Source: Verrucomicrobiaceae bacterium (GTDB lineage: Bacteria > Verrucomicrobiota > Verrucomicrobiia > Verrucomicrobiales > Verrucomicrobiaceae). Taken from it: a DNA stretch of 64,000 bases. Both the position numbers and the translations under genes were made by a program. Below the pieces are notes generated by a model. The model was given only the letters and a program-made list of their open reading frames with translations. It did not search any database and was not told the DNA's origin. Shown one piece after another: positions 1 to 64,000 of this stretch (within the stretch, counting starts at the first letter, position 1; every line of letters starts with the position of its first letter). The stretch covers positions 1 through 64,000 of the forward strand of contig JAIXYN010000032.1 in assembly GCA_027490195.1 (NCBI GenBank), written 5' to 3'.

Positions 1-491
1 AAGTGCCTCGCGGCCTTCAACCGGCGCACTTCCATTTCCTGGTGATCTCTTCTCTTGCTCATCCAGCCATTCTACAACAGTTCTCGACCTTTGTCAGCCT
101 ATTATGCAAGTCTCAATAATGATATTAGAATTTACAGGTGGGGTCATACCTTTGTTTGCAAGTTCTTCTATCAATTTAATGTCCTGTTTGTTGATCCTCG
201 GCATGCACTTAACTAGAAACACTTTAAAATAATTGGCGAACAATTTTGCTGTGTCATAAGTTAATATATTTGTGGTAACCCATAACATTAAACAATCTAA
301 CTAGGTGGTGGTGTCAATGGGTCTTGATAGACCAGTCCTGGAATGAAGGAAATGAGTCCTTCATTTGCCGTGATCTGGTCGTTCGACAAATCCCAGCGCA
401 GATTTGGCTAGTTTAGCCGCAAAGAAAGATGCTAGGCTTAACGCGCTAGGGCGAGATTAGCGAAGCAATAAATACGCCTTATGCAGATAAT
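1..491. other. Gene-poor, AT-rich left edge
   Basis: Apart from one doubtful 64-codon ORF, no protein family is recognisable in any frame. The composition is clearly more AT-rich than the rest of the window. It borders an ISL3 transposase remnant, so it is probably decayed accessory DNA. Confidence 0.4.
94..288 (-). CDS. Doubtful small hypothetical protein (64 aa)
   Basis: This is an ATG-started 64-codon ORF in AT-rich DNA. The protein is mildly basic with no domain I recognise and no clear membrane segment. No ribosome binding site or promoter is obvious. It could be a chance ORF or the tail of a lost gene. It is listed because codon content is not obviously antisense to anything else here. 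Confidence 0.15.
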   Translation of the reverse strand: MLWVTTNILTYDTAKLFANYFKVFLVKCMPRINKQDIKLIEELANKGMTPPVNSNIIIETCIIG

Positions 492-605
492 ATGCCAGCC
501 AGAAAGCAGAAAGGGGGGTATTTGCAGCAGGCCCAAATCGTTTTCGACCGCTTTCATGTCATGCAACTGGCAGGCGAAGCGGTGGATGCAGTGCGCAAGC
601 AGTGA
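492..605 (+). pseudogene. ISL3-family transposase remnant
   Basis: The plus-strand frame reads AQIVFDRFHVMQLAGEAVDA and then VRKQ before a TGA stop. This matches the conserved catalytic-core segment of ISL3-family (DDE_Tnp_ISL3) transposases, where the Asp of FDRFHV belongs to the DDE triad. Only about 37 codons survive of a protein normally near 400 residues. There is no upstream or downstream transposase sequence and no terminal inverted repeat that I can pair with it. It abuts the BlaI remnant, which suggests an old insertion-deletion junction near base 605-650. The family call is from motif recognition. Confidence 0.65.
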
Positions 606-647
606 CGTGATGCAGGAGCCGACGTGAAAGGTGCACTGTGGGCCTTG

Positions 648-877
648 CGTGGCAATGTAGGCGGCGAGGGCCTGGGTGAGGGAACCGCCGAAGAAGGTGC
701 CGATGACGCGACTGAGGGGGGGACTGGCCGACCTCTGCCCGAGAATGGATGGGCTGGTAGATGAACTAGCGGCCTTCCTGGCGGTGAGTCCATGCCTTCG
801 AGGATTTGTGAGAGCGTGGCCTCGCCTTGGGCAAAGACGAGATCCATCACCTCCCGTTCACGGCGGCTCAGATGGGC
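648..877 (-). pseudogene. BlaI/MecI/CopY-family repressor remnant, frameshifted
   Basis: On the minus strand LSRREREVMDLVFAQGEAT is the typical start of a BlaI/MecI winged-helix repressor. The frame then breaks: FIYQPIHSRAEVGQS lies in a second frame and FFGGSLTQALAAYI in a third, both typical middle and C-terminal BlaI pieces. An internal stretch is deleted, at least two frameshifts are present, and the C-terminus runs into the ISL3 remnant. Intact relatives are about 120-130 aa and usually sit beside an M56 sensor peptidase, which is absent. It is almost certainly non-functional. Confidence 0.7.
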
Positions 878-943
878 GATTTTCTGCGTAGGCTGAAAAT
901 TCAGCCTTTGGCCGAGCGCGTAGCCTTGCACCTGGTAACCATG

Positions 944-1112
944 GCAACTTTTTCACGCCTCAAAATGTTGCCGCTTTTTCTGGCTCACCTTCCAAAGATT
1001 GCAATCAGCTGCATAACCACGCTCGCTGTTGCCAATACTAGCCCTTTTGAAAGGCGCAAAAGGCGAAATGTTGCATGTTGCACACCCTAGGCTTGCAACA
1101 TGGCAACATTTT
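944..1112. repeat. ATGTTGC dyad module, copy 1
   Basis: The module has two palindromic parts. A hairpin-like half (ggcaac...aaatgttgcc, 944-974) is followed about 90 bp later by an imperfect dyad at 1066-1112, aaatgttgcatgttgca...tgcaacatggcaacatttt. The spacer holds ccttccaaag, which is also present in copy 2. The whole module recurs at 1812-1984. The dyad resembles a protein-binding or recombination site; its function is unknown. Confidence 0.6.
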
Positions 1113-1811
1113 GGGTGGGATGGGCTGAATGACTGAGGAAGCGGGTGAGAGAGCATCTGCGACTTGGCGCGCAGGTAGGCATTTCCGTGGATTACGCTCT
1201 CCCGCGCCCCTTCAGGGCGCGGCCATGCGCGCTGGGTGGTGTGGACGCCGTCTGTCCCAGGGCAGCACTCGCCAAGGCTCGGCCCGCCCTGGGCTGAATC
1301 CTTAGCACCTTTGGTGCGGCCAGGCAACCGTGCGCGGGGCATCTCATGAGTCGGCAGACAGCCTGTCATGGGGACACTGCTTCAATGGGGGCCATGAATT
1401 CATCCGTATATCTAATTATGCTGGTCTGTGTGTGTATTTGCCTCGGTGAGCTTACATGGATTATAATTACGGCTAGTATGCTCCCCTTAGCCACAAACAT
1501 GTAGTCGAAGCCTTGGAATGCTGCGGGTTCAAACTCACGGCATCGTCCGGGAGGGCTCCGGTCCTCCGGCGCTTTTAGCGCGTCCTCAGGCGCACAGAAA
1601 GCTCCAGAGAGCTGAATCATTGGTTGATTCGCTTCGCTCAGCATCCGAGCAGCCTGCAGCTGTCTATTTGACTTCGGCGGTCTTCGACCCGCTGCACTCC
1701 GGTTCCAAAACGCTGCCGCGCTATAGAGTATTCATATGCATGGCTACGGCTCAGGGTGGCCAGGGGTGCAGGGCCTGCCATGAACCCATTTCGGTTTAAA
1801 TTTTATATCAT
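1113..1811. other. Non-coding stretch between ATGTTGC modules
   Basis: ORFs here overlap on both strands and none resembles a protein family. Several GC-rich hairpins are visible, for example cccagggc at 1256-1263 paired with gccctggg at 1286-1293. No tRNA-like or other structured RNA was recognised. The stretch is bracketed by the two repeat modules and may be the gutted interior of an element. Confidence 0.4.
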
Positions 1812-1984
1812 TCACGGCAACATTTTCACTCCTGAAATGTTGCCGTGATCTAAGCCTATTCCTTCCAAAGTTTTCCTTCAGTTGCTATGAAATGCTACTT
1901 CAGGTCACCAAATGCCTGAATTTTTCGAGGTGAAAGTAAAATGTTGCCATGTTGCATGTCTAGGGTGTGCAACATGCAACATTT
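1812..1984. repeat. ATGTTGC dyad module, copy 2
   Basis: This starts with a perfect 14-bp hairpin (tcacggcaacattt at 1812-1825 paired with aaatgttgccgtga at 1835-1848) and ends with the 47-nt dyad at 1938-1984. That dyad is nearly identical to the reverse complement of the 1066-1112 dyad. The 90-nt spacing between the two parts is conserved with copy 1. Confidence 0.6.
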
Positions 1985-2033
1985 CCCGCCTCAGTGTGGC
2001 GCATGCTGACTGATAACTCGGTTCACGCGCTCA

Positions 2034-3203
2034 TCACCAGCTCGCCACCACCTCATACGCATACCCGCGCAGATACTCAGTCTCTGGAATCGTCGCCAGA
2101 ATCGGATGATCCGGCCGCTGCGTGTACGTTGCCACCCGCCGCAGTGTCTTCTTCGCATCCACCGCCGCATCCGTGATGCTGCTGTGGAATTCTTCGGCGC
2201 TGACGTGGTGGGAGCAGGTGAAGGTGGCGAAGATGCCGCCGGGCTCGAGCATCTTCATGGCGCGGAGGTGGATCTCCTTGTAGCCGCGGAGGGCATCGCG
2301 CACGGAGCTTTTGGTTTTGGTGAAGGAGGGGGGATCGAGGATGATGAGGTCGTAGCGGGCGGCGGCGGCTTCGTTGCGCTTGAGGAAGTCGAAGCAGTTT
2401 TCGGCGATGCAGTTGATCTGCACACCGGCGATGGCGGCGTTTTGTTTGGCGACTTCGGTGGCGGATTCGCTGATGTCCACGGCGGTGACTTCGCTGGCTC
2501 CGGCGAGGGCGCAGGCCTGGGCGAAGCCGCCCTGATTGGAGAAGCAGTCGAGGACGCGGCGGCCTTTGGCTAGGGCGGCGACATGCTGGTAGTTATCTAG
2601 CTGATCCAAGTAGAGGCCCGTCTTCTGGCCTTCGAGGAGGTCGGCGTGGAAGGCGCTGCCCTGGTAGCGAACGACGAAGGGGGCGGGGGACTCGCCACTG
2701 ACGACGCCTTTGATCTGCTCCATGCCTTCAGCTTTGCGGACGGCACCTTCGTTGCGCTCCACGATGCCGCGTGGCTTGAGGGTGTCGTTGAGGGCCTGGA
2801 TGATGAGGTCCTTCCGCAGATCCATGGCAAGGGTGAGGGTCTGGATGACGAGGAAGTCGCCGTAGCGGTCGATGATGAGGCCGGGGAGGCCGTCGGATTC
2901 GCTCCAGACGATGCGGCAGAGATTGAGGTCCACGCCGGCCGCTTCGCGCACGGTGATGGCGCGCTGGATGCGGCGGGTGAAGAAGTCGAGGTCGAGGTCC
3001 TGGCGGCGGTAGGAGAAGAGGCGTGCAGAGATCTGCGACTGGGGATTGTAGATGGCGCTGCCAAGGGGCTTGCCGCGGACGTCTTGGAGATGGACGACAT
3101 CGCCGGGCTTGGGATCGCCGAAGCGCTTCTGGATTTCAGTGGCGTAAACCCATAGGTGACCGTGGAAAAGGCGGGCGCGGGGCTGGACGGTGAGGGTGGG
3201 CAT
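2034..3203 (-). CDS. rlmI: Class I SAM-dependent rRNA methyltransferase, RlmI-like
   Basis: The protein probably methylates a cytosine of 23S rRNA (E. coli RlmI makes m5C1962). An N-terminal PUA-like segment (about residues 1-75) is followed by an EEHEE-type middle domain and a Rossmann methyltransferase domain. SAM motif I reads VLDCFSNQGGFAQACA near residue 220. The LDPPSFTK motif lies near residue 292 and a TCS cysteine motif near 331. The length of 389 aa matches the family (about 390-400). ATG start at 3203; AATGACGAAT-type repeats sit immediately upstream. The exact target base is inferred from homology only. Confidence 0.88.
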   Translation of the reverse strand: MPTLTVQPRARLFHGHLWVYATEIQKRFGDPKPGDVVHLQDVRGKPLGSAIYNPQSQISARLFSYRRQDLDLDFFTRRIQRAITVREAAGVDLNLCRIVWSESDGLPGLIIDRYGDFLVIQTLTLAMDLRKDLIIQALNDTLKPRGIVERNEGAVRKAEGMEQIKGVVSGESPAPFVVRYQGSAFHADLLEGQKTGLYLDQLDNYQHVAALAKGRRVLDCFSNQGGFAQACALAGASEVTAVDISESATEVAKQNAAIAGVQINCIAENCFDFLKRNEAAAARYDLIILDPPSFTKTKSSVRDALRGYKEIHLRAMKMLEPGGIFATFTCSHHVSAEEFHSSITDAAVDAKKTLRRVATYTQRPDHPILATIPETEYLRGYAYEVVASW

Positions 3204-3255
3204 GGTTGGGGAGGTGGTTGATAGACAGGGCTAGGAGGGTAGAGAGGTGGGGCAG

Positions 3256-3944
3256 AATGACGAATGAGTAAATCCGAATGACGAAATAAGCCCGAAGGCC
3301 GAATGGGGGACTGGGGCTATTGGTGGCTAGACCTTGGTCATTATACTGCCGCGCATCACCAACTTTCAAAAGAAACGCGTCTCGAACGGAGTGGGTGCTG
3401 TGCGCCCGTCTATCGGCCACGACAAGGACGGCGGACCTTTTTGAGCGACTGCGATGCTACAGACCCGAAATCACGGACCCGCACAGCGGTTCCCTACCAG
3501 CGCTGAGGCACGCGCTGCTCTGGATGGTAGAGATGCGCTGTGCGCGTCCCTGGAATCCTTCGTCCCAGCACGGGCTGCGGCCTCATCGTTCTCCCCCTTT
3601 TCAAACTTCTCTGACTTCTGCTGTCGAAGGCGCCAAGGACGGCGAACCTTTTTCAGCGCCTGCGACGCGACAGACCCGGAATCACGGACCCGCACAGCGG
3701 TTCCCTACCAGCCTTGCGGCACGCCTTGCTCTGGGTGGTAGGGATGCGCTGTGCGCGTCCGTAGAATCCTTCGTCCCAGCACGGGCTGCGGCCTCATAGT
3801 TCTCCCCCTTTTGAAACGCCTCCGACTCCGGCTGTCGTGGGTATGTCGGTGCATCGCCCATCTGCCGAGCAGTCATTCGCAGAATGAAAGTGGGTGATGC
3901 GTGGCAAGTCTATTTCGACATTCGGGTTTACTCATTCGTCATTG
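3256..3944. repeat. Outer 25-bp inverted repeat around a nested element
   Basis: aatgacgaatgagtaaatcc... at 3256-3280 is repeated inverted at 3920-3944 with one mismatch over 25 bp. It belongs to the AATGACGAAT family: the longer 34-bp version starting at 3256 is exactly matched, inverted, at 44499-44540. The pair brackets the 3352-3901 element, giving a nested palindromic block between the rlmI-like and alcohol dehydrogenase genes. Confidence 0.65.
3352..3901. mobile_element. MITE-like non-coding element, copy A
   Basis: Terminal inverted repeats are cgcatcaccaactttcaa (3352-3369) and its near complement atgaaagtgggtgatgcg (3884-3901). Inside are two tandem copies of a unit of about 200 bp. 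Each unit carries a long hairpin (cagcggttccctaccag paired with ctggatggtagagatgcgctg). A second element with one unit and the same ends lies at 48841-49188. No transposase is encoded, so it is a MITE-like or REP-like passenger. ORFs across it are repeat artefacts. Confidence 0.6.
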
Positions 3945-4931
3945 CTAAAGGCTCACGACTGCCTTGATCACCCGGGACTCCGGCAGCAGCCAGGTGTCCA
4001 TTTGATCCGGGAGTTCGCTGAATTTGCAGCGGTGGCTGATCCAGGGACGTGTGTCTATCTGGCCGGACTGGATCATGGCTAGGATGCGGGGGAAGTCGGA
4101 AGCGAGGGCGTTGCGGCTGGCGAGGAGGGTGAGCTCGCGGCGGTGGAAGAGGGGATCGTCCAGGGGGACGGGCTCTTTGGTGATGCCGACGTAAACGATG
4201 CGGCCGGTGAAGCGGGCGTAGCTCAGGGTGGCGGCCATGGATGCGGGATTGCCGGTGGCATCGAAGACGATCTGGAAGGCGGGGGTGTCTGGCAGGGTAT
4301 CGATGACGGTGACGCCGGGGTAGTGCTGCTGGACGAAGGCGCGGCGTGCGGGGTTGAGTTCAAGAATGGTGATGGGGGCACCGGTGGCGCGGGCGAATTC
4401 GAGGACGGTGAGGCCAATGGGGCCGGAGCCGATGATGAGGACATCGTCTGCGGCGGTGACCTGGGCGCGGTTCACGGCATGGCAGCCGATGGCGAGGGTC
4501 TCGACGAGGGCGAGTTGCTCGAAGCTGAGGGCGTTGCAGGGATGGAGCTTGTGCGCAGGCAGGACGATGCGCTCGCGCATGCCGCCATCGCAATGGACGC
4601 CGAGGACCTGGAGGGTTTCGCAGCAGTTGGTGCTGCCGCGCTGGCAGGCGTGGCAGGTGCCGCAGTTGAGGTAGGGCTCGACGGAGCAGCGGTCGCCGAC
4701 GCGCAGATGGGTGACGTTTTCACCGATGGCGAGGACTTCGACGCCGAGCTCATGGCCGAGGATGCGGGGGAACTCGATGAAGGGCATTTTGCCAAGGTAG
4801 CCGCTGAAGTCGGTTCCGCAGATGCCGATGGCGCGGATGGCGACGAGGGTCTCGTTTGGGCCGGGGGCGGAGGCTTCGGGGAGCGTGGTCCAGGCGAAGG
4901 TTTTGGCGGCGGTGAGGGTGAGGGAGAGCAT
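3945..4931 (-). CDS. Zinc-dependent medium-chain alcohol dehydrogenase
   Basis: An NAD(P)-dependent oxidoreductase of the MDR superfamily, of the sorbitol/threonine dehydrogenase type. Catalytic-zinc motifs ICGTD (near residue 39) and GHELG (near 60) are present. The structural-zinc cluster CGTCHACQRGSTNCC follows near residue 90. The nucleotide fold GSGPIGLTVLEFA begins near residue 167. At 328 aa it is slightly short for the family (about 340-350). The substrate cannot be read from sequence. It stands alone on the minus strand and its stop codon abuts the repeat block at 3944. Confidence 0.85.
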   Translation of the reverse strand: MLSLTLTAAKTFAWTTLPEASAPGPNETLVAIRAIGICGTDFSGYLGKMPFIEFPRILGHELGVEVLAIGENVTHLRVGDRCSVEPYLNCGTCHACQRGSTNCCETLQVLGVHCDGGMRERIVLPAHKLHPCNALSFEQLALVETLAIGCHAVNRAQVTAADDVLIIGSGPIGLTVLEFARATGAPITILELNPARRAFVQQHYPGVTVIDTLPDTPAFQIVFDATGNPASMAATLSYARFTGRIVYVGITKEPVPLDDPLFHRRELTLLASRNALASDFPRILAMIQSGQIDTRPWISHRCKFSELPDQMDTWLLPESRVIKAVVSL

Positions 4932-4991
4932 GAAATGACGAATGACGAAAACAGAATGACGACTTCGGAGTGGTGGCTGCCTAGGCGCTGG

Positions 4992-5774
4992 TCAGGGGGC
5001 GAGGCGGTGGGTTGTTTCGAAGCGGGTGTAGGCGGGGAGGAGGGTTTGCCAGAAGGTGAGGTGGGTGGGGTCTGCCTGGCTCAGGCGTTCCGGAGTCATG
5101 CGGAAAGGGAAGCTGTGGACGGGGACGCTGGGGGCATGCGTGAGTGCGGCGGCGACGATGAGGTAGATTTCTTCGATGAGCGGGTCGGTCATGGCGAAGC
5201 AACCGATGCTGCACATGTCTCCATGGATCATGATGAGGCTGCCGGTGCGCTTCTGGGTGAGGTCGTAGGCGTTGGGGTAGCCGATGTTGAAGGCGAGGTG
5301 GTAGCTGCTGGCGGGATTGAGCTGCCTGGCGGTGACGCTGTAAAAGCCTTCGGGGGCCTGCATGTCGCCTTCACGGGTTTTGGGGCCGAGGGTGCCAGAG
5401 AAGCAGGCGATGGGGTAGGTGCGGAAGAGGGTCCATTCCGACGTGTTGCCTTGCAGCCAGAGTTCGAGTTCGTGGCTTTCTTTGAAGATGCGGATGAAGG
5501 CGGGCTGGCCGAGACTGCACTGCTTGGCGGCAAGTTCGTCGTGCAATTTGGGCAGAAGGCGTGCGCGCACATTGGCGAGCCTCTGCGTGGCGTTCATGCG
5601 GCGCCATTCCTCCGGGGCGGGGGGCGCAGGGTAGGGCAGAGGGAGATATTCGCGCGAGAGCATTTGCTGGGCGTAATTGAGCCAGGAATGTAAGGCCGAC
5701 AAGGAGTCGGCACGAGCGGCCAGAAGGCAGGCGGCGATGAGCGCGGCCGCGAGAAGCAGAATGCGCGGTTTCAT
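4992..5774 (-). CDS. L,D-transpeptidase (YkuD/YafK-type)
   Basis: A secreted peptidoglycan-modifying enzyme. The N-terminus is a signal peptide (residues 1-22, ending ARA). The YkuD catalytic signature IHGDMCSIGCFAM near residue 195 supplies the His and the nucleophilic Cys. A second conserved stretch is APEGFYSV. At 260 aa it is close to YafK-like murein L,D-transpeptidases, which crosslink or cleave peptidoglycan or lipoprotein links. It starts 12 bp after the stop of the zinc-ribbon bactofilin, so it is probably the last gene of a bactofilin operon. This placement links the cytoskeletal scaffold to wall remodelling (inference). Confidence 0.82.
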   Translation of the reverse strand: MKPRILLLAAALIAACLLAARADSLSALHSWLNYAQQMLSREYLPLPYPAPPAPEEWRRMNATQRLANVRARLLPKLHDELAAKQCSLGQPAFIRIFKESHELELWLQGNTSEWTLFRTYPIACFSGTLGPKTREGDMQAPEGFYSVTARQLNPASSYHLAFNIGYPNAYDLTQKRTGSLIMIHGDMCSIGCFAMTDPLIEEIYLIVAAALTHAPSVPVHSFPFRMTPERLSQADPTHLTFWQTLLPAYTRFETTHRLAP

Positions 5775-5786
5775 GGCGCGGCTGGA

Positions 5787-6899
5787 TCAGTTGGCCTGCG
5801 GAAGGGCCATCTGCTGCTTGCCACGCACGATGTTCATCGCGCCGTTGAGCTCGCCACCGGGCTCGATGGAAACGGAGCGTGCGGTGACGTCGCCATTGAT
5901 GGAGCCGTTGCCACCGATGAGCACGGGGCCGGTGCTGTAGATGTTGCCGGTGAAGCGTGCCTGGATGTCCACATCGGTGGCATGCACGGAATTGAGGAAG
6001 ACGACATCGGCACCTTTTTCGACCACGAAGCGCTGGCAGTGGATTTCGCCGATGATGGTGCCGTTGGTGCGGAAGGAGGCATCGCCTGAGCAGGTGACAT
6101 TCGCCTCAATGATGCCATGGCATTCGAGATCGCGGCACTGGACGCTGCTGGCGGAGAGGCGGCCGCGTTTGCGGATGAGGACATTGCCGCGCGTCTTGAT
6201 GGGCTGCGTGGAGGTCATGTTGATCTCGACGTCCTCCAGGGAAATGTAGGCACCGCAGGCAGGGCAGTTGGCGGACTTGGCGGAGCGCCCTGTCTTGAAC
6301 TTGTGGCCGCAGTCAAAGCACTCGGCGTCTTTGAAATAGCCGTTCCGGTACATGCCCTGCTCCTTCATCTTTTGCAGAGAGGTCGCCGTATGCGGTGCAG
6401 GGGCAGGCGTGGGGGGCGGAGAATTGGACTGCGGACGGCGCGTGGCAGCCGGAGTGGGCCCAGCATCGGCAGCCACTGGTGCTGCGGCTTCTTCCACCGG
6501 AGGTGAGGCGTCAGCGGAAGGCTCGGGGTCCGTGAGGGCTGACAGATTCTGGCTTTGCAGGAAAGCGCCGAAACCATCGGCAGCGGTGGGTGCGGGCTCT
6601 GGCGGTGGGGCAGCAGCGGGCTTGGCTACCGGTTCTTTGGCCGGGTCAGGGGTGGGGCTGGGCGTTTCCTCCGCTATCGCCCAAGAATCATCCATGCCCG
6701 CGCCGGAGCGTGTGACCGCAGAGGCGACAACGCGGCGTTTTTCCACGGTGAGGTGGACCCCGCATTTTTTACAAAAAGTGGAAACAACGAGGCGCGGCTC
6801 ATACTGAGCCGCGCCACAAGAAGGGCACACCACTTCGATTTGATTCTTAGGTGGCGTGGGAAGGATGCTGGTCTTCGTGCCGAAGAACCGTCCGAACAC
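5787..6899 (-). CDS. Bactofilin with N-terminal zinc ribbon
   Basis: A polymer-forming cytoskeletal protein. Residues 20-50 hold a zinc-ribbon (CPSCGAAQ ... CKKCG). A proline/alanine-rich linker follows (about 60-180), then a second ribbon (CFDCGHKF ... CPACG, near 195-220). The beta-helical bactofilin domain (DUF583) fills the C-terminal 130 residues with IIEANVTCSGDASF-type rungs. Typical bactofilins are 120-200 aa, so the double zinc ribbon and linker are extra. GTG start; the preceding bactofilin ends 11 bp upstream. The zinc ribbons may bind a partner or nucleic acid (inference). Confidence 0.8.
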   Translation of the reverse strand: MFGRFFGTKTSILPTPPKNQIEVVCPSCGAAQYEPRLVVSTFCKKCGVHLTVEKRRVVASAVTRSGAGMDDSWAIAEETPSPTPDPAKEPVAKPAAAPPPEPAPTAADGFGAFLQSQNLSALTDPEPSADASPPVEEAAAPVAADAGPTPAATRRPQSNSPPPTPAPAPHTATSLQKMKEQGMYRNGYFKDAECFDCGHKFKTGRSAKSANCPACGAYISLEDVEINMTSTQPIKTRGNVLIRKRGRLSASSVQCRDLECHGIIEANVTCSGDASFRTNGTIIGEIHCQRFVVEKGADVVFLNSVHATDVDIQARFTGNIYSTGPVLIGGNGSINGDVTARSVSIEPGGELNGAMNIVRGKQQMALPQAN

Positions 6900-6910
6900 T
6901 CAGGTGGAAG

Positions 6911-7429
6911 TTAAGGTTGTTTTGGAGCGCCGCCGAAGGCAGGCTTGGTTTCAGCCTTTTTTCCGACCTGGGACTGACCCATGAAGGTGGCACCTTCTTC
7001 GATGGCAAGGGTGCCTGCGGCGATGTCGCCGACGAGGATGGCGTTGCTCTTCAGTTCGCAACGTTCAGCGACAGTGATGTTGCCTTCGACCTTGCCGAAA
7101 ATGATGACGGAACGGGTTTTGACTTCGCCTTTGATGAGGGCGTTTTCACCCACGGTGAGGCTGCCGTCGGAGATCACTTCCCCTTCGATTTTGCCGTCAA
7201 TGATGAGGTCGTGGGAAAACTTGATGGAACCTTTGATTTCGACGTCGTTAGCTAGAACGTTTTTGCTGGTGGTCATGACTGGAGCTTGATGTGAGCGTTG
7301 GGGTTGTGCAGCGGGAGAGGATGCGGTGGAGAGAATGGGTGCGCGTTCGGCTGCGGGAGCCGGTGCGGATGCCTCAGAACGCCTGTCTTCCTTTTGCCCT
7401 TCGGGTTGTCCTATGATTTGCCTTAACAT
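6911..7429 (-). CDS. Bactofilin (canonical, short)
   Basis: A polymerising cytoskeletal scaffold. The DUF583/bactofilin domain occupies about residues 60-165, with repeating beta-helix rungs such as GKIEGEVISDGSLTVGENA. A disordered Pro/Ala-rich N-terminus precedes it. The ORF track starts at a TTG at 7468. I chose the ATG at 7429 because a -35/-10 pair lies immediately upstream and would place transcription start downstream of the TTG. It is first in the operon with the zinc-ribbon bactofilin and L,D-transpeptidase. Confidence 0.85.
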   Translation of the reverse strand: MLRQIIGQPEGQKEDRRSEASAPAPAAERAPILSTASSPAAQPQRSHQAPVMTTSKNVLANDVEIKGSIKFSHDLIIDGKIEGEVISDGSLTVGENALIKGEVKTRSVIIFGKVEGNITVAERCELKSNAILVGDIAAGTLAIEEGATFMGQSQVGKKAETKPAFGGAPKQP

Positions 7430-7438
7430 GAGGATTAA

Positions 7439-7468
7439 AATATAGCTGGTTATTAAGTTGAGTGTCAA
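7439..7468 (-). promoter_or_regulatory. Predicted sigma-70 promoter of the bactofilin operon
   Basis: On the minus strand TTGACA (7468-7463) and TATATT (7444-7439) are separated by 18 bp. Nine bases separate the -10 box from the ATG at 7429. The expected transcript would have a leader of about 3 nt. Confidence 0.6.
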
Positions 7469-7555
7469 TCTTCGGCTTGCTTATTTTTTTCAGTTTAGGG
7501 TAAAGGGTTTGGTGAGAGGGGTTGCGCTGGGGTGGTTTTGGGGCTGTATCGAGTC

Positions 7556-8722
7556 ATGATGGAAAATGTGTTCATCACAGCCGTGGAGACGGCCTGTGTT
7601 CTTGGTTTGCGGACGGAGGAGTGCCTGGACGCGCTGCGCGAGCGGCGCGGGGGGCTGGCCCTGTCCGGGAGCATGCCAGGAGCGGGTTTTGAGGCGCTTC
7701 CCATGGGGGTGCTGCCTTCACGCGAACTGGTGAAAGGCCGCCGCTATGGCGCTGCCAGCAATGCAGCGGTTCAAGCAGCGACTGCAGCCGTGCGGCGAGC
7801 AGGCTGGAGCGTGGAGGAAATCCGCGCTTCCTGGCTGTACGGGGCCAGCAGCCGAGGCAACGCAGGAGAAATACTGGGGGTGAATCCATGGAGAAGACCG
7901 CTACGCAAGTTCAGTGCCAGCAACACCATGCACTGTGAAATACCTGCGGCCGTGAGCATTGAGCTGGGGATTCGGGGTCCGTGGCAGATGATTTCCAACG
8001 GGTGTTCCTCTGGACTCGATGCGCTGGGCATGGCCTGGATGGCAGTGGGTAGCGGCCTAGCACCGCGCGCAGTGGTGGTGGCGGTGGATCTGCCTCTGAT
8101 CGCAGCCCTGCTGCAGGATTTTCGGGATACGGGGCTGCTTTCGAGCAATGGGGTCAATGATCCCTTTGCGGTGGACAAGGGACAAGCTACCAGCGGATTT
8201 CTGCCAGGAGAAGCCGCCGTGGCGCTGACGCTGGAGCGTGACAGTGCTGGAAGGCCGAAGCTGTGCCGGGTGGAGCATTACAGCGCGAACAGCGACGCCT
8301 ACGATGCACTGATGATTCCGGAGGACGGAGGAGGGATCGAAGACTGCGTGCGTGCGGCTGTGACGGCAGGTGATGTGGGCAGAGTGGTGGCGGTTTGCCC
8401 GCACGCGACGGGGACGCTGAACCACGCCCGAGTCGAGCCGCCAGCCCTGCTGCGCGCGCTGGATGGCCGCAAGGTGCCGCTGCTGCCGCTGAAACCGCAG
8501 ATGGGGCACACGCTGGGTGCGAGTGGACTGCTGGACGTAGCGCTGCTGTCTGCGTGCATGGCGGAAGGCTGGTTGCCTGCGGTGCTGCCAGGGCTGACGC
8601 CGCCGGGCTGCGGAATCCCTTTGAATGAAGCGCCGCTGAAGGTCACGGCGGGAGACCGAGTGGTGAAACTGGCCTCCGGCATGGGCGGGCACAATGCGGC
8701 GGTGTCTCTGTTGGTGGTTTGA
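7556..8722 (+). CDS. Stand-alone beta-ketoacyl synthase (KAS-like)
   Basis: A thiolase-fold condensing enzyme that would extend acyl chains. All three catalytic residues are visible: the Cys in SNGCSSGLDA (near residue 145), a His in CPHATGT (near 280) and a His in KPQMGHTLGASG (near 317). At about 390 aa it is slightly shorter than FabF (about 410). The ATG at 7556 (or 7559) is preferred over the upstream GTG. It probably starts an operon with two glycosyltransferases, 45 bp apart, so it may make a lipid anchor or acyl group for a surface glycan (inference). No acyl carrier protein is nearby. Confidence 0.75.
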   Translation: MMENVFITAVETACVLGLRTEECLDALRERRGGLALSGSMPGAGFEALPMGVLPSRELVKGRRYGAASNAAVQAATAAVRRAGWSVEEIRASWLYGASSRGNAGEILGVNPWRRPLRKFSASNTMHCEIPAAVSIELGIRGPWQMISNGCSSGLDALGMAWMAVGSGLAPRAVVVAVDLPLIAALLQDFRDTGLLSSNGVNDPFAVDKGQATSGFLPGEAAVALTLERDSAGRPKLCRVEHYSANSDAYDALMIPEDGGGIEDCVRAAVTAGDVGRVVAVCPHATGTLNHARVEPPALLRALDGRKVPLLPLKPQMGHTLGASGLLDVALLSACMAEGWLPAVLPGLTPPGCGIPLNEAPLKVTAGDRVVKLASGMGGHNAAVSLLVV

Positions 8723-8767
8723 TTCGTGCTTGGCACCGGCGATGGATTCGCGAAAGTCACCTACCGC

Positions 8768-9550
8768 ATGACCCGACTGCCGCTTTCGATTTCCATCATC
8801 TCACTCAACGAGGAGGATAACCTGCGTCGTTGTCTCGCCAGCGTGGGAGATCTGGCGCAGGAGATCGTCATTTTAGACTCCGGGTCGAAGGACCGCACGG
8901 CGGAAATCGCGGCGGAGTTTGGCGCGACATTTGTGCATCAGGACTGGCTGGGCTACACGGCGCAGAAGAACCACTGTTTGACGCTGTGCTCGCAGCCCTG
9001 GGTTCTGGCGCTGGACTGCGATGAGGAACTGACGCCGGAATTGCGGAATTCGATACAAGGATTTTTTGCCAATCGCGACGATCAGCGTTTTGACGGTGCT
9101 TGGATGTCGCGGCTGGTCTGGTTCATGGGACGGTGGATTCATCACGGGGACTGGTATCCTGACCGCAAAGTGCGGCTGTTTCGACGCGAGAAAAGCCAGT
9201 GGGCCGCAGATGGCGGTGGGCAGGTGCATGAACGGCTGGATGTGGCAGGACCCTGCACCACGCTGCGTGGTGACCTGCTGCATTACTCGTTCAAGAATAT
9301 CCAGCATTACCTGGTGAAGCATGTGCAGTACTCGAATGTCTTTTTGCAGACGCAGCAGGGCAAGGGGAAGCGCTGGTCGCTGCTGCACACGTTGTTTCGT
9401 CCTTGGTGGCGGTTTACGCGGGCCTACGTGCTGAAGCGCGGATTCATGGACGGCTTTCCCGGTCTGTGGATCGCACTGGCCACGGCGTTTTTCACGTTTG
9501 ATCGCTACAGCCGGATGTTTGAAAACGAGGCGGAGGCGGCGAAAAAGTAA
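8768..9550 (+). CDS. Family 2 glycosyltransferase, LPS-core type
   Basis: A GT-A fold glycosyltransferase resembling WaaE/KdtX-type LPS core enzymes. ISIISLNEEDNLRRCL opens the fold. DSGSKDRTAEIA follows, and DCDEELT near residue 80 is the DXD-like metal and nucleotide-sugar site. KVRLFRREKSQW and VHERLDV are typical later motifs. The start is set at ATG 8768, because upstream codons in the track are not conserved-looking. The downstream GT4 gene starts 4 bp after its stop, indicating translational coupling. Confidence 0.82.
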   Translation: MTRLPLSISIISLNEEDNLRRCLASVGDLAQEIVILDSGSKDRTAEIAAEFGATFVHQDWLGYTAQKNHCLTLCSQPWVLALDCDEELTPELRNSIQGFFANRDDQRFDGAWMSRLVWFMGRWIHHGDWYPDRKVRLFRREKSQWAADGGGQVHERLDVAGPCTTLRGDLLHYSFKNIQHYLVKHVQYSNVFLQTQQGKGKRWSLLHTLFRPWWRFTRAYVLKRGFMDGFPGLWIALATAFFTFDRYSRMFENEAEAAKK

Positions 9551-9554
9551 CGGG

Positions 9555-10658
9555 ATGAAGCTGGCTCTGATCCATCCGCAAATCATTCGTGGCTCCGGCG
9601 TGGAGAACTTCCTGATCGAATTCGCCAAACGACTGGCGGCGGCCGGACATGAGCTGACATACATCACCTCGCTGACGACGCCGGAGATCGGTGCCGCGCT
9701 GCCTGGGCGCTGGGAGTTACTGCCGCGCCTGCGTGGCTCGGCGACAATGCGCATGTGGCATTTCAACCGGCTGGCTCCACGTGCTGCGCTGACGGCTGGT
9801 GTGGATCTGAGCATCGGCTTCGGCCGCACCTGCGTGCAGGACATTCACCGCAATGGCACGGGATGCCACCGGCTCTATGGCAATCTGTTGCCGCTCTGGC
9901 AGCGCTTCAGTGTGAAGCATCTTTATGAACTGCATCTGGAGCGTCGGCTGTATGCGGGCAAGGGGACGCCGAAGTTCGTCAGCAGTTCCGCACGAGTGGC
10001 GGCGCAGTTGCAGGGCGTCTATGGCACCGATGGTGAACGCTTCCGCATCCTACCGCCTCCCGTCGAGACCCAACTCTTCAGGCCAGCGGAGAACCGCGCG
10101 AACACGCGCGAACTCCTTTGCCGCAAGCTGCAAACCGATGCAACGAAGCCCGTGCTGATGTTTGTGTCTCTCAGTCATCGCCGCCGCGGCTTGGAGCCTT
10201 TGCTGGAGGCGATGACGCAGAATGACGCCACGCTCTGGATCGTGGGCAAGAGCCTCAGCCCTGAGCTGAATGAGAGGATCAAGCGCCTTGGTATTGCACC
10301 GCGCATCCGCACCGTGCCGGTGACAAGCAACCTGGTGGAATTGTACCAGTCGGCGGACTGGTTCGTGCATCCCACGCAGTATGACGCCTTTTCCAACACG
10401 GTGCTGCAAAGCATGGCCTGCGGACTGCCCGGCATCGTCTCTGTCATGGACGGTGCTGTCGATCAAGTGCGCAATGGAGAGAACGGCCTGATGCTTTACC
10501 ACCCGCAGCAGCCGAGGGAACTTGCCGTTCGCATTCAAGAGGCGCTAGCCTTTGATGCGCCGACCTGGCAGAGACTTTCCACCACAGCGCGCGAGACGAT
10601 GCTGTCGCTGACGTGGGAACGTCACATGGAAGAGTGGGCTGGTGTGATGGGGGAGTGA
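9555..10658 (+). CDS. Family 4 glycosyltransferase
   Basis: A GT-B fold sugar transferase. The N-terminal acceptor domain begins MKLALIHPQIIRGSGVENFL. The C-terminal GT1-type domain contains FVSLSHRRRGLEPLLEAM and the donor-binding stretch YDAFSNTVLQSMACGLPGIV, the usual E-x7-E region with the first Glu replaced. It probably adds a core or O-antigen sugar together with the GT2 upstream. Its stop converges on the pilus operon, whose last gene ends at 10767. Confidence 0.82.
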   Translation: MKLALIHPQIIRGSGVENFLIEFAKRLAAAGHELTYITSLTTPEIGAALPGRWELLPRLRGSATMRMWHFNRLAPRAALTAGVDLSIGFGRTCVQDIHRNGTGCHRLYGNLLPLWQRFSVKHLYELHLERRLYAGKGTPKFVSSSARVAAQLQGVYGTDGERFRILPPPVETQLFRPAENRANTRELLCRKLQTDATKPVLMFVSLSHRRRGLEPLLEAMTQNDATLWIVGKSLSPELNERIKRLGIAPRIRTVPVTSNLVELYQSADWFVHPTQYDAFSNTVLQSMACGLPGIVSVMDGAVDQVRNGENGLMLYHPQQPRELAVRIQEALAFDAPTWQRLSTTARETMLSLTWERHMEEWAGVMGE

Positions 10659-10766
10659 GGCACCCAAACACTCATGATCTGCAGCTCGGACCGGTTTCTG
10701 GGTGCTGGCGAAGCTTTCCCAGAACGAACTGAAGCTCATAAGCACTTTGGCTACCGCCACGCAGGG

Positions 10767-11993
10767 CTACTTCTTCTTCAAGATGACATCGCCGAGGCTG
10801 AACATGGGGCCGTAGATGGCGTAGATGAGGAAGCCGACCATGACGCCGAGAATCAGCATCGTGAGAGGTTCGATCATCTTGTCGAGCGTAGCGGCGAGGT
10901 TGTCGAGGTCCTCCTCATAGTCGTCGGCAATTTCGGAAAGCATTTCGGTGCCGGAGCCGGTTTCGGAGGCGAGTTCGATGAGGCCGCAAAGGTTACGGGC
11001 ATCTGGCCCCAGCCAGTGAGATTCCATGAGGAAGGCTTCATGCAGCGTGCGGCCGACGGCGATGTGCTCGCGCAGGCGAACAAACAGCTCCTTGTAGTGG
11101 TAGTGCCAACTGGCCTGTGCGGTGATGTCGAGTGCGCTGCTGAGGCGGACGTTCGATTCGGTGAGCATGGCCAGTGTGCGGAAGCCGGTCGCGGCGGCGG
11201 ATTTACGCACGATGACGCCGACGGCGGGGATCTTGAGGAAGAGATCCTGCATGGGGCGACGGGAACTGATCCAGCCCCAGTTGGAGAAAAAGACGTACAG
11301 GGCGGCAAAGGGAAGGATGGCAAAGTAAGGCCGGTGAATGAATAGATCCGAGAGCGCGATGAGCACCTTGGTGCCCATGGGAAGGTCGGTCTTGAATGAG
11401 GAGAAAAGGCCGGCCATGGCAGGCACAAGCGTGAAGCTCATGACGATGACAACACCCACGCCGAGTACAATAACCACGGCGGGGTAGATGAGTCCGCCCT
11501 TGAGTTTTTTGATGACTTTGGAGGATTTTTTCTGAGAGACCGCGATTCGTTTGCAGACTTTGGAAAGCTGGCCGGCCTCTTCCCCCGCGAGGATGAGGGA
11601 GAGCATGTCATCAGGGAAGAGCTTGGGAAACTTCGAGATGGCGTCACTGAATTTGTCGCCGACGGAGATGGCGTGGACGACCTCGGCGATCATGCCTTTG
11701 TAAGTGGCAGATTTGACGCGGTTGGTTTGGAGGAGCAACGATTTGGTGAGCGAGATGTTGCGCTCAAGACAGCGGCCGAGACCTGAGAAAAAGGCGGCGC
11801 TGTCATCGGTGTTGGCCTTTGGACTGGTCAGGCGGTGGAGCTTTTCATCAATGCCGGTGATCGTTTGAACCGAGGTGGTTTCGTTTTGCGCGACTCCAGC
11901 GCCGATGAGAGCTTTGTCATCGGTATCCGTGTCCACGAGGGCTTCGGAGGATTTGCCGGAGTGAACGTTGGTTATTTTTACTTTTTTAAGCAT
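10767..11993 (-). CDS. gspF/pilC-like: Type II secretion/type IV pilus inner-membrane platform protein
   Basis: The polytopic platform protein around which the assembly ATPase works. Two GspF/PilC repeats are recognisable: one around residues 65-185 (GEEAGQLSKVCKRIA) and one around 265-385 (ASETGSGTEMLSEIADDYEEDL). Hydrophobic segments follow each (VVIVLGVGVVIVMSF; LTMLILGVMVGFLIYAIYG). The length of 408 aa is normal. It is the last gene of the minus-strand operon, with a 42-bp gap after the prepilin-like gene. One such gene is expected per system, so this is probably the cognate platform. Confidence 0.88.
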   Translation of the reverse strand: MLKKVKITNVHSGKSSEALVDTDTDDKALIGAGVAQNETTSVQTITGIDEKLHRLTSPKANTDDSAAFFSGLGRCLERNISLTKSLLLQTNRVKSATYKGMIAEVVHAISVGDKFSDAISKFPKLFPDDMLSLILAGEEAGQLSKVCKRIAVSQKKSSKVIKKLKGGLIYPAVVIVLGVGVVIVMSFTLVPAMAGLFSSFKTDLPMGTKVLIALSDLFIHRPYFAILPFAALYVFFSNWGWISSRRPMQDLFLKIPAVGVIVRKSAAATGFRTLAMLTESNVRLSSALDITAQASWHYHYKELFVRLREHIAVGRTLHEAFLMESHWLGPDARNLCGLIELASETGSGTEMLSEIADDYEEDLDNLAATLDKMIEPLTMLILGVMVGFLIYAIYGPMFSLGDVILKKK

Positions 11994-12035
11994 GACGCGG
12001 GAGGCTGAGAGATTTCAACTTTGCAACTTCAGGGC

Positions 12036-12584
12036 TCATGGCGGAGCGGTGCGGAGAGCTGTGACAAGGTGCGGCCGGTAGGCCGTGAGGGTCAAGGAGG
12101 CCCCGGCAGCTTTCGTGGAAGGATTTTGCGAGATGTTGATGATGGCGGTACAAAGGGCGGTCTCCATGACGACGCCGTTGACGGTGGTCAGGCCGTTTTC
12201 AACCAGCACCGGATTGCTGAACATGGCCTGCTGTAGAATGGTATTTTGTGACAGAGACGGCATGAGCGCGGTGATCTGCACGGAGGACAGGCCGAGCTGC
12301 CAGAGCCGCACCGTGTTTTCCTGATAGTTGCGTGTGATGGCGACACGGTTGGCGAGCTCCTCCTGCAGCATGAGCGTGGAAGAGAGGCTGACCATGGCGG
12401 AGGTGCCGATGGAAAGGATGGAGGCGGCGGCGAGGACTTCGATGAGAGTGTAGGCTGAGGCCCTGCGGGCGGTTGGCGGTTGTTTGCGGTTGTTTGCAAT
12501 GGTTGGCGATGGTTTGCCAAACCACTGCAAACAATGGCCAACCATTGCAAACCATCGCAAACTCTGGATCCTCGTGTGCTTCAT
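12036..12584 (-). CDS. Prepilin-like minor pseudopilin with an unusually long leader
   Basis: A class III signal peptide ends at RRASA|YTLIEVLAAASIL, with the +5 Glu needed by prepilin peptidase. The hydrophobic helix follows (residues 45-68). The leader before cleavage is about 44 residues, far longer than the usual 6-25, because it is encoded largely by 10-bp tandem repeats. ATG at 12584 overlaps the previous stop by 4 bp (ATGA), so the start is well supported. The position matches PilV/GspI-type minor pseudopilins. Confidence 0.75.
   Translation of the reverse strand: MKHTRIQSLRWFAMVGHCLQWFGKPSPTIANNRKQPPTARRASAYTLIEVLAAASILSIGTSAMVSLSSTLMLQEELANRVAITRNYQENTVRLWQLGLSSVQITALMPSLSQNTILQQAMFSNPVLVENGLTTVNGVVMETALCTAIINISQNPSTKAAGASLTLTAYRPHLVTALRTAPP
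12470..12562. repeat. 10-bp tandem repeats forming an inverted array in a prepilin leader
   Basis: Units such as ggttgtttgc, aatggttggc and gatggtttgc run in 10-bp phase. They are followed by the inverse units accattgcaa and accatcgcaa, so the array can fold on itself. It lies inside the coding sequence for the prepilin leader. Related 10-bp repeats (ggttgacggt) occur at 55478-55520 and 56195-56264. Confidence 0.65.
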
Positions 12585-14203
12585 GGTGGTGGGACAGGGA
12601 GGAAGTAGGACTCAAGCCAGGCATCACGTGGCAGAAAGGTGGCGAAGGCAGGGCCGCTATTGGTGGCGGCGGGGACGGCGGGATCACTGTCGCTGGTGAA
12701 CAGCAGCCGGCTTGGATTGGTGCCTCCTGCTGCACGGCGTTTGACGGTCCAGTTGGTCATGACTCCGCCGATCAGGCGCACGTTTTGCGTCAGATTGGAG
12801 GGCATATTAAAAAAGAGTGCCGTGTATTCGTTCACCAGCACGCTGCGCCAGCGAAATTCGGTGCCGCTGATGGGATTGTTGACCCATGAGAGTTCGATTG
12901 GGCGGCCGTTGTCATCCTGAAATGCGAGGACATGCCGGCGGTTGTTTTCGCGTTCGAAGCGAATGTCACGCACCCAGCGGCCTTTGGCACCGTTGGGCAT
13001 GATGGTGATGATGACGGGTTTCAGTGCAGCGGCATTGGCAAAGGCGGCGGCGTTGCTCTGTCCAACGAAGATGATTTGATCAACGACGCCAAAGATGCGC
13101 ATGTTTTTAAGATGCTGGCTGTCGAGTTTGATGAAGAGCACCTTGAGCTTGGTGTCATAACCCGAAGGCCAGCCGGGAGGGGTGTAGGTCGGCGTTGTCT
13201 GCTCGGCGATCCAGTAGGCCTCTGTGGCGGAGTTGAAGACTCTTGCAACATCGATGGTGACGGTGGCCGTGCGGCCGGCGGCGGCTTCTCGATCCTGAAA
13301 GTGCCAGAGCGAGTTGTCAGGATTGTCATTATTACGCACGACATCAAGGTAACCGAGAAAGTTGCTGGTGCCGCTGTTGTCGATGGGGCCGGTGGTGCTG
13401 GGGACGACGGCCATGTTGGATGGCAGTAAGGCCTGGCCATTCAAATCAGTGCCATAAACGGGGTAGGGAATGGAAGGGGGCTCCACCGTCGAGTGCGACT
13501 GGATGTAGAGAGATTTGGTGAGAAAGGGCAGCTGCAATGGGCTGGGAGTGGTGCGGACGAACAACGAAGGCGGGTGGTGAAGGATGGTGCGTCCCTGCAC
13601 GGTCCAGTTGGCATTGTGGCCCGCGCTGCCGGAGCCGGCGTTGGCGTACACATCGAGCTCGGTGGTGACGAAGTCGGGCTTGCGATAGATGCAGAAGACA
13701 TCGCCATTGAGAACTGGCGGCATGGTTTTGAGAAACTCCCAGGCATTGTAGTCATCAATGTTGCCCGCGAGTGCGACGGAGGGGCGGGTGAATTGTTCAA
13801 CATTGATGTAAGTGGCTCCGGGTCGGAGTCCCGTGTGATTGAAGGGGAACACGGTGCTCATGCCTCCAGCCGTGCTGCTGGAGGTGAAGACATTGAGATT
13901 GTTCCAGCCGTTCTTTGTGTTGAATCCACCAATGTCGCTGCCGAGCATGGTGTTCTGACTGGCAGCCATCGTGCTGTTGCGATCAAAAGCCTTGCTGGTG
14001 ATGCACTGCCAAGTCAGGAGACGAGAACTTTCGACGCCGATGTGGCGTCTGCAAACATCCTCCAGATAACTGACCTGCGAAGCGCGTGTGCTCATGAGGG
14101 TGATCCAGGAGGTGACAAAAATGCCGCCGACAATCATGAGCATGAGCGCTGCCGCCATGAGGGCTCCGCGCGTGCTGCGATGATGATGTCGGGTGATGCG
14201 CAT
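12581..14203 (-). CDS. PilX-like envelope protein with one N-terminal membrane helix
   Basis: No specific family is recognised. A basic N-terminus (RITRHHHRSTRGA) precedes a hydrophobic helix, residues 15-34 (LMAAALMLMIVGGIFVTSWI). A large, polar, Asn/Thr/Pro-rich exported domain of about 500 residues follows. This topology resembles PilX/GspK-type minor pilin components, which lack a strict FTLIE motif. The position between two prepilin-like genes supports a pilus-tip or pseudopilin-complex role (inference). It overlaps the next gene by 4 bp. Confidence 0.6.
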   Translation of the reverse strand: MRITRHHHRSTRGALMAAALMLMIVGGIFVTSWITLMSTRASQVSYLEDVCRRHIGVESSRLLTWQCITSKAFDRNSTMAASQNTMLGSDIGGFNTKNGWNNLNVFTSSSTAGGMSTVFPFNHTGLRPGATYINVEQFTRPSVALAGNIDDYNAWEFLKTMPPVLNGDVFCIYRKPDFVTTELDVYANAGSGSAGHNANWTVQGRTILHHPPSLFVRTTPSPLQLPFLTKSLYIQSHSTVEPPSIPYPVYGTDLNGQALLPSNMAVVPSTTGPIDNSGTSNFLGYLDVVRNNDNPDNSLWHFQDREAAAGRTATVTIDVARVFNSATEAYWIAEQTTPTYTPPGWPSGYDTKLKVLFIKLDSQHLKNMRIFGVVDQIIFVGQSNAAAFANAAALKPVIITIMPNGAKGRWVRDIRFERENNRRHVLAFQDDNGRPIELSWVNNPISGTEFRWRSVLVNEYTALFFNMPSNLTQNVRLIGGVMTNWTVKRRAAGGTNPSRLLFTSDSDPAVPAATNSGPAFATFLPRDAWLESYFLPVPPP

Positions 14204-14214
14204 GACTCAGAGAT

Positions 14215-15198
14215 TCAAAGCGCCGGAAACATCGGCACGGTAAACATGAAGGATGAGCGTCCGGCCATTTGATTGTAGGCCTGACGTGGATCGGTGGAGG
14301 CCAGGGTGTTGGCGATTTGGCCGAGGTGACGGGCGGCTGGATCCGGCCACCAGATGAAGTAGAACGGACGTTCATACGCACGTTTAAAACGGTTGATGGT
14401 GGCGGGCGACTCGCGCAATGCCAGACGCGATGCGCGTTCAAAGGTGATGAAGAGCGGAGTGAAGCCATCCGTGGACCATTGGGAGGCGTTTGTTGGGCTG
14501 GGAATGGAGGGGGGAAAAAACACATCGTAACCACCCATGTAGGTCAGTGTGGCCGGGGTTGTGCTTGAGGTGGCGTCAGCGTAGCGTTTGACGGAGGCAT
14601 GAATGCCATTGGGTTCCGTGGCACCGGTGTAACGGATAAGGTCAATGTCGTAAATGGCGTTGACCTTGAGATAGCCGGAGTACTTGCTGTAGCCGAGCAC
14701 AAAGATGCTGGCGTTCTGGGGGACTGACGTGCCGTCATTGAGCGGATTGCGATAGTCGCGATAGAGAGAACTGGAAACGCCGGCACGTGCGATGATGTGG
14801 GCGCGAAATTTTTGCGGAGTGTCGAGTTCACTATCCGTGCTTGAATTGTAAGCTATCAGGGAGGGCTTCCAGGTGTTGATGCCGTCACGAGGCAGGCAGT
14901 AAACGGCAGTGGCGCTGAGTGTGTCCGTCAGAAACTGTTCACGCAGTTCTTCGGCCAGCGAGAGGGCGCCGTACTGCGGAGCCATGCCGACATCGACGGT
15001 GTTTTTAATGGTGCCGTAAAAGTTCAGCGAACGGGTGCTTCCCAGAGGCACGGCAACCATGGAGGAGACACTTGGCTGGCTCCGAACAAGCGTGCCATAG
15101 GAGACGACAGCGCCGCCTAGGATCACGGCAGAAAGCGCGAGCACCAGCAGGAGTTCCACGGAGGTGAAGCCTCCTGGCTGATGGATACGGCTTTTCAT
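14215..15198 (-). CDS. Prepilin-like pseudopilin, large
   Basis: An N-terminal class III signal peptide QPGG|FTSVELLLVLALSAVI is present, with Glu at +5 and a hydrophobic helix over residues 11-32. At 327 aa it is much larger than ordinary pilins (140-200 aa). The C-terminal domain is unrecognised and Tyr/Ser-rich. The gene overlaps the upstream gene by 4 bp and is 11 bp from the PilX-like gene. It is likely a GspJ/PilW-position minor pseudopilin (inference). Confidence 0.72.
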   Translation of the reverse strand: MKSRIHQPGGFTSVELLLVLALSAVILGGAVVSYGTLVRSQPSVSSMVAVPLGSTRSLNFYGTIKNTVDVGMAPQYGALSLAEELREQFLTDTLSATAVYCLPRDGINTWKPSLIAYNSSTDSELDTPQKFRAHIIARAGVSSSLYRDYRNPLNDGTSVPQNASIFVLGYSKYSGYLKVNAIYDIDLIRYTGATEPNGIHASVKRYADATSSTTPATLTYMGGYDVFFPPSIPSPTNASQWSTDGFTPLFITFERASRLALRESPATINRFKRAYERPFYFIWWPDPAARHLGQIANTLASTDPRQAYNQMAGRSSFMFTVPMFPAL

Positions 15199-16064
15199 TT
15201 GGGGGCAGGCGTTGGATTGCCGAACAGCATGCGCACCACGGACTCAACAGCGGGAGAAGCCGGAGGTGGGGCCGAAGGCGTAGGCTCCAGCGGCTTTGCG
15301 GGGGTTGCAGTCATTTGCTGCGCAGGTGCGGGCGAGGAAGGAGCGGTGGCTGGGGGAGGCGCAATCAGGCGGGGCGGAGAAAAGGGCAGCGGATCATCCG
15401 CAACGACTAGCGCACGGGGAGGTGCTGCAGGTGTAGGACCGGCGGAAACCATGGGCGGCTGAGCACTTTGCGGTGCGACTGCTGTATTGGCCGCAGGATC
15501 GCGCAGCGGCATGTCCATCTTGGCGTTGGGGCCCTTGCTGTTTTTTGATTCAGCTTCGGTCTGCCCAAACATCTGATAGCGCACCTGAGGCGAGATGTTG
15601 ATAGGGATGGTCATGATCTTCGGTGGCAGGCCGGTGAGGCGCTTTTCCTGCCAGGCGAGCTCGATGTATAGCGGAGTGATGTTTTTCACTTTCAACTCAA
15701 CCATCTGGTCCGGCAGCACCGGGGGGACAGCATGGCCGGTCTCCAAAATGATATCGCCCAGCAGCACCCGCATGCGTCCGTCCGCCATGCGTTTGGTTCC
15801 TACCACGGGAAGTTTGAGAAGCTTGTCGCGAACGCGGTTCTCCTCGGTGTCACCAGGGGCCTGCCGACTGAGCGCCTCGTTTTCGGATTCAAAGGGGTTG
15901 TGCTCCTCAGGCTTCACATTTTCGGGAGTCTTCTCCTCCGGCAGCACGAGCTGGTATTGCACGCGCTTTTCCTCCTCCTCAGCGGCGGCTTCCTGGGCAT
16001 GGCTGGAGGTAGCCATGAGAGTGAAGATCAGGCCCGGCAGCAGCAATCTGTATGCAAAGTTCAT
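15195..16064 (-). CDS. Exported pilus-cluster protein in PilP/GspC position
   Basis: The signal peptide spans residues 1-23 (ending SSHA|Q). An acidic stretch (AAAEEEEK) follows, then a compact domain of about residues 75-165 (VGTKRMADGRMRVLLGDIIL), and a Pro/Ala-rich C-terminal tail. No family matches with certainty. Its order after PilN- and PilO-like genes is where PilP or GspC sits, linking the inner-membrane complex to the secretin. The role is inferred from order only. Confidence 0.5.
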   Translation of the reverse strand: MNFAYRLLLPGLIFTLMATSSHAQEAAAEEEEKRVQYQLVLPEEKTPENVKPEEHNPFESENEALSRQAPGDTEENRVRDKLLKLPVVGTKRMADGRMRVLLGDIILETGHAVPPVLPDQMVELKVKNITPLYIELAWQEKRLTGLPPKIMTIPINISPQVRYQMFGQTEAESKNSKGPNAKMDMPLRDPAANTAVAPQSAQPPMVSAGPTPAAPPRALVVADDPLPFSPPRLIAPPPATAPSSPAPAQQMTATPAKPLEPTPSAPPPASPAVESVVRMLFGNPTPAPK

Positions 16065-16067
16065 GGG

Positions 16068-16670
16068 CTAGGATTTTGTGACTTTGGGCTTGGTCTTGGC
16101 CGTGTCTTTTTTCTTGTCTGCATCTGCGGCGGCAAGATCAAAAATCGGTGTTTCAAAAGAGACATCCATCTTCAGCTGACTGCCCGTGCTGCCGCCGGTG
16201 ATCTGCACCACTTTCATGCGAGCAGTGGGCAAACGGCGTTCAATGTCTCCCAGCCAATTGAGCACCTTGGCAAACTCCTCCTCAATGGTAAGCGTGGTGA
16301 TGACGGATTTGGGAATGAGCTTGTTACCCACCGATTGCTTCGATTCGGTCTTGATGGTGCGCACCAGACTGATGCCGCGCTCACGCAGGCTGAGCTGGAT
16401 GGTCTGCTCGGCCTCCTGCTGGGTTTGCACGTGCTCGATGGATGGCAGCCAGGAGCGGAGAAAGCGGCGCACCTCCTCGGTGTTGGCCTTGAACACTGCT
16501 GTTTCAATTTCAGCCGTGGAGCGCTCGTTCTCGGCTGTGACGGCGGCGGTTTCGGCATCCTCGGCTTCGGCCCGTGTTGCGGCCACTTTTTTGTGGATGG
16601 TCAGTGCCGAATACATCATCACACCGATCATCATGAGCAGGATGATGCAGGCAAGTTGCTTGGGATTCAT
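16068..16670 (-). CDS. PilO/GspM-like inner-membrane alignment protein
   Basis: One N-terminal membrane helix (residues 7-24, LACIILLMMIGVMMYSAL) is followed by a coiled coil (about 27-65, rich in Ala/Glu/Thr). A ferredoxin-like C-terminal domain ends with TTLTIEEEFAKVLNWLGDIE. This topology and size (200 aa) fit PilO/GspM. The gaps are 21 bp from the PilN-like gene and 3 bp to the next. Akkermansia Amuc_1100 occupies a comparable position in its pilus-like cluster, but I do not claim direct homology. Confidence 0.62.
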   Translation of the reverse strand: MNPKQLACIILLMMIGVMMYSALTIHKKVAATRAEAEDAETAAVTAENERSTAEIETAVFKANTEEVRRFLRSWLPSIEHVQTQQEAEQTIQLSLRERGISLVRTIKTESKQSVGNKLIPKSVITTLTIEEEFAKVLNWLGDIERRLPTARMKVVQITGGSTGSQLKMDVSFETPIFDLAAADADKKKDTAKTKPKVTKS

Positions 16671-16691
16671 GCTGGAATGGGGTGGAAGGGG

Positions 16692-17246
16692 TTAATCCGC
16701 CTGGCGGACAAGGGTGGAATGGTATTCGACGACGTCGCCGTTCTTGGTCTGCTGCGGTGAAGCGGAGCGGTAGAGCAACTGACCAAGCGCGGCTTCAATG
16801 GCGGCAAGCTCCATGGAGACCTTGGAGCCGTTCAAATGGATGGTGAGAGCGATGTTGGCGGGCACCTGCTCATTGCGTTCGAGCGCCACCTGGGTGATGC
16901 GGGTGTCGGTCTGCACGGCACGGGCGATCTTGACGGCGATGGGCTGGATGTTGCGGGCACCTTCCATCCATTGGGCGACCTGTTCGGCCTTGGTGGCCTC
17001 GGACTCGAGATCGGATTTTTCATTCTTGAACGCGTCGCGCTCGGTTTCACTGATCGTCTGGCGCTCCTGGGCGTCTACTTTCTGCTTCAGCGCTTTTTTG
17101 TAATTGAAGTAATCCATCGTCATCACGTAGGCACTGCCGACCAGGGCCACATAAAAGATGATGGGAATGGCGCGGAACGTTGAAGGCAGACGGCGCGAGG
17201 TGTCAATGCGCGGCGTTTTGAAATCATGGCAGAGATATTCGTTCAT
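16692..17246 (-). CDS. PilN-like inner-membrane protein
   Basis: The start is set at ATG 17246 (MNEYLCHDFKTPRID), since the ORF-track start lies inside the previous gene. A short cytoplasmic tail resembles the PilM-binding segment of PilN. A helix follows (RAIPIIFYVALVGSAYVM), then a coiled coil (NYKKALKQKVDAQERQ) and a small C-terminal fold. At 184 aa it matches PilN. It is 13 bp downstream of the PilM-like gene, preserving the M-N-O order of type IV pilus operons. Confidence 0.62.
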   Translation of the reverse strand: MNEYLCHDFKTPRIDTSRRLPSTFRAIPIIFYVALVGSAYVMTMDYFNYKKALKQKVDAQERQTISETERDAFKNEKSDLESEATKAEQVAQWMEGARNIQPIAVKIARAVQTDTRITQVALERNEQVPANIALTIHLNGSKVSMELAAIEAALGQLLYRSASPQQTKNGDVVEYHSTLVRQAD

Positions 17247-17259
17247 AGGCGTGGGTGGC

Positions 17260-18129
17260 TTAATGTTCCCCGATGATGGTCCAGAGCAGATCATCCTGCG
17301 TGAGATCGGCGGCACCAACCTTCTCAAGATGCAGCATCAGTTCAGTGCGGAATTTGTTGTCATGGCCGTCGCCGACAAAGTACACGGGGCTGCCCTGAGG
17401 GACTTTGGCAAGCAGCGGGCTGATGATTTGCAGGGCGGTTTCCACGGCCTCCGGGCCAAGGCCGCTGCGGCAGCGAATATCACGCCACTGGCCTTCCTGC
17501 TGCACCAGCACCGCGAGTGAACCTTCACATGCGGCGATCAAAACGAAATCCGAAGGGGTTCCCCCCGAACTTGCGCGAAAGATGCTGAGGATCGCATGCT
17601 CCAGCATGGCAAACAGCCCACAGCATACCCGCCCCGGCTTCAGCTGGACTGTTTTGAGCACGTCTTCGGTCACCTTGACCAGTGATTCCTCTACGGCGAG
17701 CAGCAGGCTGGCGGTGGTTTCGGGATGATGGCAGATGGCATAGCGCTTGCCGCGGTCATATTTTGGACCCAGCACGGCACGCGGGTTGGTGCGCAGCAGA
17801 TTCACGGAGTTGTCACCGCGCATGAGGTTGTTTTCGAGGCTGATGATGAAGCGGTGGTTCACAGAAACGGAGCACCAGCCTCCATCCGCCATGCCACGCC
17901 ATTCTTCGCCTTTCAGCGGGGCGGTGTCGGGGAGTTCGCCATCCTGGGAACCACTGTCCTCAAAGCGTCCGCGTTTGTTGACAGAACGCCAGCTCACCGA
18001 GCCGCGGCTGACATTGATAAGAAGAGATTTGCGAGCTTCATAGCGTTTTGACCACGGGACTGCGGAGTCGTCGGGGTCGGCTTTGAAAGCGGCGAAGCTC
18101 AGGACAGATTTGATTTCATCCAACAGCAT
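17260..18129 (-). CDS. PilM/GspL-position protein, divergent
   Basis: A soluble 289-aa protein without a signal peptide or helix. Segments such as RGSVSWRSVNK and DFVLIAACEGSLAVLVQQEG are consistent with an actin-like fold of the PilM type, but classical ATP-binding motifs are not clear. It precedes PilN-, PilO- and PilP-position genes, the standard PilM place. It overlaps the ATPase gene upstream by 14 bp. The call is by context; it might be an inactive scaffold. Confidence 0.45.
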   Translation of the reverse strand: MLLDEIKSVLSFAAFKADPDDSAVPWSKRYEARKSLLINVSRGSVSWRSVNKRGRFEDSGSQDGELPDTAPLKGEEWRGMADGGWCSVSVNHRFIISLENNLMRGDNSVNLLRTNPRAVLGPKYDRGKRYAICHHPETTASLLLAVEESLVKVTEDVLKTVQLKPGRVCCGLFAMLEHAILSIFRASSGGTPSDFVLIAACEGSLAVLVQQEGQWRDIRCRSGLGPEAVETALQIISPLLAKVPQGSPVYFVGDGHDNKFRTELMLHLEKVGAADLTQDDLLWTIIGEH

Positions 18130-19180
18130 AAATTGAGGTCAGTTGTTCTTTGGAAAGGAAGTCGTACACCTCATGTTCGGTGTAGCCGGTTTTGCGTGCG
18201 GTGGAAGGCTTCCAGCCGTCGGCCATACGCATGTTTAAACAGCGTTCGAAGCTCACCATGCCGCGGGTGAAACCTGCCTCCAGCTCCTGGTCCAGGTTCT
18301 TGAACTCACCACGGCGGATCATGCCGCAAACCGAATCATAAGGAAGCAGCAGCTCGTGAATGGGAAAACGTTTGCCCTTGGCTTCGTCAAAGAGCAGGCG
18401 CTGACAGAGAATGCCGCGAATGGAGTCCGCGAAGGAGAGCATGGCGTTTTCCATGCGGTCGCTTGGGATGAGCTTGAGATAGCGCTGAACTGTCTGAGCG
18501 GCGGATGACGTGTGCAGGGTGGCCACGACGACGTGGCCGGTTTCGGCAGCTTGCAGGGCGATTTCCGCCGTTTCGCCGTCACGAATTTCTCCCACGAGGA
18601 TCACGTCGGGTGCTTGGCGGAGGGCGGCACGCAGGGATTTGTTGAAGTCCAGTTCATCCGTGCCGATTTCACGTTGAGAGACCAACGAGGGGATGCCGGA
18701 GGGATAGACGAATTCGATGGGATCCTCAAAGGTGAGCACGTGTTCCTGGCGGCGTTTGGCGCGCTCAAGAATCATGGAGGCAATGGTCGTTGATTTACCA
18801 GAGCCCGTGGCACCGCAGACGAGAAAGAGGCCGTTTTTCGCCTCCAGGAACGCCTTGATGGCGGGTGGCGGCACCATCAGCTTGCTGATGTCAGGAATGC
18901 TTTCTGGGAGCAGACGCAGGACCCAGCGTGGACGTCCCCGTGTGACCATGCGGTTGACACGATAACGGCGCGGTCCGAGCTGAAGCGCGTAGTCGATGCA
19001 GCCTGCGGTGAACTCCAGCGGGCGTTCCGGCTGATAGATGAAGGAGTCATAAAAGAGCTTGCCGTTGCGCTTATAAGTCAGCGCTTCCCAGGGTGTGACA
19101 TAGAAGTCGCTGACCCCCGAATCCTTCGACAGGTGAAGCATCCGGTAACCAAGCTGACTGCGTTCGTGAATGTCTTCCAT
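18116..19180 (-). CDS. pilT-like: PilT/GspE-family secretion ATPase, PilT-like
   Basis: The hexameric motor of the system. Walker A GATGSGKSTT lies near residue 127. The Asp box LTFEDPIEF, Walker B PDVILVGEIRDGE and His box VVATLHTSS follow. At 354 aa it has PilT length and lacks the long N-terminal domain of PilB/GspE and their tetracysteine zinc site. PilT normally drives retraction. Here it is the only ATPase in the operon, so either a PilB partner is encoded elsewhere or this short ATPase powers assembly. Confidence 0.85.
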   Translation of the reverse strand: MEDIHERSQLGYRMLHLSKDSGVSDFYVTPWEALTYKRNGKLFYDSFIYQPERPLEFTAGCIDYALQLGPRRYRVNRMVTRGRPRWVLRLLPESIPDISKLMVPPPAIKAFLEAKNGLFLVCGATGSGKSTTIASMILERAKRRQEHVLTFEDPIEFVYPSGIPSLVSQREIGTDELDFNKSLRAALRQAPDVILVGEIRDGETAEIALQAAETGHVVVATLHTSSAAQTVQRYLKLIPSDRMENAMLSFADSIRGILCQRLLFDEAKGKRFPIHELLLPYDSVCGMIRRGEFKNLDQELEAGFTRGMVSFERCLNMRMADGWKPSTARKTGYTEHEVYDFLSKEQLTSIYAVG

Positions 19181-19186
19181 GGTGTT

Positions 19187-20770
19187 TTAGTAGTTGCTGG
19201 TGAAGCGTGCGCGCAGTTCCACTGCCGCGTTGGCGCCTTCATAGACGTGGAGGTTGTTGCCCTGGACGACACTTGAGGTGGAGTCCTTTGACACCCATGA
19301 AAGCTCCAGACGATACTGGACCCCGTCGATGGTGATCGTGAAATCCGTGGTTGGGTTGATCAATTGGACGATGTCAGCACTTGCGAGACGATCACTGGTG
19401 TTGGTGGTGCTGACGAGACCCAGATTGATGTAGGTGGTGACACTGATCGAGGGCTGCGTCAGTCTCAGATTGACGGTGAGTGTGACACCCGTGGCCTCGC
19501 TGTTGTAGAAGGTGGTGCCGTTCAAAATCTGCATGGCTCCAAAATCAAACCAGGTGTTGGGAGTGATGGTGTCAAAGCTCTCAGGAGTGAAGCTCAAGGA
19601 ATTTTCAACTCCTGCATCGAGGTAGGTGCCATTGCCGAGATCGAGTTTGGTGTTGCCGGATTTAAAACTGGAAGTGGTGCCGCTGTTCTGAATACTGGTG
19701 ACTAGATTTGAACCGCCAAGGGCGTTGCCCCAGCTGCCTTCTCCCGTTCCGCTGAAACCGCTGGTGAGGCGGTAGTATGTCTGGGTGTTGATCAAACTGG
19801 TGGCGTATTCGGCAGGACGCGTCGTTTGATTGCGTGCCTGCAGACTCATCGCAGGAATCACGGGGATGCTGCTGCCGGTATATTCCTGCCAGGCTCCGCC
19901 ATTGATGCTGTACATCAGCTTGGAGACCTCGGCAGGGGCACTTGAGCTGATGGAGACTGTCGTTGGGAAACTGCTGAATGCAAAGGTGCCACCAACAGGG
20001 GTGATGAGAGGAATCGGCAAAAGTGCCATAGTGGGCTGGTCCGGATCGCCGCCACCACTACCGCCGCCCCCGCCACTGCCCCCACCAGAGTCTGTTGGAG
20101 GATTCGACGAACCATCCGCTGTTTCATCCGGATCGAATCCAGCGGTGGGAGCTGGCGACATGAAAGGCTGTGGATCTAAATAATTGGCAGTGGGGTTTGA
20201 CACTGAGGAGCCCCAGACCCAGCCGGTTTTAGCTGAATTAAAAGAGACAACGGATTTGGTGCGGTTTTCGGTGCCGAAGTCGGCACTCACAAGGCTTTCA
20301 TCCAGATAAAAATCAGACACCGCACTGCCGGAGGCTTGGCGAATGACAAAGCGTTGTTTTACGCGGTCCCAGAAGGCTCGCGGATTGTTGGAATTGTCAG
20401 GCTTGGTGGTTATTTGTGCCCGCAACCGTACATCCAGCAGTTTTCCTGAAGCAATGCCCACATGCTGTTGCCACTCTGACTGAGGGCGAGAGCGTTTCAT
20501 TTTGTCGAGCACCGTCTGGGGATTGGTCAGACCTGCCAAACTGCCGCCATCTGCCACGTAGAGGGCCACCATTTGATTCAGTGTGGCGGTGTCCGACAGA
20601 AGCTTGGCCACGCGTGCGGAATCAGAGTCATCCGTGAGGAGGGCTGCTCCCGTTCCGACAATCACTCCAATTATGGAGATCATGATGATCAGTTCGAGCA
20701 ACGAAAATCCGCCACGCCAGTGTGAACTGCGTACATCTGAACGGAAAGCTGAGACTCTAGCGGCCATCAT
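19187..20770 (-). CDS. Giant prepilin-like protein with choice-of-anchor K-like C-terminal domain
   Basis: The N-terminal prepilin motif is RGG|FSLLELIIMISIIGVIVG with Glu at +5, then a pilin helix to about residue 95. A Gly/Ser/Pro-rich hinge (about 205-245, containing GGGSGGGGGSGGG) leads to a beta-rich module. The last 200 residues (SGFSGTGEGSWGN onward) resemble choice-of-anchor K domains of exported proteins. At 527 aa it is about three times pilin size, so it may be a tip adhesin. It is first in the operon, 178 bp from the divergent secretin gene. The ATG at 20767 is an alternative start. Confidence 0.7.
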   Translation of the reverse strand: MMAARVSAFRSDVRSSHWRGGFSLLELIIMISIIGVIVGTGAALLTDDSDSARVAKLLSDTATLNQMVALYVADGGSLAGLTNPQTVLDKMKRSRPQSEWQQHVGIASGKLLDVRLRAQITTKPDNSNNPRAFWDRVKQRFVIRQASGSAVSDFYLDESLVSADFGTENRTKSVVSFNSAKTGWVWGSSVSNPTANYLDPQPFMSPAPTAGFDPDETADGSSNPPTDSGGGSGGGGGSGGGDPDQPTMALLPIPLITPVGGTFAFSSFPTTVSISSSAPAEVSKLMYSINGGAWQEYTGSSIPVIPAMSLQARNQTTRPAEYATSLINTQTYYRLTSGFSGTGEGSWGNALGGSNLVTSIQNSGTTSSFKSGNTKLDLGNGTYLDAGVENSLSFTPESFDTITPNTWFDFGAMQILNGTTFYNSEATGVTLTVNLRLTQPSISVTTYINLGLVSTTNTSDRLASADIVQLINPTTDFTITIDGVQYRLELSWVSKDSTSSVVQGNNLHVYEGANAAVELRARFTSNY

Positions 20771-20779
20771 TGATGTTGT

Positions 20780-20808
20780 ACTAAATATTTAAAAGTCCCT
20801 AAATTCAA
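20780..20808 (-). promoter_or_regulatory. Predicted promoter of the pilus/secretion operon
   Basis: On the minus strand TTGAAT (20808-20803) and TTTAGT (20785-20780) are spaced 17 bp apart and end 9 nt before the ATG at 20770. The boxes are weaker than consensus (4/6 each). The geometry matches the other three promoters called in this window. Confidence 0.4.
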
Positions 20809-20910
20809 GGAGAAGATATGGAAAATATAAATAGTATGAATAAAAATGTTCAAACGGCTAAATATTCGGCATGAAACATAAAATCAATACACTTCACTGA
20901 TAAATGATGT

Positions 20911-20939
20911 TTGATTTGTAATACTATTGCGGGTATAAT
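20911..20939 (+). promoter_or_regulatory. Predicted sigma-70 promoter of the secretin gene
   Basis: TTGATT (20911-20916) and a perfect TATAAT (20934-20939) are spaced 17 bp, and nine bases separate the -10 box from ATG 20949. The surrounding 178-bp divergent intergenic region is strongly AT-rich. No Shine-Dalgarno sequence fits in the predicted 3-nt leader. Confidence 0.65.
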
Positions 20940-20948
20940 TTCCATAAT

Positions 20949-22982
20949 ATGCGTCATTTCATTGCACGAATCCAGCTCAATCTCCTGATTGGCCTCGTTT
21001 TGACGAGCCTATCGGGCACGACGGTGTGCGCTCAGTTCAACCAGAGCACTCTGCACATGATGTCGCCCGAGAATGAAATGGAGGCGAGCAGACTTCGATC
21101 AGCAGCGCCCCAACAGTATGACTTTTCAAAGGCCATGCTGAGTGATGTGCTGCGCTTTCTTGCGACCGACGCTGGAATTTCGTTCTTTTCGCTGCCTGAT
21201 GACAGTACCGATGGCACTCGTCTGATCACGTTTTCCATTAAATCCAGTCCGTTCCAAGTGCTTGAAACTTTGTGCAAAGCCAACGGACTTGCCATCATTC
21301 CCGACAACGGCATCTGGTACATTCGACCTGCGGATGATCGTGAGCTCATCGGCAAATCCTATGAGATCAAGAACAATGCAGTGGAGCTTGTTGAACGTGT
21401 CAATACCGGTACGGCTTCTTCATCCTCAGGATCCGGTGGTGGTGGTGGCGGTGGCGGAATCAGCGGAGCGGGTGTTGGGATGGATCTCCAGGGAACCAGC
21501 CAGACCTTTTCAGTCAAACGCAGCGAAGTGATCAATGACATCCGCACTTTGCTGGGCCTGCCACCAGAAGAAATGGATGGTGGACAGGCTGCCGCTGGCA
21601 TGGCTGGGCAGGGCGTCTCCGGTACGGATGAGAATGCCGCGCGGGCCATGAACTCAAATGAGATGAGCTCGGTGCGGAAACCCAAGGTGATCTGGAAATC
21701 TGATTCCAACACGCTCTACATCGTTGCAACGCGTCTCCAGCACCTGTGGGTGGAGGGCTACATCGCTGCGGCTGACAAACCGCAAACGATGATCGCCGTC
21801 GAGGTGAAATTCATTGAAACTTCGCGTGATCCTTCGCGTGAATTTGGCATCGACTGGACCGGCACGCTCGAGACTGGAAACTTTCGGCAGGTCAAAGATA
21901 CAAGCACTGAGACCGATGCCGTCACAGGGCTGCCGGTGACAACGATCAACTACAACAACGTACCGACTACTGGTGGTTACCGCACCGACCTCGCCAATTT
22001 GCTGACTGGCGCGAACCTCAACAATGTGGGCGCTACACTTGGATTTCCAGCCACCAGCATCCTGAGTGCGCAGGATGTGAATGTGAAACTGCGGGCAATG
22101 ATGCGCGATCAGGAAACTAACACCACGTCCTATCCCAGAATGGTCACTCTGAGCAACCGCGAGGTGGCCATCCGCGCAGTGGTGAACCAGCCAGTGCTGG
22201 ACGCCAGCTCCACGGCGAGTTCAGGCACCATCGGTGCCACCACCACGACCAAGGTCGCCTATCTGCCGATCGGCACGGTGTTGAACATCCTGCCCAAGCG
22301 CATGCAGGGGGAAAAGGTGCTGCTCAACATGGCGGTCACCGTCTCCAGCATCATTGGCACGCAGGTCATTTCTGGCAATCCGTATCCCGTTGCTTCGTCA
22401 CGTGTTTACAGCGCACCGGTGGAGATTGATTCGGGCTACACCGTCGCTGTGGGCGGACTGGATGAGGCCACTGAAAAAGAGGCCGAAGCAGGGGTGCCCT
22501 TCCTGAGCAAGATCCCAGGTCTGAAGTGGCTCTTCGATTACAAGAGCCGGAGCAAAAATCACAAGAGCCTCATGCTCTTCATCACTCCGACGATCATTGA
22601 TGGCCGCAACGGCGGCCTGCCTGCGGAGCCGCAGTCAGTCGTGCCACTGAAGCCTCACCTTGCCGGCAAGCCGAAGGTCGATACCTACAGCGGCGCGCTG
22701 GTCGGTGGCAGCAGTGCGCTACCCAAGACGGTGGAATACCTCTCGCGTGAAGCTGAGATCCTCGGCAACACCATCAAGGAGAGCCGGATCACGCCTGAAG
22801 TCAGACAGAAGCTCAAGGAACTCAAAATCGCCGTCTCACGTGTTGAAGAACAATGTGAGAACATGAAGCTCTCTGAACCGGCGCAGTTTGCCATGATTGA
22901 GCAGCATCAGCAGATGCTTGGAGCCATCCTCAAACGCCTTGAGTCGTTCGCGAGCATCCTGTTCAAGAAGGAGCACTTCTGA
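20949..22982 (+). CDS. Secretin (PilQ/GspD-like outer-membrane channel)
   Basis: The outer-membrane gated channel of the system. A signal peptide (residues 1-28, ending VCA|Q) is followed by a STN/N0-like segment (FSKAMLSDVLRFLATDAGISF) and N-domains. A Gly/Ser-rich linker (near 160-175) precedes the C-terminal secretin domain. That domain ends with VPFLSKIPGLKWLFDYKSRS and LMLFITPTII, both diagnostic. A C-terminal helical extension of about 110 residues follows. It is divergent from the pilus operon. The stop codon TGA shares TGATCA with the convergent ThuA gene. Confidence 0.88.
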   Translation: MRHFIARIQLNLLIGLVLTSLSGTTVCAQFNQSTLHMMSPENEMEASRLRSAAPQQYDFSKAMLSDVLRFLATDAGISFFSLPDDSTDGTRLITFSIKSSPFQVLETLCKANGLAIIPDNGIWYIRPADDRELIGKSYEIKNNAVELVERVNTGTASSSSGSGGGGGGGGISGAGVGMDLQGTSQTFSVKRSEVINDIRTLLGLPPEEMDGGQAAAGMAGQGVSGTDENAARAMNSNEMSSVRKPKVIWKSDSNTLYIVATRLQHLWVEGYIAAADKPQTMIAVEVKFIETSRDPSREFGIDWTGTLETGNFRQVKDTSTETDAVTGLPVTTINYNNVPTTGGYRTDLANLLTGANLNNVGATLGFPATSILSAQDVNVKLRAMMRDQETNTTSYPRMVTLSNREVAIRAVVNQPVLDASSTASSGTIGATTTTKVAYLPIGTVLNILPKRMQGEKVLLNMAVTVSSIIGTQVISGNPYPVASSRVYSAPVEIDSGYTVAVGGLDEATEKEAEAGVPFLSKIPGLKWLFDYKSRSKNHKSLMLFITPTIIDGRNGGLPAEPQSVVPLKPHLAGKPKVDTYSGALVGGSSALPKTVEYLSREAEILGNTIKESRITPEVRQKLKELKIAVSRVEEQCENMKLSEPAQFAMIEQHQQMLGAILKRLESFASILFKKEHF

Positions 22983-23957
22983 TCAGCGTGCCGCCATGCG
23001 CTGAAACACGCGGGGTGTTTCGCTGCTGGCATTCTTGGGTTTGGGAGCAGGTTTCGGATCCAGATTCTGCGTCAGCGCTTCAGGGGACACGACCGATTCG
23101 ACTCCGTTTTCAGGAACCTTGACCTTCGCCACCCACAGCAGTGCGTTGAGCACTGTCTTGCGCACGTTGTCATTGCCCCAGTTGGCGTGAAAATGACCGC
23201 CGGTGAAGCCGAAGCCACGGCCACCGTCGGCGCGCTCGATCGTCCACATGGTCGTTTCAGGGTTGCCTTTTTCTGCCTGGATGTGGGCATAGGGACCCTT
23301 TGGCGCTACGTAGGGGCCGTCACGCGTGGCGTCACTTGGCACGGCGACCAGGATGGGCGCAAACTTCACCGCACCATCAGCAATCGGCGCGACTCCATGA
23401 CCGAAGGCCGGGCGGAAGCGCATGTGAATGTACCATTCATCTTTGGTGGCGAAGGGCTGCACTCCGTTTGAGATGGGGTGTTTTGGCAGGGCTGTGTAGC
23501 TAGCGTCCCAGATGGGGTTGCAGGAATAGGCGTTCTCATAATAACCTCCGAGCCATTCTTGAAACTCCTTGCCTGCCTGACCTGCCACCACTTCGACGCC
23601 GTAGTGCATGCAGCCAAAGCCGACGCCTCTGGTGATCAGCTTGCGCAAAGTTTCGGTGTGCCCGTCCACCACGGCGGGGTGCCTGCCGCCACCGTCAGCG
23701 TATATGACCACTGCATCCGCGTCTTCGAAGTTTTTTTCGTCGCTCACCCAGCCCATTTCGTGGCGGTCCACAACCAGATTTGGCACGTTCTTCAGGCATT
23801 GCTCCAGCAGCATCGTGCCGGCACGGAACTCATGCATGCCTGGCGGATGCGATGGCTTGCCGGCGATGAAAACGAGCTTCTGTTTTCCATCCGGCGTGAC
23901 GGCCTGGAGTGAAACAGCGGTGGCGAAGAGGACGGTGAGCAGTTGTGCTGGCTTCAT
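22983..23957 (-). CDS. Exported ThuA-domain protein
   Basis: A class I glutamine-amidotransferase-like fold of the ThuA family, common in Planctomycetes and Verrucomicrobia beside sugar-catabolic genes. A signal peptide (about residues 1-19, SLQA) is followed by KLVFIAGKPSHPPGMHEF, a typical ThuA start. The core continues with DAVVIYADGGGRHP and GVGFGCMHYGVEV, and the C-terminal GFGFTGGHFHANWGND motif is present. At 324 aa it is full length. The biochemical function is unproven for the family. It lies downstream of the DUF1553 gene on the same strand. Confidence 0.82.
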   Translation of the reverse strand: MKPAQLLTVLFATAVSLQAVTPDGKQKLVFIAGKPSHPPGMHEFRAGTMLLEQCLKNVPNLVVDRHEMGWVSDEKNFEDADAVVIYADGGGRHPAVVDGHTETLRKLITRGVGFGCMHYGVEVVAGQAGKEFQEWLGGYYENAYSCNPIWDASYTALPKHPISNGVQPFATKDEWYIHMRFRPAFGHGVAPIADGAVKFAPILVAVPSDATRDGPYVAPKGPYAHIQAEKGNPETTMWTIERADGGRGFGFTGGHFHANWGNDNVRKTVLNALLWVAKVKVPENGVESVVSPEALTQNLDPKPAPKPKNASSETPRVFQRMAAR

Positions 23958-24032
23958 AAGTTGAGTGGAATCTCTCTCATCATTCCCAGCCTCCGCTTCA
24001 AATCAAGAGCCGAAGCCATGGATGATGGAGCG

Positions 24033-26453
24033 CTAGCGCACGGTCTGAAACTCAGGAAGCATGCAAACCACCCAGAGCAGGTCTTCGAGCGACTGCTGTG
24101 TGGGCTTTTCGCCGACCAAGCTTTGGGCCGTGGCGAGTTCGCTGGCTGAGGGTTCGCGACAGAGGGCCTGGAGGTACAGGCTGGTGATCAAAGCCGCCTG
24201 GGAAGGCTGTTTGGTGGTCAGCATTCGTTGCGCTCCCTTGGCGATGGCGTCGGAGAGGATGCTGCCATTCGCGAGGTCGATGGCCTCCAATGTGGTGAGG
24301 TCGTTAGGACGGGCTGTGACAATCTGATCGCGGTTCGGGCGGCCCAGCGTGCGCATGAGGAAGTTCGATTTCATCAGCGAGGCACGAACCATGTGGTCCG
24401 AGGCGGCTGCTCCTTGCGCCAGCAGTGCAGGGGCCTGCGCATTGATGGTCTGCTGCCATGGGCCAAGGGCTTTCACGATGGTGACTGGCTGCCAGTCCTT
24501 GGCTTCAAAGGCAGGGATGCGGCCTTCTTTGGTGGACGGAGCCTGCGGCGTCCATTCCCAGGTGGCGTCGCTGCTGATGGCTGTCTCTTTGCCGGAAGCA
24601 TCGCGAATGCGGGCGTCGAAGAAAAACCCGGCGGCGTTAGGGCCTTTGCCTGCGTTGGTGGCGATCACTAGGATGGTGTTTGCCCCTTTGCTCAGCGCGG
24701 TTTGCAGCGGCACGGCGGCGGGTTTGGTCCAGTCATCTCCGGCGCTGATCTTGCGGTTGTTCACGTATAACGTGTAGCCATTATCGCAAGTGACCACGGC
24801 GCTGGCGCTGGCGGGATCGGTGTCGAGCTTGATCGTCTTGCGAAGGGTGATCGTTTCACCGGAGGGCGGCGTGCTGCCGGGCTTGGCGCTATGGCCCCAG
24901 ATCCACTGGCCTTGAATCTTGACCTGCTTTGCGAGTTCGGGATCGACCTTTCCACGCAGCACGCCCGCATCCATTTTCGTGGGTGCTGCACCGGTGATCT
25001 GCCAGATGGCATCGACAAACTGCTCTGCGGTGAGCCTTTTTGCGCGTGGGCCGGCATAGACGTAGCCGTGATCGTCGATGCCTTTGGTCACGACCTGAGC
25101 GTGCGCTTGATAGGCCTGCGAGGTGGCGATGAGGGCGAGCGTATGTTTGAGGTCATACTGATTCTCCGCGAGGTGCGCGGCCAGGTAGTCGAGAAGGTCG
25201 GCATTCCAAGGCTCCGTCTGCATGGCATCCACCGGGTGCACGATGCCGCGTCCCATCAGGCGCTGCCAAAGGCGGTTCACGATGGTTCGTGTAGTGCGGC
25301 CATTTTGCGGATGAGTCATCAAGGCGGCCAGTTGCTTCAGGCGCTCGGGTTGGGCAGCCTTCGCATCCACTTGGCCGATCTCTGGAAACAACCACGATGC
25401 CACGGCCTGCTGGCCGATGGGTTTGTCACAACGGTTGATCTCCAGCGGGCGGCTCGAATAAATCGCAGCGAGTCCATAGGCCTCGCTGAGTTTCCAGCGG
25501 TCGATGAAGCTGTCATGGCATGAAGCGCACTTCATGTTGATGCCGAGGAAGCTTTGCGAGACGCTCTGGGCGAACTGAATTTCCACCGTCTGCCCGGCGC
25601 TGACCTCGCCGCGCCATTTGATGCCGTCGATGAAGCCGCGGCTCTCGTCATTTGGTGGCGCGATGAGCTCACGCACGAACTGGTCGAAGGGCTTGTTGGT
25701 GATCAAGGCGCGATACAACCAGTTGCTGATCTGCTTGCGCCCGCCGGTGATGAAGCCCGTGCCGCCGTAATCGTTTCGCAGGAGGTCATTCCAAAACGTG
25801 AGCCAATGCTCAGTGTAGTCCATGTCACGCTTGAGCAGGGAGTCGATCAAGCGGGCGCGTTTGTCTGCGGAAGTGTCTTTGGCAAACGTCTCCAGATCTT
25901 TTGGAGACGGCAGCAGACCGATCAGATCCAGATAGGCACGGCGCACAAACGTGGCATCGTCGATGGCCGCAGGGCGGGGGAGTTTTTTTTGCGCCAGGTA
26001 TGGGTCAAGGATGCGGTCGATTGGGTTGCTCCGTCCGTCCACCACAGCAGGCAGCACAGGCATGCGGGGTTTGAGCGGCGGCTCATAGGCGGGTTTTTTG
26101 AAAGCGAAACCTTCTTCCCATGCCAGACCTTCATCGATCCACTGCTTCAACAGCGCGATCTGCTCCGCTGGCACCCGTTTGCCTTTGGGCGGCATCTGGT
26201 CATCGGGATCGGCGGAGAGGATGGCCTGGATCATGGCGCTCTCCGCACTTTTGCCACTCACCACCACCGCGCCGTCTTCGCCACCCTCCAGCAGGGATTT
26301 ACGATCATTGAAAGAGAAGCCGCCTTTTTTCTTGTCCCCCGCATGGCATTCCGCGCAGTGCTCACGCAGGATCGGGACGATCTGGTGGGAGAAATCCACC
26401 GCTGAACGAGCGGGGAGCATGGAGGTAAGAAGAAAGAGAAAAGAGAGACGCAT
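24033..26453 (-). CDS. DUF1549/DUF1553 Planctomycete-type cytochrome c protein
   Basis: An exported protein with an N-terminal PSCyt1 domain carrying the haem-binding CAECH motif (near residue 35). A DUF1549 domain follows (RRAYLDLIGLLPSPKDLE), with a second CASCH motif near residue 308. The DUF1553 segment begins near the TNRLWQ-like region. A beta-sandwich module sits in the middle (VVTCDNGYTLYVNNRKISAG), resembling a carbohydrate-binding domain. The 806-aa length is normal. Such genes are usually followed by a DUF1501 partner, which is absent here; ThuA follows instead. A role in polysaccharide-linked redox chemistry is conjectural. Confidence 0.85.
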   Translation of the reverse strand: MRLSFLFLLTSMLPARSAVDFSHQIVPILREHCAECHAGDKKKGGFSFNDRKSLLEGGEDGAVVVSGKSAESAMIQAILSADPDDQMPPKGKRVPAEQIALLKQWIDEGLAWEEGFAFKKPAYEPPLKPRMPVLPAVVDGRSNPIDRILDPYLAQKKLPRPAAIDDATFVRRAYLDLIGLLPSPKDLETFAKDTSADKRARLIDSLLKRDMDYTEHWLTFWNDLLRNDYGGTGFITGGRKQISNWLYRALITNKPFDQFVRELIAPPNDESRGFIDGIKWRGEVSAGQTVEIQFAQSVSQSFLGINMKCASCHDSFIDRWKLSEAYGLAAIYSSRPLEINRCDKPIGQQAVASWLFPEIGQVDAKAAQPERLKQLAALMTHPQNGRTTRTIVNRLWQRLMGRGIVHPVDAMQTEPWNADLLDYLAAHLAENQYDLKHTLALIATSQAYQAHAQVVTKGIDDHGYVYAGPRAKRLTAEQFVDAIWQITGAAPTKMDAGVLRGKVDPELAKQVKIQGQWIWGHSAKPGSTPPSGETITLRKTIKLDTDPASASAVVTCDNGYTLYVNNRKISAGDDWTKPAAVPLQTALSKGANTILVIATNAGKGPNAAGFFFDARIRDASGKETAISSDATWEWTPQAPSTKEGRIPAFEAKDWQPVTIVKALGPWQQTINAQAPALLAQGAAASDHMVRASLMKSNFLMRTLGRPNRDQIVTARPNDLTTLEAIDLANGSILSDAIAKGAQRMLTTKQPSQAALITSLYLQALCREPSASELATAQSLVGEKPTQQSLEDLLWVVCMLPEFQTVR

Positions 26454-26499
26454 TCAATGATCATTAACGTGACGGGGAGGTGAAATCTCGCGCCTCGTG

Positions 26500-26799
26500 C
26501 TAGTCCTTCAGTCGCCCATGCCAGTAGCCGGGTTCTCTCTTGTGATGCGCCACGGCGTAGATGGTGATCGCCTGGCTCGCTTCGTCGTAGTGATAAAAGA
26601 GGTAGTAGGGCAGTTTCTTCATCCTGAAGATGCGGATGCCCTGGCCCACGGATTGATATCGGACGGGAGTTTTCTCAATGGCAGTGATCGCTGCCTGCAT
26701 GGAGGTCACGAACTGGCGGCCCATGCCAAAGCGTTGCTCCGAATACTTGGCGGCTTCGTGATATTCGTCCAAGGCCTCCGGATCAAACGAGGTTGTCAT
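26500..26799 (-). CDS. RelE/ParE-family toxin
   Basis: A 99-aa type II toxin-like protein. It starts with an EYHEAAKYSEQRF helix and ends in a beta-strand core (IRIFRMKKLPYYLFYHYDEASQ, then ITIYAVAHHKREPGYW). That is the usual RelE/ParE arrangement, with a C-terminal basic/aromatic stretch. It overlaps the antitoxin gene by 4 bp (ATGA). The cellular target (ribosome or gyrase) cannot be told from sequence. Confidence 0.78.
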   Translation of the reverse strand: MTTSFDPEALDEYHEAAKYSEQRFGMGRQFVTSMQAAITAIEKTPVRYQSVGQGIRIFRMKKLPYYLFYHYDEASQAITIYAVAHHKREPGYWHGRLKD

Positions 26800-27029
26800 T
26801 CACGGGTCTGGATTCCGGCAAGTACAGCGTCATGAGCCTCGGCGGCAGGCACCAGTTGGGTAATGCCTTGGCGGACTCGCTCCATCCGGCGGCTCACCAC
26901 CTCCATCTGACCTGCGATGAAGTCCTCGGTCGGCGTGGATCGCTCCAGAATCGCCTCCACCAGCTCTGTCCGAGAATCGGCAGGCAGTCTCATGGCGGCA
27001 GTCAGAAGATCAGCTACGGCAGTGCTCAT
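26796..27029 (-). CDS. Addiction-module antitoxin
   Basis: This 77-aa protein has the helical N-terminus ([23 protein letters not shown]) typical of the putative addiction-module component family paired with RelE/ParE toxins. The start at ATG 27029 is preferred to the ORF-track start. A purine-rich ggaaggatag lies 8-17 bp upstream as a possible ribosome site. A perfect palindrome sits just before it. It precedes and overlaps the toxin gene, the standard order. Confidence 0.72.
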
Positions 27030-27030
27030 G

Positions 27031-27040
27031 GTATGCATAC
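27031..27040. promoter_or_regulatory. Perfect palindrome upstream of antitoxin, possible operator
   Basis: gtatgcatac is a perfect 10-bp palindrome ending one base before the antitoxin ATG. Type II antitoxins commonly autoregulate through such sites. The assignment is positional. Confidence 0.35.
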
Positions 27041-27151
27041 TATCCTTCCGCTTCCCTTGGTGCAAGCATGGCGATGCACGTTGTTGCAAAGCTGGTTCTC
27101 CACTTCAGTGTCTGCAAGATGTCCAACCCTATTCCCGTTCGGATTCGTCCC

Positions 27152-28021
27152 ATGAAGTTTCTACCTCTTGCCGTTGCCTCGTTGCTCTTCGCCACTTCCG
27201 TGCACTCCGCTCCTCAGGATGACCAGTATGTACTCGGGCCCGATTCGCAGGTCAAGGAAGGCGTGCCGCAGGGGAAGGTGACGCAGATGCCGGCCTGGAC
27301 GAACTCCAAGATCTATCCGGGCACGACGCGTGACTGGTGGATCTACGTCCCGGCGCAATACAAGGCCGAACAACCCGCGAATGTGATGGTGTTCTGCGAC
27401 GGCGGCGGCTTCGTGAAGAACGACGGCCAGTTCCGGGTGCCTGTGGTGTTCGACAACCTCATTGCCAAGGGCGAGATGCCGGTGACGATCGCGATCTTTA
27501 TCAATCCAGGCGTGTTTCCGACGACCAACCCGAAGGAGAAGCCGCGCAGCAATCGCAGCTTTGAATACGATTCCCTCGGCGATGTGCATGCGCGCTTCCT
27601 GATTGAAGAAATCCTGCCGGAAGTGTCCAAGACCTACAAACTGACCGACGATCCCGAAGGCCGTGGCATCTGCGGCAACAGCAGCGGCGGCATCTGCGCC
27701 TTCACTGTGGCCTGGGAACGTCCTGACGCCTTCCGCAAGGTGATCAGCCACATCGGTTCCTTCACCAACATTCGTGGCGGCTATGTCTATCCTGCGCTGA
27801 TCCGCAAGTCGGAGAAGAAGCCGCTCAAGGTCTTCCTGCAGGATGGCAAGAACGACCTCGACAACCAGTTCGGCAACTGGCCGCTGGCGAATCAGGACAT
27901 GGCCGCATCGCTGAAGTTTGCGGGATATGATTTCCAGTTCGTCCTCGGCGAAGGCACGCACAACGGCAAGCACGGCGGTTCCTTGCTGCCAGACACACTG
28001 CGCTGGCTGTGGAAGAAATGA
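27152..28021 (+). CDS. Exported esterase, alpha/beta-hydrolase (esterase D-like)
   Basis: A signal peptide (about residues 1-19, [20 protein letters not shown]) sets the start at ATG 27152. The hydrolase core contains the oxyanion-side strand [11 protein letters not shown] and the nucleophile elbow [14 protein letters not shown] (Ser near residue 185). The probable acid and base are Asp in VFLQDGKND and His in GTHNGKHG. At 289 aa it resembles Fes/esterase D-type hydrolases of polysaccharide-utilising Verrucomicrobia. The SMP-30 gene follows 47 bp downstream on the same strand. Confidence 0.8.
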
Positions 28022-28068
28022 GTGTGAATTTTGAACACTCACTATCGAACATTGAATTCAGAGCCATC

Positions 28069-28947
28069 ATGAAACTCACCCTCCTTTCCCTCTGTCTCCT
28101 CTCCACCTCGCTGTTCTCCCAGGACACCTCACTGCATGACTACCTCATCGAGGGGGAGCCGTGGAAGGAGGTCGCCGGTGGGTATGTCTTTACTGATGGC
28201 CTGTGCTGTGACGCGGCGGGCAATCTGTTCTTCACCGATGTGAAGGGCGGCAAGGGCATCTATAAGCTGGACGCCGCCACGGGGAAGGTCGATTTGTTTT
28301 TGGACAACCTACCCGGCATCAGCGGACTGCAGATCGGCCCGGATGGCCGCTTCTATGCCTGCCACAACAAGGAAGGCCGCATCATTGCCATCACGATGAA
28401 GGGCGAGGTGGAGGTGCTGCTCACCGACGTGAAGTGCAATGACCTCGTCGTCAGCAAAACGGGGAACCTGTATTTCACGGAGACACCCGCGCAGCGCATC
28501 CATCTGATCACCAAGGACAAGAAGCACATCATCGCGGATGAGGGGCATGTGGTGAAGCCCAACGGCATCACCATCTCCACGGATGAACGCACACTGTTTG
28601 CCTCTGAGTACGGCGGCAAGCACGTGTGGGCCTGGCGCATCGAAGACGACGGCACCCTGACCGGTGGCGCGCCCTACATGACTATGTGGCTGCCCGTCGG
28701 CAAAGAATCCGCCGCAGGCGATGGCTCGACCACGGAGGCTAACGGCCGCACCTTTGTCACCACGGAACTCGGTGTGCAGATTTTTGATACGGCAGGGCGT
28801 CTGGCAGGGATCATTGCCAAACCGGAACCGCTGGGCAAGGTTGTCAGCGTTGAGTTTGCTGGCAAAGATCACGACATCCTCTACGTGGCCGGCGGCGAGA
28901 AGATCTATGGCCGCAAGGTCAAGGTGAAGGGGTATTTCGGGAAGTAG
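28069..28947 (+). CDS. Exported SMP-30/gluconolactonase-family protein
   Basis: A six-bladed beta-propeller hydrolase with a signal peptide (MKLTLLSLCLLSTSLFSQ). Family motifs include GYVFTDGLCCDAAGNLFFTD, then GISGLQIGPDGRFYACHN, and CNDLVVSKTGNLYFTETP. VKPNGITISTDERTLFASE is the conserved Asn/Asp metal-ligand region. At 292 aa it is full length. The family hydrolyses sugar lactones, but paralogues differ in substrate. It likely shares a transcript with the esterase upstream. Confidence 0.83.
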   Translation: MKLTLLSLCLLSTSLFSQDTSLHDYLIEGEPWKEVAGGYVFTDGLCCDAAGNLFFTDVKGGKGIYKLDAATGKVDLFLDNLPGISGLQIGPDGRFYACHNKEGRIIAITMKGEVEVLLTDVKCNDLVVSKTGNLYFTETPAQRIHLITKDKKHIIADEGHVVKPNGITISTDERTLFASEYGGKHVWAWRIEDDGTLTGGAPYMTMWLPVGKESAAGDGSTTEANGRTFVTTELGVQIFDTAGRLAGIIAKPEPLGKVVSVEFAGKDHDILYVAGGEKIYGRKVKVKGYFGK

Positions 28948-28972
28948 GGTCTGCCGCTGGGAGGAACTCCTT

Positions 28973-29104
28973 GCTGGGAGCGCCGATGTTTCATCGGCTC
29001 TGGACAAGCGTTCGTGGCGTATCGGCTCGCCTAAAGATGGCTGGAGTAGCGGCGCATGTTCGTGTGGCGGAACTTCCCAGAGCCGGTTAAAAACCAGCGC
29101 TCCC
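28973..29104. repeat. Dispersed long hairpin repeat, copy 1
   Basis: gctgggagcgccgatgtttc...ggctctg (28973-29001) and ccagagccggttaaaaacca...gctccca (29074-29104) form the arms of a long imperfect hairpin. Almost the same two arms recur in opposite orientation at 42924-43020. Both copies lie between genes. Confidence 0.6.
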
Positions 29105-29201
29105 ATTACGAACCGCCGCGCCACATGATTCATGAAAGCGCCTGATACTTTCCAAGCGTACGCTTCTTGCCCCATCGCGCTCACGCGCTAGCTTTCCCCG
29201 C

Positions 29202-30566
29202 ATGTCCCTCGACACCATCAACTCCCTTATTCATTCCGAATCCGCACGGCCTGGCATCATTGCTCGCGGCTGGGTTCGCACGAAGCGCGACTCGAAAGCC
29301 TGCTCCTTTTTGGAAATTTCCGACGGCTCCTGCTTCAAGGGCTTGCAGGTGGTGGTGGATGCGGCGCTGCCTTCGGCGGATCTGCTGCCACGTATTTTGA
29401 CCGGGGCCTCGGTGGAAGTGACGGGGGATCTGATTGCTTCTCCTGCTGCGGGGCAGAAGTGGGAGATGCAGGCCAAGGAACTGCGACTGCTGGGCGAGGC
29501 GGATGCCACGTATCCGCTGCAGAAGAAGGGGCACACGCCGGAGTTTCTGCGCACCATCGCGCATCTGCGGCCGCGCACGAATCTGTTTGGCAGTGTCTTC
29601 CGCGTGCGCAGCAAGATGGCCTACGCTGTGCATCGCTTCTTCCAGGAGCGTGGATTCTTCTACGTGCACACACCCATCATCACCAGCAGCGACTGCGAAG
29701 GGGCAGGGGAGATGTTTCAGGTGACGACGCTGAAGCCAAACACGCCGACGAAGCCCGAGCAGGATTTCTTTGGCCGCCCGACCTACCTCACCGTCAGCGG
29801 GCAGCTTCAGGGCGAGGCTTTTGCGTGTGCGCTGGGCAATATCTACACCTTTGGGCCCACCTTCCGCGCGGAGAACAGCAACACCACGCGCCACGCGGCG
29901 GAGTTCTGGATGATCGAGCCGGAGATGGCGTTCTATGATCTCGCCGCCGACATGACGCTTGCGGAGGAGCAGGTGCGCTACCTCGTGCAGGCCATGTTTG
30001 ATGAATGCCCGGACGAACTGGAGTTCTTCAATAAGTTCATCGACAAAGGCCTCATCGAGCGGCTCAAGCAGACGCTCGCGAAACCCTTTGAGCGCATCAG
30101 CTACACGGATGCCGTGGAGATCCTGCTCAAGAGCGGACGAAGCTTTGAAAATCCCGTCGTCTGGGGTGAAGGCCTGCAGACCGAGCACGAGCGCTACCTG
30201 GCTGAAGAACACGTCAAAGGCCCCGTCACGATCTTCAACTACCCGAAGGAGATCAAACCCTTCTACATGCGCCAGAATGACGACGGCAAAACGGCGGCTG
30301 CCATGGACCTGCTCGTGCCGGGCATTGGTGAAATCGTCGGTGGCAGCCAGCGCGAGGAGCGCCTAGACGTGCTCGAAGCCCTCATGGCCAAGCAGGGGCT
30401 GGAGCCGGAAAACTACTCCTGGTACGCAGACCTCCGCCGCTACGGCAGCGTGCCTCACGCCGGTTACGGCCTCGGCTTCGAGCGCCTGCTCATGTTTGTC
30501 ACAGGAGTTCCCAACATCCGCGATGTCATTCCTTTTGCGCGGACGCCGGGGCATGCTGCTTATTGA
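29202..30566 (+). CDS. asnS: Asparaginyl-tRNA synthetase
   Basis: Charges tRNA-Asn with asparagine. An N-terminal OB-fold anticodon-binding domain (about residues 18-115, [20 protein letters not shown]) precedes the class II catalytic core. Motif 1 is [20 protein letters not shown]. Motif 2 is [20 protein letters not shown]. Motif 3 is [15 protein letters not shown] near the C-terminus, ending RTPGHAAY. At 454 aa it is standard. ATG at 29202 gives the normal family start. Confidence 0.95.
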
Positions 30567-30626
30567 GGGGCGCGGACCTCCGAGTCCGCAGCAGTCCGCC
30601 ACCACACTCGCACCGTTTATCGTAGA

Positions 30627-30812
30627 ATGACGAAACCAGAGCCGAACGAAGTGAGACAGACGACCATAGGGAGCCCGAAGGGTGAGTGAAACGAATCAAT
30701 GAGGAATGCCGAATGAATGACCAAACCAGAATGCTGAATGTTCCGAGCCGCCGCTGGTTGCTGCTCATGGTTCTGCTTTCGTCATTCGCCATTCGTCATT
30801 CGTCATTGGCTC
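30627..30812. repeat. AATGACGAAT-family repeats spanning a gene start
   Basis: aatgacgaaacc, gaatgaatgacc and attcgtcattcgtcattgg variants occur between 30627 and 30812. The second cluster (30779-30812) is inside the coding sequence of the next gene and encodes part of its signal peptide. The same family is seen at 3256, 3920, 4935, 44394-44542 and 45918. Confidence 0.6.
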
Positions 30813-31603
30813 AGCAGGGTCTCAAAATCCAACTCGTCTCTGAAGTCACCGCCATCGTTCCTGGCCAGCCCTTCACCGTCGGTCTCTGGCTGGAGCATGA
30901 TCGTGGCTCGCATACCTACTGGCGGTTTCCCGGCATCGTCGGGGTGCCGACGCAGATGAAGTGGAATTTGCCGCGTGGCTGGAAGGCGGGAGAGCTCATC
31001 TATCCTGAGCCTGAACGCACGCTCATGTTCAAGATCAAAGCGCAGGGGTTTGACCGCGATGTGATGCTGCGCACGGAGATCACGCCGCCGGCGAATTTGA
31101 AGGTGGGCGAATCCGTCACCCTCACCGGTCTCGCCTTATGGATGTGCTGCGGCAATTCCTGCCACCCCGGCTCCATGGGTCTCAGCCTGACTTTGCCAGT
31201 GGCTGAAACCACCGAACTGAATGCGAAATGGCACAAGCTGCTTGATGCTGAGCGAGCGCGTGCCGAACAGACCAGCGATGCCTGGACTGCCACCGCCAGC
31301 GAGAAAGGCGATACGATCACCCTGGTGCTCAAGCCTGCGACTGCGGAGGCCCGGCTCAGCAAAAACCAGCGGGAAGCTGATCAGATCATCGCCTTCACCG
31401 AGGATGGCTGGTTCGACAGCGACAAGCCGCAGACGGTTTTGCGCGATGCTGATGGCGCTCTGACGATCACCCTCATCAAGGCGGATGCTTACATGGGCAA
31501 CAAACCACCGAAGACGCTGCGTGTGATTTTGAGGAATGATGAGGGGTGGTTGCAGGGCGGAGGGCTGCGCTGCTTGCAGATGGCACCGGGGATTGATCGC
31601 TAG
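30731..31603 (+). CDS. DsbD-alpha-like exported thiol-disulfide protein
   Basis: It resembles the N-terminal (DsbD-alpha/ScsB-type) domain of thiol:disulfide interchange proteins, which passes electrons in the periplasm. Motifs include PGQPFTVGLWLEHDRGSHTYW, the PRGWKAGELIYPEPER stretch and a Cys cluster WMCCGNSCHPG near residue 140. There is no membrane or thioredoxin domain, so it is a stand-alone version. The start is set at ATG 30731, giving MLNVPSRRWLLLMVLLSSF as signal peptide. Part of that peptide (FAIRHSSLA) is encoded by AATGACGAAT repeats. ATG 30713 is an alternative. Confidence 0.7.
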   Translation: MLNVPSRRWLLLMVLLSSFAIRHSSLAQQGLKIQLVSEVTAIVPGQPFTVGLWLEHDRGSHTYWRFPGIVGVPTQMKWNLPRGWKAGELIYPEPERTLMFKIKAQGFDRDVMLRTEITPPANLKVGESVTLTGLALWMCCGNSCHPGSMGLSLTLPVAETTELNAKWHKLLDAERARAEQTSDAWTATASEKGDTITLVLKPATAEARLSKNQREADQIIAFTEDGWFDSDKPQTVLRDADGALTITLIKADAYMGNKPPKTLRVILRNDEGWLQGGGLRCLQMAPGIDR

Positions 31604-31765
31604 TCGCGCAATCGCGGCCGGGGACACGCAGTTGCCTTTTTTTGGCATGAAAGGCTATAATTTCAGGGAGACCGCGCGCCGTCAAATTTCGTACAGCTCC
31701 AATCCTTCAGTCGAGCAAAGAAATAATCAGATTATAATTATTAATCAGAAACTGATTAAAAAAGG

Positions 31766-31793
31766 TTGGCATTGATGTGGAAAGGTGTAATCT
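31766..31793 (+). promoter_or_regulatory. Predicted promoter of the wHTH-like gene
   Basis: TTGGCA (31766-31771) and TAATCT (31788-31793) are spaced 16 bp, with 9 nt to the ATG at 31803. A taatc-g-gatta palindrome overlaps the start region (31791-31802). Upstream DNA is AT-rich with dyads such as aatcag/ctgatt. Confidence 0.45.
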
Positions 31794-31802
31794 AATCGGA
31801 TT

Positions 31803-32255
31803 ATGTCTAAGTTATCAATTGAAGCACTTGAACGTGACCGGGCGGCGCTGCTTGAGCGTCGACAAGCTATTGTGCATCAGCGGCAAAAGTTAGAAATGGA
31901 AGAGGCTCAAATACTTAAGAAAATAAATGCTTTTGATGTGGTTTTGACCTGCTATTCCGCAGATAGTCTTTCTGTCCAAGCGGAGCCTAATACCAATGAA
32001 AGTTCTATTAGCCGCGGAGAATCCAAGACTTTGTCTGATTCCGTAGTCAAGCTTTTGGATGACAGGGCTCCGATCAAAATGTCTGCCCGTTCTATCGCAA
32101 AGGCTCTAATTGAGGCCGGATACAAAACCGAAACAAACAACTTCAACATCATTGTCAGCACCACCTGCCGCCGGTTGGCCGAAAAGAGTAAAATCATCCT
32201 TGATAACTCTGGGGTAATTACAACCTACACCTCGGTTGTGAGTGAGCTGCTATGA
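31803..32255 (+). CDS. Unknown protein: coiled coil plus winged-helix-like domain
   Basis: Residues 5-45 form a charged coiled coil (LERDRAALLERRQAIVHQRQ). A disordered Ser/Asn-rich linker follows. Residues 75-145 (VVKLLDDRAPIKMSARSIAKALIEAG) have the shape of a small winged-helix domain such as HARE-HTH. This is an impression, not a firm match. At 150 aa with a lower GC content and different codon use than its neighbours, it looks acquired. It is followed by the micro-ORF and the twin hairpins. Confidence 0.55.
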   Translation: MSKLSIEALERDRAALLERRQAIVHQRQKLEMEEAQILKKINAFDVVLTCYSADSLSVQAEPNTNESSISRGESKTLSDSVVKLLDDRAPIKMSARSIAKALIEAGYKTETNNFNIIVSTTCRRLAEKSKIILDNSGVITTYTSVVSELL

Positions 32256-32295
32256 GAAAATTTCCACCAACTATCAACGAAAGGAGGTTAAAATT

Positions 32296-32379
32296 ATGAA
32301 AAAGAAGAGGCGTCGTCACTCTAGGCGGGCTCAGTGTTCTAGCTTCATCAGCAGTGAGCCCGTAAACAACCGCTCCTGA
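32296..32379 (+). CDS. Micro-ORF: 27-residue basic peptide with strong SD
   Basis: aaaggagg at 32280-32287 lies 8 nt before ATG 32296, the strongest ribosome binding site seen in this window. The ORF reads MKKKRRRHSRRAQCSSFISS then EPVNNRS and stops. Its first 12 residues are almost all basic. The last codons and stop overlap the first of two perfect hairpins. It may be a real small protein, a leader peptide coupled to the hairpin, or part of a mobile RNA element. It is too short for the ORF track. Confidence 0.5.
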   Translation: MKKKRRRHSRRAQCSSFISSEPVNNRS

Positions 32380-32415
32380 AAGTCATTACCTTGGTCGGAA
32401 GTCTTTCAGGAGCGG
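32370..32415 (+). ncRNA. Perfect 13-bp hairpin overlapping the micro-ORF stop
   Basis: ccgctcctgaaag (32370-32382) pairs exactly with ctttcaggagcgg (32403-32415) around a 20-nt loop. The 5' arm contains the stop codon of the micro-ORF, so ribosomes finishing it would melt the stem. No T-run follows, so it is not a simple terminator. Confidence 0.5.
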
Positions 32416-32431
32416 GATGGAGTATCTTCAG

Positions 32432-32461
32432 GTCCCAAGCTATCTTGCGATAGCTTGGGAC
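32432..32461 (+). ncRNA. Perfect 13-bp hairpin with TTGC tetraloop
   Basis: gtcccaagctatc (32432-32444) pairs exactly with gatagcttgggac (32449-32461) around the loop ttgc. It lies 16 nt after the first hairpin. A weakly T-rich stretch (tcattattt) follows, so it may end transcription inefficiently or stabilise a small RNA 3' end. Confidence 0.5.
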
Positions 32462-32581
32462 TCATTATTTCTGAAATGTGCTCTAAAAAAGCATTCTGTC
32501 AAGAATATGGGATTCCTATGAGTTCTCTTTATCCTCTCCTATCGCCGTCTTCCTCAAGCTGGGATATGCTCTCCAGACAGG

Positions 32582-33796
32582 CTAACTTTGCGGCTTACCC
32601 AGCCCCTTATACACCCCGAAGTCATTGAAGAAGAACTTCTTCGCGAGCCAGTACATCCAGTGCTTCTCGGGGATCTCCTCGCCTTCGCGCCACTGGCTGG
32701 TGCGTGGGGTCATGCTTTCGATTTCGGCCATGGCGGTCTGGCGGATGGTGGAGTCTTTAGCGGTGTGTTTGGTGACGACGGCTTTCACCAAGTCGGGGCG
32801 CTCTAGGACGATGCAGCCGCGGGTATTGGCGGAGGCGATGTTGCGGAAGTCGCGGAGGAATTCGCTTTTGGTGAAGACGTCGAAGAGGTCGTCGTTGGTG
32901 CGCACGCTTTCCTTGGCGAACTGGATGATGGGGCAGGGCTCGATGGCGCCGGTGGGGCTGATGTGATGGCTGATGCCGTTGGCCATGGGGCAGAGGGCCT
33001 GGCCGTTGTGGTCGTAGTAGGCATCCACGATGGCGATGGGCATCTTGGCGCGCATGTTGACGACGAACTTGCGCACCTGGGTGATCTGCTCGGGCGTGAG
33101 GGCGAGGTCGGCGCTGATCTTGGGGCCGACGGGGCGGTAGGTGTGATACCAGGCGTAGTGTACGCCCATGTCGATGAGGCGGCGGAGCCATTTCTCGGTG
33201 AGGAGGTCGTCGATGTTGGTTTTGCAGAGGCTGGTAGCCACGCCAGTGAGAACGCGGGCATCCAGGCAGTTTTGCAGGCCGCGCAGGGTGCGGGTGAGCA
33301 CGTCCTTGTTGCCACGGCGCTCATTGCTGACGATCTCGGTGCCTTCGATGCTGACCAGCGGGGTGATGTTGCCGAGCTTGCGCATGGTTTCGGCGGCCTT
33401 GGCGGTGATCATCTGCCCGTTGGTGAAGACCTGGAAGAAGGCGTCCGGGTGCATCGAAAGGAAGTCGAAGAGCTCCGGGTGCATGAAGGGCTCGCCGCCG
33501 AGGATGCCGAAGAAGGAATTGCCGCGCCGTTTGGCGTCGTTCACGATCTTGTTGAGCTCATCGAGATTGAGCGATTCGCGCGGTTTGTCCACGTCCACCC
33601 AGCAGCCCTGGCAGCGGAGGTTGCAGGAGTTCAGGATGGAGATGTAGAAGAACGGCGGGAAGTACTGGCCCTGCTTCATGCGCTGCTTGTGCAGCATGAC
33701 TGAGCGCGCCCCCTTGTAACCGAAATTCCAGCCGATTTTGGCCAGGCAGAGCGGATCAACGGTTTGCAGGATGCGGGAGGTGAGGGAAAGGAGCAT
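32582..33796 (-). CDS. Radical SAM protein with SPASM-like C-terminus
   Basis: A radical S-adenosylmethionine enzyme. The 4Fe-4S motif CNLRCQGC (CX3CX2C) lies near residue 58 and is followed by GGEPFMHPELFDF. The later region has further cysteines (ALCPMANGISHHISPTGAIEPCPI and TRGCIV), suggesting an auxiliary cluster. At 404 aa it is similar in layout to HpnH-like and SPASM oxidoreductases. The substrate cannot be read. The first 50 residues look like a helical accessory segment. It is divergent from dnaX with a 120-bp gap. Confidence 0.78.
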   Translation of the reverse strand: MLLSLTSRILQTVDPLCLAKIGWNFGYKGARSVMLHKQRMKQGQYFPPFFYISILNSCNLRCQGCWVDVDKPRESLNLDELNKIVNDAKRRGNSFFGILGGEPFMHPELFDFLSMHPDAFFQVFTNGQMITAKAAETMRKLGNITPLVSIEGTEIVSNERRGNKDVLTRTLRGLQNCLDARVLTGVATSLCKTNIDDLLTEKWLRRLIDMGVHYAWYHTYRPVGPKISADLALTPEQITQVRKFVVNMRAKMPIAIVDAYYDHNGQALCPMANGISHHISPTGAIEPCPIIQFAKESVRTNDDLFDVFTKSEFLRDFRNIASANTRGCIVLERPDLVKAVVTKHTAKDSTIRQTAMAEIESMTPRTSQWREGEEIPEKHWMYWLAKKFFFNDFGVYKGLGKPQS

Positions 33797-33916
33797 GGGA
33801 GTCGTCAGGGGGCAGGGATGTCGTCAAGAGGTCACTACGGGAGAAAAGGTCAAGACTTGAGGTGCAAAGTTCAAAGTTCCGGTGGCTTCCAGAATACGCT
33901 TCGATAGTCTGAACGG

Positions 33917-35857
33917 GTGAGTTACCAAGTTTTTGCCCGCAAATATCGCCCCAAGACCTTCGCAGACGTTCTCGGCCAGGATCATGTCGTACGGACGCTG
34001 CGCAATGCCATCGCCCAGCAGCGGCTGGCGCATGCCTATTTGTTTGTGGGGCCGCGTGGAACGGGGAAGACCTCCACGGCGCGTATTTTTGCCAAGGCGC
34101 TGTGCGCCAAGAACGGGCCGAGCATTGACTTTGACCCTGAAGACGAGCTGAGCATCGAGATCGCCGAAGGTCGCTGCATGGACGTGCTGGAGATCGACGG
34201 CGCGAGTAACAACGGTGTGGAGCAGGTGCGCGAGCTGCGGGACAACGTGAAGTACGCCCCGTCACGCTGCCGTTACAAGATCTACTACATCGATGAGGTC
34301 CACATGCTGACGACTGGGGCCTTCAATGCGCTGCTCAAGACGCTGGAAGAGCCACCGGAGCATGTGAAGTTCATTTTTGCCACGACCGAACCGAACAAGA
34401 TCCTGCCCACGATCATCAGTCGCTGCCAGCGCTTTGACCTGCGCCGCATCCCGAATGCGGTGATCGCCAAGCACCTGCTGCACATCGCCGAGCTGGAGAA
34501 TGTGAAGCTGGATGAGAAGGCGGCCTATGCCATCGGCAAAGGAGCCGAAGGCGGCATGCGCGACGCGCAGTCCATGCTGGATCAGCTCGTGGCCTTCTGC
34601 GGCGGCAACATCACTGAGCAGGACGTGCTGGATGTCTTCGGTTTCACCTCCGGCGAGTCCGTGGCAGCACTGGCGCGGCACATTCTCGAAAGCGACACCG
34701 TGGGCGCTCTGCGCGCCGTGTATGAGCAAAACGAAGCCGGCAAGGAGCTGGGGCGTTTCCTCGGAGATTTGATTCAGCATTTCCGCACCCTGCTGGTGCA
34801 GCAGGCGGACCCTGAAGCGGCGGCGGAAGATTTGAGCCCGGAAGTGGCTGAGGAAGTCGTGGTCCAGGCACAGATGGCCAGCACGGAGCAACTGCTGCGC
34901 GTGGTGGATGGCTTGGCCGATGTGGATGCGCGCATGCGCTGGGCCAGCAACAAGCGCCTGCACTTTGAACTGGGCGTCATCGCCTCTGTGCAGAGCTTGA
35001 ATGAAGTTTCGATCAGCGATGTCATTGATGCGCTGGATTCCGGCAGCGGAGAAGGTTTGCCCCGGCAGGCCCCGCGTGTGCAGGCGGCTCCAGCCCCCCT
35101 GCGCCGCGCGGCGGAGCCGGTGAAGGCAGCGCCAGTCGTCGTAGCTGAAAAGCCGCAGCCGGTGGTGCGTGAGGAGACTCCCGCGCCCGCCCTGGTGAGG
35201 GCACCGGAGCCTGTGGCGAAGGCCGCGCCCTTCGTTGAGAGAGCCCCGGCACCCGTGGTGGAGAAAGCGCCTGAGCCAGCACCCGCACCCGCACCCGCAC
35301 CCGCACCCGCACCCGTGGTGGTGGCGAAGGTCAAAGAGGCTTCAGCTGTGGATGACCCTGAAGAGCTGTTTAGCCAGGATGTTTTCTGGTCGAAGTTCGT
35401 CAGTCAGGTGCAGGTGCGTCGCCCCCTGGCTGTTTCCTGGCTGCAATCGACCACGCTGCTCGGCATCACGCGTAACACGATCAAGGTGGGTTTCCCACCG
35501 AGCGAGAGCTTTGCGCGAGACAGCCTGATGCGCCCGGCGCAGATCAGCTTTCTGGAAGGTCTGGCGCAGGAGCTGACGGGGAAGGCGATGAAGTTCGAAT
35601 TCGTTATCGATCCGAACCTCAAGGCACCCGTGTTTGCTGAGATTGATCTGGGCCTGCTGAATGAGCCAACCTCTGCTGGCAAACCCGCAGAAGCCCCCAA
35701 AGTGGAGCCCAAAGCTGCCGCCAAGGCCGACGCACCGCAGACCGCTGAACTTGACATCCCTGCGGCCGCTCCCAAACCGCCTGAGGATTTTTACAACGAT
35801 GCGCTGATCCAGCAGGCGATGGTGAAGTTTAAGGCAAAGTTGGTGGCTGCTGAGTAA
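33917..35857 (+). CDS. dnaX: DNA polymerase III subunit gamma/tau
   Basis: The clamp-loader ATPase of replication. Residues 1-230 carry Walker A GPRGTGKTST (near residue 42) and the YIDEVHMLT Walker B. The SRC-type arginine finger is in TIISRCQRFD, and domain III follows (AYAIGKGAEGGMRDAQSMLD). The zinc module usually present between Walker A and MDVLEIDGASNN lacks its cysteines here. A long Pro/Ala linker (residues about 380-475) contains a run of six AP dipeptides (cccgca repeats). A tau-like C-terminal domain follows. GTG start at 33917; 646 aa. Confidence 0.92.
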   Translation: MSYQVFARKYRPKTFADVLGQDHVVRTLRNAIAQQRLAHAYLFVGPRGTGKTSTARIFAKALCAKNGPSIDFDPEDELSIEIAEGRCMDVLEIDGASNNGVEQVRELRDNVKYAPSRCRYKIYYIDEVHMLTTGAFNALLKTLEEPPEHVKFIFATTEPNKILPTIISRCQRFDLRRIPNAVIAKHLLHIAELENVKLDEKAAYAIGKGAEGGMRDAQSMLDQLVAFCGGNITEQDVLDVFGFTSGESVAALARHILESDTVGALRAVYEQNEAGKELGRFLGDLIQHFRTLLVQQADPEAAAEDLSPEVAEEVVVQAQMASTEQLLRVVDGLADVDARMRWASNKRLHFELGVIASVQSLNEVSISDVIDALDSGSGEGLPRQAPRVQAAPAPLRRAAEPVKAAPVVVAEKPQPVVREETPAPALVRAPEPVAKAAPFVERAPAPVVEKAPEPAPAPAPAPAPAPVVVAKVKEASAVDDPEELFSQDVFWSKFVSQVQVRRPLAVSWLQSTTLLGITRNTIKVGFPPSESFARDSLMRPAQISFLEGLAQELTGKAMKFEFVIDPNLKAPVFAEIDLGLLNEPTSAGKPAEAPKVEPKAAAKADAPQTAELDIPAAAPKPPEDFYNDALIQQAMVKFKAKLVAAE

Positions 35858-35911
35858 GGAAAAGCTCGCATTGAGGAGCTTGCTGTCTTTGGATGGCGGC
35901 TTCCTCACTCA

Positions 35912-37372
35912 ATGACTTCCGAATCTACCGGCCAGCCCCGCGGTCTTCGCACTCTGTTCTTCACCGAAATGTGGGAACGCTTCAGCTACTACGGCATGCG
36001 GGCGCTGCTGGTGCTTTACATGGTGGCCGAGGTGAATCGAGGCGGCATGGGGCTGACGGATGAAATGGCAGCCGCCATCTACGGACTTTACACGGCGCTC
36101 GTTTACATGACGGCATTGCCCGGCGGCTGGGTGGGGGACCGGCTGCTCGGGGCCAAGGGAGCGGTCTGGTGGGGAGGCATTGTGATTGCCATCGGCCATG
36201 TGGTACTGGGTCTGCACAGCACGCAGGCGTTTTTCATCGGACTGATTCTGGTGGCCTTCGGTTCCGGGCTGTTGAAGTCGAACATGAGCGCGCTGGTGGG
36301 GCAGCTTTATCCTGAGGGCGGCGCACGGCGTGATGCGGGTTTTACCTTGTTTTATATGGGCATCAATGTCGGCGCTTTGTTTGGCCAGTTGTTATGTGGC
36401 TGGCTGGGTGAGGAAGTGGGCTGGCGCTGGGGCTTTTCGGCGGCAGCGGCGGGTATGTTTCTGGGCTTGGTGCAGTTCAAGTTCACGCACCAACATGTGG
36501 CACAGATCGGCGAACGCGTGGTGCATGAAGGTCAGAATATACGGCGTGAATGGACACTGCTGCTGCTTGCGTTGGCCGGTGTGGGCGTCTTGGTCGCGTT
36601 GGGGGTGGCGGGAATCATTCAAATCGATGCCATCAAGTTTGCCCACCACACTGCGTGGTTCATCGCCGGAGTGGCGCTGCTGTATTTCCTCTGGGCGTTT
36701 TTTCTGGCCAAACTGGATGTCGTTGAAAAGAAGCGAATGGTGGTCATCCTCGTTCTGTTTCTGGCATCGGCCATGTTCTGGGCGGGCTTCGAGCAGGTGG
36801 GCTCGTCCTTCAGTATTTTTGCAGAACGATTCACCCTTCGGAAATTCGCTGGGTGGGAGGTTCCGGCGAGCTGGATTCAGGCGCTGAATCCGCTCTGTGT
36901 CATCGCGCTAGCTCCACTTGTAGCGTTGCTCTGGTCTCGGCTGGCTCGCAGTGAAAGATCACCTTCGTTGACGACCAAGATGTCCTGGGCGCTGCTCATG
37001 CTGGCGCTGGGTTTTGTGGTTGCCGGTTGGGCGGCACAGCGTGCCTTGAGCACGGGGCCCGTGTGGCCGACATGGCTGATGTCCGTGGTCGTGCTGCACA
37101 CTTTAGGCGAACTCTTTCTTAGCCCGGTCGGTTTGAGTGCCGTCACCAAACTTTCGCCGCCGCGCCTCACAGGTCAGATGATGGGCATCTGGTTTCTCGG
37201 CAGTTCGCTGGGAGATATTCTGGCGGGAATCCTAGCTGGAGGTGTTACTGGCGATGCCACCGCCCAGATGCCCGAGCGCTTTATCCATGTGGCGATCACT
37301 GCCGGGGTTTCAGGGGTAGTCCTGTTGCTCCTTGCGCGCTGGATCACGAAGTTGATGCCGGGGATTAAGTGA
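35912..37372 (+). CDS. POT-family proton-coupled peptide transporter
   Basis: An inner-membrane importer of di- and tripeptides (MFS, PTR2/POT family). The signature EMWERFSYYGMRALLVLYM opens helix 1 (the ExxERFxYY motif). A second signature, FTLFYMGINVGALFGQLL, lies in helix 5. About 12-14 hydrophobic segments run to residue 480, and the length (486 aa) is normal. It begins 54 bp after dnaX on the same strand. No other peptide-uptake genes are adjacent. Confidence 0.88.
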   Translation: MTSESTGQPRGLRTLFFTEMWERFSYYGMRALLVLYMVAEVNRGGMGLTDEMAAAIYGLYTALVYMTALPGGWVGDRLLGAKGAVWWGGIVIAIGHVVLGLHSTQAFFIGLILVAFGSGLLKSNMSALVGQLYPEGGARRDAGFTLFYMGINVGALFGQLLCGWLGEEVGWRWGFSAAAAGMFLGLVQFKFTHQHVAQIGERVVHEGQNIRREWTLLLLALAGVGVLVALGVAGIIQIDAIKFAHHTAWFIAGVALLYFLWAFFLAKLDVVEKKRMVVILVLFLASAMFWAGFEQVGSSFSIFAERFTLRKFAGWEVPASWIQALNPLCVIALAPLVALLWSRLARSERSPSLTTKMSWALLMLALGFVVAGWAAQRALSTGPVWPTWLMSVVVLHTLGELFLSPVGLSAVTKLSPPRLTGQMMGIWFLGSSLGDILAGILAGGVTGDATAQMPERFIHVAITAGVSGVVLLLLARWITKLMPGIK

Positions 37373-37511
37373 GCTCTTTAGCGTTTCGCAAAATTCATTG
37401 CCGTTCAGCGGGCTGTCTCTTGATGGAAGATCATGGGCTCCGAAGGCGGCAGGCTGAGGACGGCCAGCCCCACCCTTGTTTGGGCTGGCACGTGACAGGC
37501 GCGAGGTAGGC

Positions 37512-37529
37512 AGGCTTGTCGACAAGCCT
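37512..37529. repeat. Perfect 18-bp palindrome
   Basis: aggcttgtcgacaagcct is a perfect palindrome in the convergent gap between the transporter and the second DUF1553 gene. It is extended by cgagg/cctcg flanks with a bulge. It could be a protein-binding site or a cruciform; no T-run is attached. Confidence 0.4.
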
Positions 37530-37582
37530 CGACCGAATGTCGTTACGGCTGCTTTACGAACATACCCATTTTCTTCACTGCA

Positions 37583-37620
37583 CAAAAAACGGGCGGTCAG
37601 GCTATCGCCCAACCGCCCGC
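37583..37620 (-). terminator. Intrinsic terminator of the second DUF1553 gene
   Basis: On the minus strand cgggcggt...accgcccg form an 8-bp GC stem directly followed by TTTTTT. It begins about 26 bp past the stop codon of the gene ending at 37646. Confidence 0.8.
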
Positions 37621-37645
37621 TTCGAAACTCGGATCTGTCAGCCGA

Positions 37646-40483
37646 TCAATGGTTGAAGTAGAACTCCTTGGAGTTCAGCAGGGCCCAGAACAAATCTTCG
37701 AGGACGTTTTGACGGGAAGCGGGGTCTTCGGTGATGGCCTGTTGCACGTTGTTCCATTCCTTTTCAAGAGGCATGCGGCCAAAGACGCGGAGGAAGAGGT
37801 CTTCCACGATTTCGCGGTCGTTCTTCTTCTCCTGAATCATCTTGGCGACCACGCGGCCCTGCTTGATGCGGTCATTCACGGCGTCGCCGTTCATGAGGTG
37901 AAGCGCCTGGGAAAGGGTGGGTTCCATCTTCACTTCGCAGGAGCAAACGGATTCACGCTTGGCACGGCCGAAAGTGGTGAGGAAGTAGTTCGAGACGGCA
38001 CCGTCGGCGATCTGCACGGCACGGGCACCCAGAGGCAGGCCCTGGAACTTGTTCGGCGTGTCGGTGATCTGTGAGATGGCATCGAGCAGCACTTCGGCGC
38101 GAACACGGCGGACCTGGGCGTGTGAGAAATTGCGTTTGTCGCCTGCGTTGGTTTCGTTGACCTTGGTGCTGCGCTGGTAGGTCTGGGAGTTGCAGACATC
38201 ACGGACGAACTTGCGCATGTCGTATTTGTACTCGGTCAGGTGCTCGGCCATGGCGGCAATGAGAGCGGGATTGGAGGGCGGATTGGAGACGCGCACGTCA
38301 TCCACGGGCTCCACCACGCCAACACCGTTGAAATGGGCCCAGACGATGTTGGCAACATTGCGGGCGAAGAAGGGGTTCTGCGGGGAGGCCATCCAGTCGG
38401 CAAGCACCTTGCGGCGGTCTTCGCCGGGTTTCATTTCTGGAGTATCGCCACCCAGGAACTTGGGCTTCATCACAGCCTGTGTGAGGAAGTGTTTCGATTC
38501 ACCACCCTTGCTGTTGTAGATGATGACTTCCGCCGGATCGTCAGTCTGCTTGCGACCAATCTGGGAGAAGAAGGCTTTGAAGCCATAATAGTCATCCATG
38601 GTCCAGCGGTCGAAGGGATGATTGTGGCACTGGGCGCACTGAATGCGCATGCCCATGAACACCTGCGCAACGTTTTCGGTCAGCTTGAGCTGGTCGAGTT
38701 CGGTCTGGTAGAAGTTGACCGCAGGGTTGGAGACGGTGCCACCGGTGGAAGCGAGGAGTTCCACCACGATTTCATTGATGGGGATGTTCTTGCCGATGCG
38801 CTCGGAGAGCCAGTTGTAATACAGGAGCGCGTTCTTGTAGAAGGGCGGCGTGTTGTTGTTGATCGCGGAACGGATCTGCAGCAGTTCGGCCCACTTCATC
38901 ACCCACAATTCGGTGAACTCCTTGCGTTCCAGCAGGCTGTCCACCAGTGCAGCGCGCTTGTTGGGGCTGGAGTCGGCCAGGAAGGCGCGCATGTCCTTCG
39001 CTTCTGGATAGACACCGGCGATGTCGATGAAGGCACGACGCACGAACTCCTCGTCGGTGCAGATGCCGGAGGGCAGGATGCGCAGCTTGTGAAGGTTCTC
39101 ATCGACCAGAGTGTCGATGTAATTGGTCTCTGCGAGCTTGGGCCGCTCATACTGGAGCTGAGCAGGAATCACCAGCACCTGAGCGGTGACGGAGTACACA
39201 TTGAAACGGGCGAGCATGAACGCGGCACCTCGGTCGCCGGAGGTCACGAGGCCCTGCTTGCTGATGGTCGCGGTCGGGTCGTTGTTGGACATGAACAGCG
39301 CGAGGTTTGTCACATCGCGGTCGGTGCCATCGGAGTAGGTGGCGCGAACGGTGATTTGCTGCGTGGCGTTCTTGCCTTCCATGACGATCTGGCTGGGGAA
39401 GACTTCGATGCCGGTGACCTTGGCCACATCGGCGGCGTCATCTGGAGCCCCTGCGTTGATCCATTCGATCAGCGCCTTGTTGTATGTGGAATCTGGCTCG
39501 AAGCACTGGTTGCCCGAGTGAGGCACGGCACCGACGGCTTTTTCAATGAGCGAGCTTTCTTCCGGAATGGCCAGATTGATGCGGCGGCCTGGCATTTCGC
39601 GGGTGATGCGAGTGTAGTCACCAGCGGGGTCCATGCCGAAAAGGGAAGTGCGGAAGCCGTCTTTGCCGCGTGCGGCACCATGGCAGCCGCCCTGATTGCA
39701 GCCGCCGCGCATGAACACGGGCATGCAGTCGAGGCGGAAGGAGATGGCGCGATCCTTGGTGCCATCTTTCACCTGGATCGCGGCTTTGACCGTCTGACCT
39801 CCGATGGAGGCGATCAGTTCGGTGCTGCCTGCGTCTGCGACTGGCTTCAGCGTCAGACCGTCGAGTGCGGCAATCTTGCTGTCGGCAACTTTGAGATCGC
39901 ATACGTCGGTGACATCCTTGGTGGTGGCATCCTGAAAGGTGGCCAGCACGACAACGCGGTGGAAATCACGCTTGGTTTCCAAGGAGTATTTCTCGGGGAG
40001 AATTTGGATGCTCTTCAGGGTTGGGAGCTTCTTCTGCAACTCGGCCAGAGCCGCGCGCTGCTCGGGTGTTTTATAGACGAGTGTCAGGTTCTGCGGCCAC
40101 TGGGCACCTGCGGCGATCCAGCGCTTGAGCACGTCGATCTCATTCGCGGCGAGCGGCCCGCCTTTGGGCGGCATGATGTCATCGTGATCTTTGGGAAGCA
40201 CGACGCGCTTGATCATTTCGCTTTCATCAGGCTTGCCGGCGACGAGGGCGGGGCCTTCAGCGCCGCCTTTGAGCAGAGCGGCCGCGGAATCCATCAGCAG
40301 CTTGCCTTTGATCTTGTTGGGATTGTGGCACTCCAAGCACTTGGTTTCCAAGATGGGCTGCACATCACGCACAAAATCGACTCCGGCTGTAGCGGCTGGC
40401 GCTGCTGGAGTTGTAGGGTCAACAGCGAGAGCACTGGAGGTGAGGGCGAGGATAAAGAGAGAAGCTCGCACGGGGCTTTTCAT
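37646..40483 (-). CDS. DUF1549/DUF1553 cytochrome protein with Ig-like domain
   Basis: A large exported PSCyt protein. The signal peptide MKSPVRASLFILALTSSALA fixes the start at ATG 40483. The N-terminal haem motif CLECHNPNKIKGK lies near residue 60. A C-rich non-haem stretch, MRGGCNQGGCHGAARGKDGF, follows in the middle. An Ig-like (Big_2-type) module (MEGKNATQQITVRATYSDGT) precedes DUF1549, which contains CAQCHNHPFDRW. DUF1553 closes the protein. At 945 aa it is typical of this architecture. No DUF1501 partner is adjacent. It is followed by a strong terminator. Confidence 0.86.
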   Translation of the reverse strand: MKSPVRASLFILALTSSALAVDPTTPAAPAATAGVDFVRDVQPILETKCLECHNPNKIKGKLLMDSAAALLKGGAEGPALVAGKPDESEMIKRVVLPKDHDDIMPPKGGPLAANEIDVLKRWIAAGAQWPQNLTLVYKTPEQRAALAELQKKLPTLKSIQILPEKYSLETKRDFHRVVVLATFQDATTKDVTDVCDLKVADSKIAALDGLTLKPVADAGSTELIASIGGQTVKAAIQVKDGTKDRAISFRLDCMPVFMRGGCNQGGCHGAARGKDGFRTSLFGMDPAGDYTRITREMPGRRINLAIPEESSLIEKAVGAVPHSGNQCFEPDSTYNKALIEWINAGAPDDAADVAKVTGIEVFPSQIVMEGKNATQQITVRATYSDGTDRDVTNLALFMSNNDPTATISKQGLVTSGDRGAAFMLARFNVYSVTAQVLVIPAQLQYERPKLAETNYIDTLVDENLHKLRILPSGICTDEEFVRRAFIDIAGVYPEAKDMRAFLADSSPNKRAALVDSLLERKEFTELWVMKWAELLQIRSAINNNTPPFYKNALLYYNWLSERIGKNIPINEIVVELLASTGGTVSNPAVNFYQTELDQLKLTENVAQVFMGMRIQCAQCHNHPFDRWTMDDYYGFKAFFSQIGRKQTDDPAEVIIYNSKGGESKHFLTQAVMKPKFLGGDTPEMKPGEDRRKVLADWMASPQNPFFARNVANIVWAHFNGVGVVEPVDDVRVSNPPSNPALIAAMAEHLTEYKYDMRKFVRDVCNSQTYQRSTKVNETNAGDKRNFSHAQVRRVRAEVLLDAISQITDTPNKFQGLPLGARAVQIADGAVSNYFLTTFGRAKRESVCSCEVKMEPTLSQALHLMNGDAVNDRIKQGRVVAKMIQEKKNDREIVEDLFLRVFGRMPLEKEWNNVQQAITEDPASRQNVLEDLFWALLNSKEFYFNH

Positions 40484-40571
40484 AAAGGGTAAGATCAAGG
40501 GGTTACTCAAGCTACGGGCTGGAGGTGGGGTATTTATCACGGATGCGAAAAAACTCTGTGAATAATGTTCA

Positions 40572-41804
40572 TCAGGCCTCCAAGGCCGCCAGCCGTTGGC
40601 CAATGGGCGGGTGGGAGTAATGCAGCCAGACCGTTAGCGCATGGGGATTGGGGTGCGTGAGGTGGTCGAGCGAGAGCTTTTGCAAGCCTGCGATGAGGGG
40701 CGTGCTGCCGCAGGCGGCCCGGGCGAAGGCGTCGGCTTGGAATTCGTGTCTGCGGCTCAGGGCGCTGCTCACCAAACCCAGAAGTAGGCTGGCAGGCTGG
40801 TAAAGGATGCTAAAGAGCACGAGCCCAAGACCCAGCGGCTGTCCCGTGACTCCAAAGGCCTGGAAAAATGCGGGCGACTGCAAGGCGGCATGCAGCAGGT
40901 AAAACATCAGGCCGCTTTCCAGCAGGCCAAGGATGAGCTGCTGTGGAACGTGACGGCATTTGTGGTGCCCGATCTCATGGGCCAGGATCGCCTCCAACTC
41001 CTCCTGCGAGTGTTTTTCAATCAAGGTGTCGAACAGGGCGATGCGCTTGTTTTTGCCGAAGCCACTGAGGAAGGCATTGGCCTTGCTGGAGCGGCGCGAG
41101 CCATCCACCACCGAAACATCGACGACGGGGAATTTGAGACGTGCTGCCAGCGCCAGCAGCGCCTCACGCAGGGGGCCATCGGCCAGAGGTTGGAATTTGA
41201 GGAACAAAGGCATCAGCAGACGCGGAGAGAGCCAGGCCATGACAATGCTGAAGCCTGCGACCGTGAGCCAGGTGTAGAGCACCGCCTGCGTCTGGGTCTG
41301 GAAGAACCACAGGATCAGCGCCAGCAGCGGTCCGCCGAGCAGGGCGGTGAGCAGCAGGCCCTTGAGGCGGTCTTTGATGAAGGTGCCCGGTGTGGTGCGG
41401 TTGAAGCCGTATTCGGCTTCGATCTTGAAGGTGTCGTAGGCATCAAAGGGCAGGGACAGTACATTTTGCACCAGCATCAGCAGGCCGATGACGCCCACGC
41501 CTGTCTGCACGGCATTCCAGCCCCAGGTGGCACTCCAACGCTGCAGCCAGTCAAAGCCGCCGCTCCACCAAAACAAAACCAATGTGCCCACTGAGAAGGT
41601 GCTGCGCAGCAGATCAAGGTGTGCGGATTTGCCAGCGTATTCACCGGCCTTCTGCACGGTTTCGTCCGTGAAAATCGCTTTCAACCGCTGGGGCAAAGCG
41701 TGGCGAAACTGCCCGAGGTTCAAAAACGTGGCGACGATTTCGAGGTGAAAGACGCCGAGCACGCCGATGACAGCGGCGATGAACCAGGTATTGGAGAGAG
41801 ACAT
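40572..41804 (-). CDS. M48-family membrane metalloprotease (Ste24-like)
   Basis: A CAAX-protease/Ste24-like zinc peptidase embedded in the inner membrane. The zinc site HEIGHHKCRH lies near residue 277. A third ligand is expected in SRRHEFQADAFA near 353. Six to seven hydrophobic segments surround the site. Its N-terminal half (EYAGKSAHLDLLRSTF, FKIEAEYGFNRTTPGTFIKD) matches the peptidase M48 N-terminal domain. The length of 410 aa is typical. It probably clears damaged membrane proteins. Divergent from the hydrolase gene at 41920. Confidence 0.9.
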   Translation of the reverse strand: MSLSNTWFIAAVIGVLGVFHLEIVATFLNLGQFRHALPQRLKAIFTDETVQKAGEYAGKSAHLDLLRSTFSVGTLVLFWWSGGFDWLQRWSATWGWNAVQTGVGVIGLLMLVQNVLSLPFDAYDTFKIEAEYGFNRTTPGTFIKDRLKGLLLTALLGGPLLALILWFFQTQTQAVLYTWLTVAGFSIVMAWLSPRLLMPLFLKFQPLADGPLREALLALAARLKFPVVDVSVVDGSRRSSKANAFLSGFGKNKRIALFDTLIEKHSQEELEAILAHEIGHHKCRHVPQQLILGLLESGLMFYLLHAALQSPAFFQAFGVTGQPLGLGLVLFSILYQPASLLLGLVSSALSRRHEFQADAFARAACGSTPLIAGLQKLSLDHLTHPNPHALTVWLHYSHPPIGQRLAALEA

Positions 41805-41919
41805 GCGAAGGGAAGGGGGCGCAAGGGCCCATGAATGGGTTGGGTTCAGGAAGATGGCGCAGGGCTACCAGATTCCCAAAAAATGGTGTAACCACTCGCG
41901 CCGTGCGGCATTTCAGTCA

Positions 41920-42831
41920 ATGACCACCTCCAAGCCGACCATGTTCAAAACCCTCATTCTACTCTTCTCTTTTCTCAGCATCCTTCCAGCGCGTGCCCAA
42001 ATCGGCGGATCGTTGCGCGAGCGGATCGCCCAGCGGATGCAAAAAGCCTCTGAACCTGGGGGCGAGGAAATGAGCTATGGCTCGGACCCGCTGCAAAAGC
42101 TGGATTACTGGAAGCCGACCACTCCAGGGGTGCCGATTGTGGTTTATGTGCACGGCGGTGGCTGGAAGCGTGGTGACAAGCGGATGGCCGCAGGAGAGAA
42201 GGGGCCTCACTTCGTGCAGCAGGGTTACGCCTTTGCGTCGCTCAATTACCAGCTCGTGCCATCCTGCACGGTGGAAGAGCAGGCGCAGGATGTGGCAAAT
42301 GCCATCGCGTATCTGATCAGAAATGCGGCGAAACTGGGCTTTGACGGCAAGCGTGTGGCGCTCATTGGCCACAGCGCCGGGGCGCATCTGGTCGCCCTGG
42401 TGGGCACGGATCTGAGCTACCTGAAAATAGCAGAGGTAGAACCGAAGGCCGTGCGTGGGATCATCCCGCTGGATGGTGCGGCCTATGATGTGCCGCGTCA
42501 GATTGCCGAGGGCGGCGACTTCATGCAAGACACCTACTTGCAAGCCTTTGGCACTGATCCAGAGCGCCAGAAAAAGCTTTCTCCGACAGCGCAGGCTGCT
42601 GCACCGAACGCCCCGGCTTTCCTCATTCTTCACGTCCAGCGTGTGGACGGCACCGCCCAGTCCATCGCTCTTGGAGAAGCCTTGCGCAAGGCGGGCACTG
42701 CTGCGGAGGTCAAAGGCTTTGAGGGGCGCGGACTGCAGGGGCACATGGAGATCAATCGCGATCTCGGCAAGCCTGATTATCCCGCGACGCCGGTGGTGGA
42801 TGCGTGGCTGAAGAAGGTCTTTGCGAATTGA
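41920..42831 (+). CDS. Exported alpha/beta hydrolase (carboxylesterase, BD-FAE-like)
   Basis: A serine hydrolase with an N-terminal export signal (MFKTLILLFSFLSILPARA). ATG 41941 is an equally good start. The oxyanion motif HGGGWKRGD and the nucleophile GHSAGAHLVAL (Ser near residue 145) are clear. Further motifs are LDGAAYDVP and a C-terminal GHMEINRDLG His region. At 304 aa it resembles carbohydrate-esterase-like hydrolases common in this phylum. No operon partner is visible. Confidence 0.8.
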   Translation: MTTSKPTMFKTLILLFSFLSILPARAQIGGSLRERIAQRMQKASEPGGEEMSYGSDPLQKLDYWKPTTPGVPIVVYVHGGGWKRGDKRMAAGEKGPHFVQQGYAFASLNYQLVPSCTVEEQAQDVANAIAYLIRNAAKLGFDGKRVALIGHSAGAHLVALVGTDLSYLKIAEVEPKAVRGIIPLDGAAYDVPRQIAEGGDFMQDTYLQAFGTDPERQKKLSPTAQAAAPNAPAFLILHVQRVDGTAQSIALGEALRKAGTAAEVKGFEGRGLQGHMEINRDLGKPDYPATPVVDAWLKKVFAN

Positions 42832-42923
42832 AGGCATGATCAAGCAGTGCATTAAACCAATATTTCTGAGTTCATGGGATCGATAAGAATTTCATGCCAT
42901 GTCGGGGTGGCAAGGACACCCGC

Positions 42924-43020
42924 CCAGAGCCGATGAAACATCAGCGCTCCCAGCAAAGAGCTTCGCCCCAGCGCGGTGCGAGATTCTGTACTGGGAGCGC
43001 TGGTTTTTAACCGGCTCTGG
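42924..43020. repeat. Dispersed long hairpin repeat, copy 2
   Basis: ccagagccgatgaaacatcagcgctcccag (42924-42954) pairs imperfectly with ctgggagcgctggtttttaaccggctctgg (42991-43020). Copy 1 is at 28973-29104 in the opposite orientation. It lies in the convergent gap between the hydrolase and dusB and could act as a bidirectional transcription end. Confidence 0.6.
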
Positions 43021-43113
43021 CGTCAGCCCCCTGACGAGCAAACACCTCACCACCTTCCCTGCAGCCTCATCCGCCATCGAAAACGCAGCCGCTGCGCGCC
43101 AGATCGTCCACGT

Positions 43114-44148
43114 TCATGCCCCCACGCTCTCGTGGCCCGTCTCCAGACTCACCTCATGCTCATGCCCCTGCGTGGCCTGATGCACGAGATACGCCGCAAA
43201 GATGTCCTCCAGCTCCATCACGCTGCCGATTTGCGAGAAGCGCTGCCGTAGCCACTTGCCGCCGGGGATGGACTTCGTGTAGTTCATGAGGCGATTGCGC
43301 ATGGAGCGAATCGTCGGCAGTTCGCCCATGTGGGCATTGCGGGCGATGGCCATCTGGCAGTGGCGTCGCATGAAGTTGAATCGCTCCTCCACAGTCGCAT
43401 GCGGGGCATGGGTGCCGGTGGATAGGTAATGCTTGGCCTCTTTGAAGATCCAGGGATTCACCATGGCGGCACGGCCAATCATGACGCCCTTCACGTTCGT
43501 TTGCGCGCGGCGGATTTCCACATCGACGCCGCTGGAGATGTCGCCATTGCCAATGACGGGAATCTTCACGGCATCTGCCACCTGACCGATGACATCCCAG
43601 TCCGCGAGACCCGTGTAACCCTGCGCCCGCGTGCGGCCATGCACGGCGATGGCCTGCATGCCGCAGTCTTCCAGGATGCGGGCAACTTCGACGGCATTGA
43701 CCAGATTCGCGTCCCAGCCGATGCGCATTTTGGCCGTCACCGGAATCGACACCGCCTTGGCGACTTCACGGGCCACACTGGTCAGCAGGGGGCAGTCTTT
43801 GAGCAGGGAGGAGCCGCCGTTCTTTGAGACCACTTTGTTCACTGGGCAGCCGAAATTGATGTCGATGAAGTCAGGCTGCTTCCAGTCGATGATTTTGCGT
43901 GCGGCCTCGCCCATGCGCACGCCATCGGAGCCGAAGAGCTGTACCCCGAGCGGGCGCTGGGCATCATCGAAGTCCGTGTAGTGGCGGGTGCGGTCATCGC
44001 GCTGCAGGATGCCTTCGGCGCTGACGAACTCCGTGACCATCACATCCGCGCCCTGTTCCTTGCACAAATGGCGGAAGATCACGTCCGTGACCCCGGCCAT
44101 GGGGGCCAGATAGAGGGGAAAGTGGTCTTTTTCGAACCAAGGAAGCAT
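43114..44148 (-). CDS. dusB: tRNA-dihydrouridine synthase (DusB/NifR3 type)
   Basis: A flavoenzyme that reduces uridines in the tRNA D-loop. The TIM barrel starts LYLAPMAGVTDVIFRHLC. FIDINFGCPVNKVVSKNGGS contains the conserved catalytic Cys. KMRIGWDANLVNAVE and AVHGRTRAQGYTG (FMN-binding) follow. The family motif VIGNGDISSG and GVMIGRAAMVNPWIF are also present. The start is placed at ATG 44148 (MLPWFEKDHFPLYLAP), because upstream codons in the track are atypical. Divergent from a small membrane protein. Confidence 0.92.
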   Translation of the reverse strand: MLPWFEKDHFPLYLAPMAGVTDVIFRHLCKEQGADVMVTEFVSAEGILQRDDRTRHYTDFDDAQRPLGVQLFGSDGVRMGEAARKIIDWKQPDFIDINFGCPVNKVVSKNGGSSLLKDCPLLTSVAREVAKAVSIPVTAKMRIGWDANLVNAVEVARILEDCGMQAIAVHGRTRAQGYTGLADWDVIGQVADAVKIPVIGNGDISSGVDVEIRRAQTNVKGVMIGRAAMVNPWIFKEAKHYLSTGTHAPHATVEERFNFMRRHCQMAIARNAHMGELPTIRSMRNRLMNYTKSIPGGKWLRQRFSQIGSVMELEDIFAAYLVHQATQGHEHEVSLETGHESVGA

Positions 44149-44201
44149 CTTTAGATCATAGCCGCACTGGCACAGTGCGGCAAGTCGTGTCACATTCCCG
44201 C

Positions 44202-44381
44202 ATGGCAAGACGCCGCCGCTACCGCAAACCGCTCCTTCCTGGCCTTTGGACCGTGCTGGCAGCGTTTGCCCTGATCGGCAGCATCGGCGGGCTGTTCTGG
44301 GTGCTTGGCACGAAGACGAAATTCAGCCGGGTAGCGCCTACGACACCGACGACGGTGGGTGCTGTGGCGAAGGGGAAGTGA
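44202..44381 (+). CDS. Small single-pass membrane protein (59 aa)
   Basis: A basic N-terminus (MARRRRYRKPLLPG) is followed by one hydrophobic helix (LWTVLAAFALIGSIGGLFWVLG) and a Thr/Pro-rich tail. The positive-inside rule puts the N-terminus in the cytoplasm. No family is recognised. It starts 53 bp from the divergent dusB. Repeats of the AATGACGAAT family begin right after its stop codon. Confidence 0.5.
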   Translation: MARRRRYRKPLLPGLWTVLAAFALIGSIGGLFWVLGTKTKFSRVAPTTPTTVGAVAKGK

Positions 44382-44393
44382 TGGGACGGTCAA

Positions 44394-44542
44394 AAATGAC
44401 GAAGTCCGAAATACGAATGACGAAATAACTCCGAAGCGCGAATGCCGAAGGCTACCCCATACGTCTGGCATGGCTCGCTCTGAGATCGGCACTAGGACTT
44501 CGACATTATTTCGTCATTCGGATTTACTCATTCGTCATTGTT
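44394..44542. repeat. AATGACGAAT-family inverted pair
   Basis: gaagtccgaaatacgaatga... (44394-44430) and ttatttcgtcattcggattt...cattcgtcatt (44507-44540) face each other. The second arm is the exact 34-bp reverse complement of the copy starting at 3256. The unit fills the gap between the small membrane protein and scpA and looks like a complete copy of a short palindromic element. Confidence 0.6.
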
Positions 44543-44575
44543 CAACCCGGTGTCTTGCCACCTGCCAGTCGCTCC

Positions 44576-45304
44576 TCAGACCGCAGGTCGTACCACCACA
44601 ATATCTCCCAGCAGCTGCTCCTGCTCCACCTGCAGGTGGTTGAGTTTGATCAGTTCCAGCATGGCCAGGAAGGTCACGATCACCTCACCACGGCTGGCGG
44701 CGCTGGTGAAGAGGTCTTCAAACCTCACCTTGCTGCCCACGGCGACGATCTGGAGCAGGTGCTCGATCTTGTCTGCCACGGTGTAGCGGTCATTGACGAT
44801 CTCGCGGAAGTCGCTGGCGTTTTCGAAGCGCTTGAGGATGCGCTGGAAGGCGCGGATCAGGTCAAAGATGCCCACCTGGCCGATGGTCTCCACTGGAGCA
44901 TCCAGATCAGGTAGCTCGGGGGTGGTGACGAAGAGTTCATCGCCCTTCACCTCTTGCGCGCCGAGGAAGTGCGCGGCTTCCTTGAACTTCTTGTACTCCA
45001 TGAGCTGACGGATCAGCTCCCAGCGCGGGTCACTCTCATCGGCATCCTCTTCCGGTGGCTGCACCGCCTGCGGCAGCAGTTCGCGGCTTTTGATGTACAT
45101 CAAATTGGCCGCCATCACGATGAACTCACTGGCCAGCTCGATGTTCAGCGCCTTGAACGTGTCGATGTAATCCAGGTACTGCCGCGTGATGCGCTCAAGC
45201 GACACGTTGTAAATGTCGATCTCCTCCTTCTTGATGAGGTAAAGCAACAGGTCCAGCGGGCCTTCAAAAATCTCGAGTTTAACTTTGTAATCGGTGTCTT
45301 CCAC
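44576..45304 (-). CDS. scpA: Segregation and condensation protein A
   Basis: The kleisin subunit of the SMC-ScpAB complex that compacts and separates chromosomes. The N-terminus VKLEIFEGPLDLLLYLIKKE is the SMC-neck-binding motif. IDIYNVSLERITRQYLDYID and ELASEFIVMAANLMYIKSRE are family hallmarks. The C-terminal winged helix ends VTFLAMLELIKLNHLQVEQE. GTG start at 45304; 242 aa is normal. No scpB lies in the window. Confidence 0.93.
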   Translation of the reverse strand: MEDTDYKVKLEIFEGPLDLLLYLIKKEEIDIYNVSLERITRQYLDYIDTFKALNIELASEFIVMAANLMYIKSRELLPQAVQPPEEDADESDPRWELIRQLMEYKKFKEAAHFLGAQEVKGDELFVTTPELPDLDAPVETIGQVGIFDLIRAFQRILKRFENASDFREIVNDRYTVADKIEHLLQIVAVGSKVRFEDLFTSAASRGEVIVTFLAMLELIKLNHLQVEQEQLLGDIVVVRPAV

Positions 45305-45372
45305 GCGTCGAGATAGAGCGGGGAATGGATGCTAGCAACCGGGAGCGCGAGTATTCTACTCGCCTGCCGCTC

Positions 45373-45520
45373 ACCGTACGTTGTTCACGCTTCAGCGTGT
45401 TCCCCCCGCCGCGCACCGTACGTTGTTCACGCTTTAGCGTGTTTCCCACCGCCTGAACACGCTAAAGCGTGAACAACGTACTCAAACCCACCTGAACACG
45501 CTAAAGCGTGAACAACGTAC
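45373..45520. repeat. Array of four 26-29-bp palindromic units, two in each orientation
   Basis: accgtacgttgttcacgctt-type units lie at 45373-45401 and 45415-45443. Two inverted units (aacacgctaaagcgtgaaca acgtac) lie at 45456-45481 and 45495-45520. Each unit contains its own dyad cacgct-tt-agcgtg. The pairs can fold into one long stem. The array fills the gap between the 3' end of the TIR gene and the 5' side of scpA, ending exactly one base before the TIR gene's stop codon region. Confidence 0.75.
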
Positions 45521-48500
45521 TCAAACCCGCGCCTTCAGCGCCTTCTCCGCATCCTCCAGCTCGGGTATCCGCCGCCCATAGCCGCATGCCACGATCAGCT
45601 TCCGCGCCTCCGCCAGATCCTTCTCCGGCGACTCCCACGGATACTTCACCTCTGGACCGTTGACTCCTTGACCCGTCTTGACGGCGATTCCGAACAAGCG
45701 ACAGCGCGTGAGCAAAATGTCCGCCATGAACAGCCGCATCGGCCCGCGCTCGGCGATTTCCCAGGCTTCGTCCAGGTCGCCCTGCGCGCTGTCGGGGCCG
45801 GCTTGCTCGGAAGTCAGTGCCCCGGTGAGACTCCGCTGCCAGGCGCGGGTGAGGAGGCCGAGGACGAGTGGGTCTTGCTCGCCAGCGCGGCGGAGGCCGG
45901 AGACGGCGGCGTCAATGTCGAATGACGAATGACGAATGTCGAAGTTCCCGAGGATCGCCTCGTAGAGCGCGGCGCGGCCCAGGGTGAGGTGGTCGAGGGC
46001 GATGCTGAGGAGCCAGTTGTTTTGCTCGGCAATCTTGAGCGCCTTCGCCGCGCGCTCGGAGACGGCGCGGAGCTTGGTAGCCAGATCGCTATCGGTGGGC
46101 GCGACAGCGTCCTGGAGTGCGGTGGCAGAGCCCTGAAGGGGCGGCGACACCGCTTTCGCCGGAGCCGTTGACTCGGTGCCATGACCTGCCGCCGAGACAC
46201 CTCCGGCATCGGGATGGGGTTCCTCAATTTCACTCGGCCTAGCGAAAGCGGTGTCGCCGATGCCTGGGTGGCCCCTGGCATCTCTGCCACCGCATTCGCT
46301 TCGCGGCTGCGCAGCCAAGACGCTTCGCGACATTCGCAGCATGACTTGCCACGCGGCACGCTCCGCCTCCGCCAGGAGCAGGTCGCAATAATTGAAGCCT
46401 TGAAGCGAATACAGCAGCGGGTAGTCGGGCTGGCGCTCGGCCTGCATCTGCTCGGCCTCGCGGAAGCGCGCCTCCGCCTCGGCCCGGCGGCCCGCCTGGT
46501 GCAGGGCGTCGGCATGGGTCGTGCGCTTGCTATACCGCTGAAACGAATCGCCGCTGCGGTCGGCATAGGTCACGGACTCCTCGGCGTCCCCCATCGCCCC
46601 GGCCACCTCGCCCAGCGTCAGATCCAGCTCGCTCAGGTTGCTGGCATGGATGGCGGCCTGTTTCCAATTCTCCTGCTTGACGCACATATCCAGTCCAGCC
46701 CGCATCGGTTCGGTGGCTTCTTTCAATCGCCCAGCAGCTCGGAGGCAGAAGGCAGCACCTTGAAACAACCATGCAATATCCGCCGCAGTCACAGTCTCGA
46801 CAGGTTTGCTCCATGGCTTCTGAAAGAAGCACGCGAAAGCTCCGAGGTGTGCCCCGGACATCCCTAGCTTGTTAATGCTGTAAGCTTGGCGTCTGTCGAT
46901 GCGAGCAAACAATACCTGGTCCAATGCCTCCTGCTGCAAGCCCGCCTGGCAGCCGTGGGCCACGGCTTGATAGAGCGGTTGGAGGGCTTCGAGCGTGGGC
47001 TCGTCGCCTTCCTGCGTGCTCTCGCAGAGGTGTTCGTAGAGCCGACGGTGGGCTTCGCGCCAGGCAGAGTAGCTATCTCGCTCCGCGAGATGATCTGGCG
47101 GCTCCGCTGCGGCATGGCGCTTGGAATCATCGAGTGTCTTCTCATTGGCGGTAGCAGCAGGCTCCTCTCGCGGAGCGAGAGGGCTACTTTTCAGCCTTTC
47201 CGCGAAGTATTCGCGGATGAGCGGATGCGCGTCGAGGGAGGCCGGAAGTGGGAACGCGGCAGCCGGAACGGAAACGGTCTCCGGGCTGACGGAGAGCAGT
47301 TTTGCGGCGACCAGCGATTCGAGACTGCAATTCCAATCTTCCTCGGGCAGGCCGGTGAGCGGCTCGGTGAGGCCGGTGATGGCGGGGGCGGCGAGCAAGG
47401 CCGCGAGGCAATCGGCGGTGGCGGGCCGGTCAAAAAGGCCCATGAGGCGGAGGATGGCCAGTTCGCGGCGCGCCTCGTCGCTGCCGTCCTCCATCCACCG
47501 GGCGTAGGCGGCCATCGCGCGAAAGGCGTGGCCGTTGTCGGTCTTCTGGCTGGCCTTGGCGAAGGTCACGCGGTCGCGCTTGCGGATGTCGCCACCGAAC
47601 GCCTTCTTCAAAAACGAGCCCATGATGTGGAGCGTGAGCGCGTGGCCGTCCACGTCCTCGACGAGCTTTTCAAACTCGTTAACCCGCTCGCTATTCGCGT
47701 CGCCGTCGTGGAGCGGGAGGTTCCGGCGGTCGCTGCCGGTGACGCCGTGGGCTTTCAGCAACTGCACGCCCGCAGCCCGCGCCAGACGTGTGAGCTTTTC
47801 CTCCCGCACGGTGCGGCCAAGGAAGGAGCGCAGGTCAGGCAGCGCATAGCGGGTGGTGACGACGCACAGGCCGTGGCTGGTGGCGGCCAGTCCTTTGAGC
47901 AGCGCGCTCAGTCCCTGGTCCTTGAGTTCGCCGGGCGTGGGCGAGGTGGGCGCGTATTGCAGCGGCTCGAGGCCGTCGAGGATGAGCAGCGCGCGCCGTT
48001 CGCCGACGAGCTGGGCCATTCGCCGGCCCTTCTCGAACGCGCCCTGCGCGCTGCCCGCCATGGCATCATCGCCAAAGAAGGCGAGGGCCTCGGCGATAAA
48101 CAAGTCGGACGAAACGGCGGTCTGCTCGCGCGTGCCCTGGCTGTAGAAGGACCACGCAAAGACGGCGTCGCAGCCGGGCCAGCTGTCATGGGCCAAGCTC
48201 GCAGCCCACTTGGCTACCAGGGACGTTTTTCCTTCGCCACCCAAGGCCACGAAGGTGAGCACGTACGGGCGGTTCGATTCTGCGCGCACGGCCTGACCCC
48301 AGGCATCGGTGAGAATCTTCGTCTCCGCTTCGCGCCCGATGAGTTCAGCCGGAGCGTATTTGCCGATGCGGGAGATGTCGATCCTGCGTGCCTGGCGAGT
48401 GCGGGGACGAAAGTCGATGACATCGCGGTCTGCAAAGATCGGAGGAACGGGGCAGTCCTCGATCCAGACGGGGATGATCTTCTTCGAAAGGCTGCGTGCG

Positions 48501-48733
48501 TATTCGACTTCGCGCTTCACCCAATCCGATGTGTTGGAGGAGGCAGTGATGACAACGAACAGTGTATCGGCTTTCGTTATGCCCTTCTCGATCTCCGGCC
48601 AGAGCTGCTCGTCTGGCTTGATGGCACTGGAGTCATTGAAAACATCATCGAAGCCAGCGGCACGTAGGAACGATTCCATTTCTGTGACGTAAGAGTCATC
48701 GACAGTGCTGTGGGAAACGAAAGCGCTACGCAT
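45521..48733 (-). CDS. TIR-STAND NTPase-TPR protein, NLR-like candidate defence protein
   Basis: Residues 1-120 are a TIR domain (AFVSHSTVDDSYVTEMESFL) with SDWVKREVEYA, in which E75 is the candidate NADase glutamate. A STAND-type NTPase follows, with Walker A ALGGEGKTSLVAKWA near 165-172 and Walker B ALLILDGLEPLQ near 255. A winged-helix region precedes TPR-like helices to the C-terminus (HASNLSELDLTLGEVAGAMG). TIR-STAND proteins sense phage or stress and deplete NAD+ in other bacteria; that role is inferred. ATG 48733 is chosen over the upstream TTG. Three dispersed repeats are translated inside the linker and TPR parts. The gene stands alone. Confidence 0.82.
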   Translation of the reverse strand: MRSAFVSHSTVDDSYVTEMESFLRAAGFDDVFNDSSAIKPDEQLWPEIEKGITKADTLFVVITASSNTSDWVKREVEYARSLSKKIIPVWIEDCPVPPIFADRDVIDFRPRTRQARRIDISRIGKYAPAELIGREAETKILTDAWGQAVRAESNRPYVLTFVALGGEGKTSLVAKWAASLAHDSWPGCDAVFAWSFYSQGTREQTAVSSDLFIAEALAFFGDDAMAGSAQGAFEKGRRMAQLVGERRALLILDGLEPLQYAPTSPTPGELKDQGLSALLKGLAATSHGLCVVTTRYALPDLRSFLGRTVREEKLTRLARAAGVQLLKAHGVTGSDRRNLPLHDGDANSERVNEFEKLVEDVDGHALTLHIMGSFLKKAFGGDIRKRDRVTFAKASQKTDNGHAFRAMAAYARWMEDGSDEARRELAILRLMGLFDRPATADCLAALLAAPAITGLTEPLTGLPEEDWNCSLESLVAAKLLSVSPETVSVPAAAFPLPASLDAHPLIREYFAERLKSSPLAPREEPAATANEKTLDDSKRHAAAEPPDHLAERDSYSAWREAHRRLYEHLCESTQEGDEPTLEALQPLYQAVAHGCQAGLQQEALDQVLFARIDRRQAYSINKLGMSGAHLGAFACFFQKPWSKPVETVTAADIAWLFQGAAFCLRAAGRLKEATEPMRAGLDMCVKQENWKQAAIHASNLSELDLTLGEVAGAMGDAEESVTYADRSGDSFQRYSKRTTHADALHQAGRRAEAEARFREAEQMQAERQPDYPLLYSLQGFNYCDLLLAEAERAAWQVMLRMSRSVLAAQPRSECGGRDARGHPGIGDTAFARPSEIEEPHPDAGGVSAAGHGTESTAPAKAVSPPLQGSATALQDAVAPTDSDLATKLRAVSERAAKALKIAEQNNWLLSIALDHLTLGRAALYEAILGNFDIRHSSFDIDAAVSGLRRAGEQDPLVLGLLTRAWQRSLTGALTSEQAGPDSAQGDLDEAWEIAERGPMRLFMADILLTRCRLFGIAVKTGQGVNGPEVKYPWESPEKDLAEARKLIVACGYGRRIPELEDAEKALKARV
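45918..45945. repeat. AATGACGAAT repeat inside the TIR-STAND gene
   Basis: aatgtcgaatgacgaatgacgaatgtcg lies in frame and is translated as FDIRHSSFDID near the C-terminus. The identical IRHSS peptide arises from the same repeat in the DsbD-alpha-like signal peptide at 30779-30812. Confidence 0.65.
46142..46259. repeat. Palindromic insertion with perfect 18-bp arms inside the TIR-STAND gene
   Basis: cggcgacaccgctttcgc (46142-46159) is the exact reverse complement of gcgaaagcggtgtcgccg (46242-46259). The interior is translated as a Pro/Ala/Gly/Ser-rich linker (EPHPDAGGVSAAGHGTESTA) that interrupts the TPR array. Confidence 0.7.
47069..47187. repeat. Second palindromic insertion inside the TIR-STAND gene
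   Basis: gtagctatctcgctccgcgaga (47069-47090) and tctcgcggagcgagagggctac (47166-47187) are inverted with two mismatches over 22 bp. The interior encodes an Ala/Glu/His-rich low-complexity linker (EPAATANEKTLDDSKRHAAA) between the NTPase region and the TPRs. Confidence 0.65.
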
Positions 48734-48840
48734 GCGAATTTTGCCGTAAGGGTAGGTGCATGAAAGCAGCAGCACCTCAGAAGGCAAGGCATTATGAAAT
48801 GTTGCCGACCTCGCTTTTCAATGCCTTCTCGTTGAACTGC

Positions 48841-49188
48841 CGCGCATCACCAACTTTCAAAAGTCCCCCAATCTATAGAAATGGACTCTGGGTTTCCGTT
48901 GATCGAGCGCGACAAGGACGGCGAACCTTTTTGGGTGCCTGCGTCGTGATAGACCCGAAAACTCGGACCCGACGCAGCGGTTCCCTACCAGCGCTTGAGG
49001 TGCCGCGCCACACAGAGCTGGTAGGGATGCGCTGTGCGCGTCCCTGGAATCCTTCGCCCCAGCGCGTGCTGCAGACTCACCCGTTCCGCACCTTTTCAAT
49101 CGCTCCGCCTCCGGTTCGTGCGCTATGGACGCACATCAACCATCTACCCAAGAAGACCCGCGCAAAAAATGAAAGTTTGTGATGCGCG
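48841..49188. mobile_element. MITE-like non-coding element, copy B
   Basis: Ends are cgcgcatcaccaactttcaa (48841-48860) and atgaaagtttgtgatgcgcg (49169-49188), inverted with two mismatches in 20 bp. Inside is one copy of the hairpin unit (cagcggttccctaccagcgc...ggtagggatgcgctg) that occurs twice in the element at 3352-3901. It fills the gap between the TIR-STAND gene start and the next small gene, so the TIR gene is bracketed by repeats on both sides. Confidence 0.62.
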
Positions 49189-49210
49189 ATAGTATCACTG
49201 ACCTTGTTCC

Positions 49211-49480
49211 ATGCCCGCGAAAAAGAAACCCAACGCCAAACCGCTCAGCGGTGCCGCCTTGATCAAGGAGGTGTGCCGACGCATCCGCGTGGCACGAGCC
49301 TACTGGGACGCGCACAACAACCGCGCCTGCCGGGGCGAGCGCGAGAAGGCGATGGCACTCTACGAAACCCTGAGCGAGGCGGAGCGGGAGAAGGTGCCGC
49401 AGGTGCTGCGCGTGTGGCTGCGCTACCGCAGCGAGAAGTACTTCGGCGATGACCGCACGCCGCCGGGAGGTGGACGGTGA
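49211..49480 (+). CDS. Small basic protein of unknown function, coupled to rlmF
   Basis: An 89-aa, Arg/Lys-rich, mostly helical protein (VCRRIRVARAYWDAHNNRAC; REKAMALYETLSEAEREKVP). Its start MPAKKKPNAKP is a basic tail. No family is recognised. The stop overlaps the GTG start of rlmF by 4 bp, so the two are translationally coupled. A role in ribosome or rRNA handling is a guess from this coupling. Confidence 0.6.
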   Translation: MPAKKKPNAKPLSGAALIKEVCRRIRVARAYWDAHNNRACRGEREKAMALYETLSEAEREKVPQVLRVWLRYRSEKYFGDDRTPPGGGR

Positions 49481-50385
49481 AGATAAACAGCGCTCTCAAA
49501 GCAGGACTGCACCTGCGCAATCGCTTCAACACACGCTACGACTTCCCGCAGCTCATCGCCTGCAGTCCGGCGCTGGCGGTGTTTGTGAAGTCGAATGCGT
49601 ATGGGGATGACAGCATTGACTATGCGAACCCGCTCGCGGTGAAGGCGCTGAATCAGGCGCTGCTGAGGCAGGCCTATGGCTTGGAGCATTGGGACATCCC
49701 GCCGGGTTATCTCTGTCCGCCGATTCCAGGGCGCAGTGATTACATTCATCATCTGGCAGATCTGATCGCGCAGCGGCGCGGTCCATCCGTGCGGGTGCTG
49801 GACATCGGCACGGGGGCGAACTGCATTTATCCGCTCATCGGCGCGAGTGAGTATGGCTGGAGTTTCGTCGGCGCGGAGGTCGATCCTGCCGCATGGCGAT
49901 GGGCGCAAAAGATGGTGGCGGCGAATCCGAGTGTGGCGGGCTTGATTGATTGCCGGCTGCAAAAGTCAGCGACAGCCTGCTTTCACGGCATCATCCAACC
50001 GGGTGAGCACTTCGTTCTGACCTTGTGCAATCCGCCGTTTCATTCCTCCGCTGAAGAAGCGACGGCAGGTACTCAAAGAAAGCTGAAAAATCTAGGCGGG
50101 AAAAAGACGGGACTGAACTTCGGCGGCAAGGCAAATGAGCTGTGGTGCGAAGGCGGTGAGCTGGGATTCATTCGACGCATGATCGAAGAGAGTGCTCAGT
50201 TCGCGGGGCAGTGTGAATGGTTCACCACGCTGGTGTCCAAGAGCGAGCATCTGCCGCGACTTGAGCAGGCGCTGCGGCGTGTGAAGGCCACCCAGGTGAA
50301 GATCATCGAAATGGCGCAGGGGCAGAAGAAGAGCCGCATCCTCGCGTGGAGATTTGGCAGCGCGGAGGTCAGGCATCCTGCCTGA
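49477..50385 (+). CDS. rlmF: 23S rRNA (adenine(1618)-N(6))-methyltransferase
   Basis: Transfers a methyl group to N6 of A1618 in 23S rRNA. The N-terminal region (HLRNRFNTRYDFPQLIACSP) matches the RlmF/METTL16-like family. SAM motif I is VLDIGTGANCIYPLIG. LCNPPFHSSAEEA carries the catalytic NPPF. GGKKTGLNFGGKANELWCEG and EFVLFITLVSKSE-like C-terminal motifs are present. At 302 aa it is family length. GTG start at 49477 overlaps the preceding gene. Confidence 0.9.
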   Translation: MKINSALKAGLHLRNRFNTRYDFPQLIACSPALAVFVKSNAYGDDSIDYANPLAVKALNQALLRQAYGLEHWDIPPGYLCPPIPGRSDYIHHLADLIAQRRGPSVRVLDIGTGANCIYPLIGASEYGWSFVGAEVDPAAWRWAQKMVAANPSVAGLIDCRLQKSATACFHGIIQPGEHFVLTLCNPPFHSSAEEATAGTQRKLKNLGGKKTGLNFGGKANELWCEGGELGFIRRMIEESAQFAGQCEWFTTLVSKSEHLPRLEQALRRVKATQVKIIEMAQGQKKSRILAWRFGSAEVRHPA

Positions 50386-50411
50386 CTGCGGACTGGGGCG
50401 TCTCGCCTTAA

Positions 50412-50579
50412 TTTGTCTGGGCTGATCCACGCATTGATTGGGCCAGCGTCATCGTTTCAAGTAAAGATGTACCAAATCCCGTCGCCGTGCGCTATGCCTG
50501 GAGCAATGCCTTCCAGTGGGCGAAATGGTTCAATCTAGGTGACCTGCCCGCGCAGCCGTTCAGGACGGATGCGTGGTAG
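50412..50579 (+). pseudogene. 3' remnant of a sialate O-acetylesterase-like gene
   Basis: An open stretch with no start codon encodes FVWADPRIDWASVIVSSKDV, continues PNPVAVRYAWSNA, and ends LPAQPFRTDAW before a stop. These are the closing motifs of sialate O-acetylesterase/SGNH proteins of Verrucomicrobia and Planctomycetes, normally about 480-650 aa. Only about 55 codons remain. It lies immediately after rlmF and before the toxin gene, marking a deletion or insertion junction. Confidence 0.72.
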
Positions 50580-50589
50580 TCCGTTGAGG

Positions 50590-50886
50590 TTACTCGGAGA
50601 AAACGATCTGGTCGAGGTCGCGTGCGGAATGGAGGATCCGCAGCACCTCGATGCCTGATTCTGTGGGGCGAAAGTAGAAGCAGTATTTTTCGAACGGATA
50701 GCTGCGGCAGTTTGCGCAGAGTTCGGATCTTGGCCGCCCAAACGCGTTCCATTTGGCGAGGTATTCCAGCCGAGCTTTAAAACGTTCCCAAAGCCTGTCA
50801 GCCTGAAGTACGCTGTCTTGAGCGATGTGGTCCCAGATGTCGTCGAGATCACGATCTGCCTGCTCGGAGTAGATGACCGTGGGCAT
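50590..50886 (-). CDS. RelE/ParE-family toxin-like protein
   Basis: 98 aa with the helical start IYSEQADRDLDDIWDHIAQD. The ParE/RelE beta core follows (SYPFEKYCFYFRPTESGIEV, then LRILHSARDLDQI). The RILHSARD motif is typical of ParE toxins. The partner gene lies 6 bp upstream on the same strand. The target is unknown. Confidence 0.78.
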   Translation of the reverse strand: MPTVIYSEQADRDLDDIWDHIAQDSVLQADRLWERFKARLEYLAKWNAFGRPRSELCANCRSYPFEKYCFYFRPTESGIEVLRILHSARDLDQIVFSE

Positions 50887-50892
50887 GGCGGA

Positions 50893-51180
50893 TCAGGCGG
50901 TCTGCTGCCGAAGCGCAAAAGCCGCATGCCTGCGTGCCAGCTTTGCATCCCAGTCGATCTCAATGCCTTCTCCGCGATCAAGTCCGTCAGCCGCAAGCTG
51001 AATGTCCTGGCGCAAGGCTGCGATCTTGGCTTGATCTGCCGCGTTGAGTTCCTCGACTTTGATCTCAGTGTGGACGACTCGGATGGCGTAGTCGCATTCA
51101 AGCCCGGCGAAAAGCTCCTGCACCTCTTCGGGCGCAAGGCGATCAATCTGCTGACGGATGTTTTCCACGACGGCTGTCAT
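50893..51180 (-). CDS. Antitoxin-like partner of the ParE-type toxin
   Basis: A 95-aa, acidic, helical protein (APEEVQELFAGLECDYAIRV; AALRQDIQLAADGLDRGEGI). The central LRQDIQLAADGLDRGEGIEI resembles ParD-type antitoxins. It precedes the toxin gene by 6 bp, as expected of type II modules. The N-terminal half is longer than in usual ParD antitoxins, so the family call is tentative. Confidence 0.6.
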   Translation of the reverse strand: MTAVVENIRQQIDRLAPEEVQELFAGLECDYAIRVVHTEIKVEELNAADQAKIAALRQDIQLAADGLDRGEGIEIDWDAKLARRHAAFALRQQTA

Positions 51181-51253
51181 AGCGCCTTCAGAATATCAAA
51201 GAGTTGCTGCTTTGTCGAGTCCCAGGTGCCCATCCGTCTCTTGGGAACATGGA

Positions 51254-52318
51254 TCACTTCAAACCACTTGGCACCCCCTCCGGCACAGTCTTGTTATACG
51301 CATCGCTATTCAGCGTTTCGAGGAAGGCTTTGATGGGTGCGTGGTCTTCCGGCAGCATGTTCATCTGGCGGAGCAGGGGATCCAGCGGGGGCAGGGTGGT
51401 GTCGCCGCCTTCGAATGTTTCGGCGGCTTGATCCATGAGGCGGTCGTAGAAGAGCAGCACTTCATCGAGCGTGGTGCTGCCGCCGTGGTGCATGTAGGGC
51501 GCGGTGTGTTTCAGATTGCGCAGCGAAGGTGTGCGGAACTCATGGCGATTCGTGGCGGAGTCGGTGAGGCCGATGGCGTGGAGCTTGAAGTCGGAGAGCA
51601 TGGGGCCGTTGTGGCAGAGGGCGCAGCCCGCTTTCTGAAAGGCGGCCATGCCTTGCTGCTGCTCGGCGGTCATGGCGGTTTTGTCTCCACGCATGAATCG
51701 GTCAAAGGGCGTGTCGGGTGTGATGAGCGTGCGCTCATACGCGGCGATGGCCTGCGTGACTTTCTCGGCGGTGATTTCAGTCTCGAAGAGTTTGATGTAT
51801 TCCGGGATGCTTTTCAGTCGCTCGACCATGGCGGGAACGGCTTCGGCTTCACGGCATACATCACCACGCATCTCTTCACGCTGGCGTATGGGTGCCAGGG
51901 CCTGCGCTTCGAGGCTGTGCACGCGGTTGTCCCAAAACATGGGCGACTTGGCGGGTTCAAACGGCTTGCCGGATTCGATGCCGTTGAAGGCCGCGTTGAG
52001 GATCGTGGGCGTGTTGCGTGTCAGCGGCAGAAAGGTTGCGCCTTGCACTCGTTTTCGCGCAGGCCCGATGCCTCTGGCATGCACGCCGAGCGGCGTCGGT
52101 CTGCCATCGGCCCAGCCGTGCTGCGGATGGTGGCAGGTGGCGCAGGCGACATCACGCGTGGCAGAGAGAATGGGGTCAAAAAACAGCAGACGACCGAGGG
52201 CGATCTTCGCAGGCGTGTCGCCGGGCAGCGCAGCCGATTTCGGCAGCGCCTCGATCTGCGTGTTGGGCTGCGGTTCAGCCGTCGCAGCCGCGAGGATCAC
52301 GACAAGGGTGGTGAACAT
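51254..52318 (-). CDS. Di-haem cytochrome c peroxidase/MauG-family protein
   Basis: An exported enzyme that reduces hydrogen peroxide or oxidises a partner. A signal peptide (MFTTLVVILAAATA) is followed by the first haem site CATCHHPQ (near residue 59). The second haem site CALCHNGPML lies near 217. The conserved stretch TPSLRNLKHTAPYMHHGG precedes the C-terminal Met region (LLRQMNMLP). At 354 aa it fits the family. The membrane spermidine-synthase-like gene ends 6 bp upstream, so they are probably cotranscribed. Confidence 0.87.
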   Translation of the reverse strand: MFTTLVVILAAATAEPQPNTQIEALPKSAALPGDTPAKIALGRLLFFDPILSATRDVACATCHHPQHGWADGRPTPLGVHARGIGPARKRVQGATFLPLTRNTPTILNAAFNGIESGKPFEPAKSPMFWDNRVHSLEAQALAPIRQREEMRGDVCREAEAVPAMVERLKSIPEYIKLFETEITAEKVTQAIAAYERTLITPDTPFDRFMRGDKTAMTAEQQQGMAAFQKAGCALCHNGPMLSDFKLHAIGLTDSATNRHEFRTPSLRNLKHTAPYMHHGGSTTLDEVLLFYDRLMDQAAETFEGGDTTLPPLDPLLRQMNMLPEDHAPIKAFLETLNSDAYNKTVPEGVPSGLK

Positions 52319-52324
52319 GCGGAT

Positions 52325-55300
52325 TCAACGTGCGCTGGCAGGCGGTTCATCCAGAGGGCGATCGGCATGGCGTAAAAATTCCTGCAAATCGTGTTCCGCT
52401 TTCGATGTGAGCGCGTGAGCTGCGGCGCGATAAGTTTTAACACGAAACTCCAGGAACTGACGCTGCCAGGGAGGATTGGGTTCAAACTCGGCCATCACTT
52501 CAATCTGCTGCGCTGAGGAGAGCAGGGTGATGATCTGGATCAGCGTGTTCATGCGGCTCGGCTCAGCCAGTCCGCCGGGAAAGGGCTGCTGCAGGGCTGC
52601 CATGAACTGCGGCACGAGATCGCGGTTGTTGGCTGCAAGCGGTGGCACCAATGAGAGGGCGGCTTGCACCGATGAGAGCCGCACCCAGACTTGTGGGCGC
52701 AGCGCCTTGAATCCATCCAGCAACTGAGATGCGGCATCGTCATAGGACTCATGCCTGAAGGAGGACAGCGCGGCGGCGAAGAGGGCATCGGCAGGCCAGT
52801 CTTGGCGCACGGCGGCCAGGTAGGGTGGCAGTTGCTCCGCAGTGCCTGCTTGGGCGGCGGATTCCAGCAGCATCAACTGCTCAAAGGGACTTGTGGGAGT
52901 GCCTGCCCATGTGGTGAGAACTTGCTCAAAGTTTCCTTTGGCAAAGGCCACAGCGGCTTCAGCGCGGCGTTGGTCGTCGCCATCGAGATCAGACGGAATG
53001 GAGGAGGTGGCACTGTCTGCCGCGAGCATGCGCAGGCGCTCATAAGTCAGGCGTGTGCGATCAATCTGAGCTGCAAGGTGTGCTGGCACATCCATTTCCT
53101 GTTCGATGGCCATGGAGAGCACCTGCGTGGTTTCAAAGGTGTTGTCTTTGGAGAGGGCGCGGGCAAAGCCGTACTCCAGCAGGTTGCGGTCGTCGGTGTT
53201 TATGTTGGCGGGCGTGGTTTGCAGCAAACTGCGCGCAAAGGCAGGCGCGGCCAGATGATGGGCCAGCACGCCTTCGACCGAGTTCGTGAGCCAGACACGA
53301 TTGAGGGCTTCGGCCATCAGCGGCTGCGCGATGCGCGTGCGCAGTTGATCCATGGTATATTCTGGTGGCGTGAGATGGCCGATGAAGAGCAGATCATTGG
53401 GCCCTGAGATCCACGTCTCCACATGCGGAAACACCGACGTGAGCGTGGCATAGACCTGGCGGATGGCCTGCGCATCGACTTCATAACCCTGTACCCATTG
53501 GGCAAAGAGACCGTGCTCATTGAGCCGGGCTTTGGCAGCGGCGTAGAACTCCTGCGTGAATAAGGTGGAGACGCCTGCGCGGTAGGGATTGGAAGGTTCG
53601 GAGATGATCAAGTCATAGCGGCTGCCTGCTGCCAGCAGGGCTTCGCGGGCATCGCCGGGAATGAGGTGGACGTTCGCTTTGTTCAGCACATCGCGGTTCA
53701 CGGGCGCGAAGTGTTGGCGCGCGAGGCTGGCCATGGCGGGCTCCAGTTCCACCACATCGACTTGCTTCATCTCGGGCACGTCTGCGACCCAGCCCGCTGT
53801 GGTGCCGGTGCCGAGACCGACGATGAAGGCGGTGTGCGGTGCGGGGTGTAGCAGCGCGGGCACGAGGCCCTGCATCACCTGGGTGTCGGCATCGCCAAAG
53901 GCAGAGCCGTCGGATTTGCCGTTCACATAGAGGCAGTAGCCGTCATCGCTCGATACGGCGGCCACGCTGGCCTCACGTCCTTCAAATTCATGCGCGATCT
54001 TCCAGCGGCTGGCATGCAACCAGCCGTGCAGGCCATTGATGGAATTCGGCAGCGACTCCACACGGCCGTAACCAATGGGCTTGTGCCGCCAGGCTGCGGT
54101 GGGACCGGTGGGAACAAACATCAGCCAACCCGCGCTGAGCCATAAGACTGCGATGACAGGCCACGCCCACTTTGAAGTGGCTCGTGCTCCCAGCACTGCT
54201 GCGCCAAGACTTAGCAGCAAGGTCAGCACAAACACCCAGCGCCAGGCACCGAGAGCCGTCAGCCATGGCAGCAGCACGAAACCTCCAGCCAGCGAACCGG
54301 TGATGGCACCGAGGGTATTGGCTGCATACGCGTAGCCCACATGACGGCCTGCATTGCGACTACCGCTGCCCAGCAAACCCACGAGCAGCGGAAACTGCAC
54401 GCCCGCGAGAATCGATGGCCCCAGCACCAGCAAGCTGGCGATCATCGTCCATCCGGTGATCTGACCGGGCAGGCCGAGGGAACGCAGTTGATTCACATCA
54501 ATGGCGAAGACAGCGATGCGATCTCCCAGCGCGAAAGGTATAGCAAGAAATAGCGCCTGCCATGCTGCGACGCGTGCGAGTGCCGCCAGTGTGACCGCAC
54601 CGGGGCGTGATGCCCACAGCATGCGATAGAGCAATCCACCCAAGCCGATACCAGCAAGTGCCAGCGCCAGGATCAAACCAAAGCCATACACCGAACTGCC
54701 GAGCAAGGGGGCGAGGATGCGAAACCAGACCAGTTCACTGAGGAAAAAGGTGAATCCCGTGATGCCTGCGGCGAGGTAGAGAAAACGCCGTGTGAGTGCT
54801 CTGGAAGAATCTACCTCCTCCTCTTCTTCCGTCTCCTCCTCCCTTTCATGCCTCGTCTCTTCACCACGAGCCACATACCACGCAATGCCACCAATCAGCA
54901 GGTTCACCCCCGCTGCCACCATGACGGTGGTGCGGATGCCCCAGAACTCCAGCAGCCAGAAGGTGCTCACTAGCACGCCCGCAAGTGCACCGAGGGTGTT
55001 GACGCCATACAGCACTCCGAGACTGCCGCGCTGGGTGTCCTGATCGGTCTCCACCCATTTAAACGCCGCAGGCAGGCTGCCGCCCATGAGCAGGCAGGGC
55101 GGTGCCAGCACCACGGTGGCGAGCAAAAGCTGCAGCAGCGTCGCTGGCACCTGACCCAGCGCGGCGATGCCGCCGGTGCTGAGATAGAGTGAGCGCACTA
55201 GCGAAAGCAGAACAGGCGTCAACAAAGCGGCGATGCCCACGCCGAGCTCAATCAAGGCATACAGTCGCAACGGATTCGCAGAAGCTTCCGCCTTACGGCC

Positions 55301-55567
55301 AAAGAGTGCACTGCCTGCGCCCATCGCGCCCATGAAGATGGCCAGCACCGCCGCCGTGGCAGGCGTAGCACCGCCAAAGACGAGCCGGAATTCCCGCAGC
55401 CAAGCCATTTGATAGACGAGCGCACAGGCACCAGAGAGCGCCAGCAGGCAGGCGAGGAAGGGGAGCCGGAGGGAAAGTTGACGGTGGTTGACCGTGGTTG
55501 ACGATGGTTGACGGTTGATAGCGGTGGGAGTTGAGGTGGCAGGGAAGGATTGGATAACAACGCGCAA
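52325..55567 (-). CDS. Membrane protein fused to spermidine-synthase-like domain and C-terminal repeats
   Basis: The first 500 residues carry 12-14 hydrophobic segments of the transporter-like type found in fused spermidine synthases (ALVYQMAWLREFRLVFGGAT). A spermidine-synthase-like Rossmann domain follows (GLGTGTTAGWVADVPEMKQV; YDLIISEPSNPYRAGVSTLF). The last 300 residues are helical and TPR-like. At 1080 aa it is at the long end for this family. The aminopropyl-acceptor chemistry is unproven for such fusions. The only plausible start upstream of helix 1 is TTG 55567, which makes the N-terminus (INRQPSSTTVNHRQ) repeat-encoded. Confidence 0.78.
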   Translation of the reverse strand: MRVVIQSFPATSTPTAINRQPSSTTVNHRQLSLRLPFLACLLALSGACALVYQMAWLREFRLVFGGATPATAAVLAIFMGAMGAGSALFGRKAEASANPLRLYALIELGVGIAALLTPVLLSLVRSLYLSTGGIAALGQVPATLLQLLLATVVLAPPCLLMGGSLPAAFKWVETDQDTQRGSLGVLYGVNTLGALAGVLVSTFWLLEFWGIRTTVMVAAGVNLLIGGIAWYVARGEETRHEREEETEEEEEVDSSRALTRRFLYLAAGITGFTFFLSELVWFRILAPLLGSSVYGFGLILALALAGIGLGGLLYRMLWASRPGAVTLAALARVAAWQALFLAIPFALGDRIAVFAIDVNQLRSLGLPGQITGWTMIASLLVLGPSILAGVQFPLLVGLLGSGSRNAGRHVGYAYAANTLGAITGSLAGGFVLLPWLTALGAWRWVFVLTLLLSLGAAVLGARATSKWAWPVIAVLWLSAGWLMFVPTGPTAAWRHKPIGYGRVESLPNSINGLHGWLHASRWKIAHEFEGREASVAAVSSDDGYCLYVNGKSDGSAFGDADTQVMQGLVPALLHPAPHTAFIVGLGTGTTAGWVADVPEMKQVDVVELEPAMASLARQHFAPVNRDVLNKANVHLIPGDAREALLAAGSRYDLIISEPSNPYRAGVSTLFTQEFYAAAKARLNEHGLFAQWVQGYEVDAQAIRQVYATLTSVFPHVETWISGPNDLLFIGHLTPPEYTMDQLRTRIAQPLMAEALNRVWLTNSVEGVLAHHLAAPAFARSLLQTTPANINTDDRNLLEYGFARALSKDNTFETTQVLSMAIEQEMDVPAHLAAQIDRTRLTYERLRMLAADSATSSIPSDLDGDDQRRAEAAVAFAKGNFEQVLTTWAGTPTSPFEQLMLLESAAQAGTAEQLPPYLAAVRQDWPADALFAAALSSFRHESYDDAASQLLDGFKALRPQVWVRLSSVQAALSLVPPLAANNRDLVPQFMAALQQPFPGGLAEPSRMNTLIQIITLLSSAQQIEVMAEFEPNPPWQRQFLEFRVKTYRAAAHALTSKAEHDLQEFLRHADRPLDEPPASAR
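55478..55520. repeat. GGTTGACGGT 10-bp tandem repeats at a gene start
   Basis: gttgacggtg, gttgaccgtg, gttgacgatg and gttgacggtt follow in 10-bp phase. They are translated in the N-terminus of the membrane protein. A related scattered set lies at 56195-56264, in front of the lipoprotein gene. Confidence 0.6.
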
Positions 55568-55620
55568 CTGCCGTCAAGCTTTGGACACGAGCGTAAATAG
55601 GCCCCTCTGCCGTGCAGGCA

Positions 55621-56178
55621 TCAGTGTTTGGCAGCAGCGAGGTGACTCTGAAAAAGGTCCACCAATGGCCGAAATGCATCATCACGCTCTTTGTTCGCGG
55701 TCTCCGGCGAGCTTTTACTCGGGGAATAGTGTTCCACGGTTTGTGTCGGATCTTTTTTCAGGGGATAAGCCTCCTCACCGTCGCGTTTATAATGTTTGCT
55801 GCCCAGACGCAGATCAAGGAACCAATCTCCGTGGCATTGATTCAAATTTACTATGCGTGATATATAGTGCGGTTTCCACAGGGGGATTTTACTTTGATCC
55901 ACTGTCTGCCAAAAAGCCCTCCACTGCTCAGGAGTCAGTTTGATTTTAGACACTATGTGCAGCTTCTGACGTCCACGATCCACAAAGTGCCGCTCTTCGA
56001 CGACGAAGTTTCCGTCTGCGAAATATTTAGTGCTCCCCGAGAGGCCTCCTCCTCCCCAGATTGTGAGGCTGCGTGGTGCCGAAGGATCTTCTTTGTAGCT
56101 CTTCAGGCTGCAGGCTGGGAGTGCGGCGATGAGCAGGACGCAGCCGAGTATGCGATGGAGGACTCTAGACAGTGGCAT
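55621..56178 (-). CDS. Predicted lipoprotein of unknown function
   Basis: The start at ATG 56178 gives a lipoprotein signal peptide (MPLSRVLHRILGCVLLIAAL) with lipobox LPAC. The mature part is about 160 aa, polar, with two recognisable stretches (KIKLTPEQWRAFWQTVDQSK; WFLDLRLGSKHYKRDGEEAY). No family is assigned. The upstream region carries GGTTGAC repeats. Its codon use is slightly less GC-rich than its neighbours. Confidence 0.6.
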   Translation of the reverse strand: MPLSRVLHRILGCVLLIAALPACSLKSYKEDPSAPRSLTIWGGGGLSGSTKYFADGNFVVEERHFVDRGRQKLHIVSKIKLTPEQWRAFWQTVDQSKIPLWKPHYISRIVNLNQCHGDWFLDLRLGSKHYKRDGEEAYPLKKDPTQTVEHYSPSKSSPETANKERDDAFRPLVDLFQSHLAAAKH

Positions 56179-56269
56179 AAGCAGATGCGAGGAGAGTTGA
56201 CGGTTGATGTGAACTAAGACGATCTGGAATACAATCGTCAACCATTGTAAACGACCGTCAACGGTTCCC

Positions 56270-57565
56270 TCATCCGATGGGAGCGGCCCAATGCTCGCGA
56301 TATTCGCGTTTGAGCAGCTTGGAGGTGTCGGCGTTGCCGATGAACTGCTCTTTCGCGGGATCAAACACCAGGGCGCTGCGGGTGCGGGCGGCGATGTTGC
56401 CGAGGTGGCAGAGGGAGGTGGATAGGTGGTTGATGGTGATGTCGGCGTTCAGTTTGGCACCGGTGCGGATGGCGTCGAAGAAGTTCGCATGATGCGCGGC
56501 GAGATCGGGGCCGGAAGTGGGTTTGATGTCTTCGATGAGCTTGTTTTTGCGGCCATAGATCTGCCAGCTGCCTTTCTGTTTTCCTCCGATGACCATACCT
56601 TCGGTGCCGTACCATGCGCAGCCGTTTTCGTGGCCCTCCTGCACATAGGGCGACCAGTCACGCTGCTCATAGATGAGCTGCTTGGTTTTGCCCGCGATGT
56701 CGTACTCAAAGGCGCAGTAGAGCGTGTCCGGCCATTCCTGATCGTCGTCAAAGAAGAGCTTGCTGCCCTGGCCGATGATTCGGTTGGGGTGCTGATCGAT
56801 ACCGAGGCCCCAGCGAGCGATGTCGATGTCATGCACGCCGTCATTGCCGAAATCTCCCGCGCCGAAATGATGGAACCAGCGCCAACTGCCGGGATGGTAG
56901 GTGCTCTTGAACGGCACCTTTGGCACCGGGCCCAGCCACTGTTCGTAGTCGAGGTTTGCCGGTGGCTCGGTCACAGGCATGTGGCCTTGATTCCTTCTGA
57001 GCTGGCTGTTCCACGCCTTTGCCACTAGGACTTCGCCGATGATGCCGCTGCGCAGCTTTTCGATGATCTGGCGGATGCTGGCCGTGCTACGGCTCTGGGT
57101 GCCGACCTGCATGGCGACCTTGTTTTTCGCTGCGGCCTCAATCATGAGCCGCCCTTCACGCAGGTTGTGCGAGCAGGGCTTCTCCACATAAACATGCTTG
57201 TCGGCATTCGCCGCGAGGATTGCCCCCGGCGCATGCCAGTGATCCGGTGTGGCCATCAGCACGGCCTGCACGGCTTTGTCATCAAACACCTGCCGCATAT
57301 CGCTGGCGGTCTTGGGCGTCTGCCCGGTAAGCTCCTGAATCTTCTTCGCCGCAGCCTCCGCTCGCTTGGAGTCGGCATCGCAGACCCAGGAGTAGATCAC
57401 GTCATCGCGTTTGCACATCGTGTTGATGTGGTTCGTGCCCATCCCGCCGGGGCCGATGAAGGCTAGGTTGATCTTGTCAGTCCCTGTCGCCTTCAGAATG
57501 GCGGGAGCAGCGAATGAAGCCAAAGCGGTGCGACGGACGAACTGACGGCGGTTGAGCGTGTTCAT
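56270..57565 (-). CDS. Tat-exported Gfo/Idh/MocA-family oxidoreductase
   Basis: An NAD(P)-dependent sugar oxidoreductase-like protein with a twin-arginine signal (RRQFVRRTALASFAAPAIL) that fixes the start at ATG 57565. The Rossmann motif is FIGPGGMGTNHINT and the family motif HVYVEKPCSHN lies near residue 125. The C-terminal domain includes GAGDFGNDGVHDIDIARWGL. At 431 aa it matches the large exported group found in Verrucomicrobia and Planctomycetes. The substrate is unknown. Confidence 0.87.
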   Translation of the reverse strand: MNTLNRRQFVRRTALASFAAPAILKATGTDKINLAFIGPGGMGTNHINTMCKRDDVIYSWVCDADSKRAEAAAKKIQELTGQTPKTASDMRQVFDDKAVQAVLMATPDHWHAPGAILAANADKHVYVEKPCSHNLREGRLMIEAAAKNKVAMQVGTQSRSTASIRQIIEKLRSGIIGEVLVAKAWNSQLRRNQGHMPVTEPPANLDYEQWLGPVPKVPFKSTYHPGSWRWFHHFGAGDFGNDGVHDIDIARWGLGIDQHPNRIIGQGSKLFFDDDQEWPDTLYCAFEYDIAGKTKQLIYEQRDWSPYVQEGHENGCAWYGTEGMVIGGKQKGSWQIYGRKNKLIEDIKPTSGPDLAAHHANFFDAIRTGAKLNADITINHLSTSLCHLGNIAARTRSALVFDPAKEQFIGNADTSKLLKREYREHWAAPIG

Positions 57566-57715
57566 GGTGCCGTGACATACGGCGGGAAACCGGCGGACCA
57601 TGCATGCACTGCGCCCTTTTGCCGACTGCCCAGCCGGGGTTTTGGCAGTGACTTTCAAAAGGGGCAGTTTTTTTGGCGAGCGGCGGATCGTGCAAAAGAG
57701 AACAAACGATACCAA

Positions 57716-57990
57716 CGATAAAAAAACTTAGGGATGGTATTGGTTTAGCTGGTGCTTTTAAGAAAGGGTGAGATGTTTTGTGCGGTCAGGGGCTGGCTGA
57801 AACTTCAACACTTAGCCTTGAAGTTTAATCGGCTCAGGTCTTGGGGGATGGAAGGTGGTGTTCCAGTTTGCGGATGTGAGCTGTAGCCGAGTTGGTTGAT
57901 CAACCGATCTGTCATGAGATAATGATAGGCTATGGTTTTCATTGCTTTATAGTAGCACCTCAACCCGCCCGTGCGCTTCCCATCTTCTTG
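57716..57990. other. Non-coding AT-richer stretch
   Basis: No gene is supported. A short ataccaacgataaaaaaact stretch lies upstream of the Gfo/Idh gene and may hold its promoter, but no convincing -35/-10 pair was found. The DNA runs into a transposase remnant. Confidence 0.35.
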
Positions 57991-58155
57991 CATGATGCCC
58001 AACCCAACGCCCAATGGGCGGCAGAGGAGCTCGGTTCCATCCAACTAGGTGACAGGCGCAGCAACCGGTGCATGGTCAAGGTCTTTAGCCAATTGCTCAA
58101 ATCTCCTGGCAAATTATGGGCATTTCAGGGAGGTTTGATCAATAGCCAGCGGTGA
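57991..58155 (+). pseudogene. IS4/Tn5-type transposase N-terminal remnant
   Basis: The frame reads HDAQPNAQWAAEELGSIQLG and then DRRSNRCMVKVFSQLLKSPG. This matches the Tnp DNA-binding N-terminal domain of IS4/Tn5-type transposases (the E-G-x-x-QLGD-RR pattern). About 50 codons remain of roughly 450. Both ends run into non-coding sequence with no visible terminal inverted repeats. It sits upstream of the ECF sigma factor. Confidence 0.6.
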
Positions 58156-58386
58156 CCCACGTTTTGAGGTATGGGGTGGGAAGCTGTCGCCACGGGGTGT
58201 AATCCTACCCGCCCATCATGAAAATGAGGTGAACACCTATCCTGCCATCCGGGTAGCCACGCCATGACCTGCGACTTGAACAGGCATAGGCGGAATGGGG
58301 CCGGCCTTGCGATGATTCTCGCCTTTCGTGAAAATAGTTCCCAAGATGCCGGAATGTCAGCCGTGATGCCCGCCGAACACACTCCC

Positions 58387-58926
58387 ATGAGCGAACCGCA
58401 CGACCTCTTTCTTGAAACCCTGCAGCGCTACGAGCGGCCCCTCATCCGCTATGCGCATGGCTACACTGGGGATCTGGAGGATGCGCGGGACATTGTGCAG
58501 GACGTGTTTTTAAAGCTCAGCCAGCACCTGCCCACCCTGGATCACGAGCGGCTGGCGCCCTGGCTCTTCACCGTCTGCCGCAATCGCGCCCTGGACCATC
58601 ACCGCAAACATCAACGCCTCGTCGTTATGGAAACAGAAACACTCGATCTCGAAACCTCCGCTGATCCCGCACCCAATGACGCCATGGAGCAGCGCGAGAC
58701 CGCCACCGCGCTGCGGGAACTCATCGAAACACTCCCCGTGCGGCAGCGCGAGGCGGTGCGGCTTAAGTTCATCGCGGGGCTCGACTACCAGCAGATCAGC
58801 GCCGCCATGCAGACCAGCATCGGCAATGTGGGCTACCTCATCCACCACGGCGTGGCCGCCCTGAAGACCAAGTGGAAAGACCACGACGCGCCGCCAGCGG
58901 TGAAACAGAAACACGCCATCGCTTAA
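58387..58926 (+). CDS. ECF-type RNA polymerase sigma factor
   Basis: A sigma-70 family extracytoplasmic-function factor. Region 2 is LIRYAHGYTGDLEDARDIVQ, then DVFLKLSQHL, followed by PWLFTVCRNRALDHHRKHQR. Region 4 is ETLPVRQREAVRLKFIAGLD with the helix-turn-helix YQQISAAMQTSIGNVGYLIH. The ATG at 58387 (MSEPHDLF) is preferred; 58354 is possible. At 179 aa it is typical. It is followed after 25 bp by an anti-sigma/VWA fusion, which likely controls it. Confidence 0.87.
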   Translation: MSEPHDLFLETLQRYERPLIRYAHGYTGDLEDARDIVQDVFLKLSQHLPTLDHERLAPWLFTVCRNRALDHHRKHQRLVVMETETLDLETSADPAPNDAMEQRETATALRELIETLPVRQREAVRLKFIAGLDYQQISAAMQTSIGNVGYLIHHGVAALKTKWKDHDAPPAVKQKHAIA

Positions 58927-58951
58927 ACCTTTTTACCTTTTTATTTTTGAT

Positions 58952-61405
58952 ATGAAACCCGAACAAATCACCGCCTGGGCACTGGATGAAGCCAGCGCCG
59001 AAGAACGCCAGCAGCTTGAGGCGGCACTGCAAGAGAATCCGCAGGACAAAGAGAAGGCAGATGAAACCAAAGCCTTCTGCGACTTCCTGCTGAGCGAGCT
59101 GCGCGACGACTCCCTGGCGCTGACGGACAAGCAGCGCGAACGGCTCGTAGAGCAATCGTCTCGATTGCCCGCTGCAAGCGGGACGCTTGCACAACCGCCG
59201 GGAGAGCGTGCGTCTGGGGCCAGCAGGAAGCCCGGCAAAACCACCCGCTGGAACATCGGCGTCATCGTCCGCCTCTCCCTGGCCGCGTGCGCGGTGCTGG
59301 GCGGATTTTGGACGTGGCAGGCGTACTCGGGAAAACACACTGAAGAGCATGCCCTCGCGGCCGTGGCGGAGAAGCCCGGCTTCAAAGTGCAACTCGCACC
59401 GAAGACACTGGCCGACAAGAAAGCCGGGCAGGGGCCTGACACCCGGATGCTGACCGCCGCGCCAGCGAAGCCTGTGATCGTGGCGGAGCAGCCTGCGGCG
59501 AAACCGCTTTCGCCCATGCCGACATCCGAACCTGTGTCCGCAGTGGCTGCGATGGTCGTGAACAAGAACCAGCGTGCCATGAGCCCCGGCGATGTGGAGC
59601 GGCTGAAACGGGCGCAGGATGAGAGCGCGTATGGCTTACCGCAGGTGGCCGCCGCTGCAACGGGCAATGCAGGCGCAGCGCCTATGGTCCTGAGGGAAGG
59701 CAACCAATCCGCGACCTTCACCACAAGCAGACCGGGGATGCTGCAACTCCAGGCTGGGGCGGCTGAGGGTGGCAAGGCGAGCACGGCAGCCTATGACCCG
59801 CAACGGTCAAAGATGCTGGCTCAAGTAGATCAATGGGAAAACGCGTCGGTTCAGCCGGGTCAGGTCGTCCTGGGCAAGGATGTGAAGAATGATGACTTCT
59901 ATTTCGGAAACACTGCCATGCGTGAAGATCGCAAGCCCGAGCCGCAGACCCAGCTGGGCACCGGCGAATCCTACACCCGCATCATCGAAAACGAACTCAA
60001 GGACGTGGCGCGTGAGCCCCTTTCCACGCTCTCCATCGATGTGGACACCGCCTCCTATGCAAACGTGCGGCGCTTCCTGAACCAGAACATGATCCCGCCG
60101 CCGGATGCGGTGCGCATTGAGGAGCTGGTGAATTATTTCCCCACCGCCGAAGAAGGCCCCGCGCATGAGGCGAAGGAACCCTTCGGCGTGCGCGTGGAGC
60201 TGGCACCCTGCCCCTGGCAGCCGGTTCACCGCCTCGCACGCATCGCCATCAAAGGCCGTGAGATGGACAAGAACCGCAAGGCAAGCAACCTCGTCTTCCT
60301 GGTGGATGTCTCGGGCTCGATGGGCGAGCCAAACAAACTGCCGCTGGTGCAGCAGTCTCTGCGCATGCTCACGGAGCAGCTCGGGGAAGGGGACCGCGTG
60401 ACGATGGTGGTCTATGCCGGCAGCAGCGGCGTGGTGCTGCCACCGACGAGTGGCGAGAAGAAAGAAGAGATCCTGGCGGCCATCGGCCGACTGAGCGCAG
60501 GCGGCAGCACGCATGGCAGCGAGGGCATCAAGCTCGCCTATGAGCAGGCGGTGGCGGGCTTCATCAAAGGCGGCGTGAACCGCGTGATCCTCTGCACGGA
60601 CGGCGACTTCAATGTGGGCGTGAGCTCGCCGGAGGAGCTGGAAAAACTCATCAAGCACAAGGCCAAGAGCGGTGTCTTTCTCAGCGTGCTGGGCTTTGGC
60701 AGCGGAAACTTGAAGGACCGCACCATGGAAACCCTGGCCGACAAAGGCAACGGCAACTACGCCTACATCGACAGCCTCAGCGAAGCGCGCAAAGTGCTGG
60801 TGGAGCAGATGAGCGGCACGCTGGTGACCATCGCCAAAGACGTGAAAATCCAGGTGGAGTTCAATCCCGCCGCCGTGCGCAGCTACCGCCTCATCGGTTA
60901 TGAAAACCGCCTGCTGGCCAAGGAAGATTTTAACGATGACACGAAGGACGCCGGCGAGATCGGCGCAGGCCACAGCGTGGTGGCCCTGTATGAGATCGTC
61001 CCTGCGAATCTGCCCCCCGGTGCCGAGCCCCGCCCGCTGGTGGACAACTTGAAGTATCAAGCCCCCGCCATCGCTTCCGCTCAGCTCGCCGCCGCCGCGA
61101 AAACTGGCGAGATGATGACCGTGAAGCTGCGCTACAAGGAACCCGAGAGCGATCTGAGCAAGCTGATCGAAGTGCCCACCAAAGACGAAGGCAAGACCCT
61201 GACCGCGAGCAGCGAAGAGTACAAATTCAGCGCCGCCGTCGCAGGCTTCGGCCTCCTGCTGCGCGACTCCAGTTACAAAGGCACCCTGAGCTGGGAAACC
61301 GTGCGCCGCCTGGCACTGGATGGCAAAGGCGCCGACAAGCTGGGGTATCGTGGCGAGTTTCTCCAGCTCATCGACAAAGCACGTGGGCTGAAGGAAACGA
61401 AGTAG
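58952..61405 (+). CDS. Membrane VWA-domain protein with anti-sigma-like N-terminus
   Basis: Residues 1-70 (MKPEQITAWALDEASAEERQ) resemble the cytoplasmic region of anti-sigma factors. One membrane helix follows (about 101-125, NIGVIVRLSLAACAVLGGFW). The exported part begins with a long Ala/Pro-rich region, then the YfbK-type N-domain (STLSIDVDTASYANVRRFLN). A VWA domain follows with MIDAS motif DVSGSMG near residue 450. A DUF3520-like C-terminus closes it. At 817 aa it combines sensor and regulator. Its placement 25 bp after the sigma gene suggests it sequesters or releases that sigma factor (inference). Confidence 0.8.
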   Translation: MKPEQITAWALDEASAEERQQLEAALQENPQDKEKADETKAFCDFLLSELRDDSLALTDKQRERLVEQSSRLPAASGTLAQPPGERASGASRKPGKTTRWNIGVIVRLSLAACAVLGGFWTWQAYSGKHTEEHALAAVAEKPGFKVQLAPKTLADKKAGQGPDTRMLTAAPAKPVIVAEQPAAKPLSPMPTSEPVSAVAAMVVNKNQRAMSPGDVERLKRAQDESAYGLPQVAAAATGNAGAAPMVLREGNQSATFTTSRPGMLQLQAGAAEGGKASTAAYDPQRSKMLAQVDQWENASVQPGQVVLGKDVKNDDFYFGNTAMREDRKPEPQTQLGTGESYTRIIENELKDVAREPLSTLSIDVDTASYANVRRFLNQNMIPPPDAVRIEELVNYFPTAEEGPAHEAKEPFGVRVELAPCPWQPVHRLARIAIKGREMDKNRKASNLVFLVDVSGSMGEPNKLPLVQQSLRMLTEQLGEGDRVTMVVYAGSSGVVLPPTSGEKKEEILAAIGRLSAGGSTHGSEGIKLAYEQAVAGFIKGGVNRVILCTDGDFNVGVSSPEELEKLIKHKAKSGVFLSVLGFGSGNLKDRTMETLADKGNGNYAYIDSLSEARKVLVEQMSGTLVTIAKDVKIQVEFNPAAVRSYRLIGYENRLLAKEDFNDDTKDAGEIGAGHSVVALYEIVPANLPPGAEPRPLVDNLKYQAPAIASAQLAAAAKTGEMMTVKLRYKEPESDLSKLIEVPTKDEGKTLTASSEEYKFSAAVAGFGLLLRDSSYKGTLSWETVRRLALDGKGADKLGYRGEFLQLIDKARGLKETK
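59153..59190. repeat. Short palindromic repeat in the juxtamembrane linker of the VWA protein
   Basis: Two dyads follow each other: caatcg-tct-cgattg and gcaagc-gggac-gcttgc. They are translated in frame (SSRLPAASGTLA) between the anti-sigma-like segment and the membrane helix. Confidence 0.5.
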
Positions 61406-61608
61406 AAATGACGTTGGACGGCTCCCACGCAATGGCTTGCGGCCCATCCGGGTGGCGCAAGCTATGTCTGCCGAGATGGGAAAATGCAAGGCGCTGGCTC
61501 CGATGTGGTGGTCAAGCTGACGCAATGGCCGCAAAAATAAATGGCACCCCGCTTTCACGGAATGCCATTCGGGGGCGGTTTGTTCAAAGGCGAACTTGGG
61601 ATACGCAA

Positions 61609-61944
61609 CTACCGGATGAAGCCATTGTTCCGCGCCGCGATGGAATTGCCATACGCGGTGTGGTTGCCGCCGTAGAAATGCAGGCCATCGTAAAGGTAGC
61701 GGCCGGGGTAGGCGCGACCTTGGTAATTGTAGCTGCCGTTTTGATACTGGCCGCCGGAGTAGTAGTGGCCATTGTAGAAGTAGGCGTTGCCAGAGTAGTT
61801 GGTTGGCATCGTGGTGTAGGTGTTGAAGCCGCTGCCACTGTTATAGGCTACGGGATACATCGGCTCCACGCAGGAAGTGAGCGAGAGGGTGAGAAGAACG
61901 GTGGGGATGACCAGTGTTTTCTTGAGTAGGGCGGGTTTCTTCAT
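61609..61944 (-). CDS. Small Tyr/Gly/Asn-rich lipoprotein
   Basis: The start at ATG 61944 gives a lipoprotein signal (MKKPALLKKTLVIPTVLLTL) with lipobox LTSC. The mature 85 residues are rich in Tyr, Gly and Asn with YFYNGHYYSGGQYQNGSYNY, resembling surface-exposed YXGG-type repeats. No enzyme motif is present. It lies between the VWA gene and the stress proteins on the opposite strand. A structural surface role is a guess. Confidence 0.55.
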   Translation of the reverse strand: MKKPALLKKTLVIPTVLLTLSLTSCVEPMYPVAYNSGSGFNTYTTMPTNYSGNAYFYNGHYYSGGQYQNGSYNYQGRAYPGRYLYDGLHFYGGNHTAYGNSIAARNNGFIR

Positions 61945-62143
61945 GAGCGAAGCATGGGACGCATTCATGGAAGATGATATGAGGTGTGTACCCCATGTGG
62001 GAGCAGGGTTTCTGGCAGGAAAGAAAATGTGCCTTGTGAGGCCAAAATCCGCGCAGGACGCGATAGGAGATGGGGTAAACAACCCATATCGCGGCGCGAG
62101 CATCTGCGTTTAGCTCGGCACTGATGAACCACCCACGCAGACC

Positions 62144-63061
62144 ATGAACAAGCTCTCTACCATTCTCGTTGCTGTGGATTTTTCCACGGGGTCACGCTCG
62201 GCTTATGAGCAGGCGGTACGCATCGCGGCACTGACCAGCGCGAAAGTACATGTGCTGCATGTGGTGGACTCCGCCGCTGTCGCGACACTGGCAGCCAGCC
62301 GGGAAGAGCCCTTTGAAACCCATGCGAAGGTGGCATCGGAAGGGGCCAGCTCGGCGCTCTCCCAATGGATGGCGCAATCTCCCGCACCGGGCAATTACGA
62401 GGTCACGATCGCGCTGGGCACCCCGCTGCATGAGATCCTGGAGCATGCGCGCACGCTCAATGCGGATCTGCTGGTGGCGGGGATCGCCGGGGCAGGGGAG
62501 ATGCCGGCAGGCGCGGGGTCGATATCCAGCAAGCTGGCACGCAAGGCGTTGATGCCAGTGCTGCTGGTCCGGACGAATCATCCGCAGCCGTTTCGCAAAA
62601 TCGTGGCATGCTTGGATTTCTCGGAGAATTCGCGGGCGGTAGTTCAGCAGGCGCAAAGCGTGGCGAGCATGGAGGGTGGCGAGGTGGACTTCCTGCATGT
62701 GTGGCAGGAGCCTTGGGCAGCCATGGCCTACCCGACTCCCTTTGCGGACACGAGCCTGCCTTCGGTGGTGTACTCGCCCATAGAGCGCGAGGCCTTCATC
62801 GAGGGCCTGCGCAAGGAGTTGCATGAATTTGTGGGAGATGCCGCGAAGGGCATCGCTTCCAACGAGGTGCTGCATGAGGGGGGCAGTCATGGCAATGGCA
62901 TCGCCGCGCATGCTGAGGAGTCGCAGGCGGACCTGATCATCATCGGCGGCAAGGGGCGCACGAATTTACGCTACGTCCTACTGGGTTCCACCGCTGAGCG
63001 CCTGCTCACGCGGTTGGCGTGCTCGCTGCTTGTGGTGAAACTTAACGCGGAAAACATTTAA
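62144..63061 (+). CDS. Universal stress protein, two Usp domains
   Basis: Tandem Usp domains (about residues 1-145 and 150-305). Each starts with a strand as in STILVAVDFSTGSRSAYEQA and KIVACLDFSENSRAVV. The ATP-binding loop is present in the second repeat as IIIGGKGRTNLRYVLLGSTA, and in a looser form in the first (VAGIAGAGEMPAGAGS). At 305 aa it is the standard two-domain form. The next usp gene begins 2 bp after its stop. Confidence 0.9.
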   Translation: MNKLSTILVAVDFSTGSRSAYEQAVRIAALTSAKVHVLHVVDSAAVATLAASREEPFETHAKVASEGASSALSQWMAQSPAPGNYEVTIALGTPLHEILEHARTLNADLLVAGIAGAGEMPAGAGSISSKLARKALMPVLLVRTNHPQPFRKIVACLDFSENSRAVVQQAQSVASMEGGEVDFLHVWQEPWAAMAYPTPFADTSLPSVVYSPIEREAFIEGLRKELHEFVGDAAKGIASNEVLHEGGSHGNGIAAHAEESQADLIIIGGKGRTNLRYVLLGSTAERLLTRLACSLLVVKLNAENI

Positions 63062-63063
63062 GT

Positions 63064-63522
63064 ATGAAAACCATCGTTGTCCTCCTTGATCTGTCTGATC
63101 TCACCTTCAAAGTCCTCAAGCAGGCGCACACGCTTGCCACCGCCTTTCACAGCGAGGTGATCATCCTGCATGTGCTGGCCAAGGTGCCCGTGGTCGTGGA
63201 TGTGGGGCTGGTCTCACCCGTGATCATGCAGGATCCCTCACCCGAGGTGCTGCATCATCAAACCGAGCAGCTTTTTGAATTGCGCGACTCACTGATCAAA
63301 TTCGGCGTGCGCGCCAGCGTGGAGCAACTGGGCGATGCCAGCGTGGCTGCCGTGCTCGCCGAGACCCGGCGGCGGAATGCGGACCTGATCATTCTCGGCT
63401 CCCACCACCACAGCACGATTTACCATCTACTGGTGGGCAATGTGACAGCGGACGTTTTGCAGGGCGCCCACTGCCCGGTTCTGGTGGTGCCGAGCGATGA
63501 GGATGTGCAGGGCGAGAAGTGA
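63064..63522 (+). CDS. Universal stress protein, single Usp domain
   Basis: A 152-aa single-domain Usp. The N-terminal strand KTIVVLLDLSDLTFKVLKQA and the C-terminal ATP-loop region LIILGSHHHSTIYHLLVGNV are clear. The core G-x2-G is altered to GSHHHS, so nucleotide binding may differ. It is coupled to the two-domain Usp with a 2-bp gap, so the pair is one operon. Confidence 0.88.
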   Translation: MKTIVVLLDLSDLTFKVLKQAHTLATAFHSEVIILHVLAKVPVVVDVGLVSPVIMQDPSPEVLHHQTEQLFELRDSLIKFGVRASVEQLGDASVAAVLAETRRRNADLIILGSHHHSTIYHLLVGNVTADVLQGAHCPVLVVPSDEDVQGEK

Positions 63523-63663
63523 CGGAAGGGGGCGGTCAAATTGCTGACACCGCAAGGAAAACTGGATAGAAAAAATGTCAATAATTTGCATCCTGACCCC
63601 ATTTTGAGGGCGGTTCGAAACTTTTTAAATCGCTAACTGGCGCTGCTTTCTAATCTCTTCTGG

Positions 63664-64000
63664 CTAAACCGGCAGATGGAAATAGCCGTGGATGTGGGGA
63701 AAGCCGCGGAAGTACCAGACGAAGTCGGGGCTTTCGATCTGCCAAGTGTCCCAGACTTTGTCGGAGGCGATGTCGTATTTGCCGCCGTAGCAGGAGACGA
63801 AGAGGCGCTCGACGAGTTTTTTATCTTCGATGGTCTTCATGGTGGCGGCGACGTCGTCGGGGCGGAAGCAGGCGAGCATGCGGCGCATGGTTTCGAGGAG
63901 CTTGGCCTGCTGGTCTTTGCTGAGATCGGCGCCGCTGAGACCGGGGAGGTCGGTCTTGCGTTTTTCGATGACTTTGGCGGGGCTTTCGTCGCGCGGTTCG
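63664..64000 (-). CDS. DUF3500-like protein, partial (3' end only)
   Basis: The reading frame continues through the right edge of the window. Visible residues include GLSGADLSKDQQAKLLETMR and the C-terminus SPDFVWYFRGFPHIHGYFHL. This matches the end of DUF3500-family exported proteins, whose C-terminal WYFRG-P-H pattern is typical. About 110 codons are visible. The ATG at 63888 in the ORF track is internal. Confidence 0.7.
   Translation of the reverse strand, partial: EPRDESPAKVIEKRKTDLPGLSGADLSKDQQAKLLETMRRMLACFRPDDVAATMKTIEDKKLVERLFVSCYGGKYDIASDKVWDTWQIESPDFVWYFRGFPHIHGYFHLPV

What the first reader, a model, noticed from the sequence alone, without database searches (positions are those of the whole stretch)
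944..1984. Paired ATGTTGC dyad modules bracketing a gutted segment
Each module has a palindromic half, a 90-nt spacer with shared sequence (ccttccaaag) and a 47-nt dyad. The 47-nt dyads at 1066-1112 and 1938-1984 are near-identical as reverse complements. Long dyads with a gttgc/gcaac core and a 10-nt spacer look like recombinase or regulator sites. The roughly 800 bp between them codes for nothing recognisable.
Basis: partly seen in the sequence, partly recalled or inferred. Interest (0 to 1): 0.5.

Follow-up and report, generated by a model that had tools for sequence, protein, structure and literature searches.

The report
Hairpin-ended gene cassette, decayed copy
The two palindromic modules are the two ends of a small movable gene cassette found at different places in several related Verrucomicrobia, often carrying one or two phage-defence-type genes; the copy in this window has lost its gene, and its ends are copies of a hairpin that sits just behind a DNA-primase and helicase gene pair.

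Summary
In detail: the 47-nt dyads match as reverse complements at 45/47, and each belongs to a module (short palindrome, ~90-nt spacer, dyad). The modules lie in direct order while the dyads are inverted. They are the ends of a non-autonomous cassette. A second copy in the same genome (contig C11) brackets a complete candidate defence pair (PDC-M31A/B). Relatives carry more copies around Fic, TIR, BlaI/M56, DMP19 and HNH genes, and at least one insertion is absent from relatives. I collected 63 dyads: nearly all share GTTKCC-type repeats on both arms, with compensatory changes, and a loop with CTA or TTA. All ten close repA helicase genes found in the genus have this dyad or a degenerate form just after their stop codon; a CHC2-type primase gene precedes repA where checked. 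My preferred reading is a hairpin replication-origin module of an integrative element, copied to both ends of satellite cassettes that use primase/RepA in trans. Cassette status is well supported. The origin function is inferred, and no recombinase was found. The window copy is decayed: ~700 bp between its end modules with no recognisable gene.

The parts
940..972 (.). short palindrome (P1) of the left module, GGCAAC...GTTGCC pointing inside-out relative to the dyad arms; outermost conserved feature on this side
   Evidence: starts 123 nt from the dyad, as in homologous elements
973..1065 (.). ~90-nt spacer of left module with box ccttccaaag and TTGCC/TGCCA-type short repeats
1066..1112 (+). 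47-nt dyad, left end (AAATGTTGCATGTTGC-ACACCC-TA-GGC-TTGCAACATGGCAACATTTT); outer half ending CC|TA conserved across family
1113..1811 (.). decayed cargo; no Pfam match in its ORFs; pieces match other DNA of relatives at 72-81%
1812..1848 (.). short palindrome (P1) of the right module, perfect 14-nt arms
1849..1937 (.). ~90-nt spacer of right module with ccttccaaag box and short repeats
1938..1984 (-). 47-nt dyad, right end, inverted copy of the left dyad (45/47)
780..906 (-). remnant of a BlaI-type repressor gene just outside the left module; 86.6% to the BlaI gene inside the homologous cassette of relative G012
2034..3203 (-). host gene flanking the right end (RlmI-type SAM methyltransferase); five relatives' loci show no dyad there

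Best explanation
The modules are the two ends of a small non-autonomous mobile gene cassette (shown by comparison). Each end is a copy of one composite site: a 46-50 nt hairpin dyad, about 90 nt with short repeats, and a short inside-out palindrome. The resident copy of that site lies directly behind a CHC2-primase / RepA (AAA_25) helicase operon, probably derived from an integrative element (position shown, origin of the operon inferred). Most likely (inferred) the site works as a hairpin origin: RepA binds the GTTKCC repeats and opens the DNA, and the primase starts at CTA/TTA in the loop. Cassettes carrying it can then be copied in trans as satellites and re-inserted by a recombinase that was not identified. 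In this window the cassette inserted beside rlmI, next to BlaI and transposase remnants, and its cargo has since decayed. Whether RepA/primase acts on these dispersed copies, and how they insert, is not shown.
For: Same ends around different cargo in the same genome and in relatives. C11 cargo is a full PDC-M31A/B pair (E 1.7e-109 and 2.3e-70); others match HNH nuclease, TIR and Fic models. Two genes flanking the G022 C1 element are adjacent and dyad-free in three relatives. All 10 close repA homologues in the genus have a dyad or degenerate dyad shortly after the stop. A distant Verrucomicrobium with integrase and fused primase-RepA shares the 20-nt outer half-site in the same place. 63 dyads collected; in the 60 parsed, arm bases co-vary (Fisher 5.5e-14 and 1.2e-7) and the trinucleotide at the loop is CTA 55, TTA 4, GTA 1. 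CTA and TTA are known DnaG start sites (PMC5204125). pRN1 has an essential stem-loop behind its replication gene, conserved in structure but not sequence (PMC4234260). P1 lies on the same side of both dyads in all 10 non-nested pairs where it is found. The 7 genomes in which my searches found dyads are all repA-positive (7 of 10 repA+ against 0 of 37 repA-, p=1.9e-6).
Against: No direct evidence of replication, circles or priming. The related genomes probably form a clade, so the co-occurrence and the loop conservation are not independent observations; some counted dyads are the repA-adjacent ones; the search patterns miss some arm types. Bracketing by two inverted dyads is equally what a transposon or site-specific element would show. 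Some dispersed dyads have arms unlike the resident repA-adjacent dyad of the same genome. Nested and orphan dyads (G000 C29, G017 C19, G000 C11) are not fully explained.
Confidence: 0.42

Rival explanations
1. Site-specific recombination cassette. A circle carrying one palindromic site (b'-TA-b plus spacer and P1) inserts at TA in the centre of a resident palindrome (a-TA-a' plus spacer and P1), giving a-TA-b ... b'-TA-a' with the accessory part in direct repeat, as with serine- or tyrosine-integrase att sites. The elements lack an integrase (CIME-like) and are moved in trans.
For: In 17 pairs the centres are asymmetric within each dyad (2.3/6 self-complementary beside TA) but outer halves join into palindromes (5.1/6), as do inner halves (4.2/6). 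G011 C66 swaps even the arm type (GTTTCC outer, GTTGCC inner). The accessory P1 part is in direct repeat (10/10 pairs), as circle insertion predicts. A tyrosine integrase lies upstream of primase-RepA in G030 and an integrase-like gene in the distant L049 element.
Against: Palindromic joins follow automatically if the right dyad is the reverse complement of the left, so they are not independent proof. No integrase recognised inside any cassette. Empty sites in relatives of the G022 C1 insertion hold no palindrome. No free circle or empty resident palindrome was seen.
Confidence: 0.3
2. MITE-like remnant of a conventional DDE transposon: the dyads are terminal inverted repeats, possibly with TA target duplication, moved by a transposase encoded elsewhere.
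For: Inverted ends, dispersed copies, no transposase recognised inside, nested insertions. TA lies at a fixed place in the dyad.
Against: The conserved end on one side extends beyond the dyad to P1, the accessory parts are in direct rather than inverted order, and the ends are individually palindromic. No autonomous version was found.
Confidence: 0.17
3. Regulatory or terminator hairpins or regulator operators that happen to flank accessory genes.
For: Several dyads sit just behind stop codons; the repeats could bind a regulator.
Against: They occur in pairs around different cargo, at loci where related genomes have nothing, and lack obvious T-runs; the composite 150-nt module is more than a terminator.
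Confidence: 0.06
4. RAYT-mobilised REP/REPIN palindromes.
For: Palindromic repeats, and Y1 transposases are common in these genomes.
Against: None of the 12 Y1_Tnp loci fetched has such a dyad within about 1.5 kb. These dyads bracket cargo and follow repA instead.
Confidence: 0.03

Closest known systems
pRN1-type stem-loop origin (Sulfolobus plasmids; PMC4234260)
   Same: stem-loop shortly behind the gene for a helicase/primase replication protein; structure kept while sequence varies
   Different: there the primase is archaeo-eukaryotic and the helicase SF3; here CHC2 primase and AAA_25 RepA; here two inverted copies bracket cargo; no function tested
IncQ/RSF1010 ssiA/ssiB and IncQ satellite plasmids (PMC6925257)
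   Same: separate helicase RepA and primase, initiation sites used by the primase, non-autonomous satellites kept by replication proteins in trans
   Different: no RepC or mob genes recognised, chromosomally integrated copies, different sequences, satellites only inferred
Integron gene cassettes / attC sites
   Same: small cassettes of one or two accessory genes bounded by structured palindromic sites; composite sites in direct order
   Different: arms read GTTKCC...GGMAAC, not RYYYAAC...GTTRRRY; no integron platform seen beside the sites; site-specific integrase not shown
RIT elements (recombinase in trio; PMC3414803)
   Same: ends described as an inverted repeat with an overlapping palindrome
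   Different: no recombinase trio in any of the elements; cargo is accessory genes
CIMEs / transposase-less (MITE-like) elements
   Same: non-autonomous, bounded by end sites, carrying passenger genes
   Different: mobilising partner unknown; end architecture matches none that I know

Membership tests
pRN1/IncQ-like primase-helicase hairpin origin | hairpin directly downstream of the replication gene(s) | tested here: met
   10 of 10 close repA loci, two of them (G030, G001) with degenerate dyads; also distant L049
pRN1/IncQ-like primase-helicase hairpin origin | primase and hexameric-helicase genes adjacent | tested here: met
   PF01807 CHC2 zinc finger 2.1e-8 and PF13481 AAA_25 3.1e-18 in C11; the gene pair is seen in several relatives
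pRN1/IncQ-like primase-helicase hairpin origin | site supports replication or priming | not testable with these tools
   needs experiment; loop CTA/TTA in 59 of 60 is only consistent with it
Integron attC | R''/R' boxes RYYYAAC ... GTTRRRY | tested here: not met
   arms are GTTKCC-type ... GGMAAC-type in the 60 dyads parsed; attC box consensus from memory
Integron attC | intI-type integrase with attI nearby | not tested
   not searched genome-wide; none recognised among the ORFs beside the sites examined
REP/RAYT | palindromes flank or neighbour a Y1 transposase gene | tested here: not met
   12 PF01797 loci fetched have no dyad
RIT element | three adjacent tyrosine recombinase genes between the ends | tested here: not met
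   ORFs of the cargoes examined, read by eye with Pfam on the main ones
DDE transposon / MITE | target-site duplication at the ends | tested here: inconclusive
   flanks of the G022 C1 element against empty relatives too diverged to call
DDE transposon / MITE | autonomous parent with transposase and same ends | tested here: inconclusive
   none seen, but search limited to dyad patterns in about 47 genus genomes and the loci fetched
CIME / integrase-dependent cassette | att-like sites in direct order at both ends, no integrase inside | tested here: met
   (accessory part direct in 10/10 pairs); no integrase recognised in cargo; that the sites are att sites is not shown

The most novel reading that the evidence does not exclude
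A previously undescribed cassette system in Verrucomicrobia: defence and other accessory genes are packaged between paired hairpin-origin modules and copied and spread in trans by a resident primase-RepA replication operon, which also marks the main insertion hotspot.
Probability: 0.28. Interest if true: 0.78.

Novelty: new variant of a known kind. Interest (0 to 1): 0.55.

Why it matters
If right, it is a gene-capture route for phage-defence genes that needs neither a transposase nor an integron integrase inside the cassette, and the module gives a simple sequence handle (GTTKCC repeats, CCTA loop, P1 about 125-150 nt away) for finding defence cassettes that current tools may miss. Even on the conservative reading it documents a patchy family of non-autonomous mobile elements with complex ends and a recurrent hotspot behind a replication operon.

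Tried and rejected
Rfam scan of 1-4000: only sub-threshold hits. Y1/RAYT loci: no dyads. Viral contigs: three patterns with no match and one chance hit inside a phage structural gene; RepA protein absent from viral contigs and plasmids, primase absent from phages. Covariance model of the dyad over 388 genomes of the phylum: hits only in the genus. Pattern over the genome collection: 11 hits, mostly looking like chance apart from two contigs of the G012 genome and L049. I first took the palindromic outer and inner joins as proof of attB x attP recombination, then noted they are automatic when the right dyad is the reverse complement of the left, so they are only used together with the direct order of P1. 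No dyad was found in the loci of the two more distant RepA relatives scanned, G011 C65 and G022 C12. Literature searches found no description of this element.

Full report
What is in the window. The 47-nt dyads at 1066-1112 and 1938-1984 are reverse complements at 45 of 47 positions. Each has a short palindrome (940-972 and 1812-1848) about 90 nt to its left, with spacers sharing ccttccaaag. Both dyads and the right-hand short palindrome fold far better than shuffles; the left one less so. The composite modules are therefore in direct order while the dyads are inverted. The sequence between the modules has no recognisable gene. Just outside the left module is a BlaI-type repressor remnant, 86.6% identical to the intact BlaI gene inside a homologous cassette of relative G012.

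It recurs with other cargo. In the same genome, contig C11 has the same pair of ends (L005 4616-4663 and 6839-6886, short palindromes at 4754 and 6988) around two genes that match the complete candidate defence pair PDC-M31A/B. Relatives of the same genus carry pairs around BlaI+M56 (G012 C6), DMP19 (G017 C14), a pentapeptide-TIR protein (G017 C9), a Fic protein (G022 C5), HNH nuclease and an unknown protein (G011 C66), or nothing recognisable. The two genes flanking the G022 C1 element are adjacent with no dyad in G003, G067 and G010. The rlmI gene beside the window copy has no dyad in its locus in five relatives examined. So these are inserted elements, and the window copy is a decayed one.

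Anatomy from 63 dyads, 60 of them parsed. Arms are two GTTKCC-type hexamers per side. The variable base co-varies between arms (outer 58 of 60 paired, Fisher 5.5e-14; inner 50 of 60, 1.2e-7). The centre keeps ...CC-TA (rarely CT-TA) at five, sometimes four, nt from the inner hexamer; the other half varies in length. The trinucleotide ending at that TA is CTA in 55, TTA in 4 and GTA in 1 of 60. In nearly all pairs the conserved CC-TA half faces outward; G017 C1 and one G017 C19 pair are ambiguous or direct. The inside-out palindrome P1 lies on the same side of both dyads in all 10 non-nested pairs in which it was found, typically 122-126 nt out at one end and 123-149 nt at the other (91 nt at both ends in G017 C9; background 4% of 190-nt stretches). 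In the other non-nested pairs no P1 was detected by this pattern. The Fic locus shows nested pairs whose orthologous dyads change arm sequence yet mostly stay palindromic.

Link to a replication operon. In C11 the left dyad lies 31 nt behind the stop of an AAA_25 helicase gene that follows a CHC2 zinc-finger primase gene. All ten close homologues of this helicase in the genus are followed by a dyad; in G030 and G001 it is degenerate. A distant Verrucomicrobium (L049) has an integrase-like gene, small DNA-binding-type proteins, a fused primase-RepA protein and then a dyad whose outer half is identical over 20 nt to that of the window (these L049 genes were identified by eye). The seven genomes in which my searches found dyads are all repA-positive (p=1.9e-6). 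That figure is inflated by shared ancestry, by counting repA-adjacent dyads, and by the limited patterns used.

Mechanism. Shown: non-autonomous inserted elements with composite ends, and homology of those ends to a site behind primase-RepA. Inferred: the site is a hairpin origin used by RepA and primase. The precedents are the pRN1 stem-loop behind its replication gene (PMC4234260), the IncQ ssi sites and IncQ satellites (PMC6925257), and CTA/TTA as DnaG start trinucleotides (PMC5204125). Not shown: how cassettes excise and insert. A site-specific recombination reading (circle with its own palindromic site inserting at TA in the centre of a resident palindrome) accounts elegantly for inverted centres with accessory parts in direct order and remains the main rival. 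The palindromic joins alone do not prove it, because they follow whenever one dyad is the reverse complement of the other.

Known families. RAYT/REP, RIT (no trio in any cargo) and integron attC (boxes differ) were considered and the tested features were not met. No match in plasmids, phages or viral contigs. I therefore call it a new variant of a known kind: a transposase-less mobile gene cassette with a new type of end.

Noticed in passing
window 3256-3943: 33-nt inverted repeat (94%) bracketing a tandem pair of ~210-bp units (89% alike) with CGCACAGCGGTTCCCTACC palindromes; the same palindrome recurs in relatives (L149 4977-5037 and 12075-12131, L150 1044-1105): a separate repeat family.
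   Followed up: no
window 1256-1318: weak Acido-Lenti-1 RNA match (19.9 bits, below gathering 37); the same stretch is 78-81% similar in L101 and L115/L205.
   Followed up: partly
window 484-602: open frame QIVFDRFHVMQLAGEAVDAVRKQ looks like an ISL3-type transposase fragment (recognised by eye, not by a profile).
   Followed up: no
L198 (own genome, C29) 621-2207 and L199 820-2301: nested dyad pairs at a conserved locus behind a VWA-domain-like gene, with further inverted repeats ACTTCCACAGTTTCCACAGTTTCAACGGGGG inside; a Fic gene is readable in G001, G027 and G022, decayed in G000 and G029.
   Followed up: partly
L005 8928-8972 and 9346-9385 (own genome, C11): two unpaired right-type dyads of other arm types downstream of the HNH gene, suggesting older cassettes whose left ends were lost.
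   Followed up: no
L069 5892-6635 (G017 C19): six dyads of different arm types within 750 bp, apparently nested pairs around ~240 bp without a gene.
   Followed up: no
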